DNA of 64,000 nt from Caulobacter sp. S45 (GTDB taxonomy: Bacteria; Pseudomonadota; Alphaproteobacteria; Caulobacterales; Caulobacteraceae), in NCBI RefSeq assembly GCF_009765965.1, contig NZ_LMUL01000010.1, positions 233,294 through 297,293 of the forward strand, in the 5' to 3' direction. Shown here one piece after another: positions 1-64,000 of the stretch. A program made the position numbers and the translations under genes. The first letter of the stretch is position 1, and each line of letters begins with the position of its first letter. The notes under the pieces are model-generated. The model saw nothing but the letters and a program-made list of their open reading frames with translations, searched no databases and had not been told where the DNA came from.

Positions 1-78
1 GACGGGACGATGCTGGTGCTCCAGGGCGGAGGAACCTTGGATATGGCGGCCGAACCCTATCCGCCGCCTAGCCATTGA
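1..78 (+). CDS. C-terminal end of an unidentified protein (partial)
   Basis: An open frame enters the window at base 1 and ends at a TGA at 76-78, giving 25 residues that end in AAEPYPPPSH. The start lies outside the window and the fragment is too short to assign to a family. It converges on the receiver gene to its right, with 38 bases between the two stops. The call rests only on the open frame and coding-like composition, so it may be chance. Confidence 0.4.
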   Translation, partial: DGTMLVLQGGGTLDMAAEPYPPPSH

Positions 79-116
79 GCTGGGCGCACGCTCCATCCAC
101 CAACGTCGCTCTAATC

Positions 117-575
117 CTAGGCCGCCGGCGCGAGATCGAAGCCGTCTTGGTCGAAGACTTCGAGCCTGCCCGGCCTCGGCAGAGACACATCGCCTTCCAG
201 ACGCGCCAGAAGGTAGGCCACCGCCAGCACCATGTCGGCGGCGTCATAGGGCTTGGGGAGCGAGGCGATCGCCACGGTTTTGGCTGAGCTGGCCCGGCTT
301 ACCTGCCCGCTGATCAGCAGGACCGGAATCCCCAGAGCCTTCAGATGCGCCGAGAGTTCGATGCCGTCGTCACGCCCGGCGAGCCGGATGTTGACCAACG
401 CCAGATCCGGCTTTTCAGCCTTGGCGACTTCGAGCGCCTCGACGTGACGGTCTGTCAGATCGAGGACCTTGTATCCCGCGTCCTGCAGCTCGTCCCGGAG
501 AAGTATCGCCACCAGGGCCTCGTCCTCGACAATCATCAGGGTCTTGGCCGTCTTGCCATCTTGCCGCGCGCTCAT
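117..575 (-). CDS. Single-domain response regulator with Asn at the phosphoacceptor site
   Basis: A 152-residue protein made of one receiver (REC) domain with no output domain. The acidic pair is E17-D18, the Ser/Thr switch position is S89 (LLISGQ) and the conserved Lys is K108 followed by Pro (LPKPYD). The residue expected to be the phosphorylated Asp, at the end of the third beta strand, is Asn62 (DLALVNIRL); the codon reads AAC. Its start overlaps the end of the upstream sensor kinase by 4 bases, so the two are translated together and probably work together. Without the Asp it may be a pseudo-receiver that binds the kinase without accepting phosphate, or may signal by conformation only. 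The family call is firm; the functional consequence is inference. Confidence 0.9.
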   Translation of the reverse strand: MSARQDGKTAKTLMIVEDEALVAILLRDELQDAGYKVLDLTDRHVEALEVAKAEKPDLALVNIRLAGRDDGIELSAHLKALGIPVLLISGQVSRASSAKTVAIASLPKPYDAADMVLAVAYLLARLEGDVSLPRPGRLEVFDQDGFDLAPAA

Positions 576-1690
576 GATCGTTCCTCTGTTCGTCGGCCTA
601 TTGAAGCAAGCGGTGGACCGGCCGTCGCGAGCCGCTCGCTCGCCGTTTCAGGGTCATCCTCCACCAGGGCGATCCGAGTGTGTTTGATGGAAACCTGGGT
701 CCCGGGGTGCTTCGGCGTGACTTCGACCGAGGCGTTCAACTGCCCAGCCAGGGCTTGGACGATGCTCGTACCCAGACCTGCCCGCAGCGGCGTGCCTAGC
801 GACATGCCGACGCCGTCGTCGCGTACGCACAGGATCCAGTTGGGCCCATGGAAATTGTAGTCGACGGTGATCTTTCCGGGCCGCCCATCGGGAAAGGCGT
901 GTTTGAGCGCGTTGATCACCAGTTCGGTCACGATCAGGCCAAGGCTGACGGAGGTCCTGGCTTCGATCACGCCGTCGCCGCCCTCGACGGTCAATGAGAT
1001 CTGATCGATCTCACCGATCATCGAGGCCGAGATGTTTTCGCAAAGGCTGGTGAAGTAGGTCTGCACCTCCACATCGCCGTCCTCTGAGGTGGACAGCAGC
1101 CGCTCGAGGGCGGCCACGGACATCACCCTATGGTGGGCGTCCTTGAGATGGCCGCGGGTCTCGTCCGACGTGGTCTTTCGCGCGTTCTGCAGCAACACGC
1201 TGGCGATGATCTGCAGGCTGTTGGCGACCCGATGGCGGACCTCCTGCAACAGCACGCTGTTCTCAAGCAGCGCCTCCCCCTTCAGCGCCGCATCGGCCCT
1301 CGCTTCCGTCACATCCGACACGGCGACGAGGATGCGCGTCTGTTCAAGATCCAGATAGGTCAGCCGCCGGGCCTGGACAATCAGGTGGCGAACCGGCTGC
1401 CGGGGGCGTTTGAGATCGATGTCTCGGGCGCCGAGCGCGCCCTGGCCCGACACGGTCGCTGTCATCAAGGATCGCAGTGCGGGACTGTCCCATCTGACCG
1501 CGTCCAGGGCGTAGAGGGGGTGACCCGTTATTTCAGCCACATCGGCGCCGAAGACGTCACAGAACGACGTGCTTGCCGCGATGACCGTGAGTTGCCCGTC
1601 CAGGAGCAACAGCGGCGCAGGCGACGACGTCACAACCGCGAAGGTCAGACTTAGGGCCACATCTTCGGAGCTATGGTCTTGGGCGGGCAT
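572..1690 (-). CDS. PAS-containing sensor histidine kinase of the HisKA_2 (HRXXN) family
   Basis: A 372-residue cytoplasmic kinase with no membrane segment. Residues about 15-130 look like a PAS sensor domain. The dimerisation helix carries the phosphorylatable His153 in an HRVAN motif, typical of HRXXN/HWE-class kinases common in alphaproteobacteria. The ATPase part has the N box (N260 in TELVINALKHAF), the G1 box DDGVG (291-295) and the G2 box GLGTSI (305-310). It overlaps the receiver gene by 4 bases in one operon. Relatives act in light, general-stress or cell-cycle signalling; the signal here cannot be read from sequence. The C-terminal tail after about residue 340 is not conserved-looking. 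Confidence 0.93.
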   Translation of the reverse strand: MPAQDHSSEDVALSLTFAVVTSSPAPLLLLDGQLTVIAASTSFCDVFGADVAEITGHPLYALDAVRWDSPALRSLMTATVSGQGALGARDIDLKRPRQPVRHLIVQARRLTYLDLEQTRILVAVSDVTEARADAALKGEALLENSVLLQEVRHRVANSLQIIASVLLQNARKTTSDETRGHLKDAHHRVMSVAALERLLSTSEDGDVEVQTYFTSLCENISASMIGEIDQISLTVEGGDGVIEARTSVSLGLIVTELVINALKHAFPDGRPGKITVDYNFHGPNWILCVRDDGVGMSLGTPLRAGLGTSIVQALAGQLNASVEVTPKHPGTQVSIKHTRIALVEDDPETASERLATAGPPLASIGRRTEERS

Positions 1691-2047
1691 GGCGAGCCTT
1701 CGGGAAAACCGGCGGCTCGCGGTGCGAAAGCCAAGGGCCGGGTAGTCGCGAGGGTCGGAATAAGTGTCAAACGACGCTCTCGGGATCGGTCGCGTAAATC
1801 TAGAACGGTCGCCGGCCCGCGAAGTTGCGCCGTTGATCTACATCGCCACGCGCGAACCTCAGCTTAGGCCTCGTTGGAGGATGGCGTCATTCCGCCTGAA
1901 TTGGGTGGGATGTCGGGAGGCTCGGTTCGGTCCTTGCCGCAATCATGGATTGATCGCGGCGCGGGCGGGGCGAGCGGAGCTTGGCTGATCCCTCCGGGCG
2001 CGGTTCGGGGCGACGGCCGTCGATCCAACCCGAGGGAAACCTATCGC
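1691..2047. other. Divergent intergenic region between the kinase and the CHRD gene
   Basis: About 357 bases separate the kinase start from the downstream secreted-protein start, so promoters for both directions must lie here. I saw no convincing sigma-70 pair and no properly spaced GGAAC/CGTT general-stress (EcfG) box. A ribosome binding site (GAGGGA, about 2031-2036) precedes the CHRD gene. Confidence 0.4.
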
Positions 2048-2476
2048 ATGTCGCTCAAGATCATCGCCGTCGCGGCCATGGCCTGCTGTCTGGCCGCCGC
2101 CGGCGCCGCCCAGGCCCAGGTCATGCACTTCTCAGCGGCCCTCAAGGGCGCCGACGAGGTCCCCGCCAACGACAGCGCCGGGCAGGGCGCGCTGACCGCC
2201 GACCTGGACACCGCCAGCAAGACCCTGACCTATCACGCCACCTATTCCGGCCTGACCGGCCCGGCCACCGCCGCCCACTTCCACGGCCCCGCCGATCCGG
2301 GCGTCAACGCCGGGGTGATGGTTCCGGTGAACAACGTGGCCAACCCGATCTCGGGTACGGCGACCCTGAACGAGTCCGAGATCGCCGACCTGACGGCGGG
2401 CAAGTGGTACTTCAACATCCACACCAAGGCCCATCCCGGCGGCGAAATCCGCGGCCAGGTGATGGCGGCCCAGTAA
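2048..2476 (+). CDS. Secreted CHRD domain protein
   Basis: A 142-residue protein starting at the ATG after GAGGGA; the open frame extends further upstream but lacks a site there. Residues 1-23 form a signal peptide ending AAQAQ. The rest matches the CHRD domain (first described in chordin), with the hallmark segments AALKGADEVP, TAAHFHGP, WYFNIHT and PGGEIRGQV. Bacterial CHRD proteins are exported, of unknown role, and possibly bind metal or surfaces. A very strong hairpin follows directly, so it is probably a single-gene unit. The domain call is confident; the function is unknown. Confidence 0.9.
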   Translation: MSLKIIAVAAMACCLAAAGAAQAQVMHFSAALKGADEVPANDSAGQGALTADLDTASKTLTYHATYSGLTGPATAAHFHGPADPGVNAGVMVPVNNVANPISGTATLNESEIADLTAGKWYFNIHTKAHPGGEIRGQVMAAQ

Positions 2477-2483
2477 CATCGAC

Positions 2484-2524
2484 CCCTACGCCGCCGCTTC
2501 GGGTTGCGGAGCGGCGGCGTAGGG
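2484..2524 (+). terminator. Perfect 15-bp hairpin after the CHRD gene
   Basis: The arm at 2484-2498 (CCCTACGCCGCCGCT) is perfectly complementary to 2510-2524, with an 11-base loop. It begins 7 bases after the stop codon. No T run follows, so it may act as a Rho-assisted terminator or as a 3' stabiliser. Confidence 0.7.
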
Positions 2525-2617
2525 ACCTGATCGGGGGCGCGGACGGAACGCCCGCGTCGCCCCGCCGTTGCGTCTGGGACCTCAGGGTCTGGGACTTGAG
2601 GGTTGGGGCGCGCGGCG

Positions 2618-2863
2618 ATGAAGATGTTCGGGACTGTCATCCTGCTGGCGGTGGCGGCGGGCCTTTCGGGGTGCCACGGCTATGGCCCGCTGGGCGAGCC
2701 CCCGACCGGGGTCGCGGGGCTGAAGGCGGCCGAGCGCCAGCACGAGACCGCCAAGATCGGCAAACCAGGGATCACCCCGCGCGGCGGCGGCTCGGCCATC
2801 GCCCCCACCGGCCCGGACGGCGATCCCACCGCCGGCCCCACCGACAGCATCGGCCCGCACTAG
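2618..2863 (+). CDS. Small predicted lipoprotein
   Basis: An 81-residue protein starting at the ATG at 2618, preferred over an in-frame TTG 15 bases upstream because it gives a clean signal sequence. Residues 1-19 are hydrophobic and end in the lipobox LSGC, so Cys should be acylated and the protein anchored in a membrane. The rest is rich in Gly, Pro and Asp with low-complexity character (PRGGGSAIAPTGPDGDPT). No known domain was recognised. Confidence 0.7.
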   Translation: MKMFGTVILLAVAAGLSGCHGYGPLGEPPTGVAGLKAAERQHETAKIGKPGITPRGGGSAIAPTGPDGDPTAGPTDSIGPH

Positions 2864-3163
2864 GCCGCCGTAATGGATGCGGAATGCGGCGCTGGACGCT
2901 TCAAATCGCCACAATAGTGCAAGACATTGTTGAGCAATCCATGGTAGATATAGATTAGCTGCGCCATTGTCCTCCGCCGGCCGTTTCCTGGTTCCGGATA
3001 GGACGAACCCCCCGGTGCAGTCGGTCAATCGACTGGGATGGAGAGGCCGAGCCTCTCCTCCCCTTCTTGGCCGCGTCTCCCCGGTTTTCGTCTCGCGCTG
3101 TTCATCGTCGGGCGTAAAGGCGACGCATATCGCGCGGGCGGACGCAGGGCGGTAGGAGGGGGT
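2864..3163 (+). promoter_or_regulatory. Intergenic leader with a candidate promoter and two perfect hairpins
   Basis: An AT-rich block contains TTGTTG (2927-2932) and TATAGA (2949-2954) spaced by 16 bases, resembling a sigma-70 promoter. Downstream are two adjacent perfect stem-loops: CAGTCG/CGACTG with a 6-base loop (3018-3035) and GGAGAGGC/GCCTCTCC with a 3-base loop (3040-3058), followed by a pyrimidine-rich stretch. They could form a structured leader of the next gene, or a small RNA with its own terminator. The ribosome binding site GGTAGGAGG (3151-3159) serves the next gene. Confidence 0.45.
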
Positions 3164-3622
3164 ATGAACGCCCTGACCGCCTTTGGCCTGTTCGCCGTCT
3201 CCGCCATGCTGGTCTGCTATGCGCTGGACAGCCGGTCGCATTGGTGGACGTTGGGGTTCGCCGGTGCATGTATGCTGGGCTCGACCTATGGCTTCCTCCA
3301 GGGCGCCTGGCCGTTCGGCCTGGTCGAGGGGGTCTGGAGCCTGGTGGCCCTGGCCAGCTGGCGGCGACGCAGCCGTCTCGGCGCGGGGACGGGCGGCGGG
3401 CCGGATGAGGGTGGAGGACCGATGAAGCTCAGCCCCGGCGACTTCCCCCTGCATGTGCGTGGCCGCTTCCTCCATGCGCGCGACGACCGCTTCCTGTTCA
3501 CCGCCCCCGACGAGCAGGCCGCCGCCGATCTGGTCGAGCGGCTGAACCGCGACGAGGCGGGACGCAAGGGCCGGCCGCGCTGGCTGCGCAACCGCACCGT
3601 CAAGGCACGGGCCGGGGGCTAG
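3164..3622 (+). CDS. Small membrane protein with a soluble C-terminal extension
   Basis: A 152-residue protein. The ATG at 3164 follows a strong AGGAGG. Residues 1-70 hold two or three hydrophobic helices (FGLFAVSAMLVCYAL, and further segments to SLVALASW) and resemble small inner-membrane proteins of Caulobacteria. A basic, Gly-rich linker (about 71-86) leads to a soluble part rich in charged residues (FPLHVRGRFLHARDDRFLF). An in-frame ATG at 3422, with GGAGG 5 bases upstream, could start a separate 66-residue product (residues 87-152), so this may be two genes fused in one frame. Function unknown. Confidence 0.65.
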   Translation: MNALTAFGLFAVSAMLVCYALDSRSHWWTLGFAGACMLGSTYGFLQGAWPFGLVEGVWSLVALASWRRRSRLGAGTGGGPDEGGGPMKLSPGDFPLHVRGRFLHARDDRFLFTAPDEQAAADLVERLNRDEAGRKGRPRWLRNRTVKARAGG

Positions 3623-3713
3623 GGCTCCGCCCACACGCCCCCTGCTTTGCATGCGCCCCGCATCCCTGGAGCCGCTTCGGGCGTTTCATGGCCTCATGAT
3701 AAGAGGACAAAAA

Positions 3714-4106
3714 ATGAAACGGACCCTTCTGGCCATCGGTGCGGCCGCCGTCCTGGGCTTCCCGCTCGCCGCTTCCGCCCATACCCACGTCCAGCCCGAC
3801 GAGGCCGGCATGCCGGCGCAGGCGGTCGCCCCGGGCGTGCGGGGGAACTTCACCCTGAAGCAGCGCGAGGAATGGCTCTCCCACCGCATCGACAAGGCCA
3901 AGGACGACGGCTCCATCGACGGGCGTGAGGCGGATCGGGTACGCCACGAACTCGACCGCATCAAGCACGACGAGGACCACTATCGCGGCCATCACGACGG
4001 CGACCAGCTGACCGACAACGAGACCGCCGAACTGGAAGCGCGCCTCGATCAACTGGCCGACAAGATCCACTGGCTGCACGACAACGGCTTCCAGCGGCCC
4101 TGGTAG
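3714..4106 (+). CDS. Secreted His/Asp-rich small protein
   Basis: A 130-residue protein. The ATG at 3714, after AAGAGGA, gives a signal peptide of about 22 residues (ending ASAHTH). The mature part is very charged, with predicted amphipathic helices (QREEWLSHRIDKAKDDG, LEARLDQLADKIHWL) and a His/Asp-rich centre (HDEDHYRGHHDGD) that might bind metal. The pattern RIDKAKDDGSIDGREADRV recalls short helical repeats of envelope stress or Gly-zipper proteins. No family is assigned with confidence. Confidence 0.7.
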   Translation: MKRTLLAIGAAAVLGFPLAASAHTHVQPDEAGMPAQAVAPGVRGNFTLKQREEWLSHRIDKAKDDGSIDGREADRVRHELDRIKHDEDHYRGHHDGDQLTDNETAELEARLDQLADKIHWLHDNGFQRPW

Positions 4107-4115
4107 CGGGCGTCG

Positions 4116-4153
4116 GCCGGGCGGGTAGGGTGCAGTCGCCTTTCCCGCCCGGC
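4116..4153 (+). terminator. 10-bp GC hairpin downstream of the His-rich secreted protein
   Basis: GCCGGGCGGG (4116-4125) pairs perfectly with 4144-4153 across an 18-base loop, starting 9 bases after the stop. No T tract follows on the plus strand. It is probably a transcript end or stabiliser. Confidence 0.55.
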
Positions 4154-4241
4154 GGCGATCTGAACGGCCCGGCAGGGTTCTGCGGCTTATTCGGTGAGCC
4201 TTTGGCGCGGCGCGGCGTTTGATCGAGAGGGGAGACCTCTC

Positions 4242-4526
4242 ATGCTGTTCGCCATCGCCGCCTATTTCGGACCCGACGCCGAGGTCCAGCGACAGAAGAT
4301 CCACGAGCGCTACAACGAACACCTGCGCCAGCGGACCGACCGCGTGCATCTCGCCGGCCCGCTGTACGACGCCAACGGCGAGCGGACGGGGGTGCTGCTG
4401 ATCATCGAGGCGGTGGACTTCCCGGCGGCGCAGGAGTTCCTGCGCGTCAGCCCCTATACCGAGGCCGGCCTGTATAGCCGCACCGAGGTCAGCGAGTTCC
4501 GGCCCGAGGTGGGTTTCCCGCGCTAG
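4242..4526 (+). CDS. YciI family protein
   Basis: A 94-residue protein. The ATG at 4242 follows GAGAGGGGAG. The pattern is that of the YciI family, a small dimeric ferredoxin-like fold: residues 1-10 form the first strand, then RQKIHERYNEHLRQ, and the central VHLAGPLYDANGERTGVLLIIEA. The C-terminal half has the family features FPAAQEFLRVSPYTEAGLY and TEVSEFRPEVG. Members lack a well-established general function; some are dehydrochlorinase-like or muconolactone-isomerase-like. It stands alone between hairpins and a convergent gene. Confidence 0.85.
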   Translation: MLFAIAAYFGPDAEVQRQKIHERYNEHLRQRTDRVHLAGPLYDANGERTGVLLIIEAVDFPAAQEFLRVSPYTEAGLYSRTEVSEFRPEVGFPR

Positions 4527-4532
4527 GCCGGG

Positions 4533-4793
4533 CTAGTTTTCGAGCGCCCGGCTGCCGCCGCCGTGCTCCTCGGCGAACAGGTCCGCCTCCCGCAGGCGGT
4601 GGGCGACGTGGTGCAGCAGCGAGGCGCCGTCGTGGGGCCCGTCGCTGCGCGACAGGGCGGTGTCCATCACCACAGCCTTCAGGGCGGTGATGAAGCCGGG
4701 GTCCCGCAGCGCCAGCAGGCCGATCACCGCGTCGAGCAGACGCTCCTGCGCCAACAGGCGCACATCCGCGTCGGGAGTTGAGGTTTCGGACAT
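4533..4793 (-). CDS. Hypothetical small acidic protein
   Basis: An 86-residue protein starting at the ATG at 4793, which has GGGAGA a few bases upstream; a longer in-frame start at 4856 lacks such a site. It is helical and acidic (ADVRLLAQERLLDAVIGLLAL, then LHHVAHRLREADLFAEEHG) with no signal or membrane segment. Its stop lies 6 bases from the convergent YciI gene stop. The segment DGASLLHHVAHRL hints at a conserved helix, but no family is recognised. Confidence 0.55.
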   Translation of the reverse strand: MSETSTPDADVRLLAQERLLDAVIGLLALRDPGFITALKAVVMDTALSRSDGPHDGASLLHHVAHRLREADLFAEEHGGGSRALEN

Positions 4794-4890
4794 GGACGTC
4801 TCCCGCTTGGCTTGGCGTGCAGTGGTGACGGGCGGAACGGTCGAAATAAAGGCCATGGCGCACCGGGACGGGGCGCAGAGGCGCTGCGTG

Positions 4891-4990
4891 CTTCGAGACG
4901 CGGCTTTCGCCGCGCCTCAGCATGACGAAGGTTTCTGCGACCCACCAAGGCCCGTCATCCTGAGGAGCCCCGAAGGGGCGTCTCGAAGGA
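4891..4990. repeat. REP-like paired palindromic intergenic repeat
   Basis: Two inverted copies of a roughly 40-base unit face each other. CTTCGAGACG (4891-4900) matches CGTCTCGAAG (4979-4988) perfectly. CCTCAGCATGACG (4915-4927) pairs with CGTCATCCTGAGG (4953-4965) except at the centre. Each copy has its own small hairpin (GCGGC-TTTC-GCCGC; GCCCC-GAA-GGGGC). From memory, units of the form GTCATCCTGAGG...GTCTCGAAGGA are scattered in many alphaproteobacterial genomes. Confidence 0.7.
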
Positions 4991-5022
4991 CGCACATCCC
5001 AACACTCAACGTTAAGGACAGC

Positions 5023-5063
5023 CAAAAAGAAAAGGGCGGCGGCCCTTTCGAGCCGCCGCCCCC
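5023..5063 (-). terminator. Rho-independent terminator of the TonB receptor gene
   Basis: Read on the minus strand, a 10-base GC stem (5052-5061 with 5034-5043, GGGCGGCGGC type) with an 8-base loop is followed by TTTTCTTTTT. It lies about 25 bases after the receptor's stop codon. This is the clearest intrinsic terminator in the window. Confidence 0.85.
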
Positions 5064-5086
5064 TGTCGGAGACAATTTCCGGACGC

Positions 5087-8000
5087 TTAGAAGTCGGCGG
5101 TGATGCCGAAGAAGAAGGTCCGGCCCAGCGAGTCGTAGATGCCGGGGAAGGTGTTGCCGTTGGCGACGCCGCCGCTGGCCGCAGGGAAGGTCACGGAGTC
5201 GACGATCGGCGGGTCCTTGTCGGCCAGGTTGGCGACGCCCATGCGGGCGGTCAGGCCGTCCTTGATCCGCCAGGTGCCGGAGAAGTCGACGTAGTTGTAG
5301 GCGGGAATGTTGGCGTCGATGGCGTCCTGGGTGGCCTTGTGCAGGAAGGTGTTGGTCGAATTGCCGTCGAAGCTGGTGCCGCCGACGTAGCGCCACGCCA
5401 GCGACAGGGTGAACGGATAGGGCGGGTTCCAGGTCAGGCGGACGCGGTGACGCCAGTGCGGGATCGGCTCGCCGCAGACATCGCTGCCGTACAGGCCCGC
5501 GCAGTTGTAGGTGCCGCCGCCGCTGACAGGCTGGTGGGTGAACTCGGTGGTGTAGGTGCCCATCAGCGAGAGGTCGTAGGAACCCGTATTGGGCACGTTG
5601 AAGTAGTCGGTCGGGCGGAAGTGGTAGCTCGACGCGACGTCGACGCCCTCGGTGCGCAGGAAGCCGGTATTGATCTTGGTGGCCACCACGTAACCCTGGC
5701 TGCCGAAGATCGTCCCCGCGGCCGGGTCTCGATGGAACAGGCTACAGAAGACCGGGCTGCCGGTGGCGATGCACTGGGTCACCGTCACGTTGCCGCCGCC
5801 GACGCCGGTGGAGATGATGTTGCTCACCTTGATGTCGAACCAGTCGACGGTCAGGGTGAAGCCCCGGAAGAAGGTCGGCGTGAACACCGCGCCGGCGGTG
5901 AAGGTGTCGCCCACTTCCGGCTGGAGGTGGGTGTTGCCGCCGTTCAGCTCGGTACACTGGCCGGACGGGCACTGGATGATGTTGCCGTACTGGCCCGCGG
6001 TGACCCCGCTGCGTTCGCACTGGGCCAGGGTGGCGGTGGGCGCCGCGCCGGCGCAGGGGTCGCTGCCCGAGAACAGGCCGGGGGCCTGGGCGGCGAACAG
6101 TTCGTTCACGTTCGGCGCGCGGACGGCGCGGGCGTAGCCGCCCCGGAAGGTCAGGTCGCGCAACGGCTGGTAGTTCAGCTGGGCTTCGTAGGTGTCGGTG
6201 CGGCCCGCCGAGGAATACTGCGAGAAGCGGTAGGCGCCGTCGAACGACAGGCTCTTGATCAGGGGCTTGTCCTGGACCAACGGCACGCGGGCTTCGCCGA
6301 ACAGTTCGTACACGTCGAAGGTGCCGGCGTTGCTGATGGTGGCGCCGCCCTGGCCGGCGAGATCGCCGGTGCTGAACTCCTGGTCGGTGTTCAGCGACAG
6401 GTTCTCACGACGATATTCCGTACCGAACGCGACGCCGATCCCGTCCGTGGCGAACGGGCTGCGGATGCCGTACTGGCCGAAGTCGCCGGTGACCGAGGCG
6501 CTGGCCACCTGTTCCACGGTGTCGCCGGTCTCGAAGGCCGGGGCGTAGACATAGGCCAGGGAAGCCGGGTTCAGGCCGGTGGCGCTGAAGATGTTCAGCG
6601 GCACGCAGCCCGCAGCCCCGCTCATGCAGGTCCCGTTCGGGTTCACCAGCAGGGCGTTCTGGGTCTTGGTGGTGGAGACGTCGTTCTTGTACTCCTCGGC
6701 CTTGATCGAGGTGCCGTACTGCAGATAGGCGTCGTAGCTCCAGCCCGGCGCGATCTCACCCTTGGCGCCGATGTCGATCTTGTAGTCGGTGTGGCGCAGG
6801 TCGGCGATGCGGGGCTGGGCGCCGTTGTTGATGAAGCGGTAGGCCGCGTTGAGCCGGGCCAGGTTCGCGGTGCCGGCGAGGCTTCCGCACAGGGCCTGGG
6901 CTTGGGCCGCCGACAGGAGGGGGTTGTTACAGTTCACCGCGAAGGTGCTGTTCCCCGGCGAGGCGGTGCCGGAGAACAGACCGCTTTGCGCGATCTGCGC
7001 GTTGGTCTGGTCGTCGGCGAACATGAAGTCCGAATACAGGTCGACGTGGTCGTTCACCCGGTAATGGGCGAAGTAGCCGGCGGTATAACGGTCGTCGTTG
7101 CGCTGGATGTAGTTCAGCGGGGAGGTGTTGTAGGACAGCAGGCTGGTATAGGGCACGAAGGCGGCGCTGCCGTTGGGGTTGTCCGACAGCGTGCCGGTGT
7201 TGACGCCCAGGCTGGCCAGGCTGGCGGCGCCGCCGCTCCCCGCGGGGTTGGCGAGGAGCCCCCCGCTGGGGTTCGTCAGCGAGGTCACCTGGAAGTGGCC
7301 GAAGTTGGTGTTGCTGGAGCCGGTGCAGGTGTGGGTGTCGGCCACGCCCGGTGTGTTGGTGATGACGCTGGTGATCGAGCAGGCGCTGTAGGAGCGGCTG
7401 CTTTCCACGACCGGCTGGGTGTTGCGATACTCCATGTAGGCGGTGACGTTGCCCTTGTCGTCGGGGGTGTTGGCGCCGAAGATCGCCGTGATGTCCATGT
7501 TGCGGCCATCGAGGTTGCCGCCCGGATAGGTGACTTTGGCCCCGGGGGTGACGGCGTTGAACGACGAGATCGCGCTGTCGACCGAGCTGTTGGCGCCGTT
7601 GGTGTGCTGGGCGAAGCCGCCCTGCGCGTCGATGCGCACACCCTGGAAGTCTTTCTTCATGATGAAGTTGACGACGCCGGAGATGGCGTCCGAGCCGTAG
7701 ATGGCCGAAGCGCCGCCGGTGGTGACTTCGACCCGGTCGACCAACTGGGTCGGGATGTTGTTCAGGTCGGCGGCGGGGCTGCCGGGGTCGCCCGGCATCA
7801 GGCGGCGACCGTCCACCAGCACCAGGGTGCGGTTGGTGCCGATGTTGCGCAGGTTGACCGTGGCGGTGCCGTTGGAGCCGTTGGAGACCGACTGGCTCTG
7901 GGCCGCGTAGACCTGCGGCAGGCCGTTGAGCAGGTTCTCGATGTTGGTGGCGCCCTGGAGCTTGATCTCCTGGTCGTTGACCACGGCGAGCGGGCTGGTG

Positions 8001-8239
8001 CTGGTCAGGCCCTTCTGCGCGATGCGAGAGCCGGTGACCACCACTTCCTTGGTGGAGTTGGCGTCGGGCACGCCGGCGACCGGCGCCGCGGTTTCGACCG
8101 CGCCCGTGGGCGTCGGCGTGGTGTTCTGCGCCGTTTGGATCGCCTGTGCGGAGGCGTTGCTGGCGGTCATCGACAGAGCGGCGGCCCCGAACATGATCGT
8201 GGAAGCGAGCAGTCGCTCGCGCATGACGTTGGTCTTCAA
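5087..8239 (-). CDS. TonB-dependent outer-membrane receptor (1050 residues)
   Basis: A large receptor for energised uptake across the outer membrane. Residues 1-33 are a signal peptide; a TonB box (KEVVVTGSRI) lies at about 64-73, then the plug domain (about 75-190, including LNGLPQV, LVDGRRLMPG and VEVTTGGASAIYGSDAISG), then a 22-strand barrel ending in FFFGITADF with the terminal Phe needed for assembly. There is no N-terminal STN domain, so it is not of the FecA signalling type. The ribosome binding site reads GAGAGGGGA. Size and style match Caulobacteria receptors for oligosaccharides or other complex nutrients. The substrate cannot be read from sequence, and no enzyme or transporter lies beside it. 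Confidence 0.95.
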   Translation of the reverse strand: MKTNVMRERLLASTIMFGAAALSMTASNASAQAIQTAQNTTPTPTGAVETAAPVAGVPDANSTKEVVVTGSRIAQKGLTSTSPLAVVNDQEIKLQGATNIENLLNGLPQVYAAQSQSVSNGSNGTATVNLRNIGTNRTLVLVDGRRLMPGDPGSPAADLNNIPTQLVDRVEVTTGGASAIYGSDAISGVVNFIMKKDFQGVRIDAQGGFAQHTNGANSSVDSAISSFNAVTPGAKVTYPGGNLDGRNMDITAIFGANTPDDKGNVTAYMEYRNTQPVVESSRSYSACSITSVITNTPGVADTHTCTGSSNTNFGHFQVTSLTNPSGGLLANPAGSGGAASLASLGVNTGTLSDNPNGSAAFVPYTSLLSYNTSPLNYIQRNDDRYTAGYFAHYRVNDHVDLYSDFMFADDQTNAQIAQSGLFSGTASPGNSTFAVNCNNPLLSAAQAQALCGSLAGTANLARLNAAYRFINNGAQPRIADLRHTDYKIDIGAKGEIAPGWSYDAYLQYGTSIKAEEYKNDVSTTKTQNALLVNPNGTCMSGAAGCVPLNIFSATGLNPASLAYVYAPAFETGDTVEQVASASVTGDFGQYGIRSPFATDGIGVAFGTEYRRENLSLNTDQEFSTGDLAGQGGATISNAGTFDVYELFGEARVPLVQDKPLIKSLSFDGAYRFSQYSSAGRTDTYEAQLNYQPLRDLTFRGGYARAVRAPNVNELFAAQAPGLFSGSDPCAGAAPTATLAQCERSGVTAGQYGNIIQCPSGQCTELNGGNTHLQPEVGDTFTAGAVFTPTFFRGFTLTVDWFDIKVSNIISTGVGGGNVTVTQCIATGSPVFCSLFHRDPAAGTIFGSQGYVVATKINTGFLRTEGVDVASSYHFRPTDYFNVPNTGSYDLSLMGTYTTEFTHQPVSGGGTYNCAGLYGSDVCGEPIPHWRHRVRLTWNPPYPFTLSLAWRYVGGTSFDGNSTNTFLHKATQDAIDANIPAYNYVDFSGTWRIKDGLTARMGVANLADKDPPIVDSVTFPAASGGVANGNTFPGIYDSLGRTFFFGITADF

Positions 8240-8826
8240 GATGATCCCCTCTCGTCTCCACCGGTTGGCCGGTGTCGTCCCCGTATTTGCTGGCTCGTAT
8301 TCCCGAATCCACGCCTCCCGTCCGCTCTCAGCGGCGAACTGGACACGCAGATCTGCTCAAGCGTCGATGAAGCCAAAGCACCGCGAGGTGCAATGGTCGC
8401 CTAACGTCTGGACGTCTCAAAAATGAGCGCCTGAGTTTGATCACAGACAAGGTGACGAACGTCATCACGCCATACGGTCGCGGGCGAGTTCTTCTGAGTG
8501 GAGTGATTAGATAATGTGCAAACGCGCGCAATTCAGGGCGGAAATGGGTTGAACTTATCGATCCGAGATCATGATCCCCGCTCCGGGGAGAATGTGGAGT
8601 CGACCGCAAAGCCGCCCAGATTCGGACGCATCGCCGCCGCCCGCCAGGCCCCGCGAGACTACGGAACGCTCAGCTATCGCTCGTCCCCCCGGGGATTCGG
8701 CCCTCCGCGGGATCGCTCCTGTCTTGGTCGAGCCGGGTGTTTCGCCGCGCATACAAATTGGAAACGTCAGACTGCAACTTCTGCGGTATAGTCTTGCAAG
8801 CAAGTTGAGTTTGCGAGGCGTCGGTC
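8240..8826. promoter_or_regulatory. Long divergent intergenic region with two short palindromes
   Basis: 587 bases without a credible gene between the TonB receptor start and the small secreted protein start. ACGTC-TG-GACGT (8404-8415) and TGACG-AA-CGTCA (8453-8464) are perfect short palindromes upstream of the receptor and could be regulator sites. The open frames across 8516-8803 have proline/arginine-rich shadow composition. No RNA gene was recognised. Confidence 0.35.
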
Positions 8827-9240
8827 ATGAAGACAGGTATCCAGGCCTTGATGGGCGCCGTGCTGGCTCTGTCGCCCGCCGTGGCGACGGCGCAGGTGTT
8901 CTACGGCTCGCCCGGTGGACTCGTCGGGGTGGGCTCGGGGAACGACTGCCCCCGTCTAGGCTTTCGCAGCGCCCATCCCAGGACGGTGTACGACCAGACC
9001 TCGCATGAGCACGTCACCATCGCCGGGGGCTGCGTCAGCGGCTACATCAAGGCGGTGAACGACGACACCGGCCAGAAATGGCGGGTGGATTTCTACCCGG
9101 CCGGCATCTTCGTCGGCGTCGACGAAGACGGCGACCATTGGCGCTACGACCCCCACGCCAAGCTGTTCATCAACCTGAAGACCGGCCGCTCGTGCCCACG
9201 GTCGGCGCCCCGCCACGTCTGCGGGGCCGACGCATCCTAG
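8827..9240 (+). CDS. Secreted hypothetical protein with four cysteines
   Basis: A 137-residue protein with a 22-residue signal peptide (ending ATAQ). The mature part contains four Cys (GNDCPRLG, GGCVSG, GRSCPR, HVCGAD), suggesting two disulfides in the periplasm. Aromatic and Gly-rich segments (KWRVDFYPAGIFVGVDEDG, HWRYDPHAKLFINL) look like a small beta fold. No family was recognised, and it stands alone. Confidence 0.65.
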   Translation: MKTGIQALMGAVLALSPAVATAQVFYGSPGGLVGVGSGNDCPRLGFRSAHPRTVYDQTSHEHVTIAGGCVSGYIKAVNDDTGQKWRVDFYPAGIFVGVDEDGDHWRYDPHAKLFINLKTGRSCPRSAPRHVCGADAS

Positions 9241-9352
9241 TCCGTCCCGCCGCGTCGGTCGGCCGTCGTACAGTCCGTCCCAATAGAATCGGTGTCTCCT
9301 AGGCGCGCGCCCGGCTGGACGTGCGATAAAACGCTTCCGTCGCATGGCTATG

Positions 9353-9363
9353 CTGCACTGCAA
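9353..9363 (+). promoter_or_regulatory. Candidate PhaR-like operator upstream of the PHB-depolymerase-family gene
   Basis: CTGC-ACT-GCAA matches the CTGC-N3-GCAG-type site reported for the PHB regulator PhaR in Paracoccus and Rhodobacter at all but the last base. It lies about 50 bases upstream of the esterase start in a TGC-rich stretch. A second inverted arrangement (GCAC, GCAA ... TTGC, GTGC) spans about 9356-9383. Confidence 0.35.
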
Positions 9364-9413
9364 TGCGTATATGTTGCATGTGCGAATGCCGCGCGTTGGA
9401 AAGGCCGATCGAC

Positions 9414-10613
9414 ATGAGCCTGGGAGACACGGTGGCGGAATTGGCCCTGCGTCGGCGCCGTCTGGCCGAGCAGGAGCTGCGGCCAAGCCATCTGCACGAG
9501 GTGACGGACTTCGGTCCCAACCCCGGCGCGCTGCGCATGCTGATCCATACCCCCGACCTGCTGCCCGCGAGGGCGGCCCTGGTGGTCGTGCTGCACGGAT
9601 GCGCGCAGACGGCGGAGGCCTATGCCGAGGGGGCCGGCTGGCTGACCCTGGCGGATCGCTACGGCTTCGTGGTGCTGGCGCCCCAGCAGACCCGCTCGAA
9701 CAACCCCAACCTCTGCTTCAACTGGTTCCAGTCCGGCGACGTGGCGCGGGACGCGGGCGAGGCGGCCTCGATCCACGAGATGATCGGCTGCGCGGTCGCC
9801 GACCACGGCCTGGACATCCGGCGGGTGTTCGTCACCGGCCTGTCGGCGGGCGGAGCCATGGCCAACGTCATGCTGGCCGCCTATCCCGAGACGTTTGCGG
9901 CCGGCGCGATCATCGCCGGCATCCCCTATGGATCGGCGTCCAACATGCAGGAGGCGTTCGGCGCGATGGGCAATGCGACGCGTCGCACGCCCGAGGCCTG
10001 GGGCGACGCCGTGCGCGCCGCCTCTGCCCATGCCGGTCGCTGGCCACGGGTCTCGATCTGGCAGGGCGACAGCGACACCACGGTGCGCCCGGGCGTCGCC
10101 GACGAGCTGGTCAGCCAGTGGCTCGACGTCCATGGTCTGGACGACGCGGGCGGAGAAGAGGTCGATCTGGGCGACGGGCGCCGCCGTATCGCCTGGCGCG
10201 GGGCGGACGGGCAGGCGGCGGTGGAGTTGAACCGCATCGCCGGCATGGCCCATGGGACGCCCGTGGGCGCGGCGGTGCTGGACGGCGACGGGGTCGACGG
10301 GTGCGGGACGCCTGGGCCCTACCTGCTCGAGGTCGGGATCTCCTCCAGCCTGGAGATCGCCCAGGCCTGGGGTCTGGCTTCGGGGGGGCTGGCTTCGGAC
10401 GCTCTCGCCGCGAAGGGATCGGGCGCGCGGGCGGCCAAGACGACTGGCTCCAAGACGACTCGGGGAGCGGTTGCGGATAAGCCGGCTCCGTCGAACGACG
10501 AAGGCGCGCCAGTCGGCGGCATCTGGGCGGGCTGGGGTCTGGAAGCGGGTTCGGGGGGCGAGGTCGGGAAGGTCATCACCGACGCCCTGCGCAGCGCGGG
10601 CCTGCTGAAATAA
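9414..10613 (+). CDS. PHB depolymerase family esterase
   Basis: A 399-residue alpha/beta hydrolase of the PHB-depolymerase/feruloyl-esterase (LpqC) family. The oxyanion segment VVLHGC is at about 58-63 and the nucleophile Ser144 lies in GLSAGGAM. VLAPQQTRSNNPNLCFNWF is typical of the family. The ATG at 9414 is chosen because GGAAAGG precedes it and the family homology begins soon after. No signal peptide is visible, so it probably acts in the cytoplasm, on intracellular polyhydroxyalkanoate or on smaller esters. A low-complexity Ala/Lys/Gly stretch (about 325-360, with SGARAAKTTGSKTTRGAV) precedes a short conserved tail, as in granule-associated proteins. Confidence 0.88.
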   Translation: MSLGDTVAELALRRRRLAEQELRPSHLHEVTDFGPNPGALRMLIHTPDLLPARAALVVVLHGCAQTAEAYAEGAGWLTLADRYGFVVLAPQQTRSNNPNLCFNWFQSGDVARDAGEAASIHEMIGCAVADHGLDIRRVFVTGLSAGGAMANVMLAAYPETFAAGAIIAGIPYGSASNMQEAFGAMGNATRRTPEAWGDAVRAASAHAGRWPRVSIWQGDSDTTVRPGVADELVSQWLDVHGLDDAGGEEVDLGDGRRRIAWRGADGQAAVELNRIAGMAHGTPVGAAVLDGDGVDGCGTPGPYLLEVGISSSLEIAQAWGLASGGLASDALAAKGSGARAAKTTGSKTTRGAVADKPAPSNDEGAPVGGIWAGWGLEAGSGGEVGKVITDALRSAGLLK

Positions 10614-10680
10614 CGCGGCGGCCTGGATAGCTGGCGGAAGTCTCGACGCGGCGTCCGGTCAGGGCGCGGCGGAGAGGGTG

Positions 10681-10719
10681 CTCGTCCAGCCGTCCGGGAA
10701 ACCCAGGCGACTGGACGAG
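10681..10719. terminator. Hairpin between the convergent esterase and cold-shock genes
   Basis: CTCGTCCAG (10681-10689) pairs perfectly with CTGGACGAG (10711-10719), and an inner GGG-AAA-CCC can pair in the loop. It starts 8 bases after the cold-shock stop on the minus strand and 67 bases after the esterase stop. There is no T run, so it may be a shared Rho-dependent end or an mRNA stabiliser. Confidence 0.5.
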
Positions 10720-10727
10720 CCGATCAA

Positions 10728-10937
10728 TCAGATCGCCTTGAGTTGGGCGGCAGACATCTTGCCGCTGCGTTGATCGCGTTCCAGTTCGTAGGAGAGCTTT
10801 TGGCCCTCGTTGATGGAACCGATCCCCGAACGCTCAACGGCGGAAACGTGTACGAACACGTCTTGGGCGCCGTCGTCGGGTTGAATGAATCCAAACCCCT
10901 TGGTCGGGTTGAACCACTTCACAACACCGGTAGCCAT
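10728..10937 (-). CDS. cspA: CspA-family cold-shock protein
   Basis: A 69-residue single cold-shock domain, the usual CspA length, starting [10 protein letters not shown]. Both RNA-binding motifs are intact: RNP1 KGFGFI (about 16-21) and RNP2 VFVHVSA (about 30-36). It should bind single-stranded RNA or DNA and act as an RNA chaperone. An in-frame start 39 bases upstream is open but outside the family. About 260 bases upstream are non-coding, which would allow the long structured leader usual for csp mRNAs. Several paralogs normally exist per genome, so the symbol is generic. Confidence 0.95.
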
Positions 10938-11349
10938 ATGGATATATCTTTCAGTTCGAGAACACTCGATCCGCAATCGGTCGAGCGATCGGATGGGCGA
11001 TGAGGATGGCGACGGACTCGGAAGCTCGATCCAAAGAGCGAACGTGGAGAACTACCGAACCAAAACGGCATTCGATCCGAACGAGATGCCATAGTCGGGG
11101 GCTGATGACAAGCATGAACCGGTCACGGCTTTGTTATGGCGCTGCTCTCGGACGTCTCTGGCCGGTCGAAGAAACGGGGTCGCAAGCCGACTATAGGGCA
11201 TGTGTTGCGACGCAACATGCAAGGATGGGCGCCTCGGCATAAGAGCAGCCAACTCCCGAGCACTTGAATTGTTCCTTGATCATCTTGATACTTGTGAGGC
11301 GGCGTTAACCAGCCTCGACGGCCGTCGGCGCGCGTGGGAAAAGGCGGCG
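10938..11349. promoter_or_regulatory. Divergent region with a perfect 15-bp palindromic operator
   Basis: 412 bases between the cold-shock gene and the M1 peptidase. TGTTGCG-A-CGCAACA at 11203-11217 is a perfect palindrome, with GCAT/ATGC flanks nearly extending it, and sits just downstream of TATAGG (11194-11199). Such symmetry suggests a dimeric repressor controlling the peptidase or an unannotated transcript. Its core TTGC-N3-GCAA also resembles the box upstream of the esterase gene. Confidence 0.5.
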
Positions 11350-12735
11350 ATGGCCCGTCGTTTCCGCTCTCCATTTCCGTGTCCCGGTCTGGGCGTGCTG
11401 GCGATGGGCGCAGTGCTTTTCGCGGCCGGGTTGGGGCAGGCGGCGGTCATGGGCACGCCGACCGACGTGACCTTCAAGTCATTGAATTGCGACATAAACC
11501 TGGTTCCGGACTTCGCGGCGGGAACGGTGGCTGGCGTCGAGCGCCTGCGGTTCGAGAGCTTGGCGGACGGGGTGCGGACGCTGGCGTTCACACCCGATCC
11601 GCTGGCGGTGAACGCGGTGCTGGCGGACGGGACGCCGGTCTCCAACGCCATCGAGGGCGAGCGGCGGGTGTTCCATCTGGCCCGGCCCCTGCGCAAGGGC
11701 GAGGTGGCCACCCTGGTGATGAGCTTCGCCGGCCGGCCCAAGCGGGACGTGGCCTTCGACGCCGACGAGATCCACACCAATTTCTTCACCTGCGAAGTCA
11801 TGATCTGCGACGACGCGCGTCCGGGCGACCGGGCCACGCTGTCGTTCGCCCTGACCCTGCCCGTGGGCATGGACGCCGTCGCCCCGGGCCGGTTGGTGTC
11901 GCGTGGGCCGGCGGGCGAGGGGCGGGAGGTCTGGCGCTGGCGCGAGGACCGGACCTATCCCAGCTATCTCTACGGCTTCGCGGCGGGGCGCTATTCCCGC
12001 GCGCGGCTGGACGCGACGGGCGCCCTGTCGGTGCTCTATCGGAACGAGACGCCCGAGCGGGTCAAGGCCATGTTCGCCGACACCGCGCGGATGATCGCCT
12101 TCTATGAGTCCAAGGCGGGCGTGCCCCTGCCCGAAGGTCGCTACACCCAGGTCCTGGCCAGCGACGACGCCGCCCAGGAGGACGCCGCCCTGACGATGAT
12201 CGGCGAAGACAATGTCGCGCCGATCCTGAAGGACCCGCACAAGGACGGGTTGGTCGCCCACGAACTGTCCCACCAGTGGTGGGGCAACCTGATCACCTGC
12301 GCCGACTGGAAGGAGCTGTGGCTGAACGAGGGCCTGACCAGCTTCATGGTCGCGGCCTACAAGGAGCAGCGCTGGGGCCGGGCCGACTACGACCGCCAGA
12401 TCGCCAGCGCCAAGGGCGACTGGGTGGCGGCCAAGGCGGCGGGTCTCGATGTGCCGTTGAGCTATGGCGGCGACTATCCCACGCTGAAGGACAAGCGCCG
12501 GATCGCCTATGGCAAGGCGGTGGTGTTCTTCGACGCGTTGCGGACCGAGCTGGGCGAGGCGGCCTTCTGGAAGGGGCTGCGCGACTACACCCGCGCCAAC
12601 GCCGGGCGCAGCGTCACGGCCCGGGACCTGGAGACCGCGTTCGAGGCGGCGAGCGGGCGCGACCTGTCGCCGATGTTCCGGCAGTGGGTGTTCGGCGATC
12701 CGGCCTCGGCGTCCGGCGGACCCGCCGGCTTTTGA
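11350..12735 (+). CDS. Secreted M1-family metallopeptidase, short form
   Basis: A 461-residue zinc peptidase. The ATG at 11350 gives a signal sequence (GLGVLAMGAVLFAAGLGQAAV); longer in-frame starts have no signal. The zinc site is H304-E305-xx-H308 in VAHELSHQWWGN with the third ligand E327 in WLNEGLTSF, the HEXXH-18-E gluzincin pattern. The GAMEN substrate-binding motif of aminopeptidases is replaced by MIGEDN (283-288). It is about half the usual M1 length and lacks the C-terminal helical domain, so it is closer to the short bacterial M1-like proteases. Acts in the periplasm. The ribosome binding site is weak. Confidence 0.88.
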   Translation: MARRFRSPFPCPGLGVLAMGAVLFAAGLGQAAVMGTPTDVTFKSLNCDINLVPDFAAGTVAGVERLRFESLADGVRTLAFTPDPLAVNAVLADGTPVSNAIEGERRVFHLARPLRKGEVATLVMSFAGRPKRDVAFDADEIHTNFFTCEVMICDDARPGDRATLSFALTLPVGMDAVAPGRLVSRGPAGEGREVWRWREDRTYPSYLYGFAAGRYSRARLDATGALSVLYRNETPERVKAMFADTARMIAFYESKAGVPLPEGRYTQVLASDDAAQEDAALTMIGEDNVAPILKDPHKDGLVAHELSHQWWGNLITCADWKELWLNEGLTSFMVAAYKEQRWGRADYDRQIASAKGDWVAAKAAGLDVPLSYGGDYPTLKDKRRIAYGKAVVFFDALRTELGEAAFWKGLRDYTRANAGRSVTARDLETAFEAASGRDLSPMFRQWVFGDPASASGGPAGF

Positions 12736-12764
12736 GATCGGGCGCGGCGGCGTAAGGACGAGCC

Positions 12765-13913
12765 ATGGTCTCCTACGACGTCGCCGTTGTCGGGCTGGGC
12801 GCCATGGGCGCGGCCAGCCTCTACGCTCTCAGCCAGCGGGGCTGTCGCGCGGTCGGGTTCGACCGCTATGCGCCCGGCCACGATCGCGGCTCCTCGCACG
12901 GAGAGAGCCGCATCATCCGCATGGCCTATTTCGAGGACCCCGCCTATGTGCCGCTGGTGCGGCTGGCCTATGAGGGCTGGCGGCGGCTGGAGGCCCATAC
13001 CGGCCAGCGGGTGCTGACCCGCACCGGCATCCTGGAGGCCGGGATCGCGGGCTCGGCGAGCGTGGAAAGTTCGCTTCGCTCGGCGGTGCAGCACGACATC
13101 GCCCACGAGGTTCTGACCCCACGCCAGGCGGTGGCGCGGTTCCCGGCCTTCGACCTGCCCTCCGACTGGGACTGCCTGTTCCAGGCCGACGCCGGGGTGC
13201 TGGAGCCGGAGAAGGCGGTGCGGCTGCTGGTGGACGCGGCCGAGGCGTTGGGCGCGACGGTCCACACCCAGGCGCGCGTGCGCCGGGTGACGCCCAAGGG
13301 CGAGGGTGTGCTGGTCGAGCTGGAGGACGGCCAAACCGTCGAGGCGGGCGCCGCCATTATCGCCGCCGGCCCGTGGATCGGCGAATTGGTCCCCGAGCTG
13401 AAGCCGCACCTGACCCTGACCCGCCAGACCCAGACCTGGTTCGCCCCGACCGCGCCCGCCCTGGTGACGCCCGACCGGATGCCGGCCTTCCTGCTCGATA
13501 CCGGCGAGGCGATGATCTACGGCCTGCCGGATATCTGCGGCAGCGGCGTCAAGGCAGGGCTGCACGGTCCCGAAGGCGTGCTGGACGATGCGGACGCCCC
13601 GCGCGCCGCCGCCAGCGCGACCGAGACGGCGGCGCTGCGACGCGTGCTGGAACGCCTCGTGCCGGCGGCGGCGGGTGCGGTGCGGCGGTCGACCTCTTGC
13701 GTCTATACCCGCACGCCGGATGAGCACTTCGTCCTGGGTCTGCACCCTGAGGCGGCCCAAATCGTGCTGGCCTCGCCCTGTTCGGGGCATGGCTTCAAGT
13801 TCGCCAGCCTCATCGGCGAGGTCCTGGCCGACCTGGCCACGACCCGGACCACCGACAAACCCATCGCGCTGTTCCGGCCCGACCGGTTCCTTGGCGCGGC
13901 CGGCCTAGCCTAG
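12765..13913 (+). CDS. solA: Sarcosine / N-methyl-L-tryptophan oxidase-like flavoenzyme
   Basis: A 382-residue FAD amine oxidase of the monomeric sarcosine oxidase family. The Rossmann motif VVGLGAMGAASLYALSQRG is at 8-26, the early RGSSHGESRIIRMAY segment follows, and Cys339 in SPCSGHGFKF matches the Cys that binds FAD covalently. These enzymes oxidise N-methyl amino acids to formaldehyde, peroxide and the free amine; the exact substrate is uncertain, so solA is used as the family name. It begins 29 bases after the M1 peptidase and its stop overlaps that of the convergent TPR gene by 9 bases. Confidence 0.88.
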   Translation: MVSYDVAVVGLGAMGAASLYALSQRGCRAVGFDRYAPGHDRGSSHGESRIIRMAYFEDPAYVPLVRLAYEGWRRLEAHTGQRVLTRTGILEAGIAGSASVESSLRSAVQHDIAHEVLTPRQAVARFPAFDLPSDWDCLFQADAGVLEPEKAVRLLVDAAEALGATVHTQARVRRVTPKGEGVLVELEDGQTVEAGAAIIAAGPWIGELVPELKPHLTLTRQTQTWFAPTAPALVTPDRMPAFLLDTGEAMIYGLPDICGSGVKAGLHGPEGVLDDADAPRAAASATETAALRRVLERLVPAAAGAVRRSTSCVYTRTPDEHFVLGLHPEAAQIVLASPCSGHGFKFASLIGEVLADLATTRTTDKPIALFRPDRFLGAAGLA

Positions 13914-15860
13914 CGCGGCCTCCAGCGCCTGCAGCCAGGGGCGGAACGGCTGGGCGCGGCCGATGCTGCGGGTGTGGATGGGCGCGCGGACCTGATCGCG
14001 GCTGGCCGAGGTCACGCGCCGCTCGGTCTGGTGGAAGCGCAGGCAGCGCTCGTCCCAGGGCAGGCCGCAGAAATCCAGGATCGCGCGCACCTGGGCCTCG
14101 GGCTCGCGCACCAGCGCCTCGTAGTCGATCTCCAGCACGCTTTCGGCCGGCAGGGTCCCGCGCCAGTGGGCTGTCAGCCGACGGTACAGGCCGTAGTAGT
14201 GGCCCAGCTCGGTTAGGTCGTAGCTGTATTCGTGCCCGCGCGTGAACAGCAGCGAGTAGATCGACAGGCAGGTGTCCAGCGGATCGCGGCGGCAGTGGAT
14301 CATCCGCGCGCCCGGCAGGATCAGGGGGATCAGGCCGGCGTACAGGAAGTTGGACGGCGTCTTGTCGACGAGGCGCGCGGTCGACGGCGCGTTCGCCCCC
14401 AGCCGTTCCAGATAGCGCCGCCCCAGGGCGGGGAAGGCGTCGGCGGGCAGGGCCGGCGCGCGGGCGATCAGGTCTTCGGTCTGCACCAGATCGGCCAGGT
14501 GGGCGCTTTCGCCGGCGCCGTGGACGGCGGGGTGGGAGGCCAGGATCTGCTCGACCAGGGTGGTGCCGGATCGGGGCATGCCGAAGACCAGGATGGGTCG
14601 CGGATCGGCGTCGACCGGCGGACGCCTGCGTGACAGCAGGGGGGCGCTGAAGGTGTCGGCGATCGCGGCGAGGTGGGCCGCCTCGTGTTCGGGGTCGTAG
14701 TCGATGGTCGTGCGCTTCAGCCCAGCGCCGACATGCAGGCGGGCGAAGGCGCGCGGGCCGTCGCCGAGGTCGAGATAGGCCTTGCCCAGCGCGAAGCCGA
14801 GATGCAGCCGGTCGCGCGGCGTAGCCTCAGGCCGGTCGGCCAGCCCCTCCATCCGCGCCAGGTCCGGGTGGCCGGCCGAATAGCGGCTGAGGTTGGCGCG
14901 CGCGTACCAGGCGTCGATCAGCTCGGGCTGCAGGCGCAGCGCCTCGTCCAGCTCCGCCAGCGCCTCGGCCTTGCGGCCCAGTTCCGCCAGCAGGAGCGCG
15001 TGGTGGGCGATCAGCAGGGCCGGCTCGGCCACGGCCTGCCGGGCGAGGGCGAAGGCGTCCAGCGCCTCCTGCGTCCGGTCGAGGCCCTGGAGGGCGAGGG
15101 CGCGGGTGTGGAGCGCCGCCCCGTTCCCCGGTGCGAGGCCGAGCGCGCGGTCGCTGTCGTCCAGGGCCGCGTCCGAGCGGGCGAGCCGGCATAGCATCAG
15201 GCTGCGCCGGACCAGCGCGTCGACCTGGTCCGGGGCCAGGGCCACCGCCTGGTCCAGGTGGTCGAGCGCCGCCAGATCGCGGCCGAGGACGCTCTCGAAC
15301 TCCGCCGCCAGCAGGCGCGCGCCGATCATGGCGGGCGCGGTCGCCAGGATCGCCTCCACCATCGCCAGCCCCTCCCGGTCGCGGCCCCGGCGACGCAGCA
15401 GGATGGCGAGGTTGAGCTGGATGCCCGCGACCTCCGATAACTGGCGCAGCGCGAGCCGGTAATGGGTCTCGGCCAGGTCAAGCTCGCCGAGGCGCTGCAG
15501 GACCAAGGCGAGGTTGTTGTGCGCGATGGCGAAGTCGGGATCGATCCCGATCGCGCGCTCGAAACAGGGTCGGCTGTCGGCCAGGGCCGCGCGGTTGACC
15601 AGGATCGTGCCGAGCAGGTCCCACGCCGGGGCGTTGTCCGGGTCGCGCGCCAGGGCGGCGGCGACGACCGCCTCGGCCTCCGCCGCGCGGCCGTGGCGGA
15701 GCAGGATCTCGCCATGGTGGGCGTGGTGGATCGTGCGCGACTCGGGGTGCGCGCACGCCCGGGCGATCAGGTCCAGCGCGGCCTCGGCCTCGCCCCGCTG
15801 GAAGGCCGCGATCGCCAGGACGTACAGGGTCGCGGCGTCCGCGTCTTGGAGGGGGGGCAT
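13905..15860 (-). CDS. TPR-repeat protein fused to a sulfotransferase domain
   Basis: A 651-residue protein. Residues about 1-400 are a chain of tetratricopeptide repeats (for example AWDLLGTILVNRAALADSRP and AHNNLALVLQRLGELDLAET). Residues about 420-650 form a PAPS-dependent sulfotransferase domain with the 5'-phosphosulfate loop ILVFGMPRSGTTLVEQIL and the 3'-phosphate segment MIHCRRDPLDTCLS. This architecture is frequent in Caulobacterales; members may modify surface glycans or proteins. The start is the ATG at 15860, where TPR homology begins; an in-frame GTG 9 bases upstream is an alternative. It lies 20 bases after the other sulfotransferase gene, so the two form an operon. Confidence 0.9.
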   Translation of the reverse strand: MPPLQDADAATLYVLAIAAFQRGEAEAALDLIARACAHPESRTIHHAHHGEILLRHGRAAEAEAVVAAALARDPDNAPAWDLLGTILVNRAALADSRPCFERAIGIDPDFAIAHNNLALVLQRLGELDLAETHYRLALRQLSEVAGIQLNLAILLRRRGRDREGLAMVEAILATAPAMIGARLLAAEFESVLGRDLAALDHLDQAVALAPDQVDALVRRSLMLCRLARSDAALDDSDRALGLAPGNGAALHTRALALQGLDRTQEALDAFALARQAVAEPALLIAHHALLLAELGRKAEALAELDEALRLQPELIDAWYARANLSRYSAGHPDLARMEGLADRPEATPRDRLHLGFALGKAYLDLGDGPRAFARLHVGAGLKRTTIDYDPEHEAAHLAAIADTFSAPLLSRRRPPVDADPRPILVFGMPRSGTTLVEQILASHPAVHGAGESAHLADLVQTEDLIARAPALPADAFPALGRRYLERLGANAPSTARLVDKTPSNFLYAGLIPLILPGARMIHCRRDPLDTCLSIYSLLFTRGHEYSYDLTELGHYYGLYRRLTAHWRGTLPAESVLEIDYEALVREPEAQVRAILDFCGLPWDERCLRFHQTERRVTSASRDQVRAPIHTRSIGRAQPFRPWLQALEAALG

Positions 15861-15880
15861 GTCCGTCACGCGGTCGCGGC

Positions 15881-16834
15881 CTAGAACAGGCTGGACAGGT
15901 GGGTGTGGCGAAGCTCGTGGTCGCCGACCAGGAAGCTGTACCGACCGGTCTGCGCCTGCCGCCGAAGCCGGGGGAAGTCTATCCCCTGCGCATCGATCTC
16001 CTCGCGGGCCGCCTCGATGAAGTCTGGCGCGTGGTCCTCGATGAAGCCCTGGGTGAGCAGGCCGACGGACAGGTCTTTGCGCGTCTCGCCCAGCCGCATC
16101 CGCGCGTTCAGCCGCATCGCCTCTGCATGATGGTCCGGCGTGTCCAGGCCGAGGAAGCGGAAGATGTGCTCGGTCGTCTCGACCAGCTCCCCGTCCTCGA
16201 TCAGCAGGGCTCGCGGGCCGAGCGCGAGGGCGGACTGGCGGGATTGGGCCTCCAGCGCGCACAGGCCATAGGCGCAGTCCGCCAGCACCTCGAACGCGCC
16301 CTCCAGGGTGGTGGCCGCGTCCATCTCGGCCAGATGATGCACCGACCAGTCGACCAGGATGTTGGAGACGCACAGCTCGGTGAGGTCGCGGCGCAGTAGG
16401 ATGAACTGCGCCCTGGGGTAGAGCCTGGCCAGGAAGGCCATGGTGGCGGGGGCGTTGTAGCGGATTTCCTTGAAGCCCCAGCGCTGGCCGGCGTCCAGGC
16501 CCCGGCGGAAGGCCGACGACAGGGTCTGGCGGCAGAGGTCGTGATAGTCCTGGCGCTGGAGCGGGTTGGTCCAGGGATTGTAATCGAACATCACCTCGAC
16601 GCGCTTGCTGGCGAACATCGAGATCTGGTCGGGCGTCATGTCGTCCCGGCCGCCCCGGTAGATTTCCGAGATCTGGTCCAGCTCCACCAGCTTGTTGATG
16701 AAGCCGCCGTGCTCGCCCCAGATGACCAGTTGCGGGTGGGTGTTCAGCAGGCGTTGCAGGAAGGTGCTGCGCGAACGGTGCGCGCCGCAGACGAAGACCG
16801 GCTCATCCTGTTCGGGATCGAGGTCCGCAATCAT
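15881..16834 (-). CDS. Sulfotransferase family protein
   Basis: A 317-residue protein, if started at MIADLDPEQDEPVFVCG. The 5'-PSB loop is CGAHRSRSTFLQRLL (about 16-30), with Arg-Ser replacing the usual Ser-Gly. The 3'-PB segment is FILLRRDLTELCVSN, where Arg and Ser are kept. It probably transfers sulfate from PAPS to a surface molecule together with the TPR-sulfotransferase downstream. An in-frame ATG at 16912 would add 26 unconserved-looking residues. The shorter start is favoured because its ATG overlaps the stop of a small upstream ORF (ATGA), suggesting translational coupling. Confidence 0.82.
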   Translation of the reverse strand: MIADLDPEQDEPVFVCGAHRSRSTFLQRLLNTHPQLVIWGEHGGFINKLVELDQISEIYRGGRDDMTPDQISMFASKRVEVMFDYNPWTNPLQRQDYHDLCRQTLSSAFRRGLDAGQRWGFKEIRYNAPATMAFLARLYPRAQFILLRRDLTELCVSNILVDWSVHHLAEMDAATTLEGAFEVLADCAYGLCALEAQSRQSALALGPRALLIEDGELVETTEHIFRFLGLDTPDHHAEAMRLNARMRLGETRKDLSVGLLTQGFIEDHAPDFIEAAREEIDAQGIDFPRLRRQAQTGRYSFLVGDHELRHTHLSSLF

Positions 16835-16971
16835 TGGGAAGCTTGCGGTCCGCGCGGCTTGCGCGGCGGCGGTCGCCGCAGGCTCGCGGCCAGCGTGGGG
16901 TCCACAAACCATCTGGACGCCATGCCGCTCTGGAGGACGGCGGCGCCCAGGATCTGCAGACGACTGGACAT
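16831..16971 (-). CDS. Possible 46-residue leader ORF coupled to the sulfotransferase
   Basis: An open frame from ATG at 16971 to TGA at 16831 encodes 46 residues (beginning MSSRLQILGAAVLQSG; ending RKPRGPQASQ). The N half is mildly hydrophobic, the C half Pro/Arg-rich. Its TGA overlaps the sulfotransferase ATG in an ATGA, a normal arrangement for coupled genes and unlikely in a random out-of-frame shadow. No strong ribosome binding site and no known family. Could be a real small protein, a regulatory leader peptide, or chance. Confidence 0.35.
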   Translation of the reverse strand: MSSRLQILGAAVLQSGMASRWFVDPTLAASLRRPPPRKPRGPQASQ

Positions 16972-17124
16972 GGCGCGTCTGCCGTCTTCCGCCATCCGTT
17001 CACACAGTCCTGTACCAAGCTTACCGCTGCTTCTTACAGGTCATATAGTTCGCCATGATTTCCCGATTGATTCGGAACCGTAACCTTTACCTGGGATGTG
17101 GGCGTTTTCTGGTCGACACCTCGA

Positions 17125-18564
17125 TCAGGGTGCGATCTCCTCCAGCCGGCGGCCCTGGGTCTCGACCATGAACAGGGCGGCCAGGCCGCCGAAGACGGCG
17201 ACGCCGCAGAACATCAGGAACACGCCGCCGGTCCCGCCCTTGCTCAGCAGGGCGCCGACCAGGGCCGGTCCCACCGCCGAGGCCAGCCGCAACCACGAGG
17301 TGGCGATGCCGGTGCTCATCGCGCGCATCCGGGTCGGATAGATCTCCGGGGTGTAGAGGTAGAGCACCGCCGCCACCGAGCCGATCACCCCGTAGGCCGC
17401 GGTCGCCATCGCGGCGGTGAACACGAACGACTGGTGTGGGACCAGCGCCAGGGCCGCCATCAGCGCGGCGCCCAGCGCGAAGGCCGCCACCGTCCACTTT
17501 CGCCGGCCGATGCGGTCGATGCAGAAGGCGCAGGCCAGCAGCACGATCACTTGGGCCACATTGGTCAGCGAGGCGATGTGCAGGGCCGCGCCCAGCTTCA
17601 GCTTGTAGTGCAGGTGGTACAGCGTCGGCAGCCAGTTGTTCAGGCTGTTGGAGACGAAGAAGGCGCTGGCCCACAGCGCCCAGGCGACCAGGGTGCGCAC
17701 CCGGTAGAACGGCGACAGCAGCTCGGTCCAGCGCGTCCGCTTCGCGACGGGCGGCTCGATCGCGGCGGGGACGGGGGCGGCCGGCGTGGGAGCCACCGAG
17801 GCGCCGTTGCGCCGCCCGCTCGCCTCCATGTCGGCGACGATGCGCTCCGCCTCGTCCAGCCGCCCGCGCCCGATCAGCCAGCGCGGCGATTCCGGCAGGC
17901 GTGCGATCAGCACGGCGACGATCAGGCCGGGCACGCCCGCGATCAGGAACAGGCTACGCCAGCCGAACGCCGGCACCACGAAGGCGGCGACCTGGCCGGT
18001 GGCCATCAGCCCGATGGGGAACAGCAGCTCGTAGAGCATGAAGAACCGGCCCCGGCCGGGGGCGCGGGACAGCTCGCTGATATAGGCGGCGGCCACCGGC
18101 ATCTCGCCGCCGACCCCGATCCCCTGGATCAGCCGGCAGGCCAGCAGCAGCGGGAAGCTGCCCACCGCCCCGCAGGCCAGGCTCATCACCGACATGATGG
18201 CGGTGGCGATGGCGGCGCTGGAGGTGCGTCCGCGCGTCTCGGCCATGCGGCTGAACAGCAGGGCGCCGACGAGCTGGCCGATATAGCTGGAGCCGATCAG
18301 CCAGCCGATCTGCAACGGCTTGAGGTGCCACAGCCCCACCAGGATCGGCAGGACGAAGGCCAGCGACAGGGCGTCGAAGGCGTCCAGGAAGGTGGCGCTG
18401 CCCATGACCACCCGGCCGCGGATGTGCCAGCGCGAGAAGGCCAGGGCCTCGATCCGGGCGATCAGGGCCGCCGCACGCGTGGACGTCGGACCGGGCCCGT
18501 CCGCCGAAAGCACGGCGCCCGGCGATGCGATCGCCGGGCCCAGGGTGGAAACCTCCAAAGTCAT
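17125..18564 (-). CDS. MFS transporter, aromatic-acid / sugar-porter type
   Basis: A 479-residue inner-membrane carrier with about 12 helices. The loop 2-3 signature appears as SRMAETRGRT and the sugar-porter-like segment as RLPESPRWLIGRGRLDEAERI, followed by a long cytoplasmic loop (about 210-265) between helices 6 and 7. It follows the 6-hydroxynicotinate-monooxygenase-like gene by about 100 bases in the same direction, so it probably imports the substrate of that pathway, such as nicotinate or a hydroxylated aromatic acid. GGAACGGG precedes the ATG. The substrate is inference from context. Confidence 0.87.
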   Translation of the reverse strand: MTLEVSTLGPAIASPGAVLSADGPGPTSTRAAALIARIEALAFSRWHIRGRVVMGSATFLDAFDALSLAFVLPILVGLWHLKPLQIGWLIGSSYIGQLVGALLFSRMAETRGRTSSAAIATAIMSVMSLACGAVGSFPLLLACRLIQGIGVGGEMPVAAAYISELSRAPGRGRFFMLYELLFPIGLMATGQVAAFVVPAFGWRSLFLIAGVPGLIVAVLIARLPESPRWLIGRGRLDEAERIVADMEASGRRNGASVAPTPAAPVPAAIEPPVAKRTRWTELLSPFYRVRTLVAWALWASAFFVSNSLNNWLPTLYHLHYKLKLGAALHIASLTNVAQVIVLLACAFCIDRIGRRKWTVAAFALGAALMAALALVPHQSFVFTAAMATAAYGVIGSVAAVLYLYTPEIYPTRMRAMSTGIATSWLRLASAVGPALVGALLSKGGTGGVFLMFCGVAVFGGLAALFMVETQGRRLEEIAP

Positions 18565-18668
18565 CCCGTTCCTTCCCTACGTCCTCGTCTGCGCCGCGCC
18601 GGCCTTGGCGACCGGTCGTATGGAGGCGTCCCGGCGCGACGCGGCGCCGGGACGCTTGGATGGCCCGA

Positions 18669-19850
18669 TCAGGCGGCCTTGACCGGCTCCTGCACCTTGG
18701 CCGTCGCCTCCGCCTCGGTGGCGGCCAGGGGGACGTGCCAGGCGTCGTAGCCGTAGAGCCAGGAGGTGTCGTGGTCGCCGCCGCTCATCCAGGTGTTGGC
18801 GCTGGAGATGGCCTGGATCTTGGAGACGCGGGGCTTGCGGTTGGCTTCGTACAGCTTGAACGCGGGAGACAGCTCCATGTTGCTGGCCTGCAGGCAGCGG
18901 GCGAGCACGGCGGCGTCCTCGATCGAGGTGGCCGCGCCCTGGGCCATGTATGGGGTCATCGGGTGGCAGGAGTCGCCCAGCAGCACGGCGTGGCCGTCGC
19001 TCCAGCGCGCCAGGGGTTCGCGTTCGAGGATGGCCCACTTGTGGCAGTCGGGGCAGGCGTTCAGCACCATCTGCACCTCGGGATGGAAGCCGGCGAAGGC
19101 TTCGCGCAGTTCGTGGACGTCGCCCTTGGCCGACCAGGATTCGGTGGTGATCCAGTCCGCCGGCTCCGGCACGCTGGTGACGAAGTAGAGCGAGCTGCGG
19201 TCCTTGGCGGTGTAGTAGATGACGATGTGGCGGTCGATCCCCCACCACTTGGTGCGCGAGGGCCTGATCTCGCCGCCGTTCATCAGGGCTGAGTCGAACA
19301 CCGCGCGATAGGCGATGCGGCCCTTGTGCAGGGGCGCGTCCGGCCCGACGATGATGTCGCGGACCAGGGAGTGCACCCCGTCGGCGCCCACCACCGCGTC
19401 GTGCTCGGCCCGGGTCCCGTCGGCGAAGTCGAGCGTCACGCGGCCGTCGGACTGTTCGAGGCCGCTCAGCTTCTTGTTCAGGTGGATGATCTCGCGCGGC
19501 AGCACCGAGAGCAGGGCGTCGTGCAGGTCGGCGCGGTGCATGCACAGGAACGGCGCGCCGTAGAGGCTTTCCGGCATCGGCAGCTCGCGCTTGACCTCGC
19601 CGGTGTCCCAGACCCGGTTCAGGTGGGAATAGGGCTCGAAGGCGATCTGGCGCAGCTTGTCCAGCACCCCGATCCCCTTCAGCACGTGGCAGGAGTTGGG
19701 CAGCATCTGGATGCCGGCGCCGACGCGGGCGAACTGGTGGGCCTGTTCGTAGACGGTCACGTCCACGCCGACCTGGCGCAGGGTCGCGGCGGCGGCGAGG
19801 CCGCCCATGCCTGCGCCGACGACGGCGATCGAAGGGGTGGTCTTGGCCAT
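18669..19850 (-). CDS. nicC: FAD monooxygenase, 6-hydroxynicotinate 3-monooxygenase-like
   Basis: A 393-residue group A flavoprotein hydroxylase. The FAD-binding GAGMGGLAAAATL is at about 11-24, the DG motif is VVGADGVHSLVRD, and the second FAD motif is AVLLGDSCHPMTPYMAQGA. As I recall P. putida NicC, it shares KWW-DRH-YYT, LYEANRKPR and the tail SSANT...WLYGYDAW, which set it apart from salicylate hydroxylases. NicC decarboxylates and hydroxylates 6-hydroxynicotinate to 2,5-dihydroxypyridine using NADH and O2. No other nic gene lies nearby, so the pathway would be completed elsewhere or the substrate differs. GGAGG precedes the ATG; divergent from a LysR regulator. Confidence 0.78.
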   Translation of the reverse strand: MAKTTPSIAVVGAGMGGLAAAATLRQVGVDVTVYEQAHQFARVGAGIQMLPNSCHVLKGIGVLDKLRQIAFEPYSHLNRVWDTGEVKRELPMPESLYGAPFLCMHRADLHDALLSVLPREIIHLNKKLSGLEQSDGRVTLDFADGTRAEHDAVVGADGVHSLVRDIIVGPDAPLHKGRIAYRAVFDSALMNGGEIRPSRTKWWGIDRHIVIYYTAKDRSSLYFVTSVPEPADWITTESWSAKGDVHELREAFAGFHPEVQMVLNACPDCHKWAILEREPLARWSDGHAVLLGDSCHPMTPYMAQGAATSIEDAAVLARCLQASNMELSPAFKLYEANRKPRVSKIQAISSANTWMSGGDHDTSWLYGYDAWHVPLAATEAEATAKVQEPVKAA

Positions 19851-19986
19851 GAAGGTCCTCCGTCGGCCCGACAGCCTGTCGCTGTCTTCGGCCCGCTTGT
19901 GTTCGAAGGAGGCTAGGCTTCCCTAAATGGTATGTAAAATATCCATTTTGTTCATTATATGAACTTTTGAGATATAAGGAGATGAG
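19851..19986. promoter_or_regulatory. Divergent nicC-like / LysR promoter region
   Basis: The 136 bases between the two divergent starts become strongly AT-rich near 19920-19975, the usual placing for a LysR-controlled promoter. AAGGAG at 19976-19981 is the ribosome binding site for the GTG start of the regulator. No precise operator could be fixed by eye. Confidence 0.5.
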
Positions 19987-20886
19987 GTGGAGCTTCGGCA
20001 TCTGCGCTATTTCGTGGCCGTGGCGGAGGCGGGCGGGGTTTCGCGCGCGGCGGCTCGCCTGGGCATCCAGCAGCCGCCCCTGGGCCAGCAAATCCGCGCC
20101 CTCGAGCAGGAGCTGGGCCTGGACCTGTTCGACCGGGCGCCCAAGCGGATCGTGCTGAACGCCGCCGGCGACGTGTTCCTGGAAGACGCGCGCCGCATCC
20201 TGTCGGAAGTGGACACTATGGTGGAGCACGTCCGCCGCTTCGCGCGCGGGGAGCAGGGCCGGGTCGCGGTGGGGTTCACCAGCTCGGCCTCGCTGCATCG
20301 GCTGACGCCGAAACTGATCCGCGCCTTCCGCCAGGCCTACCCGCAGGCCGAGATCGACGTGGAGGAGCGGGAGACCTTCGAGCTGATCCTGGGCCTGCAG
20401 CAGCGGCGCATCGACGCCGCCTTCCTGCACATCTCCGCCCAGGGGTTCCCCGATCTGCAGGATCACGTGCTGGACCAGGAGGGGCTGGTGGCCGCCATCC
20501 CCGCCGAGCACCCGCTGGCGGCCAGTCCGGGCGAGCCGCTGCCCCTGGCGGCGCTGTCGGGGCAGCGGATGGTGGTCTATCGGCGCACGGACGGCCCCGG
20601 CATCTTCGAAGGCGTGTCGGCCGGGCTGGCGGCGGCGGGGGTGGTCCCGATCGTCGTCGACGAGGTCCAGCGGCTGGTGGCCGCCCTGAACCTGGTGGCG
20701 GCGGGGCGCGGGGTGAGCCTCGTACCTGCTTCGATGCAGGTGCTGCACCCCGACGCGATCGTCTATCGCCCGCTGGCGGATGGGGCGTTGCCGCCGCTGC
20801 CGCTCTATCTGATCCACCGCAAGGAGATCGACCTGACCCTGGTGCGCAACTTCATCGACGTCGCCGTCAGTTTCAACCTGGCCTAG
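19987..20886 (+). CDS. LysR-family transcriptional regulator
   Basis: A 299-residue regulator starting at GTG 6 bases after AAGGAG. Residues 1-60 are the winged HTH (MELRHLRYFVAVAEAGGVSR, then QQPPLGQQIRALEQELGLDLF). The effector-binding domain follows (VAVGFTSSASLHRLTPKLI; RRIDAAFLHI). The N terminus is closest in style to BenM/CatR-like regulators of aromatic catabolism. It is divergent from the nicC-like gene and most likely activates it and the MFS gene in response to the substrate or an intermediate. Its stop lies 2 bases from the convergent Rieske gene. Confidence 0.92.
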   Translation: MELRHLRYFVAVAEAGGVSRAAARLGIQQPPLGQQIRALEQELGLDLFDRAPKRIVLNAAGDVFLEDARRILSEVDTMVEHVRRFARGEQGRVAVGFTSSASLHRLTPKLIRAFRQAYPQAEIDVEERETFELILGLQQRRIDAAFLHISAQGFPDLQDHVLDQEGLVAAIPAEHPLAASPGEPLPLAALSGQRMVVYRRTDGPGIFEGVSAGLAAAGVVPIVVDEVQRLVAALNLVAAGRGVSLVPASMQVLHPDAIVYRPLADGALPPLPLYLIHRKEIDLTLVRNFIDVAVSFNLA

Positions 20887-20888
20887 CC

Positions 20889-21977
20889 TCAGGGCGCGGC
20901 GCGATCCGAGGCGACCTCCGCGCGGTCGCCGGCGATGATCCGCCGAATGCGGTGGCGTAGGCGCATGGCGATGGCGTCCGTGGCGAACGAGGTCTCCTGA
21001 CGCGCGTCCCCCCAGTCGTCGATCATCGGTTCGAGGGCCTCGAGGATGGCGGCGTCTTCGGCGACGATCTTGGCGTTCCGTTCCGAGAACAGTGTGCTGA
21101 GGTCCGCATCCTCCACATTGAAATCGCGGGTTTGGGCCAGGAAATAGTGGGTGGTGGTGTCCGTCTCCGGGGTGATCGCGTGGATGAAGTTCATCTGGCC
21201 CATAAGGCGCTTCGGAGCGCCCGACGCGTCGGCGCTGTAGGTGCGCGAGCCTATGTTGTTGACCAGCGAGACGCCGAGCAGCTCGATCGTCAGATCGGAA
21301 CAGGCGTGGGAGCCCAACTCGGCGAACAGGGCCCGCATGGCCGCGTCGACCGGCGTCGGCGCGGTGCGGTGGGTCATGGCGAAGCGATCCGGCGTGTCGG
21401 TGATCTCGGCGTCCCTGAACACGTCCGCCTGGCAGCCGCCGAGGGTGGCTGGATGGACGACGTTGATGTGCTCCTCGTCGAACAGGTTTTCGATCAGCAG
21501 CTGGGCGCGGGCTCCAAGGCGGAACGGGTGGCTCAGGTCCGTCCGCCAACCCGCGCGTCCCAGACCCAGGGACATCGAATCCGGCAGGAGGGATGGGTCG
21601 GCGCGATCCGCCTCGCCCGGCCAGATCCACACGCACGGGCCAACGACGACGACAGGATAGCGCCTCAGTCCGAAACCGGGCGGGACGCGATCCTGGCGTG
21701 GAACGGCGACGCAGGTCCCCTGATGATCGAAGCGGGCGCCGTGATAGGGACACGAGATCAGGTCCTGCGTGATCTCCGCCCGCGCCAGCGGCATCCAGCG
21801 ATGGGGACAGACGCCGGAGAGCGCCGCCACCTTGTCGTCGGTGGTGCGGAACAGGATCACGTCCTGGTTCAGGATGCGGCGCGCGACCGGGGTGTGGCCG
21901 ATCTCGGTCGTCCAGGCGGCGAGATACCACTGGTTTCGGGCGAACAGCGGACCGTCGTGAAAGGGATAGCCCTTCAT
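20889..21977 (-). CDS. Rieske non-heme iron oxygenase, vanillate demethylase (VanA) type
   Basis: A 362-residue oxygenase subunit. The Rieske 2Fe-2S site reads CPHRWMPL and CPYHGARFD (C-x-H-16-17-C-x2-H). The mononuclear iron ligands are in LIENLFDEEHINVVHPATLGG (two His four apart after Asp-Glu), with a further acidic ligand expected near residue 305-320. Such enzymes O-demethylate or hydroxylate aromatic acids and need a separate reductase, which is not in this window. It may serve the same aromatic-compound locus as the nicC-like gene although transcribed as a separate unit. The symbol is withheld because the substrate is unknown. Confidence 0.88.
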   Translation of the reverse strand: MKGYPFHDGPLFARNQWYLAAWTTEIGHTPVARRILNQDVILFRTTDDKVAALSGVCPHRWMPLARAEITQDLISCPYHGARFDHQGTCVAVPRQDRVPPGFGLRRYPVVVVGPCVWIWPGEADRADPSLLPDSMSLGLGRAGWRTDLSHPFRLGARAQLLIENLFDEEHINVVHPATLGGCQADVFRDAEITDTPDRFAMTHRTAPTPVDAAMRALFAELGSHACSDLTIELLGVSLVNNIGSRTYSADASGAPKRLMGQMNFIHAITPETDTTTHYFLAQTRDFNVEDADLSTLFSERNAKIVAEDAAILEALEPMIDDWGDARQETSFATDAIAMRLRHRIRRIIAGDRAEVASDRAAP

Positions 21978-22056
21978 CGGAGCGCCATTCGCCGCTGAAA
22001 TGTCCCCGGCGGCGAGGTCACGACCGGAAGCGATCCCTGCAAGCCCTTACGGCCGC

Positions 22057-22245
22057 TCAGGATTGCGTTGGCCGCAGCCGGTCGACCAGCGCGCCCGCTT
22101 GCAGCACCTCGACGGCGATGCACTCGGGCCAGTCGTTCAGCAACTGGCGGGCGTAGGCCACGGCCTCCGCATCGCTGGGCAGATTGCGGTTTCTGACCAG
22201 GGGCTCGCCCTCTGGACGATCGACGCGGAAGACGAAGGGTTTCAT
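22057..22245 (-). CDS. Small conserved-looking hypothetical protein
   Basis: A 62-residue protein (MKPFVFRVDRPEGEPLVRN...). GAAGAGCGG precedes the ATG. It has a strand-like N terminus and then a helix (SDAEAVAYARQLLNDWPE) and a final strand (CIAVEVLQAGALVDRL), resembling small DUF6894-type proteins of alphaproteobacteria, though I cannot confirm the family. No signal or membrane segment. Monocistronic between the Rieske and M1 peptidase genes. Confidence 0.6.
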   Translation of the reverse strand: MKPFVFRVDRPEGEPLVRNRNLPSDAEAVAYARQLLNDWPECIAVEVLQAGALVDRLRPTQS

Positions 22246-22328
22246 CCGCTCTTCATAGCATAGCTCGGCGGGATCGGGGATCGGCTTTGGGTGCGCGGCA
22301 TGATCACGCGCCTCTGGGCCGCGCCGGA

Positions 22329-25013
22329 TCAGGCCGGCTCCTTGGCTCCGGCGGCGCGGCGGATGGCGATGGTGCGTTCGAGTTCGTCGCGCGCTTCAAG
22401 CACCTTGCGCCGGATGTCGATGGGGAGGTCCGGCCGGCGGCTCAGATAGGCGTCGACCTCGGCCAGGGCGTCCGGGCTCCGCTGTCCACGCACGAAGGCG
22501 TTGATCCACGAGGGAAGGAAGAAGATCCGCCGGTTGGCGCGAATCCACTCCAGCCGCTCCAGCGCCGGGCGCAGGAAGGCGCGGGTCAGGCCGGTCTGGT
22601 CGGGGTCGTTGAAGGCGGCGAGGCTGGCCGAGACCCATTCCTCGTTCAGGCTGGGATCGTCCAGATAGCGGTGGAAATAGTCGCGCTTGATCGCCGCGTC
22701 GGGCGTGGCGGCGCGGGCGATGAAGGCGCTGCGTCCCGCTTCCGGGGTGGCGTCGTGCTTCATCTCGGTCGCGTAGAGCGCCTCGGCGCCGGGGTCGCCC
22801 ACCGCCAGCAGGCGTTCGACGATGTTCCATCGGGTGAGCTGCTTCACCGGCGCGCCGTCGAACAGCCGCGTTCCGGACAGATCGTCGTGCAGCAGGGCGC
22901 GGGCGGCCGGGGTGCGCGCGGTGGAGACCAGCGCGTCCAGGCTGTCCTTGCGCAGGCCGTAGGCGAGGGCGCCGTCCTGGGTCCGGGCGGCGAGCGCCTG
23001 CTCCCAGGGCGGGAACAGCCGCGCGGCGTTGGCCTCGGACACGTAGCGCACCAAGGCTATGGAGGCGCGATTGAGGATCAGGCTGGCGATCTGCTCGTCC
23101 TGTTCGTGGGGCAGGGCGGCCAGGGCGATCTCGGCGAAGCGGGCCGGCGGCAGGCGGGTCTCGCGCACCAGGTCCCACAGGGCGCCCCAGAGCATGGCCC
23201 GGAGCAGCCCGTCCCGCGCCTCGCCGACGTGGGCGGCGATCCAGGCGGCGCTACGCGCGTCGGGCAGGAACAGGCCGTAGCCGTAGTCGCCGTCGTTGGC
23301 CCAGACATAGTCCGGAACGGGCAGGCCCACGGCCCCGGCGACGGTGGCGGTGTCGCCCTCGAAGCTCGCCGGCAGCACCACGTCGGGCCGGTCGCGGTAG
23401 CCCAGCCGCACCTGCACCTTCATCGGCCACCATCCGCCCGGATCGTTCGGCAGGGCCCGCACGGGGCTCTGCGCCAGGGTCAGGCGGGACACCTTGTCCC
23501 CGCGCGTCTCCAGCCGCGTCTCCACCCGTGGCATGCCGGCCCGCAGGATGTACTGGTCGCCGAACGCTTTGAGCGAAACGCCGGAGGTGGTCTCGACGGC
23601 GGAGAGCAGGTCGCGCCAGGTCGCATTGGCGTAGGCGTGCCGGGTCAGGAACAGATGCAGGCCTCTGCGGAAGCCGTCGTCGCCGGCGAGGAAGGCCAGC
23701 TGCTTTATGATCGAGGGGGCCTTGTTGTAGACGATCGGGCCGTAATTGCTCTTGGCCTCGTCGAGATTGGCCAGGGGTTGCCAGACCGAGTTGGTCCCGC
23801 GCGTGGAATCGGCGGCGTAGGCCACGGGCTTGTTGCGGATATAGAAGGTCTTCCAGGCTTCGCTCTGCGGCTGCAACTCGGCCTGGATGCGGGCGGACAT
23901 GTAGGTGGCGAAACCCTCCTTTAGCCACAGGTCGTCGAACCACCGCATGGTGACCAGGTCGCCGAACCACTGGTGGCTGACCTCGTGGTAGATGGTGGCG
24001 TCGCGCCCAAGTCTTTGCGTGAGCGTCGGCGGTTCGCGGAAGATAAAGCTGTTCTCGTTGTAGAAGATCTCGCCCACATGCTCCATCCCGCCGAACGGGA
24101 AGGCGGGGGCCAGCACGGCGTCCAGCTTGCTGAACGGGAAGGGGACGCCGAACCAGGTCTCCAGCCAATGCGCCGCGTCGCGGTTGGCCTTGATGATGGT
24201 GTCCGCATCCACCTCTTTGCGGCGGGACTTGCGGGCGTAGAGGGTGATCGGCCGCTGTCCGGTCGGCGCCGATCCCCACTCGGTCCAGGGGCCGGCGGCG
24301 AAGGCGGCCAGGTAGGTGGGGATCGGCTCGGTGCGGGCGAAGGTCCAGGTGGTCGAACCCGCCGCCGTGTCGCGGGCCTCGACACGGGCGTTCGCCACCA
24401 CAGTCCATTCCGCGGGCGCGCGGATACGCCAGCGGATGCGCGCCTTCAGGTCGGGCTGGTCGAAACAGGGGAACAGCAGGTTGGCGTCCGAGGGCACCAG
24501 CAGGGTGTAGAGGTAGGTGCTCGCATCGCTGCGGTCGTCGAACCGGATGATGGCCGCGCCGGTCGGCGCGATCGGCGTGGTGAACCGCGCCTCGACCAGG
24601 TTCACGCCGCCCTTCAGGCGATGCGCCGGGAGCCGCAGGTGTCCGTCCCGCCACTCGAGATTCGCGACGGCGCTGGCGTTCGTCCGCACGGCGTCCAGGG
24701 TCGGGCCGCGATAGTCGACCACCAGGTCGCCCGCATCGCGCCGACGCCTGAAGGCGATGCGCACGGCGCCGGCGGCCATGTCCGGCCGGGTCAGGTCCAG
24801 GTCGAGGTCATAGTGGACATCGGCCAGGGTCGTGGCCCGGGAAAGCGCCAGTTCGTGCGCGATCCCCGGCTGCATCAGACGGCCTGTGGCGGTCTGCGGG
24901 GCGGCGTGTCTGGCCGATGTGTTCGGCCGGGGCGACGCGGCCTGGGCGGCCGACGATCCGAACGCGGCCGCCATGCTCGCGCCCAGGAAGCCTCGACGGT
25001 TGCTGTGATCCAA
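22329..25013 (-). CDS. Tat-exported M1 family aminopeptidase, full length
   Basis: An 894-residue zinc aminopeptidase from a TTG start at 25013 that follows GGAAG; longer in-frame starts read through unconserved sequence. The N terminus has a twin-arginine signal (SNRRGFLGAS, then a hydrophobic run to SSAAQAA). The exopeptidase motif GGMEHVGEIFYNENSF and the zinc site HEVSHQWFGDL with WLKEGFATYM are intact. The usual M1 length suggests a C-terminal ERAP1-like helical domain. Export by Tat implies folding in the cytoplasm, probably with zinc, before release to the periplasm. It should trim N-terminal residues from peptides. Very different from the short M1 peptidase at 11.4 kb. Confidence 0.88.
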   Translation of the reverse strand: MDHSNRRGFLGASMAAAFGSSAAQAASPRPNTSARHAAPQTATGRLMQPGIAHELALSRATTLADVHYDLDLDLTRPDMAAGAVRIAFRRRRDAGDLVVDYRGPTLDAVRTNASAVANLEWRDGHLRLPAHRLKGGVNLVEARFTTPIAPTGAAIIRFDDRSDASTYLYTLLVPSDANLLFPCFDQPDLKARIRWRIRAPAEWTVVANARVEARDTAAGSTTWTFARTEPIPTYLAAFAAGPWTEWGSAPTGQRPITLYARKSRRKEVDADTIIKANRDAAHWLETWFGVPFPFSKLDAVLAPAFPFGGMEHVGEIFYNENSFIFREPPTLTQRLGRDATIYHEVSHQWFGDLVTMRWFDDLWLKEGFATYMSARIQAELQPQSEAWKTFYIRNKPVAYAADSTRGTNSVWQPLANLDEAKSNYGPIVYNKAPSIIKQLAFLAGDDGFRRGLHLFLTRHAYANATWRDLLSAVETTSGVSLKAFGDQYILRAGMPRVETRLETRGDKVSRLTLAQSPVRALPNDPGGWWPMKVQVRLGYRDRPDVVLPASFEGDTATVAGAVGLPVPDYVWANDGDYGYGLFLPDARSAAWIAAHVGEARDGLLRAMLWGALWDLVRETRLPPARFAEIALAALPHEQDEQIASLILNRASIALVRYVSEANAARLFPPWEQALAARTQDGALAYGLRKDSLDALVSTARTPAARALLHDDLSGTRLFDGAPVKQLTRWNIVERLLAVGDPGAEALYATEMKHDATPEAGRSAFIARAATPDAAIKRDYFHRYLDDPSLNEEWVSASLAAFNDPDQTGLTRAFLRPALERLEWIRANRRIFFLPSWINAFVRGQRSPDALAEVDAYLSRRPDLPIDIRRKVLEARDELERTIAIRRAAGAKEPA

Positions 25014-25104
25014 TGTCTGGCTTCCGGATAGGGACGAGCTAGGCCGTTCTCGGTCAATTCCCGGAAGCCGGCAACGGGAATATCGCGCCCGTCCCCGCCG
25101 TCCG

Positions 25105-25545
25105 TCAGGCGTCCGCGACAGCCTGTTTGCGGGCCTCGGCTCCCCCCAGGGCGGCGGCGAGGGTTCGTTGCTCCAGGATGTGTATCGTCGCGTCTCGAAC
25201 ATCGAGGAAGGCGTGGCGGAGAAGGCAGTTCGTCTCGTCGGGACAGTCCTCGCAGCTCTGATAGAAGTTCAGGCTGACGCAGGGCAGCATGGCGAGGGGA
25301 CCGTCCGTCGCGCGGACCACATCGGCGAAGCTGATCTGGTCGGCCGGACGCGAGAGCGTGTATCCGCCCTGCGCCCCGCGACGCCCCTCGACCAGCCCCG
25401 CTCGCCGCAGGTCCGACATGATCGCTTCCAGGAATTTGCGGGAGATCGACTCGTCCCGCGCGATGGCGCTGACCTGGCGCGCGCCCCCATGCCGGGCGAT
25501 ATCGAGCAGCGCCTTGAGAGCGTAGCGGCCGCGTTGAGAGAGCAT
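25105..25545 (-). CDS. Rrf2-family Fe-S transcriptional regulator
   Basis: A 146-residue regulator. It begins with the Rrf2 signature MLSQRGRYALKALLDIARHG and the winged HTH (AIARDESISRKFLEAIMSDLRRAGLV, RRGAQGGYTLSRP). Four cysteines (C89, C98, C101, C107) in the usual region can hold an iron-sulfur cluster, as in IscR, NsrR and RirA. It may sense iron, NO or sulfur status. Located between the rhodanese gene (94 bases upstream) and the M1 gene, all on the minus strand, so a link with sulfur metabolism through the rhodanese is plausible but inferred. Confidence 0.92.
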   Translation of the reverse strand: MLSQRGRYALKALLDIARHGGARQVSAIARDESISRKFLEAIMSDLRRAGLVEGRRGAQGGYTLSRPADQISFADVVRATDGPLAMLPCVSLNFYQSCEDCPDETNCLLRHAFLDVRDATIHILEQRTLAAALGGAEARKQAVADA

Positions 25546-25639
25546 ATGGCGTTTTTCGTGCGATCGGCGGGGGCCTGCCTGGGCCGTCGCTCAGCTGTAG
25601 AGCGGCGCGGTCGCGGCGGCAACGGCGCCTAGCTCGCCC

Positions 25640-26038
25640 TCACCCAACCAAAGCCTTGCGATCCGTGTAGAGCCAGCGCTGGCCGGCTTCGAGCCGCCAA
25701 GCCCGCAGGCCGCCTTCGAGGTTGAAGACGCGAGTATAGCCCAGCTTCTGCAAGCTTTCAGTGGCGAGCGCGCCCCGATTGCCGCCGGCGCAGTAAAGTA
25801 CGAGCGGGGTGTCCTTGTCGCTCAAGACTTCGGAGATGGTGTATTCCAGCTGGCCGCGGCTCAGGTGGATGGCGGAGGCGAGCGGCGGGTTTTGCAGCAA
25901 CTCGACGTCGTCGCGGACATCGATGAGCAGGGCCCCGCGCGCGATCTCCAGGCGTGCATCGTCAGGTGTCAGTTCGGTGATCCGCGTGCGCGCGTCGGCG
26001 GCCAGGCGTCGGATGTCGGTATAGTCGTACGCAGGCAT
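25640..26038 (-). CDS. Rhodanese-like sulfurtransferase
   Basis: A 132-residue single rhodanese domain with the active Cys83 in LYCAGGNRGA, preceded by the CH2A-like LLIDVRDDVEL and followed by LEGGLRAWRL. The start at 26038 follows CCGAGG; 6 further in-frame residues upstream are less likely. It should carry a persulfide on Cys83 and donate sulfur. Its neighbour downstream is an Fe-S-type Rrf2 regulator. No signal peptide, so cytoplasmic. Confidence 0.9.
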   Translation of the reverse strand: MPAYDYTDIRRLAADARTRITELTPDDARLEIARGALLIDVRDDVELLQNPPLASAIHLSRGQLEYTISEVLSDKDTPLVLYCAGGNRGALATESLQKLGYTRVFNLEGGLRAWRLEAGQRWLYTDRKALVG

Positions 26039-26408
26039 GAGACGCCTCGGCTTCAACTCTCAAGGGCGCAGTCACAGTCTCCAGAAGAAGACGCCACGGG
26101 CAATTCTGGACGCCTACCCAGAGGGGCCATGCATTCCTTTCGATAGGCGACGATCTCATCGGTGCGGTGGATTGGCAAATCAGGGTCTCTCATCCGCAGA
26201 TCAGAAGATTTGAAAGCTCGACCGCGCGCATTCCACATTCGTCGCCGACCTCGTTGTGCGGTTCAGGGCGGGGATAAGGGATCGAGCCAAAATCCCACCA
26301 TTGTTATAGGAATTGAGCGGCGGGCCAGATTTTCTCGGTTTCCGCCGCCCGGCTTCGGCGCGAGCAATGCTGCCTCGGCTCGATCGAGCGCCAGCTTTGG
26401 AAGCGACC
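26039..26408 (+). promoter_or_regulatory. Divergent promoter region of the organosulfur cluster
   Basis: 370 bases between the rhodanese start (minus strand) and the aldo/keto reductase start. The segment near 26290-26320 is AT-richer and contains TTGTTATAGGAATTG, possibly part of a promoter for the plus-strand cluster. GGAAG at 26399-26403 is the ribosome binding site. I see no gene or clear operator here. Confidence 0.35.
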
Positions 26409-27362
26409 ATGCCAGTATTTGGACCCCTCAGCGTCAGTCGTCAGGGATATGGCGCCATGGGCTTGTCCAGCGTCTACGGGCGCGCCGAAGACGAAGCCTC
26501 GATCAAGACCCTGCATAGGGCGATAGACCTCGGCATAACCTTCTTCGACACCGCGACCGGCTATGGATCGGGCCACAACGAGGCGCTTCTGGGCCGGGCC
26601 CTGCGGGACCGGCGAGACGGGCTGGTGGTGGCCAGCAAGTTCATCCATCGCCCCCACGGCTCGGACGCGCCGCCGATCCGAGCCCGGGACGCCGTCGAGG
26701 CGAGCCTGAAGCGGCTCGGGCTGGATCACATCGACCTCTACTATCTGCACCGGGTCGATCCCTCGATCCCGATCGAGGAGTCCGTCGGCGAGCTCGGCCG
26801 GCTGCAGGGCGAGGGCAAGATCGGCGGCGTCGGGGTTTCGGAGGCGAGCGCCGACGGCCTGCGACGCGCCCATGGCGTGCACCCGCTGACCGCCTTGCAG
26901 AGCGAATACTCGCTGTGGACCCGCGATGTCGAAGTCGAGATCCTGCCGACGGCGCGCGAGCTTGGAATAGGCTTCGTCGCCTACAGCCCGCTCGGCCGCG
27001 GGTTCCTGGCGGGTTCCCAGGTGGTGGACGCCGACGACCGTCGTCACGTCCATCCCCGGTTCAAGCCCGAGGCGGTCGCCGCCAACGGCCGGCGGCGCGA
27101 GGTGATCGCGGCCGTGGCGCAGCGGTTGGGCGCGACCACCGCCCAGGTCAGCCTGGCCTGGGTGCTGTCCAAGGGCGTCGTCCCCATTCCCGGCACCCGC
27201 CACATCGCCCACCTGGAAGCCAACTGGGCCGCCAACGACCTCGCGCTCGATGCCGCCAGCGCGGCGGAGCTGGAGGCGGCCTTCCCCCTCGGCTCCACCG
27301 TGGGTGAGCGCTACCCGGCCGAGCAACTGAAGCTGGTGCCGGCGCAGCCCGTCGCCGCCTGA
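26409..27362 (+). CDS. Aldo/keto reductase
   Basis: A 317-residue NADPH-dependent reductase. The catalytic tetrad is D47, Y52, K77 and H114 (FFDTATGYGSGHNE, VVASKF, YYLHRV). The C-terminal cofactor part has the family segment GVVPIPGTRHIAHLEAN. It resembles the AKR13/YajO-like group. First gene of a plus-strand cluster and 33 bases before the TauD-like gene, so it probably reduces an aldehyde or ketone released by the oxygenases downstream. A longer in-frame start at 26313 lacks family homology. Confidence 0.9.
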   Translation: MPVFGPLSVSRQGYGAMGLSSVYGRAEDEASIKTLHRAIDLGITFFDTATGYGSGHNEALLGRALRDRRDGLVVASKFIHRPHGSDAPPIRARDAVEASLKRLGLDHIDLYYLHRVDPSIPIEESVGELGRLQGEGKIGGVGVSEASADGLRRAHGVHPLTALQSEYSLWTRDVEVEILPTARELGIGFVAYSPLGRGFLAGSQVVDADDRRHVHPRFKPEAVAANGRRREVIAAVAQRLGATTAQVSLAWVLSKGVVPIPGTRHIAHLEANWAANDLALDAASAAELEAAFPLGSTVGERYPAEQLKLVPAQPVAA

Positions 27363-27395
27363 TCCCAGATCGAAATTTCACCAAGAGGATTTGCC

Positions 27396-28379
27396 ATGAG
27401 CGCCGTCGAGGCCCTGCGGGGCGACATCCGGGCTGAAGACCCGCACAGCTACGCTCGCATCTCCGTCGATCCGGTCACGCCGGTCATCGGCGCGGAGATT
27501 TCCGGCGTCGACCTCAGCCAGCCGCTGGACGCGGAGACGGCGGCGGATATTCGCAAGGCGCTGCACAACTGGCGCGTGGTGTTCTTCCGCGACCAGGATC
27601 TCACCAACGATCAGCTGAAGGCGGTGGGACGCGCCTTCGGACCCCTGACCCCGGCCCACCCAATCGCTGAGGGCCTGGACGACCATCCCGAGATCTGGGA
27701 GCGGTCGGTGGAGGACTACCGCAAGCGCCGCGTCGCCAACGACGCCGCCCCTCCCAGCCGCCAGCCGCCGCGCGACTACAAGGGCTGGCATATCGACATC
27801 ACCTTCGTCGCCAATCCGAACCGCTATTCGATCCTCTACGGCGTCGAGATTCCGCGCTTCGGCGGCGACACCCTGTTCGCCAACCTGATCGAGGCCTATG
27901 CGGGGCTGTCGCCGGCGATCCGCACCCTGGTCGACGGCCTGCAATCGGTGCACCGCACCAGCAGCTACGACTCCGCAGGGAGCAGCAAGCCCCGGCGCGA
28001 CGGCCGCTCGCCGGGGCCGTTCGCCTCGCTGCATCCCCTCGTACGGATTCACCCGGAGACGGGCGAGAAGCTGCTGTTCCTCAATCCCGGCACCACCAGC
28101 CACATCGTCGGCTTGAAGGAGCGCGAGAGCCAGGCGCTGATCGACCTGCTCTACGGCGAAGTGACCCGGCCGGAATACCAGGTCCGCTTCCACTGGCGGC
28201 CCGGCTCGCTGGTGATCTGGGACAACCAGGCGGTCGCCCACGCCGGTCCGATCGACTACGCCCACTTCGACCTGCCCCGCACGGTGCGCCGGATCACCGT
28301 CGCCGGCGAGCCGCCGGTCGGCCCCGATGGCTTCGTCTCCCGTCCACTGGACGGCGAACTGTTCAACGTGCTGGGCTGA
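27396..28379 (+). CDS. TauD/TfdA-family Fe(II)/2-oxoglutarate dioxygenase
   Basis: A 327-residue dioxygenase. The iron ligands are H132 and D134 (KGWHIDITF) and H282 (VAHAGP), with Arg298/299 for 2-oxoglutarate. The family N terminus GAEISGVDLSQPL is present. Members release sulfite from taurine and other alkyl sulfonates or sulfates, or cleave ether bonds of phenoxy acids. Being directly joined to an SsuABC-type importer and a flavin monooxygenase, it most likely desulfonates or cleaves an organosulfur compound. AGAGGA precedes the ATG. Its TGA shares one base with the next start (TGATG). Confidence 0.92.
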   Translation: MSAVEALRGDIRAEDPHSYARISVDPVTPVIGAEISGVDLSQPLDAETAADIRKALHNWRVVFFRDQDLTNDQLKAVGRAFGPLTPAHPIAEGLDDHPEIWERSVEDYRKRRVANDAAPPSRQPPRDYKGWHIDITFVANPNRYSILYGVEIPRFGGDTLFANLIEAYAGLSPAIRTLVDGLQSVHRTSSYDSAGSSKPRRDGRSPGPFASLHPLVRIHPETGEKLLFLNPGTTSHIVGLKERESQALIDLLYGEVTRPEYQVRFHWRPGSLVIWDNQAVAHAGPIDYAHFDLPRTVRRITVAGEPPVGPDGFVSRPLDGELFNVLG

Positions 28380-29521
28380 TGCCCCGCCGGGTGGAAACGG
28401 GCGAGGCGAGGGGCTTCGCGGGCCTGGCGGTCTTCGTCGCCGTCTCGGTGGCGCTCCTGTTCGCCTTCGCGCCCAACCGGCGACATGGGGGTCCGGGGGT
28501 GGGGCTCGCCCTGTCGGCGCCGCTGCCGGACAAGGTCCCGCCCGGGACCACGCTGGTGGTCGGCGATCCGATCACCCAGTGGGTGTTCGAGCGCAACGGC
28601 TGGGACAAGCAGCTGCCCTTCACCATCAAATGGGCCCAGATCACCGGCGGCCCGGAGGTCACCGAGGCTTTCCACGCCAGGGCGCTGGATGTCGGCCTGG
28701 GGGCCAACGTGCCGCCGATCCACGCCGTCTGGGTCGGCCTGCCGGTGAAGATCATCGCCTTCCGCGAGCGGCGCGATCCGCTGGACCACCCCTCTTATGT
28801 GCTGGGGGTTGCGCCCAAGGGCGGGGTGGACAGCCTGGCGGACCTGAAAGGCAAGCGCATCGCCTTCAGCCCAAGCCAGATCCAGAGCGAGATCGTGCTG
28901 CAGACCCTTAGGGCCGCGGGGCTGAAGACCAGCGAGGTGAGGCTGGTGGAACTGCCCTCCAGCATCGGCGGGGACGTCTACACCACCTCGCTCGCCAGCA
29001 ATGTGGTGGACGTGGCGCCGCTCGGCAGTGGGATCATCTCGGAGCGGTATCTGCGCAAGTTCGCCAGCGACGGCGCCAAGACGCTCTCCCATCCGCCCTT
29101 TCGCGACGACGCGCTTGTCGCCTACACGCCCGTCGAGGTGCTGCAGAATCCGGCCAAGGCGGCGGCGCTCAAGGTCTTCGTGCGCTATTGGGGCATGGCC
29201 CAGGCCTGGGAGCAGGCCCATCCCGACGAGCTGGCCGAAGGCTACTATGTCCGGCAGCAGGGCCTGAAGCTGGCGGACGCCAGGCTGATCCTGAAGGCGG
29301 CCGGCGACATCGTCATTCCCCAGGACTGGAGGGGGGCGGTCGCCTACCAGCAGGCGGCGATCGATCTGATGGCGCCCCAGATGGGCCATCCGCGGTTCGA
29401 CGCCGCCACCCTGTTCGACCACCGCTTCGAGCGGCTGGCGGGCGACGCCGCCAGCACGGAGCTCGGCGAGAGATCTCCGCCACGGACCTCCCCTCCGGCC
29501 GACAAGGCAGGTCGATCATGA
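28379..29521 (+). CDS. ABC transporter substrate-binding protein, sulfonate/nitrate (SsuA/NMT1) type
   Basis: A 380-residue binding protein. Residues about 13-32 are one hydrophobic helix without a clear cleavage site or lipobox, so it may stay anchored in the inner membrane. The fold shows VVGDPITQWVFERNG, ALDVGLGANVPPIHA, LKGKRIAFSPSQIQSEI and VVDVAPLGSGIISERY, as in aliphatic-sulfonate binding proteins. It overlaps both neighbours (TGATG and ATGA), so it is translationally coupled within the cluster. The ligand is probably an alkyl or aryl sulfonate or sulfate ester; this is inference. Confidence 0.9.
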   Translation: MPRRVETGEARGFAGLAVFVAVSVALLFAFAPNRRHGGPGVGLALSAPLPDKVPPGTTLVVGDPITQWVFERNGWDKQLPFTIKWAQITGGPEVTEAFHARALDVGLGANVPPIHAVWVGLPVKIIAFRERRDPLDHPSYVLGVAPKGGVDSLADLKGKRIAFSPSQIQSEIVLQTLRAAGLKTSEVRLVELPSSIGGDVYTTSLASNVVDVAPLGSGIISERYLRKFASDGAKTLSHPPFRDDALVAYTPVEVLQNPAKAAALKVFVRYWGMAQAWEQAHPDELAEGYYVRQQGLKLADARLILKAAGDIVIPQDWRGAVAYQQAAIDLMAPQMGHPRFDAATLFDHRFERLAGDAASTELGERSPPRTSPPADKAGRS

Positions 29522-30387
29522 CCATCGATATACGCACCTTGCCGACGATCGAGGCCAACGTCCGGCGGCGACCCGCCGCGCGGACCTCGTCCGCCGTCGC
29601 CGAGCGGCGCCGCATCCCTTTGGCGCCCGGCGCGCCGCGAAGGTGGGGCTGGATCATCGGGCCGGCGCTGCTTCTGCTCTACTGGTCGGTGCTGTCGGCC
29701 ACGGGCTTCCTCGACACGCGCATCCTGCCCGCGCCCTGGACGGCTGTGACCACGGCGGTCGAGCTGATCCGCGAGGGCCGGCTGCAGGAGAACCTTGCGG
29801 TGTCCGCCGGACGGGCGGCCGCGGGCCTGGTGTTCGGCGTCGCCGCCGGCGTGCTGCTGGCGCTCGTCTCTGGGCTCAACCGCCTCGGCGGCTATGTGAT
29901 CGACGGCGTGGTGCAGTTGAAGCGCGGCATCCCGATCCTGGCGGTGATCCCGTTCATGGTGCTGTGGTTCGGGATCGGGGAGGGGATGAAGGTCGCCACC
30001 ATCGCGATCACCGTCTTCTTCCCGATCTACCTGCACACCCACAGCGCGCTCCGCGCCATCGAGCTGAAGCAGGTGGAGCTGGCCGAGACGCTAAGGCTCA
30101 GCCGCTGGCAGTTCGTGCGCCATGTGGTGGTCCCGGCCGCCCTGCCGGGCTTCCTGACCGGCCTGCGGTTCGGCGTGACCTCCGCGTGGCTGGCGCTGGT
30201 GGTGGTCGAGCAGCTGAACGCCACCAGCGGCGTCGGCTACATGGTGACGCTGGCGCGCAACTACGCCCAGTCCGACGTGATGCTGGTGGGGCTGGTGGTC
30301 TACGCCCTGCTCGGCTTCTGCTCCGACGCCGGCGTCCGCCTGCTGGAAAAGCGCGCGCTCGGCTGGAGAAGGACGTTGGGTCAATGA
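29518..30387 (+). CDS. ABC transporter permease, SsuC type
   Basis: A 289-residue inner-membrane protein with about six helices after a basic N-terminal tail of some 40 residues. The EAA loop for contact with the ATPase is ELAETLRLSRWQFVRHVVVPAALPG. Starts at the ATG overlapping the stop of the binding protein (ATGA), and its own TGA overlaps the ATPase start. It forms the channel of the sulfonate-type importer together with its neighbours. Confidence 0.93.
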   Translation: MTIDIRTLPTIEANVRRRPAARTSSAVAERRRIPLAPGAPRRWGWIIGPALLLLYWSVLSATGFLDTRILPAPWTAVTTAVELIREGRLQENLAVSAGRAAAGLVFGVAAGVLLALVSGLNRLGGYVIDGVVQLKRGIPILAVIPFMVLWFGIGEGMKVATIAITVFFPIYLHTHSALRAIELKQVELAETLRLSRWQFVRHVVVPAALPGFLTGLRFGVTSAWLALVVVEQLNATSGVGYMVTLARNYAQSDVMLVGLVVYALLGFCSDAGVRLLEKRALGWRRTLGQ

Positions 30388-31118
30388 GCGTCGTGGTCCG
30401 CGTGCGCGGCCTGACGCGCCGCTTCGCCGTCAAGGGCGTGCTGAACGGGCTGGACCTCGACATCCACCGGGGCGAGTTCGTCGCCCTGCTCGGTCGCAGC
30501 GGTTCGGGCAAGAGCACACTGCTGCGCGCGCTCGCCGATCTCGACCACGAGGCCGAAGGCGAGGGGGAACTGGTCACGCCCTCGCGCCTGTCGGTGGTGT
30601 TCCAGGACGCGCGCCTGCTTCCCTGGAAGCGGGTGCTGGACAATGTGATCCTCGGGCTGGAGGGGCCCGACGTGCGGGCGCGCGGCCGCAAGGCCTTGGC
30701 CGAGATGGAGCTCGACGGGCTGGAGGACGCCTGGCCGCACGAGCTGTCGGGAGGTCAGCAACAGCGGGTGGCGCTCGCGCGCTCGCTGGTGCGCCAGCCC
30801 GACCTGCTGCTGGCCGACGAGCCGTTCGGGGCGCTCGATGCGCTGACCCGCATCCGCATGCATGTGCTGCTGCGCCGCCTGTCCGACCTCTACAACCCCG
30901 CGATCCTGCTCGTCACCCACGACGTCGACGAGGCGATCGAGCTGGCCGACCGGGTGGTGGTGCTCGACGGCGGCCGTCTGATCGCCGACGTCCGAGTGGC
31001 GCTGCCGCCCGAGGGCGCCCCTCGCCGCGAAGCGTCCGCCGTGCTCCGCGGCCGGTTCCTCGGGCTCCTTGGCGTCGAGACATCCCAAGCCGCCAGCCAC
31101 GAGAGAATCAAAGCATGA
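30384..31118 (+). CDS. ABC transporter ATP-binding protein, SsuB type
   Basis: A 244-residue ATPase with Walker A GRSGSGKST (37-45), Q-loop VVFQDARLLPW (Q74), signature LSGGQQQ (121-127), Walker B LLLADEPFGALD (141-152) and switch His in LLVTHDVDEA. VVFQDARLLPWK and EPFGALDALTR are typical of the SsuB/TauB subfamily. Both ends overlap the neighbouring genes by 4 bases. It energises the importer. Confidence 0.95.
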   Translation: MSVVVRVRGLTRRFAVKGVLNGLDLDIHRGEFVALLGRSGSGKSTLLRALADLDHEAEGEGELVTPSRLSVVFQDARLLPWKRVLDNVILGLEGPDVRARGRKALAEMELDGLEDAWPHELSGGQQQRVALARSLVRQPDLLLADEPFGALDALTRIRMHVLLRRLSDLYNPAILLVTHDVDEAIELADRVVVLDGGRLIADVRVALPPEGAPRREASAVLRGRFLGLLGVETSQAASHERIKA

Positions 31119-32479
31119 CCGGGACACGGAAGCTGCGCCTGGGGGCGTTTTTGCAGGCCACCGGCCACCACGTCGCCGCCTGGCTGCATCCGACGGCGCA
31201 GGCGGACGCGGGCCTGAGCCTCGACCACTACAAGGCGCTCGCGCAGACCGCCGAGCGGGGCAAGTTCGATCTCGTCTTCGTGGCCGACAGTCCCGGCGGC
31301 TATTCGGATTTCACCGACCCCGAGACCTTCCGCCAGAACGCCAAGGCGGCCTATTTCGAGCCCGTGACGCTCTGGTCGGCGCTGTCGGTCGTGACAAGGC
31401 ATGTCGGCTTCGTCGCCACCTCCAGCACCACCTACGAAGACCCCTACACCACGGCGCGAAAGTTCGCCTCGCTCGACTGGCTCTCCGGGGGGCGCGCGGG
31501 CTGGAACGTGGTCACTACCGGCGTCGACGTCTCGGCCAACTTCAGCCAGACCGAGCACCTCGACCATGCCAGGCGCTACGAGCGCGCGGAAGAGTACATC
31601 GACGTGGTCAAGGGCCTGTGGGACACCTACGAGGACGACGCCTTCCTGCGCGATCGCGCCTCGGGCGTTTTCCTCGACACCGGCAAGTTCCACCTGCTGG
31701 CCCATGTGGGGCCGCACTTCCAGGTGCGCGGGCCGTTGAACATCGGTCGTCCGCCGCAGGGCTATCCGGTCATCGTACAGGCGGGAGCCTCCGAACCGGG
31801 TCGCGAACTCGCCGCGCGGACCGCCGAGGTGATCTTCACCGCCAACTTGGTGATCGAGGACGCGCGCGAGTTCTACGCCGACGTGAAGGCCCGCATGACC
31901 CGGTACGGCCGCCGGCCCGACAGTCTCCTGGTCATGCCCGGCATCTTCCCGGTGCTCGGCGGCGACGAGGCCGAGGCCAAGGCCAATTACGAGGAACTTC
32001 AAGCGCTTGTGGCTCCCGAGATCGCCTGGTCGATCCTGCGCCGTCACTACCAGGGCATGGACCTTTCCGGCCTTTCCCTCGACGACAAGGCGCCGCCGCC
32101 GCCGTCGGACACTAACGGCAGCAAGAGCCGGCTGAAGCTGGTGTCGGACTTGGTCGAGCGGGAGCGCCCCACGCTGCGCCAGCTCTACCGCCAGATTTCC
32201 ACCGCCCGCGGCCACCTGACCGTCGTCGGCACGCCCGAAACGATCGCCGACACCATCCAGCACTGGTTCGAGACGGGGGCTGCGGACGGCTTCAACCTCA
32301 TGCCGCCGACCCTGCCGGCGGGGCTCGATGACTTCGTGGACCAGGTGGTTCCGCTGCTCCAGGCGCGAGGCTTGTTCCGCACGGAGTACGAGGGCGCGAG
32401 CCTGCGCGAGAACCTCGGGCTGACGCGACCGCCGAACAGCCTGGCGCTGCGCGACGCCCCTCGGGCGGTCAGCGCCTGA
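31115..32479 (+). CDS. FMN-dependent monooxygenase of the NtaA/SnaA/DszA family
   Basis: A 454-residue bacterial-luciferase-fold (LLM) oxygenase. Family segments are LRLGAFLQATGHHVAAWLHP, TAERGKFDLVFVADS, GRAGWNVVTTG and YPVIVQAGASEPGRELAART. The relatives DszA, NtaA and SnaA use FMNH2 from a partner reductase to attack sulfones, amines and other xenobiotics. With the dioxygenase and sulfonate importer it suggests two oxidative steps on one sulfur substrate. Its start overlaps the ATPase stop; the NfsA-type flavoprotein follows by 25 bases and could be the flavin reductase. Confidence 0.92.
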   Translation: MTGTRKLRLGAFLQATGHHVAAWLHPTAQADAGLSLDHYKALAQTAERGKFDLVFVADSPGGYSDFTDPETFRQNAKAAYFEPVTLWSALSVVTRHVGFVATSSTTYEDPYTTARKFASLDWLSGGRAGWNVVTTGVDVSANFSQTEHLDHARRYERAEEYIDVVKGLWDTYEDDAFLRDRASGVFLDTGKFHLLAHVGPHFQVRGPLNIGRPPQGYPVIVQAGASEPGRELAARTAEVIFTANLVIEDAREFYADVKARMTRYGRRPDSLLVMPGIFPVLGGDEAEAKANYEELQALVAPEIAWSILRRHYQGMDLSGLSLDDKAPPPPSDTNGSKSRLKLVSDLVERERPTLRQLYRQISTARGHLTVVGTPETIADTIQHWFETGAADGFNLMPPTLPAGLDDFVDQVVPLLQARGLFRTEYEGASLRENLGLTRPPNSLALRDAPRAVSA

Positions 32480-32504
32480 TCTCGACAAAGCCGGAAGATC
32501 AGCC

Positions 32505-33353
32505 ATGAACCAGATCGCTCCCTTCAATATCGCGGACGACATCGATCCTCGCGCCTGGGCGCGCTATCGCCAGGCCGACGGACCCGAGCCGTTAGCGTCG
32601 AATGCGACGGTGGACCTGTTGCTGGCGCATCGTTCTGTGCGCGCCTTCACCTCGGCTCCGGTTCCCGACGAGGTCCTGACCACCCTGATCGCGGCGGCTC
32701 AGTCGGCGCCGTCGTCGTCCAATCTGCAGGTCTGGTCGGTGGTGGCGGTGCGGGAGCCGGACCGCAAGGCCCGGCTGGCGCAGCTCGCCGGCGGGCAGCG
32801 CCAGATCGTGGAGGCGCCGTTGTTGCTGGTCTGGTTGATCGACTTCGATCGGCTGACCCAGCTCGCACGGCTCAGGGGCGTGGAGTGCAAGGCGCTCGAC
32901 TACCTGGAGACCTTTGTGCTGGGCGCGGTGGACACCTCCCTCGCCGCGCAAAACGCATTGGTGGCCCTGGAATCGTTGGGTTACGGCGGCTGCTACATCG
33001 GCGGCATCCGCAATCATCCGGCGGAGGTGGCCGCCGAGCTCGACCTGCCGCCCAAGGTGTTCCCGCTGTTCGGCCTGACCGTGGGGCGGCCCGATCCGGA
33101 ACGGCCGGCCTCGGTCAAGCCGAGACTGCCGCAGCCAGCCGTGCTGTTCCAGGAAACCTACGGCTGGACGTCGGTCCAGCGCGCCGCCGCGGAAACCTAT
33201 GGCCCGGCGCTGCGCAGCTTTCAGCGCGAGCAGGGGCTCGCGGAGCGGGACTGGATCGACCAGGCCTGCGCCCGCACCCATGGCCCCGACAGCATGGCGG
33301 GACGCCACGTCCTGCGAGAGGTCCTTCAAGATCTCGGTTTCGAGTTGCGGTAG
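32505..33353 (+). CDS. NfsA-type NAD(P)H-dependent flavin/nitroreductase
   Basis: A 282-residue FMN enzyme of the nitroreductase superfamily, NfsA/FRP branch. The FMN-binding segments HRSVRAFTSAPVPDE, AAQSAPSSSNLQVWSV and ALESLGYGGCYIGGIRN are present, and GLTVGRP marks the core end. NfsA/FRP proteins reduce FMN with NADPH, so this is the best candidate for supplying FMNH2 to the adjacent monooxygenase. GGAAG precedes the ATG. It ends the tight cluster; the next gene is a TonB receptor 251 bases later. Confidence 0.9.
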   Translation: MNQIAPFNIADDIDPRAWARYRQADGPEPLASNATVDLLLAHRSVRAFTSAPVPDEVLTTLIAAAQSAPSSSNLQVWSVVAVREPDRKARLAQLAGGQRQIVEAPLLLVWLIDFDRLTQLARLRGVECKALDYLETFVLGAVDTSLAAQNALVALESLGYGGCYIGGIRNHPAEVAAELDLPPKVFPLFGLTVGRPDPERPASVKPRLPQPAVLFQETYGWTSVQRAAAETYGPALRSFQREQGLAERDWIDQACARTHGPDSMAGRHVLREVLQDLGFELR

Positions 33354-33604
33354 TATAGCTGCCGTGGAGTTGGTGCGGTCTTTCGAATTATAGACCGAAT
33401 TATTGCGATCTGTGGTGGTGTTTTATATATTCGCATGTATAGATGTTCGTGTTGCAAGATTTTCGGCAGAAAAACTGAAGGCGAGATAAGTTTGTTGTGG
33501 TTGTGTCGTTGGCCGCCAGCATCTAATTCCTACCGACCCGAGGGGAATTGGCGAGCTAGTCTGATCGACTGTGTCCGCCACCGGGGACGAGAGGCGGACA
33601 CACG
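33354..33604 (+). promoter_or_regulatory. AT-rich promoter region of the second TonB receptor
   Basis: 251 bases that stand out from the GC-rich surroundings, especially 33375-33500 with runs such as TTTTATATATTCGC and GAATTATAGACCGAATTATT (two GAATTAT copies 14 bases apart). This suggests an independently regulated promoter for the receptor. GAGAGG lies about 10 bases before its ATG. No operator consensus could be assigned. Confidence 0.45.
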
Positions 33605-35938
33605 ATGCACTTCAAACGATTGCTACTGGGCACGGCGGCCTTGGGCGCCTGGTGTGCGGCGAGTGGGGTTCAGGCGGCGGACGCGGCTCCGGCTCCCGCT
33701 CCCGCTCCCGCAGACAACGTCGCGGCGGCGGGCGCTGCGTCTGCGCCGGCCGCGGCGGTGGACGACGTCGTCGTCACCGCCCGGCGCACGACCGAGAAGG
33801 CGCAGGACGTGCCCATCGCCCTGTCGGTGGTGACGCCCAGGACCTTGAACCAGACCGGCGCCTTCACGCTTGAGGACCTGCAAGCCTTGACGCCGAGCTT
33901 CACCGCCTATCAGTCAAACCCACGCAACTCCTCGATCGGCATCCGCGGCATCGGCGTGTCCTCAGCCTCGGATGGGCTGGACACCTCGGTCGGCGTCTAT
34001 GTCGACAATGTCTATCTGGGCCGACCCGGCATGGCGCTGGAAGACCTGATCGACATCGACCAGATCGAAGTGCTCCGCGGGCCGCAGGGAACCTTGTTCG
34101 GGCGCAACTCCGCAGCCGGCGTGGTGAACGTCGCCACCAAGAAGCCGAGCTTCGACTATGGGGCCGACGCGGAAGCATCGGTGGGAAATTACGGCTACAA
34201 CCAGGAACGGTTCAGTATCACCGGCCCGTTGATCGACGGTATACTGGCGTTTCGTCTGACGGCGTTCAACACCGATCGCAACGGCTACCTGCCCAACACC
34301 ACCACAGGCTCGGCCGGCAACAGCGTCGGGCGCGACGGCGGACGGTTGCAGTTGCTATACACGCCGACTTCGAACCTCAGCGTCAGGTTCATCGGGGAGT
34401 TCTCCAACGAGAACGACACCTGCTGCGTGTCCTCGATCAAGACCGTGCTTCCGGGCTCGATCACCTCGGCCACGGCGCGCACCCTGACGGCCTTCGGAGA
34501 ACTTGGCTATACGCCGGTCGCCAGCCTGAACAGCACAGCCAACAACTCGCCCCAGGACATGCGCACCAATCAGTACGCCCTGTCGACGGAGGTGGATTGG
34601 AACCTGGGTTGGGGCAATTTCACCTCGATCTCGGCCGAGCGGTACTGGATGTTCAACCCGCTCCAGGACAGCGACAACACCCCGCTCGACATCATCCAGG
34701 TGAACGTCGCCGATACGCACGACTGGCAGTATTCGCAGGAGTTCCGCCTGGCCTCCAATCCGGGTCGCTTCAGCTGGCAGGCGGGCGTCTACCTGTTCGA
34801 CCAGAACCTGCGCGACCACTACGTCCTCAACCAGTTCGGCAGTCAGGCGGGCGCCTTCTACACCGACTACCTGCGCACCGCGACGCCCTCCGCCGCGGCG
34901 GTGTCAATCGGAACCGGCTCCCAGTATATCGGTGATACGCGCGCGGTGACCGACAGCGCCGCCGCGTTCGGCCAAGCCAACTACGAAGTCACCGATAAGC
35001 TGACCCTCACGGGTGGCTTGAGATATACCTACGACCACAAGCATGGGATCACCAACACATCCAATGTCGGCACGCCCTATACGGCGACGGCGATTCCATT
35101 CGATTACAATGTCAGCGTATCCGACGGGAACGTCTCGTGGCTGGCCAGCGCCTCCTACAAGCTGACCCGCGACAGCCTGGTCTATCTGTCCTACTCCACG
35201 GGCTATCAGTCCGCGGGCCTCAACCTGAACGCCTCCGTGGCCAACGGTACGCCCTTGGTGCTGCAACCGGAGAAGGTGAAAGACTGGGAAGTCGGGCTGA
35301 AGCAGTCCCTGTTCGAACACCGCGTGACGCTGAACCTCGACGGGTTCTGGACCGATCTGACGGGCCTGCAGGCCAACATCGTTCCGCTCAACGGCGCCAA
35401 ATCCTATCTGGCCAATGTCGGCAATGTGTTGTCGCGCGGGATCGAGGCGGAACTGACCGTCACCCCGTTCACCGGCTTCACGGTCAGCGCCAATAGCTCC
35501 TACAATGACGCCCACTATTCGTCCTACACCAATGCGCCGTGCCCGATCGGAGGCGCCTCGGTCTGCAATCTGACCGGCCGGCCCGTGTACGAGGCGCCGC
35601 GCTACATCGCCAACCTGCTCGCCGAATATCGCTTCCATCTGGGCGAGCAACTGCAACCTTACATCGTGGGGCAGTATTCTTATCGATCCTTCGCCTATGG
35701 CACAGTGGACGATGGACCCTATACCCGCATCCCGGGGTATCCGCTCTTGAACGCACGGGTTGGCACGACGTTCGGGGACGGCCGATACGACATCGCGGCG
35801 TGGGTCGAGAACGGACTGAACAAGATCTACTTCCTCAATCTTAGCACGCTCTCGATCCCCGGCGCCGGCACGTTCGGGAGCGGGGGGCAAATCGGAACGC
35901 CTAGAACCTATGGCGTCACCGTGCGTGCGCACTTCTAA
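33605..35938 (+). CDS. TonB-dependent outer-membrane receptor linked to the organosulfur cluster
   Basis: A 777-residue receptor. The signal peptide ends near residue 25 (GVQAADA), followed by an Ala/Pro-rich linker (APAPAPAPADN), a TonB box DDVVVTARR (53-61), and the plug with SIGIRGIGVSS, GVYVDNVYLGRPGM and IEVLRGPQGTLFGRNSAAGVV. The barrel ends YGVTVRAHF with terminal Phe. No STN domain. It follows the monooxygenase cluster in the same direction, and similar receptors sit beside sulfonate/sulfate-ester operons, so it probably brings the same substrate across the outer membrane. Iron-siderophore uptake is the alternative. Confidence 0.93.
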   Translation: MHFKRLLLGTAALGAWCAASGVQAADAAPAPAPAPADNVAAAGAASAPAAAVDDVVVTARRTTEKAQDVPIALSVVTPRTLNQTGAFTLEDLQALTPSFTAYQSNPRNSSIGIRGIGVSSASDGLDTSVGVYVDNVYLGRPGMALEDLIDIDQIEVLRGPQGTLFGRNSAAGVVNVATKKPSFDYGADAEASVGNYGYNQERFSITGPLIDGILAFRLTAFNTDRNGYLPNTTTGSAGNSVGRDGGRLQLLYTPTSNLSVRFIGEFSNENDTCCVSSIKTVLPGSITSATARTLTAFGELGYTPVASLNSTANNSPQDMRTNQYALSTEVDWNLGWGNFTSISAERYWMFNPLQDSDNTPLDIIQVNVADTHDWQYSQEFRLASNPGRFSWQAGVYLFDQNLRDHYVLNQFGSQAGAFYTDYLRTATPSAAAVSIGTGSQYIGDTRAVTDSAAAFGQANYEVTDKLTLTGGLRYTYDHKHGITNTSNVGTPYTATAIPFDYNVSVSDGNVSWLASASYKLTRDSLVYLSYSTGYQSAGLNLNASVANGTPLVLQPEKVKDWEVGLKQSLFEHRVTLNLDGFWTDLTGLQANIVPLNGAKSYLANVGNVLSRGIEAELTVTPFTGFTVSANSSYNDAHYSSYTNAPCPIGGASVCNLTGRPVYEAPRYIANLLAEYRFHLGEQLQPYIVGQYSYRSFAYGTVDDGPYTRIPGYPLLNARVGTTFGDGRYDIAAWVENGLNKIYFLNLSTLSIPGAGTFGSGGQIGTPRTYGVTVRAHF

Positions 35939-36133
35939 GCCGGGCCCAGATCAACGCCGGACGCGCGTAGCGGCTGGAGGATAAACGGGGGTCGCGTCAG
36001 TGGGGTGAGCCGGCGGAAGGCGGACTGCCGTGGCGGACCCCCGTGGCGGACCTTCGCGAGAGCAGATTCGTCATTCTGCTCGGATCGAAGGTCTGATAGG
36101 CGCCAGGGCGGGGGTCCTTATGCGGAGGGGGGA

Positions 36134-36721
36134 TCAGGCGGCGCCTCCAGAGGCATGGCGACGCGCTTGCGCGACGGTGAGCCAGACGGCCGAAATGAGG
36201 AAGTACAAGGCGCCGAACGCCGCATACGGCGCGATATCGGTGATGCCGACGGTTGCGCTTCCGATCGCCTGTTTGATGAAGATGGCGCCGACCAGCGCCG
36301 ACTGGCCCCCAGCCAGGATCATCGCCCACTGCGCGCCGATCTTCCACCGGCGCACGCCGGTGATGAGCTGGAACAGGCCGGCGAGGATGGCCCAGGACCC
36401 GAACACCGCCATCACCGCATGCAGGCCTCGCGTGAGGGCGGCGGCGACCGCGATGGTGGCGAGGGTGCTGATGGCGACATTGAACGCCTGGCTGCGATTG
36501 AGCTTCAGCCCGCCGCTGCGCTGGGCGTCGACGAAATTGGCGAGGGCGTCCCAAGCCGGATAGGCGACCAGGAGCGCGGCTGCGGCCGGCGGGGAGCTCT
36601 TGCCGACAGTGAAGGCGGCGGCGAACCAGACCACGGCGACCGCGGCGCGGGTGAAGTAATAGGACTTCAGCCAGCCGGACGCTGCGTCGCGCCCTGGCTG
36701 CGGGAATGTTTGGCTGTTCAT
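36134..36721 (-). CDS. DUF308/HdeD-like membrane protein
   Basis: A 195-residue protein with about six hydrophobic helices (AAVAVVWFAAAFTVG, AAALLVAYPAWDAL, ISTLATIAVAAAL, AVFGSWAILAGLFQLITGV, WAMILAGGQSALVGA, ALYFLISAVWLTVA). The segment FGSWAILAGLFQLITGVRRWK is like HdeD/DUF308 proteins linked to acid or envelope stress. AGGAT precedes the ATG. It is 91 bases downstream of an exported hydrolase on the same strand, so probably in one operon with it. Confidence 0.75.
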   Translation of the reverse strand: MNSQTFPQPGRDAASGWLKSYYFTRAAVAVVWFAAAFTVGKSSPPAAAALLVAYPAWDALANFVDAQRSGGLKLNRSQAFNVAISTLATIAVAAALTRGLHAVMAVFGSWAILAGLFQLITGVRRWKIGAQWAMILAGGQSALVGAIFIKQAIGSATVGITDIAPYAAFGALYFLISAVWLTVAQARRHASGGAA

Positions 36722-36812
36722 AGCAAAGATCCTGTTTCTGCTGGGATGGCGGGAGCCGGTGAGGGGGCGCCGGACGACGGGTGGGTTCGAGTTCCCGTCG
36801 CCCGGCTCGGGA

Positions 36813-37568
36813 TCACTCTCCCTTGGCGGCCTGTTCGATCAGGGCGGCGACCTCTTCGGGGTGCGAGACCGGCGACGCGTGGCTGGACTGCAGCGTCACG
36901 GTCGTGGCGTTCATCCGCTTGGCGAAGAAGGCCTCGGCCTGCGGCGGCACCATCAGGTCGTTGGCCGCGATCGCGTAGTAGGTCGGCTTCAGATGCCACG
37001 CCGCGACGGTGGCCGGGGCGGCGAAGGCGGCGCCGTTGATCGGACGCTGCTTCTGGGCCAGTTCCTCGCCTTGCGCGGCCGGGATGTCGCCGACGAAGAC
37101 GTGGGCGTAAGCGGTTGGATCGATGGACAGGAAGCCCTTGGCGTCCGGACGAACCGCCTTCAGGCCCTCGGTCGGCGGTCCGTTGCTCGTGAGCGCCTGC
37201 AGCGTTTCTCCCTTGTCGGGCGCGAAGGCCGAGACGTAGACCAAGGCCTTGACCTTGGGGCTGTCGCCGACTTCGCCGATCACCACGCCGCCCCAGGAAT
37301 GGCCGACCAGGACGGTCGCGCCCTTCTGGGCGTCCAGCACCTGGCGGGTGGCGGCGACGTCGGCGTCCAGCGAGGTCAGCGGGATGTCGACTTCGGCGAC
37401 CTTGAAGCCCTTGGCGCGCAGGATGTGGGCGACCTTGTCCCAGCTGGACTTGTCGGTGAAGGCGCCGGGCACGAGCACCACATTGTGGGCGGTGGCGGCG
37501 GAAGCGGCGATGGGAGCCCCAATCGCGAGAACGGTGGCGAGCGCGGCCCCGACAGCAAGCATCTTCAT
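36813..37568 (-). CDS. Exported alpha/beta hydrolase
   Basis: A 251-residue hydrolase with a signal peptide (about 25 residues, ending ASAATA). The oxyanion segment VVLVPGAF and nucleophile Ser91 in LVGHSWGGVV are present, the acid lies near the VPP segment (ANDLMVPPQAEAFFAKRM), and the His is in LQSSHASPVSHPEE. This is the salicylate-esterase/EstC-like small hydrolase group. It is divergent from an AraC-type regulator, a typical regulator-target pair. A paralog lies at 42.6 kb. The substrate is unknown. Confidence 0.88.
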   Translation of the reverse strand: MKMLAVGAALATVLAIGAPIAASAATAHNVVLVPGAFTDKSSWDKVAHILRAKGFKVAEVDIPLTSLDADVAATRQVLDAQKGATVLVGHSWGGVVIGEVGDSPKVKALVYVSAFAPDKGETLQALTSNGPPTEGLKAVRPDAKGFLSIDPTAYAHVFVGDIPAAQGEELAQKQRPINGAAFAAPATVAAWHLKPTYYAIAANDLMVPPQAEAFFAKRMNATTVTLQSSHASPVSHPEEVAALIEQAAKGE

Positions 37569-37735
37569 TGGATTGTCCTTTCAAGACAGCGAGCAGGCCG
37601 GAAGATCGGAACATTTCCAACCGAACGGGCCTGGCGTAAAAAGAGCGACTACGGTTTCCTGTAGGAAGTGCGTATTGCCTTGTGGTTGCGCACTCGGTAC
37701 GGCGTATTGATAGATCCGTCGGGACAATCTGGGCC

Positions 37736-38635
37736 ATGACCGAACAACCGGAAAACTTGACCATTCGTCCGGAAATAGAAATCGGCAGTTCCGCGTCGAC
37801 CGATCTGCTGTCCCACGTGCTGGCGCAAATCCGTCTCACGGGAGACCGGGTCTATTCCCATGCCCTCGCCCCGGAGGGCCGCTTGGAACTCGAAGCCGGG
37901 GCCGCGCACGTCTGCGTCGTGACGCAGGGCGTCCTGCACATCGAGGGCGATGAGCACCAACCGTTGGTCATCGACACGGGCGATCTGGTGATGCTGCCGC
38001 ATGGCGCGGGCGGCCTGCGATTGGCGGCCTCGGGCGTCCCGGCGACCCTGGTTCTTTGCCGCTTCCGCTTCGATCCGGACAGCCTTCGGGGCATGGTGTC
38101 GGCCCTACCCAAATGCATCCATATTCGACGGGCGGAGGGCGCGGGTTGGCTTGAGGGGATCGTGCATTTCCTGATGATCGAGGCCGGCGATATCCAGCCG
38201 GGCGCCGCCCTGATGGTCTCCCGGCTGATCGACCTGGTGGTCATCCGCACCTTGCGGACCTGGATTCATCAAGGACCCGCTTCCGGATGGCTGGGCGGCC
38301 TTGCCGATGCGCGCATCGCAAGCGCGCTGAAGGCCATTCACGAGCGGCCCATGCAGCGGTGGAGCATCGAGACCCTCGCGGCCATTGCAGGCATGTCCCG
38401 CTCCAGCTTTTGCGAGCGTTTCACCGCCTTGGTGGGCCGTTCGCCGCTGCGCTACCACAACGAGTGGCGCCTGGCGCTGGCGCGGGACCTGCTGGCCAAG
38501 CGCGACGCGCGGGTCGGCGAAATCGGGCTCAGCATCGGTTACGAGTCGGAGGCCGCCTTCAGTCGCGCCTATAAGACGTTATTCGGCCACTCGCCGCGGG
38601 TCGATTACAGATTGCGAAAAGATACTGATCGATAG
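37736..38635 (+). CDS. AraC-family regulator with N-terminal cupin (cupin_6) domain
   Basis: A 299-residue regulator. Residues about 20-190 are an AraC-type cupin_6 ligand-binding domain (VCVVTQGVLHIEG, DTGDLVMLPHG). The C-terminal double HTH starts near 205 (ARIASALKAIHERPMQRWSI; LAAIAGMSRSSFCERF; GLSIGYESEAAFSRAYKTLF). The ATG at 37736 is preferred to a GTG 54 bases upstream because homology begins there, although the ribosome binding site is weak. It is divergent from the exported hydrolase/DUF308 operon and probably controls it. Confidence 0.9.
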   Translation: MTEQPENLTIRPEIEIGSSASTDLLSHVLAQIRLTGDRVYSHALAPEGRLELEAGAAHVCVVTQGVLHIEGDEHQPLVIDTGDLVMLPHGAGGLRLAASGVPATLVLCRFRFDPDSLRGMVSALPKCIHIRRAEGAGWLEGIVHFLMIEAGDIQPGAALMVSRLIDLVVIRTLRTWIHQGPASGWLGGLADARIASALKAIHERPMQRWSIETLAAIAGMSRSSFCERFTALVGRSPLRYHNEWRLALARDLLAKRDARVGEIGLSIGYESEAAFSRAYKTLFGHSPRVDYRLRKDTDR

Positions 38636-38847
38636 AGGTGATCCACTCGCCAAATCCATGATCAAACACCAAAGGTGACTATGGATATAGTTCAGTTCTG
38701 GCGACGGCCGTCGCCGCCTCGAGCTCCACGATTCCCGTCTTTCTCATTATCCGGATTTCTGCATCACTCCATGAAGGATAATGCAGATTAATCCAGGCGT
38801 TCCCCGGGCCCATATCCGACGCGGCGGCGACGGCCCGGAGAGCAGAG

Positions 38848-40272
38848 ATGCAACTGATCACCCACATCTACATGGACGGCCGGTTCGTTGAGCCGCACGG
38901 AACCGAACTGTTCGATCTCCATAACCCGGCGACCGGGGAGGTGTTCGGTCGTGTCAGGCTGGGAGATGTCGAGGATACGCGAGCCGCCATCGCCGCCGCG
39001 AAACGGGCTTTCCCGTTATGGTCGCGAAGCACGAAGGCGGAGCGCATCGCCCTTTTGCATCGCCTTCACGAAGCGATGGAGGCCAGGAAAGCCGCCCTGC
39101 TGGATGCGATCATCCTGGAATACGGCGCCCCCATCTCCCGAGCGGCCTGGATGGCGGCGCACGCATCCAACAGCTTCCTGGACGCAGCGCGCACCCTGGA
39201 AGATTTCGACCTGACACAACGGATCGGCACGGCGGAGGTCATCATGGAGCCCGTCGGCGTGGTCGGGTTGATCACACCCTGGAACAGCGACGCCGGCTTC
39301 ATCTGCAACAAACTCGCCTATGCGCTGGCGGCTGGATGCACGGTGGTGATCAAGCCCAGCGAAATGAGTGCGGCCCAGACGCAGGTCGTGCTTGAAGCGC
39401 TGCACGCGGCGGGCGCGCCTGCCGGCCTGTTCAACGTCGTCAATGGACGGGGCGAGGTTGTGGGCGCAGAAATCACCGCAAACCCCGACATATCCAAGAT
39501 TTCCTTCACCGGCTCGACCGCCGTCGGCAAGGCGATCCTGCGCGCCGCCGCCGACACGCTGAAGCGCGTGACCTTGGAACTCGGCGGCAAGTCGCCCACG
39601 GTGATCCTCGACGACGCCGACTTCGCCAAGGCGATTCCTCTGGCGCTCGAGGCCGGCTTCGCGAACAGCGGTCAGGCCTGCATCGCCGGCTCTCGTATCC
39701 TCGTGCCGGCCTCGCGGCTCGATGAGGCGATCGCCGCGACGAAGATCGCCCTTGGGAACGTAAGGGCCGGCGACCCGCGCGACGCCGGTACGACCATCGG
39801 CCCGATGGTGAGTCAGGCGCAGTACGAGCGGGTCCAGCGCTACATCCGGCGCGGCGTCGAGGCCGGGGCGAGGGTCGTCGCCGGCGGCGAAGGCCATCCC
39901 GACGGGCTCGGCGGCTACTTCGTGAGGCCGACCGTCTTCGCCGATGTCACCAACGACATGACGATCGCCAGGGAGGAGATCTTCGGCCCGGTGCTGTGCC
40001 TGATGACCTATGAGGACGAGGCGCAAGCCATTTCGATCGCCAACGACACGACCTATGGGTTGCAGGCCTATGTCATCTCCTCCAACCCGGTGCGGGCGAC
40101 GGCGGTGGCGCGCCAGCTCGAGGCCGGGCGTGTCGTCATAAACGGCGCGCCGCACGATCCTTCCGTGCCGTTCGGCGGGGTCAAGCAATCGGGCATTGGC
40201 CGCGAATACGGCGTCTTCGGGCTGCAAGCCTATCTCGAGCCGAAGGCCCTGCTGGGCGCCCTCCCGATGTAG
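38848..40272 (+). CDS. NAD(P)-dependent aldehyde dehydrogenase
   Basis: A 474-residue ALDH-superfamily enzyme. The catalytic residues are in place: N146 (TPWNSD), E244 (LELGGKSPTV) and C278 (GQACIAGSR), with the nucleotide segment SFTGSTAVGKAI. C-terminal PFGGVKQSGIGREYG is standard. GGAG lies 6 bases before the ATG. It oxidises an aldehyde to the acid in the cytoplasm; the aldehyde is not evident. KatG follows 69 bases later, and both may belong to a detoxification or stress unit. Confidence 0.93.
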   Translation: MQLITHIYMDGRFVEPHGTELFDLHNPATGEVFGRVRLGDVEDTRAAIAAAKRAFPLWSRSTKAERIALLHRLHEAMEARKAALLDAIILEYGAPISRAAWMAAHASNSFLDAARTLEDFDLTQRIGTAEVIMEPVGVVGLITPWNSDAGFICNKLAYALAAGCTVVIKPSEMSAAQTQVVLEALHAAGAPAGLFNVVNGRGEVVGAEITANPDISKISFTGSTAVGKAILRAAADTLKRVTLELGGKSPTVILDDADFAKAIPLALEAGFANSGQACIAGSRILVPASRLDEAIAATKIALGNVRAGDPRDAGTTIGPMVSQAQYERVQRYIRRGVEAGARVVAGGEGHPDGLGGYFVRPTVFADVTNDMTIAREEIFGPVLCLMTYEDEAQAISIANDTTYGLQAYVISSNPVRATAVARQLEAGRVVINGAPHDPSVPFGGVKQSGIGREYGVFGLQAYLEPKALLGALPM

Positions 40273-40308
40273 CGGCTGGGTCGGCAGATCGGCAGATCGG
40301 CGGTATAG

Positions 40309-42576
<2,268 letters not shown>

Positions 42577-42582
42577 CGTTGA

Positions 42583-42617
42583 GGCCGGTTTCGAAGGGGC
42601 GTCCTTCGAAGCCGGCC
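42583..42617. terminator. Bidirectional terminator between katG and the convergent hydrolase
   Basis: GGCCGGTTTCGAAGG (42583-42597) pairs with 42603-42617 over 15 bases with one G-T wobble and a 5-base loop. It lies 6 bases from each stop codon, so it can end transcripts from both sides. Confidence 0.7.
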
Positions 42618-42623
42618 ATTCCA

Positions 42624-43403
42624 CTATGCGGTGTGTCCGGCGGCCTGCAGGATCAGGCGTGCGATCTCGTCCGGGTGGGAGATCAGGGACAGGTGGCTGG
42701 ACTTGAGTTCGATGGTCTTAGCGCCCATGCGCTTGGCCATGAAGCGTTCGAGATCCGGGTTGATCGTGCGATCTTCGGTCGAGACCGCGTAGAAGCTCGG
42801 CTTCGAGCGCCAGGCCGCATGCGTGGTCTTGCCGGCGAGCAGCGCCTTGTGGAACGGTTCCTGGACGGCGTAGAGCACCTTCGCCTTGGCTTGCGGCAGG
42901 TCGCCCGCGAAATCGCGCAGGAACGCCGCCTCGGTCAGCCGTCCCTCGTCGCCGTCGAAGACGATCCCGGCGGATGCGGGAGGGGTCGGGAACTTCTTGG
43001 CCAGCGCCGTGTAGTCCTCGCCCGCGTCCGGCGCGCGCGCCGCCACATAGACCAGGGCCGAGACCTTCGGATGCACGCCGGCTTCGGTGACGATCATCCC
43101 CGAGAAGGAATGCCCGACCAGCACGGTGGGTCCGTCCTGCCGATCCAGTACGCGCTGCGCCGAGGCCACCGCCTCGGGCAAGGTCGTCAGGGGGTTCTGC
43201 ACGGCGGTAGCGTTGAGCCCAGCCGCCTGCAATCGAGCGATCACCTCGGACCAGCATGACCCGTCGGCGAACAGTCCGTGCACGAGCACGACGTTGCGCG
43301 CCCTTGCCGGAGCGGGCGTTGCGGCCATGCCGCGGGTGGAGACCAGCGACGCGGCGGCGCCGGCGATCACGGTAGCGCAGAGGCTACGCCTGTTCATCAT
43401 CAT
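42624..43403 (-). CDS. Exported alpha/beta hydrolase, paralog of the one at 36.8 kb
   Basis: A 259-residue hydrolase. The start at 43403 follows AGAGGA and gives a signal sequence with an RR motif (MNRRSLCATVIAGAAASL, then TRGMAAT), which could be Tat-type. The fold shows VVLVHGLFADGS, nucleophile Ser99 in LVGHSFSGM, and the late LKSSHLSLISHPDE with the catalytic His. It shares the whole layout with the hydrolase at 36813-37568 (TVLVGHS, KVSALVYV, HPDE/HPEE ending), so the two probably arose by duplication. Substrate unknown. Confidence 0.87.
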   Translation of the reverse strand: MMMNRRSLCATVIAGAAASLVSTRGMAATPAPARARNVVLVHGLFADGSCWSEVIARLQAAGLNATAVQNPLTTLPEAVASAQRVLDRQDGPTVLVGHSFSGMIVTEAGVHPKVSALVYVAARAPDAGEDYTALAKKFPTPPASAGIVFDGDEGRLTEAAFLRDFAGDLPQAKAKVLYAVQEPFHKALLAGKTTHAAWRSKPSFYAVSTEDRTINPDLERFMAKRMGAKTIELKSSHLSLISHPDEIARLILQAAGHTA

Positions 43404-43554
43404 GATCCATTTTCCTCTTTTGCAGGAGAGCCTGGCGGGGGTTTGAGGGACGCGGCCACCGGGGCAAGTATACCTCATCGACGCGAATCCTGTTCTTTTG
43501 CAGGCACGGGAGAGGCCGGTGTCGCGCCGGGGTGACGAAGGCTCGCCGGCTTGC

Positions 43555-44490
43555 TTACGCCCCACCCGGCCCAATTGCCGGCGTCAGCCACGCGCGGGCG
43601 CCCGCCAGGGTTTGGAAGTCGTCGAGCGCGCGGACGGGAAGCGTTGGATAGGCGCCGCGCATCATGTCCCTCAAGGCGCCGCCGGGACCCAGCTCGAATA
43701 TGCGATCCGCGCCGCGTTCGACCAGGGCCGCCAGGGTTCCGGCCCAATCGACCGTATGCGCCAGCTGCCGGGCGAGACCGGGCGCGCCCCGAGCTAGGCT
43801 GTAGACGACGGCGCCGTCGCTCGCACCGAGGAGGGTGCGACCCTTGATGATCCTGGCTGGAACCGAGCGCGACAGCACCGCCTCGAAAGGCTCGACCGCC
43901 GAGGATAGCCGCGGCGTGTGGGACGCGACATTCACGGCCAGCGGCCGGGCGCTCGCCGCCCCGACCACCAGCGCCTGGGCGCAACATGCGGCCACATCGG
44001 CGCGCGCGCCGCCGATCACAAACAGCCGGTCGGGGTTTGCGATCGCGATCGCGCAGCGGTGGTCGGCGACCAGCGGCTCGACGGCTTTGCGATCCAGGCC
44101 GCGGATGAAGCCGAGCCCCCCGCCACCGCTGTCCGCCTGGTCCATCAGCTCGGCTCGGATCGCCGTCAGCCGAATGGTCTCCTCGGCGGACCAGAGACCC
44201 GCAACACCCCACGCGGCCATCTCGCCGACGCTGTAGCCCGCGATCAGGAGCGGGCTATCCAGTTCGAGGCAGGCCGCCGCCGCGAGCGCCCGGGTCACGC
44301 AGAGGATCTGGCCTATGCGGTTGTTGTGCAGCGTCGCCTCGTCCGCCTCGGCCACCAGCGCGCGTGGATCGGCGCCCAGCACCGAAGCCGCGGCGTCGAA
44401 CACGGGCTGTGCGGCGTCGGCGCCGTCGAACAGGGCGAACATCCCGCGCGCCTGGCGCCCCTGGCCCGAGCAGAGCAAGGCCAGGCTCAC
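43555..44490 (-). CDS. mdcH: Malonate decarboxylase malonyl-CoA:ACP transacylase (MdcH)
   Basis: A 311-residue acyltransferase. The nucleophile Ser is in IAGYSVGEMAAWG, the early glutamine loop is LLCSGQGRQARGMF, and the His partner is in NVASHTPRLSSA. MdcH loads malonyl groups onto the ACP subunit from malonyl-CoA, starting the malonate cycle. It is the last gene of the mdc operon and follows the transporter by 40 bases. A normal FabD is excluded by context and by divergent sequence. Confidence 0.9.
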   Translation of the reverse strand: MSLALLCSGQGRQARGMFALFDGADAAQPVFDAAASVLGADPRALVAEADEATLHNNRIGQILCVTRALAAAACLELDSPLLIAGYSVGEMAAWGVAGLWSAEETIRLTAIRAELMDQADSGGGGLGFIRGLDRKAVEPLVADHRCAIAIANPDRLFVIGGARADVAACCAQALVVGAASARPLAVNVASHTPRLSSAVEPFEAVLSRSVPARIIKGRTLLGASDGAVVYSLARGAPGLARQLAHTVDWAGTLAALVERGADRIFELGPGGALRDMMRGAYPTLPVRALDDFQTLAGARAWLTPAIGPGGA

Positions 44491-44530
44491 GTGAGGGCCT
44501 CTCGACCAGGGTGCGCGACGGCGGCGATCT

Positions 44531-45475
44531 TCATCTGGGATAGAGCAGGGCGATCAGCCCGCCCAGGGTCGCCACGCTGAACACCGTGCTGGCGATCACC
44601 GTCGAGCCGGCCTCAAGGGAGGCGGTGCGATAATTGACCCCGAACAGGATGCCGAAGAACCCCGCCGGCAAGGCGGACAGGAGGATCGCCGCCTTGGCGA
44701 GGTCGGGCGGCATGGGGATCAAAAGGGTCAGGGCCCAGATCAGGGCGGGCTTGAGGACGTTGCCGGCCAGGATGGCGGCGACCACCCGCAGGTCGAACCG
44801 GAACGGCTGGGACGACAGGACGAGCCCGGTCAGGAACAGCGCGACCCCGCCGGCCGCGACGCCGATCAACTGCAGCGACGAGGCCACCAGGGCGTCGAGA
44901 TGCAACCCGCTCAGCGAGACCGCCGTGCCCGCCAGAGGCGCCAGGACGATCGGCTTGAGCAGGGCTCGCGAAAGCGCCTTGCCGACCAGCGCCCGGCGCG
45001 CGCCGCCGCCTTCGTTCGGCTGGGCCAGTTCCAGGATGAACAGGGTCACCGGGGACGGCAGCATGGAGCCGGCGGCGATGGCGACCGCGACATGGACCGC
45101 GCCGGCCGGTCCCACCACGGCCAGGATGATCGGCAAGCCGGCGGCCGCGTAGTTCGGCAGCGACACCGTGAGCGCCTGGACGGCGGCCTCCTGCCGTGTC
45201 GCCTTGCCTCGGCTGCGCACCAGCCCGTACCACGCGGCGTAGAGCGCCATCATGACCAGACCCAGCACGAGGAAGAGGCTTCCTTCGCCCAGCATCTTGG
45301 CGCGCGGCGTGCTCGCGGTGGCGACGAACAGGGACGCGGGCAGAGCGAACTGCATGACCAGCGCGTTCAGCTCGCCGACATGATGGTTGTCGATCGCCCG
45401 GCGCTTACCGGCGAAATAACCCAGGCCGATCACAAAGAAGATCGGGACAAGGGCTCGCGCTATGATCTCGATCAT
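44531..45475 (-). CDS. mdcF: AEC-family malonate transporter
   Basis: A 314-residue membrane protein of the auxin-efflux-carrier family with about ten helices. Family features are ARALVPIFFVIGLGYFAG, LVMQFALPASLFVA, SLPNYAAAGLPIILAVVG and a late LPAGFFGILFGVNYR. The ATG at 45475 is used; it follows GAGGAG. MdcF of Klebsiella is the same type and imports malonate, so the symbol rests on operon context. The operon uses this in place of the MdcLM pair found in Pseudomonas and Acinetobacter. Confidence 0.88.
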   Translation of the reverse strand: MIEIIARALVPIFFVIGLGYFAGKRRAIDNHHVGELNALVMQFALPASLFVATASTPRAKMLGEGSLFLVLGLVMMALYAAWYGLVRSRGKATRQEAAVQALTVSLPNYAAAGLPIILAVVGPAGAVHVAVAIAAGSMLPSPVTLFILELAQPNEGGGARRALVGKALSRALLKPIVLAPLAGTAVSLSGLHLDALVASSLQLIGVAAGGVALFLTGLVLSSQPFRFDLRVVAAILAGNVLKPALIWALTLLIPMPPDLAKAAILLSALPAGFFGILFGVNYRTASLEAGSTVIASTVFSVATLGGLIALLYPR

Positions 45476-45503
45476 CGCCGGCGCTCCTCGGCAACCTGCG
45501 GCC

Positions 45504-46343
45504 TCATGCGCCGAGCCCGTCCGCGAACAGGGCCATGGCGAGGAGATCGGCGCAGCCGCCGGGGCTGAGCCGCCGCGCCACGAACGCCTCATGGATGCTC
45601 GCCGCCCGCGCCCGCCAGTCCGCGGCGCCTACGCCGCCCTCGTCGAGGAACCGGCGGGCCTGGAGGCGGGCGAACGCCAGCCCCTGCGGGCCGCCGCGAT
45701 AGAGCAGGTTGGTGTCCTCGACCGAGGCGATCAGGCTCAGGCACGCCTGGACGCGGGCGGCCTCCGCGTCGCCGGGCGCAAGGGTTCGACCCAGGCTCAG
45801 CGCCGGCAGCGCCACCTCATAGAGGGCGGGAAAGCCCGCCGCCGCCTGGGCCCGCGCGCCGCCTGCGCCGTGCCGCCGGGCGACCTCCGAGCCATGGCTG
45901 TGCAGGGCGACGGGGCCGTCGAGGATCTCGACGCCCCAGCGCGCCGCAACGATGGAGCCCAGCGTCCCGGGCGTCCGGTAGGCGTCGCGGAAACCCGCGG
46001 CGGCGCAAAGCAGGCCCATGCCGAAGATGGCGCCGCGGTGGGTGTTCACGCCGCCCGTCGTGGCCAGCATGGCGCGCTCGGCGGCCATGCCGATCACCCG
46101 CAGCGGTCCCATCGGGTCCCCCGCGGCGCCGGCCTCGGCCAGGTCCGCGAAATAGGCTTCCAGCGTCGCGGCGCTGGCGTCGAGCAGGGCCGCGTCCATG
46201 TCCTGGTGCGCACCGGTGTCCACGTGGCTGACCAGCCCGGGCTTGGGATAGGTGGCCACCTCCAGCCTCAGGCATTCGCTCGCCCAGCGGCCTGTCGCCG
46301 CCGCGTCGTGCGCTTGGCATGGCGTGGCCTTGGGCATGGTCAT
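45504..46343 (-). CDS. mdcB: Triphosphoribosyl-dephospho-CoA synthase (MdcB)
   Basis: A 279-residue protein of the CitG/MdcB family. Marks are LEVATYPKPGLVSHVDTGAHQDMD, GGVNTHRGAIFGMGLL, GARAQAAAGFPALYEVALPAL and SVEDTNLLYRGG. It makes 2'-(5''-triphosphoribosyl)-3'-dephospho-CoA, the precursor of the MdcC prosthetic group, from ATP and dephospho-CoA. The start at 46343 overlaps the mdcG stop by 4 bases (ATGA). Confidence 0.93.
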   Translation of the reverse strand: MTMPKATPCQAHDAAATGRWASECLRLEVATYPKPGLVSHVDTGAHQDMDAALLDASAATLEAYFADLAEAGAAGDPMGPLRVIGMAAERAMLATTGGVNTHRGAIFGMGLLCAAAGFRDAYRTPGTLGSIVAARWGVEILDGPVALHSHGSEVARRHGAGGARAQAAAGFPALYEVALPALSLGRTLAPGDAEAARVQACLSLIASVEDTNLLYRGGPQGLAFARLQARRFLDEGGVGAADWRARAASIHEAFVARRLSPGGCADLLAMALFADGLGA

Positions 46344-46984
46344 GGCAGGAGCTCCGCCCGATCCGCCAGGCGGACGCCATAGCGGTCTTTCGCCACCAAC
46401 TCGCGCGCCGGGGAACGCCATTCCCGCCATTGCACGCCAACGCCTGCGGGGGTGACGAACTCGCCATCGATCCGCATGGGCGCGCGCTCGGCGATCTCGG
46501 CGATGCGACCGGCCAAGGCGTCGGCGGCCTCGGCCGAGTCGACCCGCCAGAGCAGGTCGAGGTCGGACTCCGCCGTGAGATAGGCGAGCCCGGTCAGGTG
46601 CTGCCAGGCCAGACTGCCGAAGCACCGCACCTGGGGGTCGAGGGCCAGCAGCGACGCGATGGTGTTTCGCCAGGCTTCCGGCGCGGCGGCCCTGGCGTCG
46701 GCGAGGGTCGGCGGCGGCGCGCTGTCGACAAGGTCCTCGGGGGCGAGACGAAGCGTCAGCCGTCGTTTTTCCCGCGCCGGCGGAAGCGGCAGGCCGAGCG
46801 GGACCGTGCCGGGGACGTCCTCGCAGACCGGCCGGCGCGCGATCAGCGGCCAGCCGCGCTGCGCCCAGGCGGCCAGGAGCGGTTCGTCGGCCAAGTCCCC
46901 GCGACCCGCCAGCATCGCGGTCCACGCCGCAGGCGCGGCGCGGACCATGTGGTGGCGTTCAAGCGGGGCAGCAGCCTCAGCCAT
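46340..46984 (-). CDS. mdcG: Malonate decarboxylase holo-ACP synthase (MdcG)
   Basis: A 214-residue phosphoribosyl-dephospho-CoA transferase of the nucleotidyltransferase fold. The conserved metal-binding part is CFGSLAWQHLTGLAYLTAES followed by DLDLLW. The N-terminal segment ERHHMVRAAPAAW is also typical. It attaches the prosthetic group made by MdcB to Ser of MdcC. It overlaps mdcE by 8 bases and mdcB by 4. Confidence 0.92.
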   Translation of the reverse strand: MAEAAAPLERHHMVRAAPAAWTAMLAGRGDLADEPLLAAWAQRGWPLIARRPVCEDVPGTVPLGLPLPPAREKRRLTLRLAPEDLVDSAPPPTLADARAAAPEAWRNTIASLLALDPQVRCFGSLAWQHLTGLAYLTAESDLDLLWRVDSAEAADALAGRIAEIAERAPMRIDGEFVTPAGVGVQWREWRSPARELVAKDRYGVRLADRAELLP

Positions 46985-47699
46985 GGGCCGTGGCCAGGGC
47001 GACGACCCTCTCGGCGATGTCCAGCGCCTTGGTTCGTCCGCCGCGCGCCTTGCCGAGCGCGCCCCGCGGGTCGCCCGCCGTCGGTTGGGCGAGCAGCGCC
47101 TCGAGCTGGCCGGACAGCGGCCGGGCCGGGTCCCACACCTCTGCGATGGCGCCGGCCAGCACCAGGTTCTCCATGCCCGGCGCGAAGACCGGCGTGGTTT
47201 TCGCCTTCTCCTGCAAGACCGCGAGCGGCAGCTTGGTCACGCGGGACATCGACGGCAGGTCCATCACCTCCGGATGCGCGCCGGGCAGCGCCACCAGCAC
47301 CCCGCAGGCCAGGGCCGAGGCGATGAAGGCCCCGGCGGCGCTTCCGCCATAGAGCAGGCCGACGCTGCGGTGGCCGGCCTGTTCCGCGAACAACAGCGCC
47401 TTGGCCAGATGGGCGAGATATTCGCTGAGGCCCATCAGTTCGTCCCGCCGGCTCATCCGCTGGCTGCTGGAGTCGATCAGGAACAGGATCGGCAAGCCGT
47501 CGTCGGTCCTGGCGATGTCGAGCACCCGGCCGGCCAGGGCGATGGCCTGGTCGACGCCTAGCTCGGCCCGATGGGCGAAGCCGAGAACATGGACCACGCC
47601 GCCCTGCGGCAAGGTTCCCCGTCCGGAAAGGCTGTCGCCATCGAGCGCCACGTCATGCGCATCGCCGAACAGCGATGCGAGGATGTCATCGAGCGTCAT
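46977..47699 (-). CDS. mdcE: Malonate decarboxylase gamma subunit (MdcE)
   Basis: A 240-residue carboxyltransferase-fold subunit. Family segments are LPILFLIDSSSQRMSRRDELMG, LLYGGSAAGAFIASALA and AHPEVMDLPSMSRVTKLP. With MdcD it forms the decarboxylase that splits CO2 from malonyl-S-ACP to give acetyl-S-ACP. It overlaps mdcD by 14 bases, which suggests coupled translation at equal amounts. Confidence 0.94.
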   Translation of the reverse strand: MTLDDILASLFGDAHDVALDGDSLSGRGTLPQGGVVHVLGFAHRAELGVDQAIALAGRVLDIARTDDGLPILFLIDSSSQRMSRRDELMGLSEYLAHLAKALLFAEQAGHRSVGLLYGGSAAGAFIASALACGVLVALPGAHPEVMDLPSMSRVTKLPLAVLQEKAKTTPVFAPGMENLVLAGAIAEVWDPARPLSGQLEALLAQPTAGDPRGALGKARGGRTKALDIAERVVALATAHG

Positions 47700-48606
47700 C
47701 GGCGGTCTCCCGGTGATCGGCGGCTTGGTGGAGGAAGGCGTCAGTCGACAGTTCCGGCACGGCGTCGGCCTGGGTCAGCCCGAGTTCGCGCCATACATCG
47801 CGGCCATCCCGGTCCGCGCCAAAGCGCGTGAGCCGGCGTTCGAGCCGCGCCTGTTCGGCCGCGAGCCTTTTCCTATCGAAACCGGCGGGGCGGCCGAGCG
47901 CGACGATGGCGGCGTCGCGGAAGGCGGCGGCGTTGTCGTCGACGAAGATGTCCGCGCCGCCGATCAGGTAGCGGTGCTTGCCGCCCATCGTCCTCCAGAC
48001 CAGGGCGCGATCTCGGGAGTCGAACTCCTCGACGCCCTTGTTGGTCTCGATCACCTCCGGTCCGGAGACGCTGATCCGGCCCTGTTCGGACACCACCAGC
48101 GTAGAGCAGCAGCCCGAGATCAGCCCGCCGCCGCCGTAACAGCCCGCGCGACCGCCGATCAGCCCGACGACGCGCACGCCTGCGGTCCGCGCCTCGACCA
48201 GCGCCCGGATGATCTCGGAAATCGCCAGCTCGCCGGCGTTGGCTTCCTGCAGTCGCACGCCCCCGGTGTCGAAGGCGATGACGACGTCGCGCTTCAGCGC
48301 CTTGGCGGCGCGGAGCAGGCCGGTCAGCTTGGCGCCGTGCACCTCGCCGAAGGCGCCGCCCATGAAGCGCCCCTCCTGCGCCGCGACCAGCACCGGCGCG
48401 CCGTCGATCCTGGCGCCGCCGACCACGATCCCGTCGTCGAATTGCGCGGGCAGGTCGAAGATCTTCAAGTGCGGGCTGATCTCGCGCTTCTCGGGTCCGA
48501 TGAACTCCTCGAAACTGCCGGGATCGAGCAGAGCCGCGAGGCGCTCGCGGGCGCCGGCCTCGAACCAGCTCAACCGCGCATGCGGGGTGGCGGATGCAGC
48601 GTTCAT
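47686..48606 (-). CDS. mdcD: Malonate decarboxylase beta subunit (MdcD)
   Basis: A 306-residue subunit of the carboxyltransferase fold. Typical parts are RERLAALLDPGSFEEF, FMGGAFGEVHGAKL, VVIAFDTGGVRLQEANAGEL, GRAGCYGGGGLISG and SVSGPEVIETNKGVEEFDSRD. The start at 48606 overlaps the mdcC stop in an ATGA; a longer open frame upstream is a shadow of mdcC. Works with MdcE as the decarboxylase. Confidence 0.95.
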   Translation of the reverse strand: MNAASATPHARLSWFEAGARERLAALLDPGSFEEFIGPEKREISPHLKIFDLPAQFDDGIVVGGARIDGAPVLVAAQEGRFMGGAFGEVHGAKLTGLLRAAKALKRDVVIAFDTGGVRLQEANAGELAISEIIRALVEARTAGVRVVGLIGGRAGCYGGGGLISGCCSTLVVSEQGRISVSGPEVIETNKGVEEFDSRDRALVWRTMGGKHRYLIGGADIFVDDNAAAFRDAAIVALGRPAGFDRKRLAAEQARLERRLTRFGADRDGRDVWRELGLTQADAVPELSTDAFLHQAADHRETADDAR

Positions 48607-48920
48607 GCTTGCGGCTCCTCGATCAGGCGCACGCCCTGGGCCAGGCGCAGGGAAACCGTGTCCGGCCGTGCGCCCCCGTCGTTGATGGAGATGCGTAGGC
48701 CGCCGGCCGTGCGGCGGGACGTGAAGTCGGCCATCACCGCCTCCCACAGCGGCCTGAAGCCGTGAGCGGAGGTGTTGATCTCGATCGTGCAGCGATCGGG
48801 GGCGCCTTCCCGCTCCAGCAACACTTCGAGATTGCCCGAAGCGACGACGCCGACCAGCGCTGTCTTGCGAACGCCCTTCGCGGGCGTAAGCGCGGAGAAT
48901 TCGAAACGCAGGGTTTCCAT
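48603..48920 (-). CDS. mdcC: Malonate decarboxylase acyl-carrier protein (MdcC, delta subunit)
   Basis: A 105-residue ACP of the malonate decarboxylase, of the usual length. Ser29 in VVASGNLEVLLE is the expected attachment point for 2'-(5''-phosphoribosyl)-3'-dephospho-CoA, and the C-terminal half ends TVSLRLAQGVRLIEE. It carries malonyl and acetyl groups between MdcA, MdcD/E and MdcH. It begins 10 bases after mdcA. Confidence 0.92.
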   Translation of the reverse strand: METLRFEFSALTPAKGVRKTALVGVVASGNLEVLLEREGAPDRCTIEINTSAHGFRPLWEAVMADFTSRRTAGGLRISINDGGARPDTVSLRLAQGVRLIEEPQA

Positions 48921-48930
48921 GGTGCGGATC

Positions 48931-50577
48931 CTACCAGTTGCGGAACCGGCTCGGCGGCCGGTAAAGCCCGCCCGAAGCGAGCATGAGGTCCTTGATCGAG
49001 CGGGCGGCGAGCAGGCTGCGATTGGCGTCCAATGGATCGATGCCGAGGTCTTCCGGCCGTTGGATCACCTTGCGTTCGCGCAGCCGCTCGACCATTTTTT
49101 TGTCGCGCTGGCGGCCGACCTCGGTGAAGCCCGCCACGCCTCGGATCGCCTGCTCGTGTTCGTCCTTGTCGCGGCAGAGCAGCAGGTTGGCGATGCCTTC
49201 CTCAGTGATGATGTGGGTGGTGTCGTCGGCGTAGACCATGATGGGCGCCAGCGGCAGGCTCAGCTTCTCGGCCAGCTCCAGCGCCGACAGCTTCTCGACG
49301 AATAGCGGCGCATTGGCTTCGCCGAAGGTCTCGCCGATCTGGACCACGAGCTTGCGGCCCCGGCGCAGAGGCGCGGGCGTGTCGGGATCGGCCTCCTGGC
49401 CGGCCTGCAGCCAGGGCGCGCTTGGATGGCGACGCCCACGGGCGTCGGAGCCCATGTTGGGCGCGCCGCCGAAACCGGCGATCCGATCCGGCGTGATGGT
49501 GGACGAGTGGCCCTTGAGGTCGATCTCCAGCGTCGAGCCGATGAACAGGTCGCAGGCGTAGAGGCCGGCGGTCTGGCTGAACGCGCGATTGGAGCGCAGC
49601 GAACCGTCCGATCCGGTGAAGAAGATGTCGGAACGGGCGCGCAGGTAGTCGTCCATGCCGACTTCAGAACCGAAGCAGTGGATCTGCTCCACCCACCCGG
49701 CCTCGATCGCGGGGATCAGCGTCGGGTGGGGGTTCAGCGCCCAGTGGGTGCAGATCTTGCCCTTGAGGCCGAGCCTCTCGGCATAGGTCGGCAGCAGCAG
49801 CTCGATGGCGGCGGTGTTGAAGCCGATGCCGTGGTTCAGCCGGCGAACGCCATAGGGCTGATAGAGCCCCTTGATCGCCAGCATGGCGGTCAGGATCTGC
49901 GTCTCGGTGATCGCGGCGGGATCGCGGGTGAACAGCGGCTCGACGTAGAACGGCTTGCCGGCGTCGACGACGAAGTGGACCCGGTCGCCGGGAATGTCGA
50001 CGCGCGGCACACGATCAACGATCTCGCCGACCTGGGCGATCACCAGGCCGTTGCCGAAGCTGGTGGCCTCCACGACGGTCGGCGTGTCCTCGGTGTTGGG
50101 CCCGGTATAGAGATTGCCGTCCCGGTCGGCGCTGACCGCGGCGATGAGCGCGACCTGGGGCGTCAGATCGATGAAGTAACGGGCGAAAAGCTCCAGGTAA
50201 GTGTGGATCGCCCCCAGCTCGATCTTACCGCCGAACAGCATGCGCGCGATCCGCGCCGACTGTGGGCCGGAATAGGAGAAGTCCAGCCGCCGGGCGACGC
50301 CCTTGTCGAACAGGTCCAGATGCTCGGGCAACACGACCCCGGACTGGATCATGTGCAGGTCGTGGATCTTGGCCGGATCGACCTGCGCCAGTGCGCGCGC
50401 GAGGAGGTCGGCCTGTTTTTGGTTGTCGCCCTCCAGACAGACACGATCGCCGGAGAGGATCACGGCCTCTAGGAACGCCACCAGCTTGTCCGCAGCGACG
50501 ATCTTGCCGGCGGCGTGCGCCATACCATCGGCGATCCGCGCCTGACGAGCCTTGCCACGGAGATCCCACTGTTTCAT
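48931..50577 (-). CDS. mdcA: Malonate decarboxylase alpha subunit (MdcA)
   Basis: A 548-residue acetyl-S-ACP:malonate ACP transferase, near the family length. The ATG at 50577 follows GGAG; the open frame extends 15 residues further without support. Marks include WDLRGKARQARIADGM at the N terminus, VCLEGDNQKQADLLARALA, SADRDGNLYTGPNTEDTPT and the GFGGAPNMGSDARGRRHPS segment of the catalytic region. First gene of the operon. It swaps acetyl for malonyl on the ACP, so each turn yields acetate and CO2. Confidence 0.96.
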   Translation of the reverse strand: MKQWDLRGKARQARIADGMAHAAGKIVAADKLVAFLEAVILSGDRVCLEGDNQKQADLLARALAQVDPAKIHDLHMIQSGVVLPEHLDLFDKGVARRLDFSYSGPQSARIARMLFGGKIELGAIHTYLELFARYFIDLTPQVALIAAVSADRDGNLYTGPNTEDTPTVVEATSFGNGLVIAQVGEIVDRVPRVDIPGDRVHFVVDAGKPFYVEPLFTRDPAAITETQILTAMLAIKGLYQPYGVRRLNHGIGFNTAAIELLLPTYAERLGLKGKICTHWALNPHPTLIPAIEAGWVEQIHCFGSEVGMDDYLRARSDIFFTGSDGSLRSNRAFSQTAGLYACDLFIGSTLEIDLKGHSSTITPDRIAGFGGAPNMGSDARGRRHPSAPWLQAGQEADPDTPAPLRRGRKLVVQIGETFGEANAPLFVEKLSALELAEKLSLPLAPIMVYADDTTHIITEEGIANLLLCRDKDEHEQAIRGVAGFTEVGRQRDKKMVERLRERKVIQRPEDLGIDPLDANRSLLAARSIKDLMLASGGLYRPPSRFRNW

Positions 50578-50930
50578 CGCATCGCTCCACTGCGCCTCAA
50601 CTTCCCACCCCGACCCATCCAAGGCGAGTTGAGCGGTGTTAGAAGATGCAAAGCCCGTCGTATTCGCAATTATATCAGGAATTTAATTGGATCGACGGGC
50701 TGCCGTGGAAACGTTCGATCTGAGCGATCTGTTGCAAGCTTCGCTATCGGAAAGGCCGCCGCGTCGCTCCAAGCTGCACGGGTGCGCTTCGCCTGCGGCC
50801 GCCGCCAGGAGCAGGGCGACCACTTTGCCGCACTTTCGGGCGCTTCAGGAAATCAGGGCGAGCTTCGGCACGCCCCGGAGGGCGAATTCAAAAGCCCGAC
50901 GATTTCGAGGGGATACCTTCCCAGCGCTGG
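50578..50930 (-). promoter_or_regulatory. mdc operon promoter with an inverted-repeat operator
   Basis: 353 bases between mdcA and tRNA-Asn with no gene seen. On the minus strand TATAAT lies at 50669-50674, about 92 bases upstream of the mdcA ATG, while the matching -35 position (about 50692-50697) is poor, as for an activated promoter. CAATT (50667-50671) and AATTG (50685-50689) form an inverted repeat around it with 13 bases between, the layout of a LysR-type site. MdcR, the usual LysR activator of mdc operons, is not in the window. Confidence 0.5.
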
Positions 50931-51002
50931 CTCCGCGGGTAGGATTTGAACCTACGACCAATCGGTTAACAGCCGATTGCTCTACCGCTGAGCTACCGCG
51001 GA
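50931..51002 (-). tRNA. tRNA-Asn (anticodon GTT)
   Basis: Read on the minus strand, TCCGCGG pairs with CCGCGGA as a 7-base acceptor stem and G is the discriminator base. The D stem is GCTC/GAGC, the anticodon arm ATCGG-CTGTTAA-CCGAT shows anticodon GTT, and the T arm is GTAGG-TTCAAAT-CCTAC. All stems pair fully. CCA is not encoded. Confidence 0.97.
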
Positions 51003-51097
51003 ACAGCGTGGGAAGGCGGGGGCTATAGCCCCGGTCGTCGGAGGGCGCAAGGGGGATGCGCATGGGCCGGTCGGTTCGCGTCGTTCCGCCTCGGCGA

Positions 51098-52918
51098 TCA
51101 GCCCACCAGGGCCGAGCCGTTGCAGCGCACCCCGTCGACCCAGACGGTCGCCGTGCCGAGTTGGACGCCGGCCAGGGCCGTCAGCTGGTTGATCACGCCG
51201 TCCAGGGCTGCGCCCACGGGCTGGATCACGGGCATGAGCAACGGGCTGATAACCGAGGTCGAAATCGTGATCCCCCCCCCGCCGAGCGGGTTTACCGAGA
51301 TGGAGGTGTTGCTGAGCAGAGAGGCGAGCGTGGCCTGGGCGATGTCGTTGGTGGTCACGGTCTTCATCGCCCCGTTGGCGATGTCGGTGGCGTTGAAATT
51401 GACCGTCTGCCAGGCGGCGTTCCCGCCGCCGACGCTGATGTTGGCGTAGATCGAGGCGGTCAGGAGCGGCGGCAGGTTCAACAGCAGGTCCGGGGTGAGC
51501 GTGACCGGGGTGGAGAAGTCGTTGAGCGTGGACGGGTTGGCTACCTGGGCTACAGCTACGGTTCCCAGGCTGGGCAGCACCTGGAGCGACACCGCCTGCT
51601 TGGTCGGATCGCGCGAGCAGGTCAGGGCGGATAGCTTGGCCTGCGCCGAGGCCAGCTCCACATAGGCGTCCAGGTTGACCAGGCCGTTGCCCGTGACGGA
51701 GGTGGTCGAGTTGCCCCCCAGCAGCGCGCCGAGGGGGTTGAGCAGGCCGTTCAGTACATTGACGACGGTCGATCCCACGCTGACCTGGATGTACAGGCGG
51801 GTCTGGGCGGTGCGGACGATGACGCTCTGGCTCTGGGTGATGGTCATCCAGGGCGAATTGGCGGCGCGCTGGCCGATGGCCAGGAAGGCGGTGGCCGACG
51901 CCACCCCCGGCAGCGCAGCGGTCAGGTCGAGCTGGAGCTGGCGACCGCCTTGGGCGGCGGTGAGCAGGGCGCTGACCACCGACATGGCGTTCAGCGACAC
52001 CGCCGCCCCGCCGGTGGAGAAGCCGTGGTCCTGGTTGCCGTAGGGGCCGAGGTCGAACAGGGCGGAGAGCTGCACCCCCGGCGCGGACACGCTGGCGCTG
52101 GCCAGCTGGTTGACGGCTGTGGCCGCGGCGGTCTGGCCCTGGGCGTTGAGCGCGTCGCCGAGCGCCGACAGCGCGGTGGGCGTGGAGATCTGGCCCGACA
52201 GCAGGCTGTTGTAGGTCCCGGCGGTGAGGTTCAGCCGGGTGGAGAGGGCCGACAGATAGGTCAGCAGATCCACCTTGGCCCCGAGCAGGGCGTTGTAGTT
52301 CATCACCGACAGCGACACGCTGCTGCCGGTCAGGGCCGACAGCAGGGCGTTGGCCACGCCGCCGTTCACCGACGCCAGTCCCGTTCCGATGGAGAAGGCG
52401 ACCAGCTGGGTGGAGGCGGCGGTGGCGGTGCGCGATATGTTGAAGGTGTTGCGGCCCAGGATCATGCCGCCGAAATACAGATGGACCGGCATGGTCAGCG
52501 TCACCCGCGCCGCGTTCGGGGCGGTGGCCGTGGCGGTAAAGCGGTTGGCGGCGGGCTGGGTCGGGTCGGGGGTGTAGACCCCGAGCGAGACGCTGGGCGT
52601 GATCGGTTGGCCGTTGCTGTCGTTGACCGCCCAGGCGTTGGCGTTGACGGTGGCCTGGGCCGCGCTCTGCGCCTGGCTCTGGGCGTTGGCGGCGCCGTTC
52701 AGGTCCTGGGCGGCGGATATGGCGGTGAGATCGGCCAGGCCCTGCAGCCGCCGCGCGCTCAGGAACACCGAGCCGACGTCCACCGCCAACGCCGTCGCCG
52801 CCATCAGGGCGGCGAAGCTGACCGCCAGCACCACCGCCGATACGCCGCGGTTGTCGCAGGACCAGCGCCCAAGCACCCCACGCCACGACGCGCAGGCGCC
52901 GGCCGGCGGACAGGGCAT
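51098..52918 (-). CDS. TadG-like protein, Tad pilus assembly / surface protein
   Basis: A 606-residue protein. Residues about 22-50 hold the TadG N terminus (DNRGVSAVVLAVSFAALMAA, then ATALAVDVGSVFLSARRLQG), a membrane anchor followed by the conserved DxG..R.LQ region and SAAQDLNGAANA. The rest is a long Ala/Ser/Thr/Asn-rich extracytoplasmic region of beta character, with a single late cysteine pair (LTCSRD, VRCNGS). Its start shares one base with the stop of the TadE-like gene (TGATG), so the two are coupled. Probably part of a Tad-like surface or secretion system whose other genes lie elsewhere. Confidence 0.83.
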   Translation of the reverse strand: MPCPPAGACASWRGVLGRWSCDNRGVSAVVLAVSFAALMAATALAVDVGSVFLSARRLQGLADLTAISAAQDLNGAANAQSQAQSAAQATVNANAWAVNDSNGQPITPSVSLGVYTPDPTQPAANRFTATATAPNAARVTLTMPVHLYFGGMILGRNTFNISRTATAASTQLVAFSIGTGLASVNGGVANALLSALTGSSVSLSVMNYNALLGAKVDLLTYLSALSTRLNLTAGTYNSLLSGQISTPTALSALGDALNAQGQTAAATAVNQLASASVSAPGVQLSALFDLGPYGNQDHGFSTGGAAVSLNAMSVVSALLTAAQGGRQLQLDLTAALPGVASATAFLAIGQRAANSPWMTITQSQSVIVRTAQTRLYIQVSVGSTVVNVLNGLLNPLGALLGGNSTTSVTGNGLVNLDAYVELASAQAKLSALTCSRDPTKQAVSLQVLPSLGTVAVAQVANPSTLNDFSTPVTLTPDLLLNLPPLLTASIYANISVGGGNAAWQTVNFNATDIANGAMKTVTTNDIAQATLASLLSNTSISVNPLGGGGITISTSVISPLLMPVIQPVGAALDGVINQLTALAGVQLGTATVWVDGVRCNGSALVG

Positions 52919-53406
52919 CAGAACCCTCCCAGCTGGACGGAGGCGCTGCGGACGATGTTGGAGGGGGGCATCGGCACGATGCCGTTGAGCGCCCAGAAGG
53001 GGCTGGTGCTCGCGTCGTAGGCGATCTGGACCGTCAGGGTGGAGTTCTGGTCGGCGTAGCTGAGCTTCAGGTTGTTGGTCACGAGATAGTTGTAGGCCTT
53101 GGCGTCATTGGCCATCGCGGTTGAGGCGAGCTGCTGGCGTTCGGTGTCGGTCAGGCCTGCGACCGCCGCGCGGGCGGAGTCGTCGGCCATCTGCTGCACC
53201 GAGTGCGACAGCATGAAGTAGCCGCCGTAGACCACGATCCCGAGCAGGAGCAGGACCAGGAGCGGGCCGATGATGGCGAACTCCACCGCCATCGAGCCCC
53301 GCTGATCCCGCCAAGCCGCGAGGCCGTGGGGGAAAGAGCTACGACGGTTCCGCCGAGGATGGCGGAACCCCGGGAACCCCCTGTGGAGGACAGCCTGAAA
53401 CGGCAT
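52918..53406 (-). CDS. TadE-family pseudopilin
   Basis: A 162-residue protein with the TadE signature: a basic N terminus, then DQRGSMAVEFAIIGPLLVLL and a hydrophobic helix to about residue 68. The FSNRxG-like/TadE cleavage region RGSMAVEF should be processed by the TadV-type prepilin peptidase. AGGA precedes the ATG at 53406. Forms an operon with the TadG-like gene downstream; no tadV, cpaB-F or flp gene is in the window. Confidence 0.87.
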   Translation of the reverse strand: MPFQAVLHRGFPGFRHPRRNRRSSFPHGLAAWRDQRGSMAVEFAIIGPLLVLLLLGIVVYGGYFMLSHSVQQMADDSARAAVAGLTDTERQQLASTAMANDAKAYNYLVTNNLKLSYADQNSTLTVQIAYDASTSPFWALNGIVPMPPSNIVRSASVQLGGF

Positions 53407-53763
53407 GCTCGGTCCTGCGGGCCAGATGTGGGCGGGCGGAAAGCCGGTGCGTAAGGAGGCAACCTAGACGCGAAGAGTTCCGTAATTTACAACTGCATGC
53501 ATTTAGCGCCCGCGACAATTGCGAAAGCGTTACTCGCTAAAGTGTATCTTATTAAACTTACGCGTTTTGGGTGTGCATGGTGAATCGGCTCCCGCCCGAT
53601 GGGGGCCGGAGTCGCGCACCGGGCGCCTTCGCCGCAGGCCAAGGCCCATTCTCAAGCTTCCTGCCGGTTCGCGAATCGGGGTTGAATGTAAAAGACCCTG
53701 TGACGTCGCTAGCAGTGTGCTTGCACGAGGGAGCTTCCGAAGGGCGGGCGAGGCTACCAACCC
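53407..53763 (+). promoter_or_regulatory. Divergent promoter region of the tad genes and the polysaccharide cluster
   Basis: 357 bases without a credible gene. The part at 53475-53580 is AT-rich (for example AAAGTGTATCTTATTAAACT), fitting promoters in one or both directions. GCGAGGC lies about 10 bases before the ATG of the co-polymerase gene. The other open frames here are proline/arginine-rich shadows. Confidence 0.4.
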
Positions 53764-55875
53764 ATGGCATTGGTCAGCGCGCAGACCCCCGCATCCGGCG
53801 CGACCGAACCCCTCAGCGGCTTGTTCTCGCTGAGGGACGTCTTCGTCCAGGGCTTCTACAACATCCGCATCGTCCTGGCCTGCGTGCTCGCGGGGCTGGC
53901 GCTGGGGATCGTCGGCGCCCTGTTGAGCCCCCCCCAGTTCACCGCTGACAGCTCGCTGCTGGTGCTGCCCGACCCCACCGACGTGCTTGTTCCGCAAGGC
54001 CCGTCCGGTCCCGCCGCCAACGACCAGATCCTCCGCATCGTCCAGTCCGACGTGCAGATATTGCAGAGCGACCCGGTGATCGAGGCCGCGATCCGACGGA
54101 TCGGGCCCGAGAAATTGGCCGACCTGGGCGGCCTGCCGTTCCTGCACCATCACGGCGCGCGCCCGATGGCCGACACGGCGGAGCGGTTCAAGAAGGCGCT
54201 GCGGGTCAGCGCCGAGCCGACCTCCAACGTCGTCCACGTCAGCTTTACCGCATCCGACCGCAACCTGTCGGCCCAGGCGCTGGAGGCGCTGATCGCGGCG
54301 TTCGGGGATCGCCGCGCGGCCATGTTCCTGGACCCGGCCTACGGTCCCCAGGGCGAGGAGCTGCGCCGCTACGCCGCCCAGCTCCGGGGCATCGATGGCC
54401 AGATCCAGCAGCTTGGGGCCAAGAACGGGGTGATCGACATCGCCCAGGACACCCAGCTCGCCAACAACCGTCTCGACAACCTGAACCAGCGGCTGAGCCA
54501 AGCCAAGGAGCGGCTGAGCGCGGCGGACGCGGAACTGTCGGCCACCAGCCAGGGCGTCGCCGCCACCCCGGCCCGAGTGTTTCAGAGCCAGGACAGCACC
54601 AACGCCATCGCCAACGACGACGCCCGCAACACCCTGCTGCGCCTGCGCCAGGACCGCGCCCACCTGGCCGCCCAGTACACCGACAAGTGGCCGGGCCTGA
54701 AGGAAGACGACGCCAAGATCGCCGCCGCCGAGGCCCAGATGACCCAGAACGGCCGCGACCGCTACCTGACCGATCGCACCCAGCGCAATCCGGTGCTGGA
54801 CCAGCTGGACAGCCGGCTGTCCAACCTGAAGATCGAGCGCCAATCCCTGGCCGAGCAGATCGCCGAGCTGGGCCGCCAGATCGGCCAGGCCCAGGGCCGC
54901 ATCGGCCAGCTGCGCGACGTCTCCGGCCAGATCCACGACCTGCAGCGTCAGCGCGACGTCACCGACGGCATCTACCGCCAGCTCTCCGTCACCCAGGCCG
55001 GCGCGGCGCTGCGCGACCAGGCCCAGGGGCTGCGCGACAGCGGCTTCCGTGTGATCGAGCCGCCCGCCCCGCCGGCCAAGCCGCACAGCCTGCGCCTGAC
55101 CTTCCTGATCGGCGGCCTGCTCCTGGGGATCGTGCTGGCGGTGGTGGTCAGCGGGCTGGCCATGCTGGGCCGCCAGGTGTTCATCACCCCGGGCGAGGCC
55201 AGCCGCTCGCTGCGCATCCCCAACCTCGCCCACTTCGACGCCCGCGAGAGCCATTTCCGCAGTCCCGAGGGGCGTGCGGCTGTGGGCCGGTTCGCCACCC
55301 TGCTGGTCGACACCGCGGTGGACGGCCGGCTGCTCAAGGTGATCCAGATCGCCGCCACCGAGGCGGAGGACAAGTCCGACTTCGCACTCGAGCTGGCCCG
55401 TGCGATCGCGGCGGAGCAGAGCCAGCGCACCCTGCTGGTCGATTTCGATTCCGAGGCCCGCTACGCCAAGATGATCGACAAGTCGCCGGCCGTGCGCACC
55501 CTGCCGGCGGCGAGCGCGACGCTGACGGTGGCGCGCACCAGCACGCCCAAGCTGTGGCTGGCGCTGGACGCCGGCGCCTCGCCGTTCGGCGACCCGCGCC
55601 TGCCGCTGACCGAGGTGCAGGCGAGCCTCGAGGCGATCCAGCCCCACTTCGACCGCATCCTGATCGTGGCGCGCAAGGACTTCAGCCAGTACGCCGCGCG
55701 CCGACTCTATGCGCTGGCCGACGCCAATGTGCTGGTGGTGCGCGCCGAGAAGACCCGCGCGCCCGCCGCTCGCCAGCTCAAGGAGACGGTGCTGGCCGCC
55801 GGCGGCGACATCCTGGGCTTCGTCTTCACCTTCCGTGGCTACTACATCCCGGAGAAGCTGTACCGATGGCTCTGA
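53764..55875 (+). CDS. Wzz/GumC-type polysaccharide co-polymerase with a degenerate tyrosine-kinase domain
   Basis: A 703-residue inner-membrane protein. A first helix is near 36-55 (IVLACVLAGLALGIVGALL), then a Wzz domain with long coiled coils (about 190-430), a PxxP-like PPAPPAKPHSLRL and a second helix near 443-465. The C-terminal part (about 515-700) has the BY-kinase fold, but the Walker A position reads AATEAEDKSDFALELA with no G-x4-GKS/T, and Walker A' reads TLLVDFDS. It should set chain length or open the export channel without kinase activity of its own. The nearest counterpart is HfsA of the Caulobacter holdfast. It overlaps the next gene by 10 bases. Confidence 0.88.
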   Translation: MALVSAQTPASGATEPLSGLFSLRDVFVQGFYNIRIVLACVLAGLALGIVGALLSPPQFTADSSLLVLPDPTDVLVPQGPSGPAANDQILRIVQSDVQILQSDPVIEAAIRRIGPEKLADLGGLPFLHHHGARPMADTAERFKKALRVSAEPTSNVVHVSFTASDRNLSAQALEALIAAFGDRRAAMFLDPAYGPQGEELRRYAAQLRGIDGQIQQLGAKNGVIDIAQDTQLANNRLDNLNQRLSQAKERLSAADAELSATSQGVAATPARVFQSQDSTNAIANDDARNTLLRLRQDRAHLAAQYTDKWPGLKEDDAKIAAAEAQMTQNGRDRYLTDRTQRNPVLDQLDSRLSNLKIERQSLAEQIAELGRQIGQAQGRIGQLRDVSGQIHDLQRQRDVTDGIYRQLSVTQAGAALRDQAQGLRDSGFRVIEPPAPPAKPHSLRLTFLIGGLLLGIVLAVVVSGLAMLGRQVFITPGEASRSLRIPNLAHFDARESHFRSPEGRAAVGRFATLLVDTAVDGRLLKVIQIAATEAEDKSDFALELARAIAAEQSQRTLLVDFDSEARYAKMIDKSPAVRTLPAASATLTVARTSTPKLWLALDAGASPFGDPRLPLTEVQASLEAIQPHFDRILIVARKDFSQYAARRLYALADANVLVVRAEKTRAPAARQLKETVLAAGGDILGFVFTFRGYYIPEKLYRWL

Positions 55876-56612
55876 CCCGCAGACAGACCTTGCTGCTGGG
55901 GTTCGGCCTCAGCCTGGGCACGGGCGCGCTGCTGCAGGGATGCAGCACCACGCAGGCGATCCGCCCGCGCGAGAACCGGGCGCTGGCCTTCTCGCCCTGG
56001 ACCGACGCGCCGCCGCCCTATCGCCTGGGCGCCGGCGACAAGGTCAAGGTGGACTTCCTGCTGACGCCCGAGCTGGGCGAGGAGACGGTGGTCGGGCCGG
56101 ACGGCTATATCTCGCTGAAGGTGGCGGGCCGGGTTCCGGCCCAGAACCTGACCCCCGCCCAGCTCCAGCTCGCCATCGCCCAGGCGGCGTCCGGCTATCT
56201 GCGCCAACCCATCGTCAGCGTGGCGGTGACCGACGCCAAGTCCGCCCGCGTGCTGGTCGGCGGCGCGGTGCAGAAGCCCGGCGTGTTCCCCTTGCCGCCG
56301 CGCGCCACCCCGCTGGAGGCGATCCTGCTGGCCGGCGGCTTCCTGCCCGAGGCGCGGATGGATCAGGTGGTGATCCTGCGCCCACCTCCTGGGGGCGGGC
56401 CGGTCATGCTGCGCACGGTCAACCTGCAGCGCTTCGTTTCCGAAGGCGCGGCGCAGGATCGGGTAGCGCTAGCGCCGGAGGACGTGGTGTTCGTGCCGCG
56501 TAGCCGGATCGGCGAGCTCGACCTGTGGGTGGACGAGAACCTGAACAAGCTGATCCCGTTCAACAAGGGGCTGGACTTCAGCTATTCGGCGGGGAACGGG
56601 GTCGTCTTTTGA
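55866..56612 (+). CDS. Polysaccharide export outer-membrane lipoprotein (Wza/HfsD type)
   Basis: A 248-residue protein. The signal sequence ends in the lipobox LLQGCS (Cys26), so it is lipid-anchored. The Poly_export domain follows (YRLGAGDKVKVDFLLTPELG, VGPDGYISLKVAGRV) with one SLBB repeat (VLVGGAVQKPGVFPLP). It is shorter than Wza and lacks an obvious C-terminal amphipathic helix, so the outer-membrane pore may need another partner. It begins inside the end of the co-polymerase gene, and its TGA overlaps the next start. Confidence 0.92.
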   Translation: MALTRRQTLLLGFGLSLGTGALLQGCSTTQAIRPRENRALAFSPWTDAPPPYRLGAGDKVKVDFLLTPELGEETVVGPDGYISLKVAGRVPAQNLTPAQLQLAIAQAASGYLRQPIVSVAVTDAKSARVLVGGAVQKPGVFPLPPRATPLEAILLAGGFLPEARMDQVVILRPPPGGGPVMLRTVNLQRFVSEGAAQDRVALAPEDVVFVPRSRIGELDLWVDENLNKLIPFNKGLDFSYSAGNGVVF

Positions 56613-57454
56613 GCCCGTCAGGCCCCGCTTCGGCCGCCCCGGTCTGGGTCGATCCGGCCGCGGGGATCGAGCGTCGCTGGTTCCTGGGCTTGCGCTTCAC
56701 CCCGGCCTCGCTCGACACGGCGGTGGACATGATCGCCGCGCGCCCGGCCGACGCGCCCTTCGCCTATGTCGTCACCCCCAACGCCCAGTGGATCGTCGGC
56801 GCCGACAAGGGCGATCCCCGCTATGTCCAGGCGATGGAGAAGGCGTGGCTGGTGCTCAACGACAGCCGCATCCTGCGCCTGCTGTCGTTGAAGCTGTGGA
56901 AGCGCGACTTCCCCGTGGCGGCCGGCAGCGACCTGACCGCCGCCTTGTTCGCACGCGTCATCACGCCGGACGACCCGATCACCATCATCGGCGGCGGCGC
57001 GGAGGTGGAGCGGCGGCTGCGCGCCCAGTTCGGGCTGAAGCATATCGTCTGGTACGATCCGCCCATGGGCTTCGGTCGCGACCCGGTGGAGGTCGACCGC
57101 TGCGCCGCCTTCATCCGCGAGCACCCGGCGCGTTTCGTGTTCATCGCCGTGGGCGCGCCGCAGTCCGACTTCGTGGGCCGGCGCACGGTGGAGCTGGGCG
57201 GGGCGACGGGCGTGGCCTTCTGCATCGGCGGCTCGCTGAGCTTCCTCACCGGCCTGATCAAGCGCGCGCCCGAGGTCTACCGCAACGCCAGCCTGGAGTG
57301 GCTGTACCGCCTGATCCAGAACCCGCGCCGCCACTTCGGCCGGGTGTTCTTCCAGTCCGGCCCGGTGCTGTGGATCGCCGCGCGCGCCCGCTTCGGCCCG
57401 GCCGGGGCGCGCAGCCATGGCGATCCCGACGCCGCCCCGCCCGGCGCGAACTGA
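56609..57454 (+). CDS. WecG/TagA/CpsF family glycosyltransferase
   Basis: A 281-residue transferase. A TTG start at 56609 overlaps the TGA of the export gene (TTGA); the frame is open further but those residues are a shadow. Family marks are YVVTPNAQWIVGADKGDPRY, NDSRILRLLSLKLWKRDFP, AAGSDLTAALF, FIAVGAPQSDFVGRR and FCIGGSLSFLTGLIKRAPE, then NASLEWLYRLIQNPRRHFGR. It adds a sugar such as ManNAc or a uronate to a lipid-linked primer on the inner face of the membrane. Counterparts occur in holdfast and xanthan-like clusters (GumM). Confidence 0.92.
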   Translation: MSPSGPASAAPVWVDPAAGIERRWFLGLRFTPASLDTAVDMIAARPADAPFAYVVTPNAQWIVGADKGDPRYVQAMEKAWLVLNDSRILRLLSLKLWKRDFPVAAGSDLTAALFARVITPDDPITIIGGGAEVERRLRAQFGLKHIVWYDPPMGFGRDPVEVDRCAAFIREHPARFVFIAVGAPQSDFVGRRTVELGGATGVAFCIGGSLSFLTGLIKRAPEVYRNASLEWLYRLIQNPRRHFGRVFFQSGPVLWIAARARFGPAGARSHGDPDAAPPGAN

Positions 57455-57455
57455 C

Positions 57456-58778
57456 ATGAGCGTCCAGTCGCCCGCGCCCAGGGGGACGGTGCTGAAGCCC
57501 TACCGCGGCGGCGTGCTCAAGACCTCGCTGACGCCGGAAGGGACCGCCAGCCCGGCGACCGCCTGGCTGCGTGGGCTGGTTAGCGACTGGCGCTTCTGGG
57601 CCCTGGTCGGCGTGCTGCCCCTGTTCGCCCAGAGCTTCCAGTACGTGGTCGACGTGGCCCCGGTCTATGCGCTGACCAAGGCGTGGCCGATCCTGACCCT
57701 GCCGCTGGCCTTCTGGGCCTGCATGCGGCTGGCCCTGCCGTACCGGGTGATCCTGCTGGTCACCATCGCCTGGATGATGGGGGTCACGCCCTTGATCGGG
57801 GTGTTCGAACTGGGCGACACCATCGCCGCCGCCCTGGCCACCACGGCCAAGATCTGGTCGCTGGCCATCGCCCTGTCGGCCGCCGCCGTCTTCGTCCTGC
57901 TCAAGGTCGACAGCAAGACCCTCAGCCGCGTGACCCTGGGCTGGGGCGTGATCACCTTCACAGCCCTGGTGGCGCTGTGGCTGGTGGTGCCGCACCGGGT
58001 CTACGACGACGGCGCCAACTCGACCAAGCTGTTCCTGTACGACGAGCAGCGCGGCTACCGCATCTACATGCCGATGTTCTTCGGCTCGATCCTGGTGTTC
58101 GCGCTGAACCGCTCGTTCTGGATCAAGCCCAAGGTGTGGAAGCCAGTGGCCATGCTCATCTGCTTTGTGTTGCTGGTGATGATCTACAAGCAGCGCACGG
58201 CGATCGGCGGCATGGTCTTCGTGGTGATCCTGGGCGCGCTGTTCAGCCTGAGGCGCTGGCGCGCCCCGGCGCTCGCCGCCCTGGCGGTGGCCGTCATGCT
58301 GGGGGTCCCGGCGGTGTGGGCCTACGCCCACTCCTCCAGCGTGCAGAAGAGCCTGGGCGGTTCGCTGACCACCCGCCAGGCCGAGATCACCAAGGCCATC
58401 GAGTTCCTCAACGCCCAGCCCCACCGCTGGATCTTCGGCTCGGGCAGCGCCACGCGGGTCGGCGACGTGTCGCTGGGCGACATCGTCGGCACGCGGGTGT
58501 TCTTCCTGGCCGACCTGGGCTGGCTGGGCGTGACCTTCGAGTACGGTCTGATCGGGGTGGGGCTGCTGCTGTTGCTGCACTGGGCGGCGCTGAAGATCAC
58601 CTGGCGCGCCGCGCGGGCGCCCGCCGCCGTCCCACGCGCGGTGTTCGACTACGTGGTCTACATCGTCCTGGTCTCGCCCATCCTGCCCGTCACCTTCGCC
58701 CCCGGCGAGGCGATGACCTGCATGGCGATGGCGTTCTGCTTCTTGCGGAACGGGGAGGGGGAGTCGGGCGACAGTTGA
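57456..58778 (+). CDS. Wzy/HfsC-like polysaccharide polymerase or O-antigen ligase
   Basis: A 440-residue membrane protein with about ten helices. A large periplasmic segment (about residues 295-350) contains SLTTRQAEITKAIEFLNAQP and WIFGSGSATRVG, resembling the Wzy_C region (GxG after W). The start at 57456 follows the transferase stop directly. It probably joins repeat units in the periplasm before export. The family is divergent, so ligase and polymerase cannot be separated by eye. It is the last gene before a foreign-looking segment and an IS. Confidence 0.82.
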   Translation: MSVQSPAPRGTVLKPYRGGVLKTSLTPEGTASPATAWLRGLVSDWRFWALVGVLPLFAQSFQYVVDVAPVYALTKAWPILTLPLAFWACMRLALPYRVILLVTIAWMMGVTPLIGVFELGDTIAAALATTAKIWSLAIALSAAAVFVLLKVDSKTLSRVTLGWGVITFTALVALWLVVPHRVYDDGANSTKLFLYDEQRGYRIYMPMFFGSILVFALNRSFWIKPKVWKPVAMLICFVLLVMIYKQRTAIGGMVFVVILGALFSLRRWRAPALAALAVAVMLGVPAVWAYAHSSSVQKSLGGSLTTRQAEITKAIEFLNAQPHRWIFGSGSATRVGDVSLGDIVGTRVFFLADLGWLGVTFEYGLIGVGLLLLLHWAALKITWRAARAPAAVPRAVFDYVVYIVLVSPILPVTFAPGEAMTCMAMAFCFLRNGEGESGDS

Positions 58779-58794
58779 CGACCTGTAAGATTGT

Positions 58795-59139
58795 CTACGC
58801 TTCGATGGCTAGGCGGATTTCCGGCTTCAAGGTGAGCCACAATGAGGACTCGGCATTCACGCCGAAGCGAACCACTAACATCTCTCGCCCTCGCTCCTGC
58901 TCGATTTCCACCGACGAGAAGCTATTGAGATCGGCGCGCGACATTTCCCGCCCATTCTGGTTCAAGCTAATGCTTAAGGAGCTGTAACCGGGGCTAATGG
59001 TGAAGCTGATGAAATCATGCCCTACCTGAAACGTGTATGACAGAGTATTATAAGGCCATGGCACATCGGCGTCTTTGACATCAGGTTCGCATTCGAAAAA
59101 GAATGCGAATTCATCTTCGGAGGGTGTCGGGACGGGCAT
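58795..59139 (-). CDS. Low-GC hypothetical protein next to the insertion sequence
   Basis: A 114-residue acidic protein (begins MPVPTPSEDEFAFFFECEPD). Base composition, about half G+C by eye, and codon use differ clearly from the neighbours, a sign of recent transfer. No signal or membrane segment; alternating patterns (HDFISFTISPGYSSLSISL, MLVVRFGVNAESSLWLTL) suggest beta structure. Small acidic proteins like this include immunity proteins, but nothing here proves it. Its start is 58 bases from the IS end and has no clear ribosome binding site. It converges on the polymerase gene with 16 bases between stops. Confidence 0.6.
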   Translation of the reverse strand: MPVPTPSEDEFAFFFECEPDVKDADVPWPYNTLSYTFQVGHDFISFTISPGYSSLSISLNQNGREMSRADLNSFSSVEIEQERGREMLVVRFGVNAESSLWLTLKPEIRLAIEA

Positions 59140-59196
59140 GATTAAAGAAGGTCCAGGCGTTTCAGCGAATGTGATGATGGCGGGCCGATTGTTTTA

Positions 59197-59216
59197 GGCC
59201 GTGAACTCATAAACGA
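59197..59216 (+). repeat. Left terminal inverted repeat of the IS
   Basis: Begins GGCCGTGAACTCATAAACGA. It matches the right end in reverse complement at most positions, with the shared core ACTCATAA. Confidence 0.7.
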
Positions 59217-59218
59217 GG

Positions 59219-59410
59219 TCAGGCTGCCGGGTCAGCGAGATTGGTGTTTTGGCTGATGGTCCAGCCTGCTCGTCGGAGTTCCTGGAGGACGACCCAGGCG
59301 ATGTAATCGTCACTTGGGGTAGGCTGATCCGGCTTTGGGTTTTTGCGGGCTTTATCGATGGCAGCTTCGATAACGGCGAGTATGGGTTCGTAGTCGCTGT
59401 AGTCGGTCAT
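59219..59410 (-). CDS. Small passenger ORF inside the IS
   Basis: A 63-residue acidic protein (MTDYSDYEPILAVIEAAIDK...). GCGAGGG lies 5-6 bases before the ATG, a good ribosome binding site, and the ORF lies between the left inverted repeat and the transposase, reading out of the element. It has a helical N half, a Pro-rich linker (NPKPDQPTPSDD) and a second helix (YIAWVVLQELRRAGW). It is transcribed towards the low-GC gene next door. No family is known to me; possible roles are a transposition regulator or a cargo protein. Confidence 0.6.
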   Translation of the reverse strand: MTDYSDYEPILAVIEAAIDKARKNPKPDQPTPSDDYIAWVVLQELRRAGWTISQNTNLADPAA

Positions 59411-59478
59411 GCTGCCCTCGCTCCCCCCGTGCTATGTACCCTCTTCGCAGGCGCACGCGATCATGATTCAGCGTCGTC

Positions 59479-60245
59479 ATGAGCCGATACGACCTGACCG
59501 ATTTCGAGTGGAGCGTGATCGAGCCGCTCTTGCCCAACAAGCCCAGAGGCGTGCCGCGCGTTGACGACCGTCGCGTGCTGAACGGCATCTTCTGGGTGCT
59601 GCGATCCGGTGCGCCATGGCGCGATCTGCCCGAGCGCTACGGTCCGCGCACCACCTGCTACAACCGCTTCGTACGATGGCGAAAGGCAGGCGTTTGGGAC
59701 CGGCTGATGGACGCTATCACCGCCGCCCACGAGGGCGACATCCAGATGATCGACAGCACCTCCGTTCGCGCCCACCAGCAGGCCGCGACAGCAAAAAAGG
59801 GGGTGCAGATCACTGTCTCGGTCGATCACGCGGCGGGCTCACGACCAAAATCCACGTCGTCGTTGACGCGCAGGGCCTCCCGATCCGGCTTGGCCTAACA
59901 CCGGGTCAGGCGCACGATGGGCGGATCGCCGACACGCTGCTCGACCACCTCGGCCCGCGCACCATCGTGCTGGCCGACAAGGCCTATGATGCCGACCGCG
60001 TCCGCGAGCTGATCCAGGACCAAGGCGCCACGCCCAACATCCCGCCCAAGAGCAACCGGCGCTGGAAACCCTGCTTCAGCAAGCGGCTTTACCGCGAGCG
60101 CAACCTCATCGAGCGGTTCTTCTCCAAGCTGAAGCACTTCCGCCGCGTCGCCACCCGCTACGACAAGCTCGCCGCCAACTTCCTCGCCATGGTCCAGCTC
60201 GCCTCTATGCGCCTGTGGCTCCGTGCTTATGAGTCTACGACCTAG
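59479..60245 (+). CDS. IS5-family transposase made by programmed -1 frameshift
   Basis: Frame one (59479-59898) encodes 139 residues with the N-terminal DUF4096-type domain (MSRYDLTDFEWSVIEPLLPN) and the first catalytic Asp (IQMIDSTSVR). The frame then moves -1 at the heptamer A-AAA-AAG (59793-59799) and continues to 60245 with the second Asp (TIVLADKAYDADRV) and the Glu (NLIERFFSKLKHFRR), completing the DDE site. This is the usual arrangement in the IS427 group. The TAG stop at 60243-60245 uses the flanking TA target bases. The gene looks intact, so the IS may still be active. Confidence 0.88.
60223..60242 (-). repeat. Right terminal inverted repeat of the IS
   Basis: Read on the minus strand it begins GGTCGTAGACTCATAAGCAC, the counterpart of the left end. 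It overlaps the last codons of the transposase. Confidence 0.7.
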
Positions 60246-60258
60246 GTCGGGGCTCGTA

Positions 60259-60975
60259 TCAGGATTGCGTTTCCCGAATATTCTCGACCACCCCCTCCAG
60301 CGCCACCGCCGCAGGGACGCCCGGCGCATAATCCACCCGCCGCACCCGATAGGTCCGCCCCGCGTCGGTCAGGGACAGCGGTTCGGTCCAGCCGATTTGC
60401 AGGGTGCGGGCGTCGCGGGAGAAGCCGGTTCCCAGCACCTTGATGATCGCCTCCTTGGCGGTCCACAGGGCGAAGAAGGCGGCGGTGCGCTCGGGGTCGG
60501 GCAGGGCCTCGAAGGTGCGCAGTTCGTCGGGCGACATCACCTGGCGGGCGAGGCCGGTCAGGTCGGTCTCGCGGGTGCTGAGCTCGATGTCGACGCCGAC
60601 CCGGCCGCGCGCCACCGCCAGCAGGAAGTGGTTCTCGGTGTGGGACAGGTTGAAGTCCAGGTTCGAGCCGGGCGGGGCGTGCGCCAGCTCCGGCCGGCCG
60701 AACGGGTTGTAGCTGAACTTCACCTTGGCTGGCGTGCAGCCCAGGTAACGCGCCAGCACCTGGCGCAGGCGGGTGCGGCCGGCGGCGAAGCGGTGGGTCA
60801 GCTCGGCGGTGCGGAAGCGGGCGGCGCGGGCGCGTTCCTCGTCATTGAGGCAGGCGAGGTCGGGCTCGATGGCGTCCAGGTCGGCGCGCCACAGGTGGAT
60901 ATCGCCGGGCTCGGGCAGGGTCAGGGTGGCGGGCGTCGCCGGTGGGTGGTTAGCTGGCCCCATGCGCTCGCTCAT
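60259..60975 (-). CDS. 4'-phosphopantetheinyl transferase (Sfp/HetI type)
   Basis: A 238-residue enzyme. The Mg2+/CoA motif GRVGVDIEL has D129 and E131, and the third motif FFALWTAKEAIIKVLGTG has W171 and K174-E175. The DFNLSHTENHFLLAVA segment is also typical. The start at 60975 follows AGGGA; a second in-frame ATG lies at 60963. It moves phosphopantetheine from CoA to carrier proteins of polyketide, peptide or fatty-acid synthases. No such synthase is in the window. Its 5' end overlaps the divergent GH18-like gene, so the two share a compressed promoter. Confidence 0.92.
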   Translation of the reverse strand: MSERMGPANHPPATPATLTLPEPGDIHLWRADLDAIEPDLACLNDEERARAARFRTAELTHRFAAGRTRLRQVLARYLGCTPAKVKFSYNPFGRPELAHAPPGSNLDFNLSHTENHFLLAVARGRVGVDIELSTRETDLTGLARQVMSPDELRTFEALPDPERTAAFFALWTAKEAIIKVLGTGFSRDARTLQIGWTEPLSLTDAGRTYRVRRVDYAPGVPAAVALEGVVENIRETQS

Positions 60976-61957
60976 CGGTTCCCTGTGCCTGATCGCCGCC
61001 GGCTTGGCGATGGGAGCCGCCGCACCCCCGGGCGCGCCGCTGCCGGCCCACATCATCATGGCCTACCACGACAGCTGGCGCGAGCGGGCGGGGGCGACGG
61101 CCGCCGACACCACGCTCGCCAATACGCCGGCCTATGTGGACGTGCTGGCCCTGGCGTTCGTCAAGCCGGACCTGAGCTACCGGGGCGATCTGGACCTGTC
61201 GGGGACCGGGCTCGACTACCGCATCGACGGCCGCACCCTGCGCGACGCCATCGCCCTGCTGAAGCGCCGCCATCCCGCCACGCGGGTGTTGGTCAGCGTC
61301 GGCGGCGGGGCTTATCGCGCCTGGGAGGGGCTGGACGCCCAGGCGGTCGGGCGGCTGGTGCGCGATCTGGGCGCCGACGGGGTGGACGTGGACTACGAGA
61401 CCGACGATCCTGGCTGCACGCGCGGCGGGGATGGGCGGATCGGTTGCCGGGTCGGGCCGACCTACATCGCCTATCTACATCGCCTGCGCGCCGTGCTGCC
61501 GCGCCCCTACGTGCTGGCGGTGGCGGCGGTCAGCGTCGGCGCTTACGGGGAGGGGAGCTATCGCGACGCCCAGCCCACCGGCGGGCCGTACATCGGGTCG
61601 ATGCTGGGGCTGCTGCGCGATCCGGCGGCGCGTCTGGTCGACCTGATCAGCATCCAGGCATACGACGCGGGCGAGCGGTTCGATCCGGTGGCCGCGTTCA
61701 ACGCCTACCGGCTGTGGTGGAAGGGGCCGCTGCTGGTCGGGACCGAGGTGCGGCTGAAGGGCGGCGACGGGCCGTTCTACAGCGCGCCGGGAGCGGAGGG
61801 GCTGGCGCGGACGCTGGCGCGGGACCCGCGCGGCGGGGTGATGGTCTATCCGATGCTGGAGCAGCCCTATGGGGTAGCGGCCTCGGCGGCGTATCCCGAC
61901 GGGGCGATGCTGCTGCGCGCGGCCTGTGCCGGGTTGGGACGGACGGGGTGTCGTTGA
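60962..61957 (+). CDS. GH18-like (chitinase-fold) secreted glycosidase
   Basis: A 331-residue protein. Residues 1-20 are a signal peptide (GSLCLIAAGLAMGAAAPPG). The barrel starts HIIMAYHDSWRE, then VLVSVGGGAYRAW (substrate-strand SxGG) and the catalytic DGVDVDYE with D142, D144 and E146, the DxxDxDxE of family 18. It should cut beta-1,4-linked N-acetylglucosamine-containing glycans or bind them. Within a polysaccharide cluster it may trim or release the polymer; Caulobacter holdfast contains GlcNAc, so this fits. The ribosome binding site is weak and the start overlaps the divergent transferase. Confidence 0.85.
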   Translation: MRSLIGSLCLIAAGLAMGAAAPPGAPLPAHIIMAYHDSWRERAGATAADTTLANTPAYVDVLALAFVKPDLSYRGDLDLSGTGLDYRIDGRTLRDAIALLKRRHPATRVLVSVGGGAYRAWEGLDAQAVGRLVRDLGADGVDVDYETDDPGCTRGGDGRIGCRVGPTYIAYLHRLRAVLPRPYVLAVAAVSVGAYGEGSYRDAQPTGGPYIGSMLGLLRDPAARLVDLISIQAYDAGERFDPVAAFNAYRLWWKGPLLVGTEVRLKGGDGPFYSAPGAEGLARTLARDPRGGVMVYPMLEQPYGVAASAAYPDGAMLLRAACAGLGRTGCR

Positions 61958-61960
61958 TCC

Positions 61961-62110
61961 CCCTCTCCCCTTGCGGGAGAGGGAGGGGCCCAGCGAAGCT
62001 GGGAGGGTGAGGGGTCACGCTAGGGGAAGACGATAAGCGTTCGTCGACCCCTCAACCTTCCCACGCGTCTGTCGACGCGCGGGCCCCTTCCTTCTCCCGC
62101 AAGGGGAGAA
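61961..62110. repeat. Long imperfect palindrome between convergent genes
   Basis: The left arm at 61965-61991 (CTCCCCTTGCGGGAGA...GGGGCCC) pairs with 62081-62107 with few mismatches, and inner parts (GGGAGGGTGAGGGGTC against GACCCCTCAACCTTCCC) also pair. The whole 150 bases can fold into one long hairpin, beginning just after the GH18 stop and ending just before the GHMP-kinase stop. From memory, CCTTGCGGGAGA-GGGAGGGG-type units recur in Caulobacteria genomes. It probably works as a bidirectional terminator and is a dispersed repeat. Confidence 0.75.
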
Positions 62111-62116
62111 GGAGAG

Positions 62117-63229
62117 CTAGCCCGGCACGGTCCAGGCTTCTGCGCCGCCGAAGGTGAACTTGACCGAGCTGGCGTGGCCGCCCGCCTCGTTGAGGGCCGA
62201 GACCAGGCGGTAGCGGTTCTCCGGGTCGGTGCAGAACATCAGGAAACCGCCGCCGCCCGCGCCCGAAACCTTGCCGCCCCACGCGCCCTCGATCAGGGCG
62301 GCGTCGAACAGGGTGTCGATCAGCGGCGTGCTGACGCCGCTGGCGGTGTTCTTCTTGGCTTCCCACGAGCGGTTGAGGATGCGGGCGACCTCGCGCACGT
62401 CGCCGTCCAGCACCGCCAGCTTCATGGCGGTGGCCTCTGCTTTCAGCAGGTGCATGTTGTCCACCGTCTTGCTGGAGTTGGTGGCGTTCAGGCCGCTGAC
62501 CTGTTCCTTGATAATGGTCTCGGAGCGCCGCGACTTGCCGCTGAAGCAGACCACCAGCGAGGATTCCAGCTCGGCCAGCTGGGCGCGACCGATGCGCAGC
62601 GGATTGACGATCACCCGGTCCTCGGGAAGGAACTCCATGAAGTTCACCCCGCCGAAGGCCGCCGCGTATTGGTCCTGGCGACCGCCGGCCAGGCCCAGAT
62701 CCACCCGCTCGATGGTGAAGGCCAACTTGGCCACGTCGTAGGGTGACAGCGGCAGGTCGAGCGCGGCGCGGAACGCCTCCACCAGCGCCACGACCAGGGC
62801 TGAGGACGATCCCAGCCCCGAACCGGCCGGCGCGTCGGTGGTGGTGGAGACGGTCAGGGCCGGGGCGGGCGACAGGTTGTAGGTGCGCACCATGTGCCGG
62901 TAGACCGCCTTGTGCAGCACCAGGCCGCCGTCGAGCGGCAGCTCGGCGGTGGGCGCGTAGCTCTCCTCCAGGTTGATATCGCTGGCGCGAAAGACCAGCT
63001 TGCCCTCTGGATTGGGATTGACGTGGGCGAAGGCGAACCGATCTATGGTTGCGTTCAGCACCGCGCCGCCGAAGCGGTCGCAATAGGGCGAAAGGTCCGT
63101 CCCGCCCCCTGCCATGCCGAGCCGCAAGGGTGCGCGGGCCCGCACATTGGGCGTGCGATCGCTGGCCCGACGCAGTCTCAGCGGCGATGTGGGGGCGGTC
63201 TCGTTTTCGGGGCGCTCAACCTGGGGCAT
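62117..63229 (-). CDS. GHMP kinase, D-glycero-D-manno-heptose 7-phosphate kinase-like
   Basis: A 370-residue kinase. Features are the N-terminal APLRLGMAGGGTDLSPYCDR, the phosphate loop APAGSGLGSSSALVVA (134-148), and C-terminal GGKVSGAGGGGFLMFC. The GGGTDLSPY segment is typical of the HddA/fucokinase-like branch. It phosphorylates a heptose or related sugar at C1 on the way to a nucleotide-activated sugar for surface polysaccharide. The partner genes (isomerase, phosphatase, nucleotidyltransferase) are not in this window. It is divergent from the sugar transferase to its right. Confidence 0.88.
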   Translation of the reverse strand: MPQVERPENETAPTSPLRLRRASDRTPNVRARAPLRLGMAGGGTDLSPYCDRFGGAVLNATIDRFAFAHVNPNPEGKLVFRASDINLEESYAPTAELPLDGGLVLHKAVYRHMVRTYNLSPAPALTVSTTTDAPAGSGLGSSSALVVALVEAFRAALDLPLSPYDVAKLAFTIERVDLGLAGGRQDQYAAAFGGVNFMEFLPEDRVIVNPLRIGRAQLAELESSLVVCFSGKSRRSETIIKEQVSGLNATNSSKTVDNMHLLKAEATAMKLAVLDGDVREVARILNRSWEAKKNTASGVSTPLIDTLFDAALIEGAWGGKVSGAGGGGFLMFCTDPENRYRLVSALNEAGGHASSVKFTFGGAEAWTVPG

Positions 63230-63422
63230 GGTACAACCCTAACGAAGTATCCAGGATTTCGACCTTACACCTCGTGCGGGCGTATTCGTTGCAAAACTCC
63301 AAACTCGGGAAAATTAATCATAAGCATGTAGTTTAATTCGGGTGGCGCGGGTCTTGCTGGGAAGACGTACATAGTCTTATCGCGACACATGCGTGTACCC
63401 GATGAACAAACCGGATCGGCAC
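63230..63422. promoter_or_regulatory. AT-rich divergent promoter region
   Basis: 193 bases between the GHMP kinase and the priming transferase. AT-rich around 63285-63345 (AAAATTAATCATAAGCATG and GTAGTTTAATTC), probably carrying promoters in both directions. No operator was identified. Confidence 0.45.
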
Positions 63423-64000
63423 ATGACGGTTTCAACTGACATCGAGATGAGGACGCGCCCGTCCCGGCGCGCCGGATTCGAGGCGGCTATTCCCTTCTCG
63501 GGACGCGCGGCGCTGAACGCCCACTCGGGCGCCAGCTTCGTTCGCCCCAGTTATGGCCTGGTCAATCGGGCCGTACAGTTTTGCGACATCCTGGCCTGCG
63601 TCCTGGCCCCGGTGCTGTTGCGCCGGGCCTGGATCGTCTCGGCCGACCCGCTGACGGTGGTGCAGGGGTTGATGATCGGGTTGCTGGCGGCGGTCGCCCT
63701 GTTGTTCGCGCTGCGCATGGCCGGCGCCTACCGGGTTGAGCGCTATCGCCGCGCCGAATGGTCGGTGGTCGATGTGCTGGGCGGCTGGATTGTGGCGGTC
63801 GGCGTGGTGGCGGTGGTGCTGTGGGCGTTCGCGCCGGGCATGCTGGGCGCCAAGCGCTGGATGGTGAGCTGGACCCTGTTGTTGTTGAGCGCCCTGATCG
63901 TCGAGCGCACCGTGCTGTTCGCGGTGCTGCGCCATGCGATCCGCGCGGGCCTGCTGCGGCGGCACGTGGCGGTGATCGGCGCCGGGCCGCTGGGCGAGGA
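63423..64000 (+). CDS. Polyprenyl-phosphate sugar-1-phosphate transferase, N-terminal part (partial)
   Basis: Open to the window end, 192 codons visible from the ATG at 63423. After a 45-residue cytoplasmic tail there are about four helices (FCDILACVLAPVLL, GLMIGLLAAVALLFALRMA, VVDVLGGWIVAVGVVAVVLW, SWTLLLLSALIVERTVLFAVL), then the start of a CoA-binding-like Rossmann fold (RRHVAVIGAGPLGE). This matches the WcaJ/HfsE/PssY family that places the first sugar phosphate on undecaprenyl phosphate. The catalytic transferase domain lies beyond the window. It would prime the polymer made by this cluster. Confidence 0.85.
   Translation, partial: MTVSTDIEMRTRPSRRAGFEAAIPFSGRAALNAHSGASFVRPSYGLVNRAVQFCDILACVLAPVLLRRAWIVSADPLTVVQGLMIGLLAAVALLFALRMAGAYRVERYRRAEWSVVDVLGGWIVAVGVVAVVLWAFAPGMLGAKRWMVSWTLLLLSALIVERTVLFAVLRHAIRAGLLRRHVAVIGAGPLGE

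Follow-up and report, generated by a model that had tools for sequence, protein, structure and literature searches.

A small gene as probable passenger in an IS5/IS427-type element of Caulobacter sp. S45, in a branch of elements whose slot mostly holds different genes

The insertion sequence examined here, in Caulobacter sp. S45 (contig NZ_LMUL01000010.1), raises a simple question: what is a 63-codon open reading frame (ORF), written on the opposite strand, doing between the left inverted repeat and the transposase of an element expected to carry a transposase and nothing else? The first-pass annotation of the window (the whole 64,000-nucleotide stretch of DNA that was analysed) offered two answers, a regulator of transposition or a cargo gene. 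We weigh both, together with other readings of the same locus, against the element itself, the homologues of the ORF (P0001 in what follows) and the slots of related elements.

An IS427-type element with a filled slot

Table 1. Features of the element and its immediate borders, in window positions
Feature	Position	Strand	Basis
Whole IS5/IS427-type element, 1046 bp	59197..60242	+	sequence, repeat scan
Flanking TA dinucleotides of the element	59195-59196 and 60243-60244		
Left inverted repeat (first 17 bp alone conserved in 55 elements)	59197..59214	+	repeat scan
Probable cargo ORF P0001, 63 aa	59219..59410	-	ORF list, sequence, homologues
Putative transposase promoter block (7 nt to ATG)	59443..59471	+	conservation over 55 elements
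Transposase frame A, DUF4096 domain	59479..59898	+	ORF list, Pfam
A-AAA-AAG slippery site, -1 frameshift	59793..59799	+	sequence
Transposase frame B, DDE domain (start of used part approximate)	59799..60245	+	
Right inverted repeat	60225..60242	-	repeat scan

The annotation had assigned the host element to the IS5 family, and the assignment was confirmed; the element looks intact. Elements of the IS427 group of this family have short terminal repeats and duplicate a TA target; the window element has imperfect 18-bp terminal repeats (GGCCGTGAACTCATAAAC at the left and GGTCGTAGACTCATAAGC at the right, read inward) with a TA adjoining each end. Its transposase is written in two overlapping frames, which when joined give 255 amino acids with Pfam matches to DUF4096 (E 1.4e-31) and DDE_Tnp_1 (E 6.6e-21). 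A run of five to eight A followed by G occupies the slippery-site position in 53 of 60 elements, and one relative carries the annotation “IS5-like element IS427 family transposase.” An earlier study (PMC3281130) ascribes to the IS427 group two frames that overlap and have a frameshift motif. The DUF4096 and DDE transposase, the overlapping frames, the short repeats and the TA are all present in the window element, and the one departure from the group is that it does not consist of a transposase only: it has a 282-bp slot with an ORF. To contain nothing but a transposase is the usual state of the IS427 group rather than a strictly defining one, and the slot-bearing elements are best taken as a variant inside the group, because they and the sister elements share one tree (see below).

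The element is present as a single copy in its own genome, where one other match covers 65 bp at 77%. Its neighbours are presumably genes for a polysaccharide polymerase and a phosphopantetheinyl transferase, and directly to its left (58795-59139) there is a 114-aa minus-strand ORF with a sub-threshold Pfam match only. No long match to the flank was found in 147 relatives. Nor was an empty site for this copy found when the left flank was compared with 148 relatives, nine of which matched it: its own genome, along the whole flank, and eight others, over no more than 22-61 bp.

The stop codon of frame B, TAG, is made up of the TA of the target duplication and the next base. In the wider sample the base triplet outside the right end is TAG or TAA in 53 of the 54 elements whose right end was found (it was not found in 6 of the 60), and the triplet is in frame for the transposase in 43 elements; C or T precedes the left TA in all 60. 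A target choice of the form YTAR thus supplies the transposase with its stop codon, through the TA duplication and the base that follows it.

Slot length and content among relatives

Relatives were sought in genome contigs with part of the transposase as query, and the best 80 of the 489 confirmed were used; with the window copy (L012) and the plasmid copies L009-L011, this made 84 loci. Sixty of these were assigned on the basis of a full transposase start and a left repeat adjoining TA, with up to four mismatches allowed in the repeat. The other 24 were dropped before the gaps were counted: 13 with an unaligned transposase start (L044, L045, L085, L089, L099, L100, L105, L108-L110, L114-L116), five without a repeat whose upstream sequence amounts to no more than 111-829 bp (L050, L064, L081, L084, L090), five whose transposase is complete and whose upstream sequence reaches at least 1.5 kb, with no left repeat found (L009, L010, L080, L112, L117), and L057, whose left repeat at 183 bp lacks the TA and which was restored for the tree. 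L115 seemingly has its transposase gene interrupted by about 2.5 kb of inserted DNA.

Of the 60 assigned elements, 55 have 236-2389 bp between the left repeat and the ATG of the transposase, and the remaining five have 57-75 bp. The left repeat has no more than two mismatches in 57 of the 60, and a left repeat arose by chance in 2 of 300 letter-shuffled stretches (up to 4 kb), so a chance left repeat is unlikely. In sister elements, sampled from two sets of whole genomes, the same gap measures 54-85 bp; this short gap was present in 13 of 29 loci of the first sample (L014-L019, L021-L023, L025-L027, L038) and in 14 of 29 of the second, taken from the class, with up to six repeat mismatches permitted and the other loci mostly partial or without a good repeat. 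The statement that elements of this group normally carry only the transposase therefore holds for the sampled sister IS427 lineages and fails for the branch of the window copy, where a filled slot is the rule.

Eleven further plasmid loci divide into nine with gaps of 342-652 bp and two (L125, L128) with 59 bp. Among the loci of the sister samples, L013 has a gap of 935 bp and is identical in sequence to L111. Two partial copies deserve mention: L032, a sister-type transposase (71% over 293 bp), has a left-repeat-like site 703 bp upstream and breaks the short-gap pattern, and L155 has a six-mismatch site at 757 bp, probably by chance. At the opposite end, the transposase match of L071, L104, L076 and similar loci stops at about 757 of 767, and their right repeat is not recognisable.

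Nearly all of the filled slots belong to one lineage. In a tree of 92 rows (the 60 assigned elements and 32 further loci picked for a complete start), 62 of the 65 rows with a filled slot, L057 with its 183 bp included, form a single clade (bootstrap 99, SH-aLRT 88, with the bootstrap not fully settled and long branches flagged, L132 among them). Directly outside the clade stands the cargo-free L092 (57 bp), followed by L097, L125 and L128 (57-59 bp). None of the 62 clade rows has reverted to a short gap, and a few of their slots are without an ORF. Three more filled slots, in L130, L131 and L132 (424, 424 and 506 bp), belong to transposases of 70-75% identity outside the main clade. They appear to be a second, independent filled-slot lineage, the tree needing two changes.

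What the slots hold is seldom shared, even between close relatives. Among the 55 elements, slot content is common to 3 of 3 pairs with transposases more than 95% identical, 1 of 35 pairs at 90-95%, 4 of 465 at 85-90%, 9 of 817 at 80-85% and 1 of 165 at 75-80%. Element matches number one in 15 of 20 genomes searched, two in four genomes and three in one. The three copies, in genome G690, have slots of 477, 412 and 532 bp, and pairs of copies are present in G699 (439 and 399 bp), G691 (314 and 508 bp) and G689 (578 and 423 bp); mutual homology was not found between the slots within G690, G699 or G691 (L074/L091/L106, L058/L118 and L063/L079, respectively).

The borders of the slot are simple. 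On its left side 17 bp of the repeat alone are conserved over the 55 elements, and on its right a conserved block starts 36 bp 5' of the transposase ATG; this promoter block aside, nothing is conserved within either boundary. The order in the block is a CTTTC-type box, 15 bp, CTGATTCA, 8 nt and the ATG, with the 15-bp spacing kept in 46 of 50 elements and the 8 nt in 50 of 53; in the window the -35-like box reads CTTCG and is followed by TGATTCAG. The block looks like a -35/-10 promoter that would give a leaderless transposase mRNA. The left repeat mostly reads GTGAAC where the right end reads GTAGAC; it retains a form of its own, so that the far end looks like an inherited feature and not like a random surrogate.

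The ORFs in the slot come close to these borders. Counted over 43 of 47 loci (L049, L086, L093 and L111 excluded), the stops of minus-strand ORFs lie at a median of 10.5 bp from the left repeat (n=24) and those of plus-strand ORFs at a median of 2 bp from the promoter block (n=19), with four plus-strand stops falling within the promoter block and a single minus-strand stop within the repeat. This distribution suggests that cargo is trimmed to the gene, and P0001, whose stop lies 5 bp inward of the 17-bp conserved left end, fits; part of the pattern may be selection, because the frames were hand-picked by eye.

An ORF was assigned in 47 of the 55 slots (49 ORFs, as L086 holds three), and all-against-all comparison sorted the 47 loci into 40 groups; choosing the frames by eye favours those that fill the slot, and codon-usage scoring with a window-trained model was uninformative. 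Pfam matches are available for 20 of the 47 loci, 15 above the curated cut-off and five from the tally at E<=0.01 only (four DUF6968 and the second Tdi1). The families with several members are DUF6968 (four) and the Tdi1 immunity C-terminal domain (two). Those seen once are DUF6980, RraB, DUF6714, Imm8, DUF1993, barstar, the integron cassette family Hfx_Cass5 (L083), SUKH-1, GNAT, alpha/beta hydrolase, DUF7919, AhpC/TSA and short-chain dehydrogenase. The largest slot (2389 bp, L086:1382-3432), with three genes that match the PhzF, MarR and LysE families, resembles a small transposon.

Four cargo groups match Imm8, Tdi1, barstar and SUKH-1, the last of which we take to be an immunity family; the other three are described in Pfam as immunity or inhibitor proteins. 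Plasmid annotations place a Tdi1-domain protein (L122) and an SMI1/KNR4 protein (L124) in the slot, and on the tree these two loci are close relatives of L071 and L096. Across 51 class genomes (summed size about 141 Mb), SUKH-1 was matched over the cut-off nine times and barstar three times; Imm8 and Tdi1 were not matched over the cut-off in these genomes, nor anywhere in either search. This rarity is a hint, the families having been picked after the cargo was viewed. Models of defence systems matched single members only, namely regulator-like families and one weak 4TM effector.

Another share of the content is less gene-like. Twenty of the 47 cargo ORFs have neither an above-cut-off Pfam match nor a relative in the comparisons made here (L061 and L088 match below the cut-off), and 26 of the 47 are no longer than shuffles at p<0.05, the other 21 being longer where about two are expected. 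Eight of the 55 slots are without a convincing ORF (L054, L058, L062, L069, L070, L072, L103, L104), L062 corresponding to the L068 type with a deletion and L104 to the L095 type in broken form. Taken together, the unmatched ORFs, the ORFs of chance length and the slots without an ORF mean that part of the slot content is decayed or non-coding.

Passenger gene and alternative readings

We consider it very probable that P0001 is a passenger gene, captured from the host lineage and carried in an IS427 branch with a slot that is usually for one gene. Ten pairs with shared slot sequence were compared with their flanks. In seven of them (L068/L071, L053/L066, L048/L079, L095/L101, L101/L104, L062/L068 and L054/L058) homology extends from 2-5 bp beyond the left repeat to a point between 7 bp before and 6 bp after the right edge; L071 and L104 end at most 66 bp from the right edge, without a recognisable right repeat. 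At least 1 kb of unmatched flank lies on each side in L053/L066, L048/L079, L095/L101, L062/L068 and L054/L058, the exception being a second transposase copy in L066. In the other three pairs (L043/L077, L098/L118, L070/L103) homology starts 60-81 bp inside the slot. Since the window copy is single, this bears on its relatives, among which the seven pairs argue that cargo moves with the element.

The second copy in L066 (L066:3283-5328) lies about 145 bp downstream of the cargo element and lacks a separate left repeat inside the span of the first. This tandem arrangement is a possible intermediate of cargo exchange.

A captured gene need not be useful, and P0001 could be real but inert baggage, picked up by accident, decaying and of benefit to neither element nor host. 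The slots without a clear ORF (8 of 55), the deleted and broken forms in L062 and L104 and the low copy numbers, with one match in 15 of 20 genomes, all lean this way. Selection on the cargo leans the other. For pairs borne on the element, dN/dS is 0.07 (L053/L066), 0.09 (L048/L079), 0.09 (L043/L077), 0.17 (L098/L118) and 0.26 (L095/L101), with 0.47 for L068/L071, where changes are few, and saturation in L077/L101. Values of 0.07-0.26 in five of six pairs indicate that purifying selection acts on several cargo genes while the element carries them. Genome-rare families occur among the cargo, and the short gap was never regained among the 62 clade rows. On balance we think the baggage reading unlikely.

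It may also be asked whether P0001 is a gene at all. The ORF is exactly as first annotated, on the minus strand with an ATG start, between the left repeat and the start of the transposase; the good ribosome binding site claimed for it comes down to a purine-rich stretch 5' of the ATG (GGGGGGAGCGAGGGCAGC-ATG), which makes a Shine-Dalgarno site plausible. Its length by itself is no evidence that it codes: dinucleotide shuffling of the 282-bp gap produced an ORF of at least 63 aa in 484 of 2000 rounds (0.35 in a second run), and a 77-aa ORF on the other strand overlaps it. Both facts would suit a non-coding left end whose open frame arose by chance, a reading that is nevertheless very improbable given the homologue in L004, from a genome of the same family. 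The two proteins are 61% identical, pS is 0.84 against a pN of 0.26, and the differences at codon positions 1, 2 and 3 number 22, 9 and 38 over 59 codons. Such a homologue with synonymous bias supports P0001 as coding; the selection signal comes solely from L004, which is a homologue not borne on an IS. A profile of P0001 finds one further genome (L165), and a structure model made from the single sequence has two helices with a mean pLDDT of 82.5.

Homologues are few. A single-sequence search found matches to P0001 in 6 of 299 host-family genomes, its own included, and in 1 of 385 genomes of the class, which is its own; two of the six, L006 and L008, are doubtful, as they sit within longer frames and are probably chance. 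The four-member profile matched 4 of 199 host-family genomes, again with its own, the matches other than L165 being the members of the profile. The ORFs of the distant relatives L005 (72 aa) and L007 (88 aa) stand alone, and that in L165, also stand-alone (73 aa), comes after what we take to be an scpA-scpB pair. L004 adjoins a transposase-like ORF, presumably of IS1595 type, and was discarded as a second kind of carrier, since terminal repeats were not seen in L004:1-2000. P0001 has no Pfam match up to E 10, zero matches among plasmid records and no confirmed relative among viral contigs. It matches a phage family without assigned function at E 0.006, and its solved-structure match (chain C3HR3_9r_shift4, best E 0.024) was taken as chance.

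The first-pass annotation's other suggestion, a regulator of transposition belonging to the IS, draws on the position of P0001, which is on the opposite strand, adjoins the left repeat and diverges from the transposase; extra ORFs in IS elements have been guessed to be regulators in one study (PMC3281130). We find this reading scarcely credible. A regulator is expected to be conserved with the transposase and P0001 is not, as a homologue is absent from all 54 other cargo-bearing elements compared. Related copies lacking the ORF, which the annotation had named as evidence against it, do exist: L048 and L052, with 91.7% and 91.4% transposase identity to the window copy, are examples, and they tell against the regulator. 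Related elements hold unrelated genes on both strands (24 minus and 19 plus, n=43), and P0001 homologues stand alone. These unrelated genes in the slots of close relatives support the cargo half of the original suggestion. Hardly any weight can be given to integron-like elements whose cargo would enter by a site-specific recombinase at a hidden attachment site rather than by transposition-tied events: the trimmed single-gene cargo and the Hfx_Cass5 family in L083 would agree with this, but the slot boundaries have no conserved sequence except the promoter block and an integrase is absent among the Pfam matches listed (25 of 43 families in one listing).

Under the passenger reading, a gene of the host lineage would have been taken into an IS427-group element, in the slot between the minimal 17-bp left repeat and the transposase promoter, to become P0001. 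As the self-contained promoter directly 5' of the ATG would yield a leaderless transposase mRNA, whatever lies between repeat and promoter could presumably be replaced without harm to transposition, and cargo useful to the host, such as immunity genes, may be what retains the element. A wider proposal is offered tentatively, as one we find possible but rather doubtful: that one IS427 lineage gained a replaceable slot once (and probably again in L130-L132) and swaps its cargo faster than its transposase diverges, through an active transposase-linked process. The result would be an integron-like shuttle of transposase, 17-bp end and leaderless promoter, with a preference for short genes of immediate use, orphan immunity genes among them.

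Known systems and the meaning of the slot

Insertion sequences that carry passengers are known as transporter IS, or tIS, according to two accounts (PMC7986276; PMC9330008), one of which gives a single tIS member for the IS6 family (PMC7986276). Some Paracoccus IS with extra ORFs, for which regulation was suggested, are described in another (PMC3281130), and passages of two more (PMC7371123; PMC6514802) contain nothing contrary to the cargo-slot picture. Like a tIS, the window element has a single transposase, short repeats and a gene probably unrelated to transposition; unlike the IS6-family tIS, the filled slot is here the state of a whole clade, mostly with different cargo, and the unrelated cargo in close relatives suggests that no particular cargo is required. 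With IS5/IS427 elements it shares the transposase domains, the overlapping frames with their slippery site, the TA duplication and the repeats, and it differs from the sampled IS427 sisters in the 54-85 bp that these have from left repeat to transposase.

Integron gene cassettes are compact single genes, many of them without assigned function, with an attC site at the 3' end. The slots resemble them in their compact single-gene cargo and have one cassette family in common with them, but no integrase is present among the matches listed and no common attC-like block was seen at the boundaries; the elements presumably move by their own DDE transposase. In one-ended capture of the ISEcp1 type, an IS mobilises neighbouring genes and the far end is a poor surrogate repeat, whereas 57 of the 60 assigned elements here have a good left repeat (at most two mismatches) as their far end.

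Among the matches listed from the open-licence literature, by their titles and abstract beginnings, no clade of IS5/IS427 elements that exchange their cargo was found. Because an IS is usually regarded as little but a transposase, the gene in the slot is recorded as a separate “hypothetical protein” beside it (as in L011, L127 and L129), and a clade with a near-always filled slot and mostly differing genes would thus be a transfer vehicle hidden by annotation. Repeat, cargo, promoter and transposase together form a readable record of gene capture, with the cargo-free sisters as the likely ancestral state, and they suggest a simple natural vehicle that carries single genes between bacteria. With Imm8, Tdi1, SUKH and barstar-like genes among the cargo, these elements may be a route by which orphan immunity genes spread.
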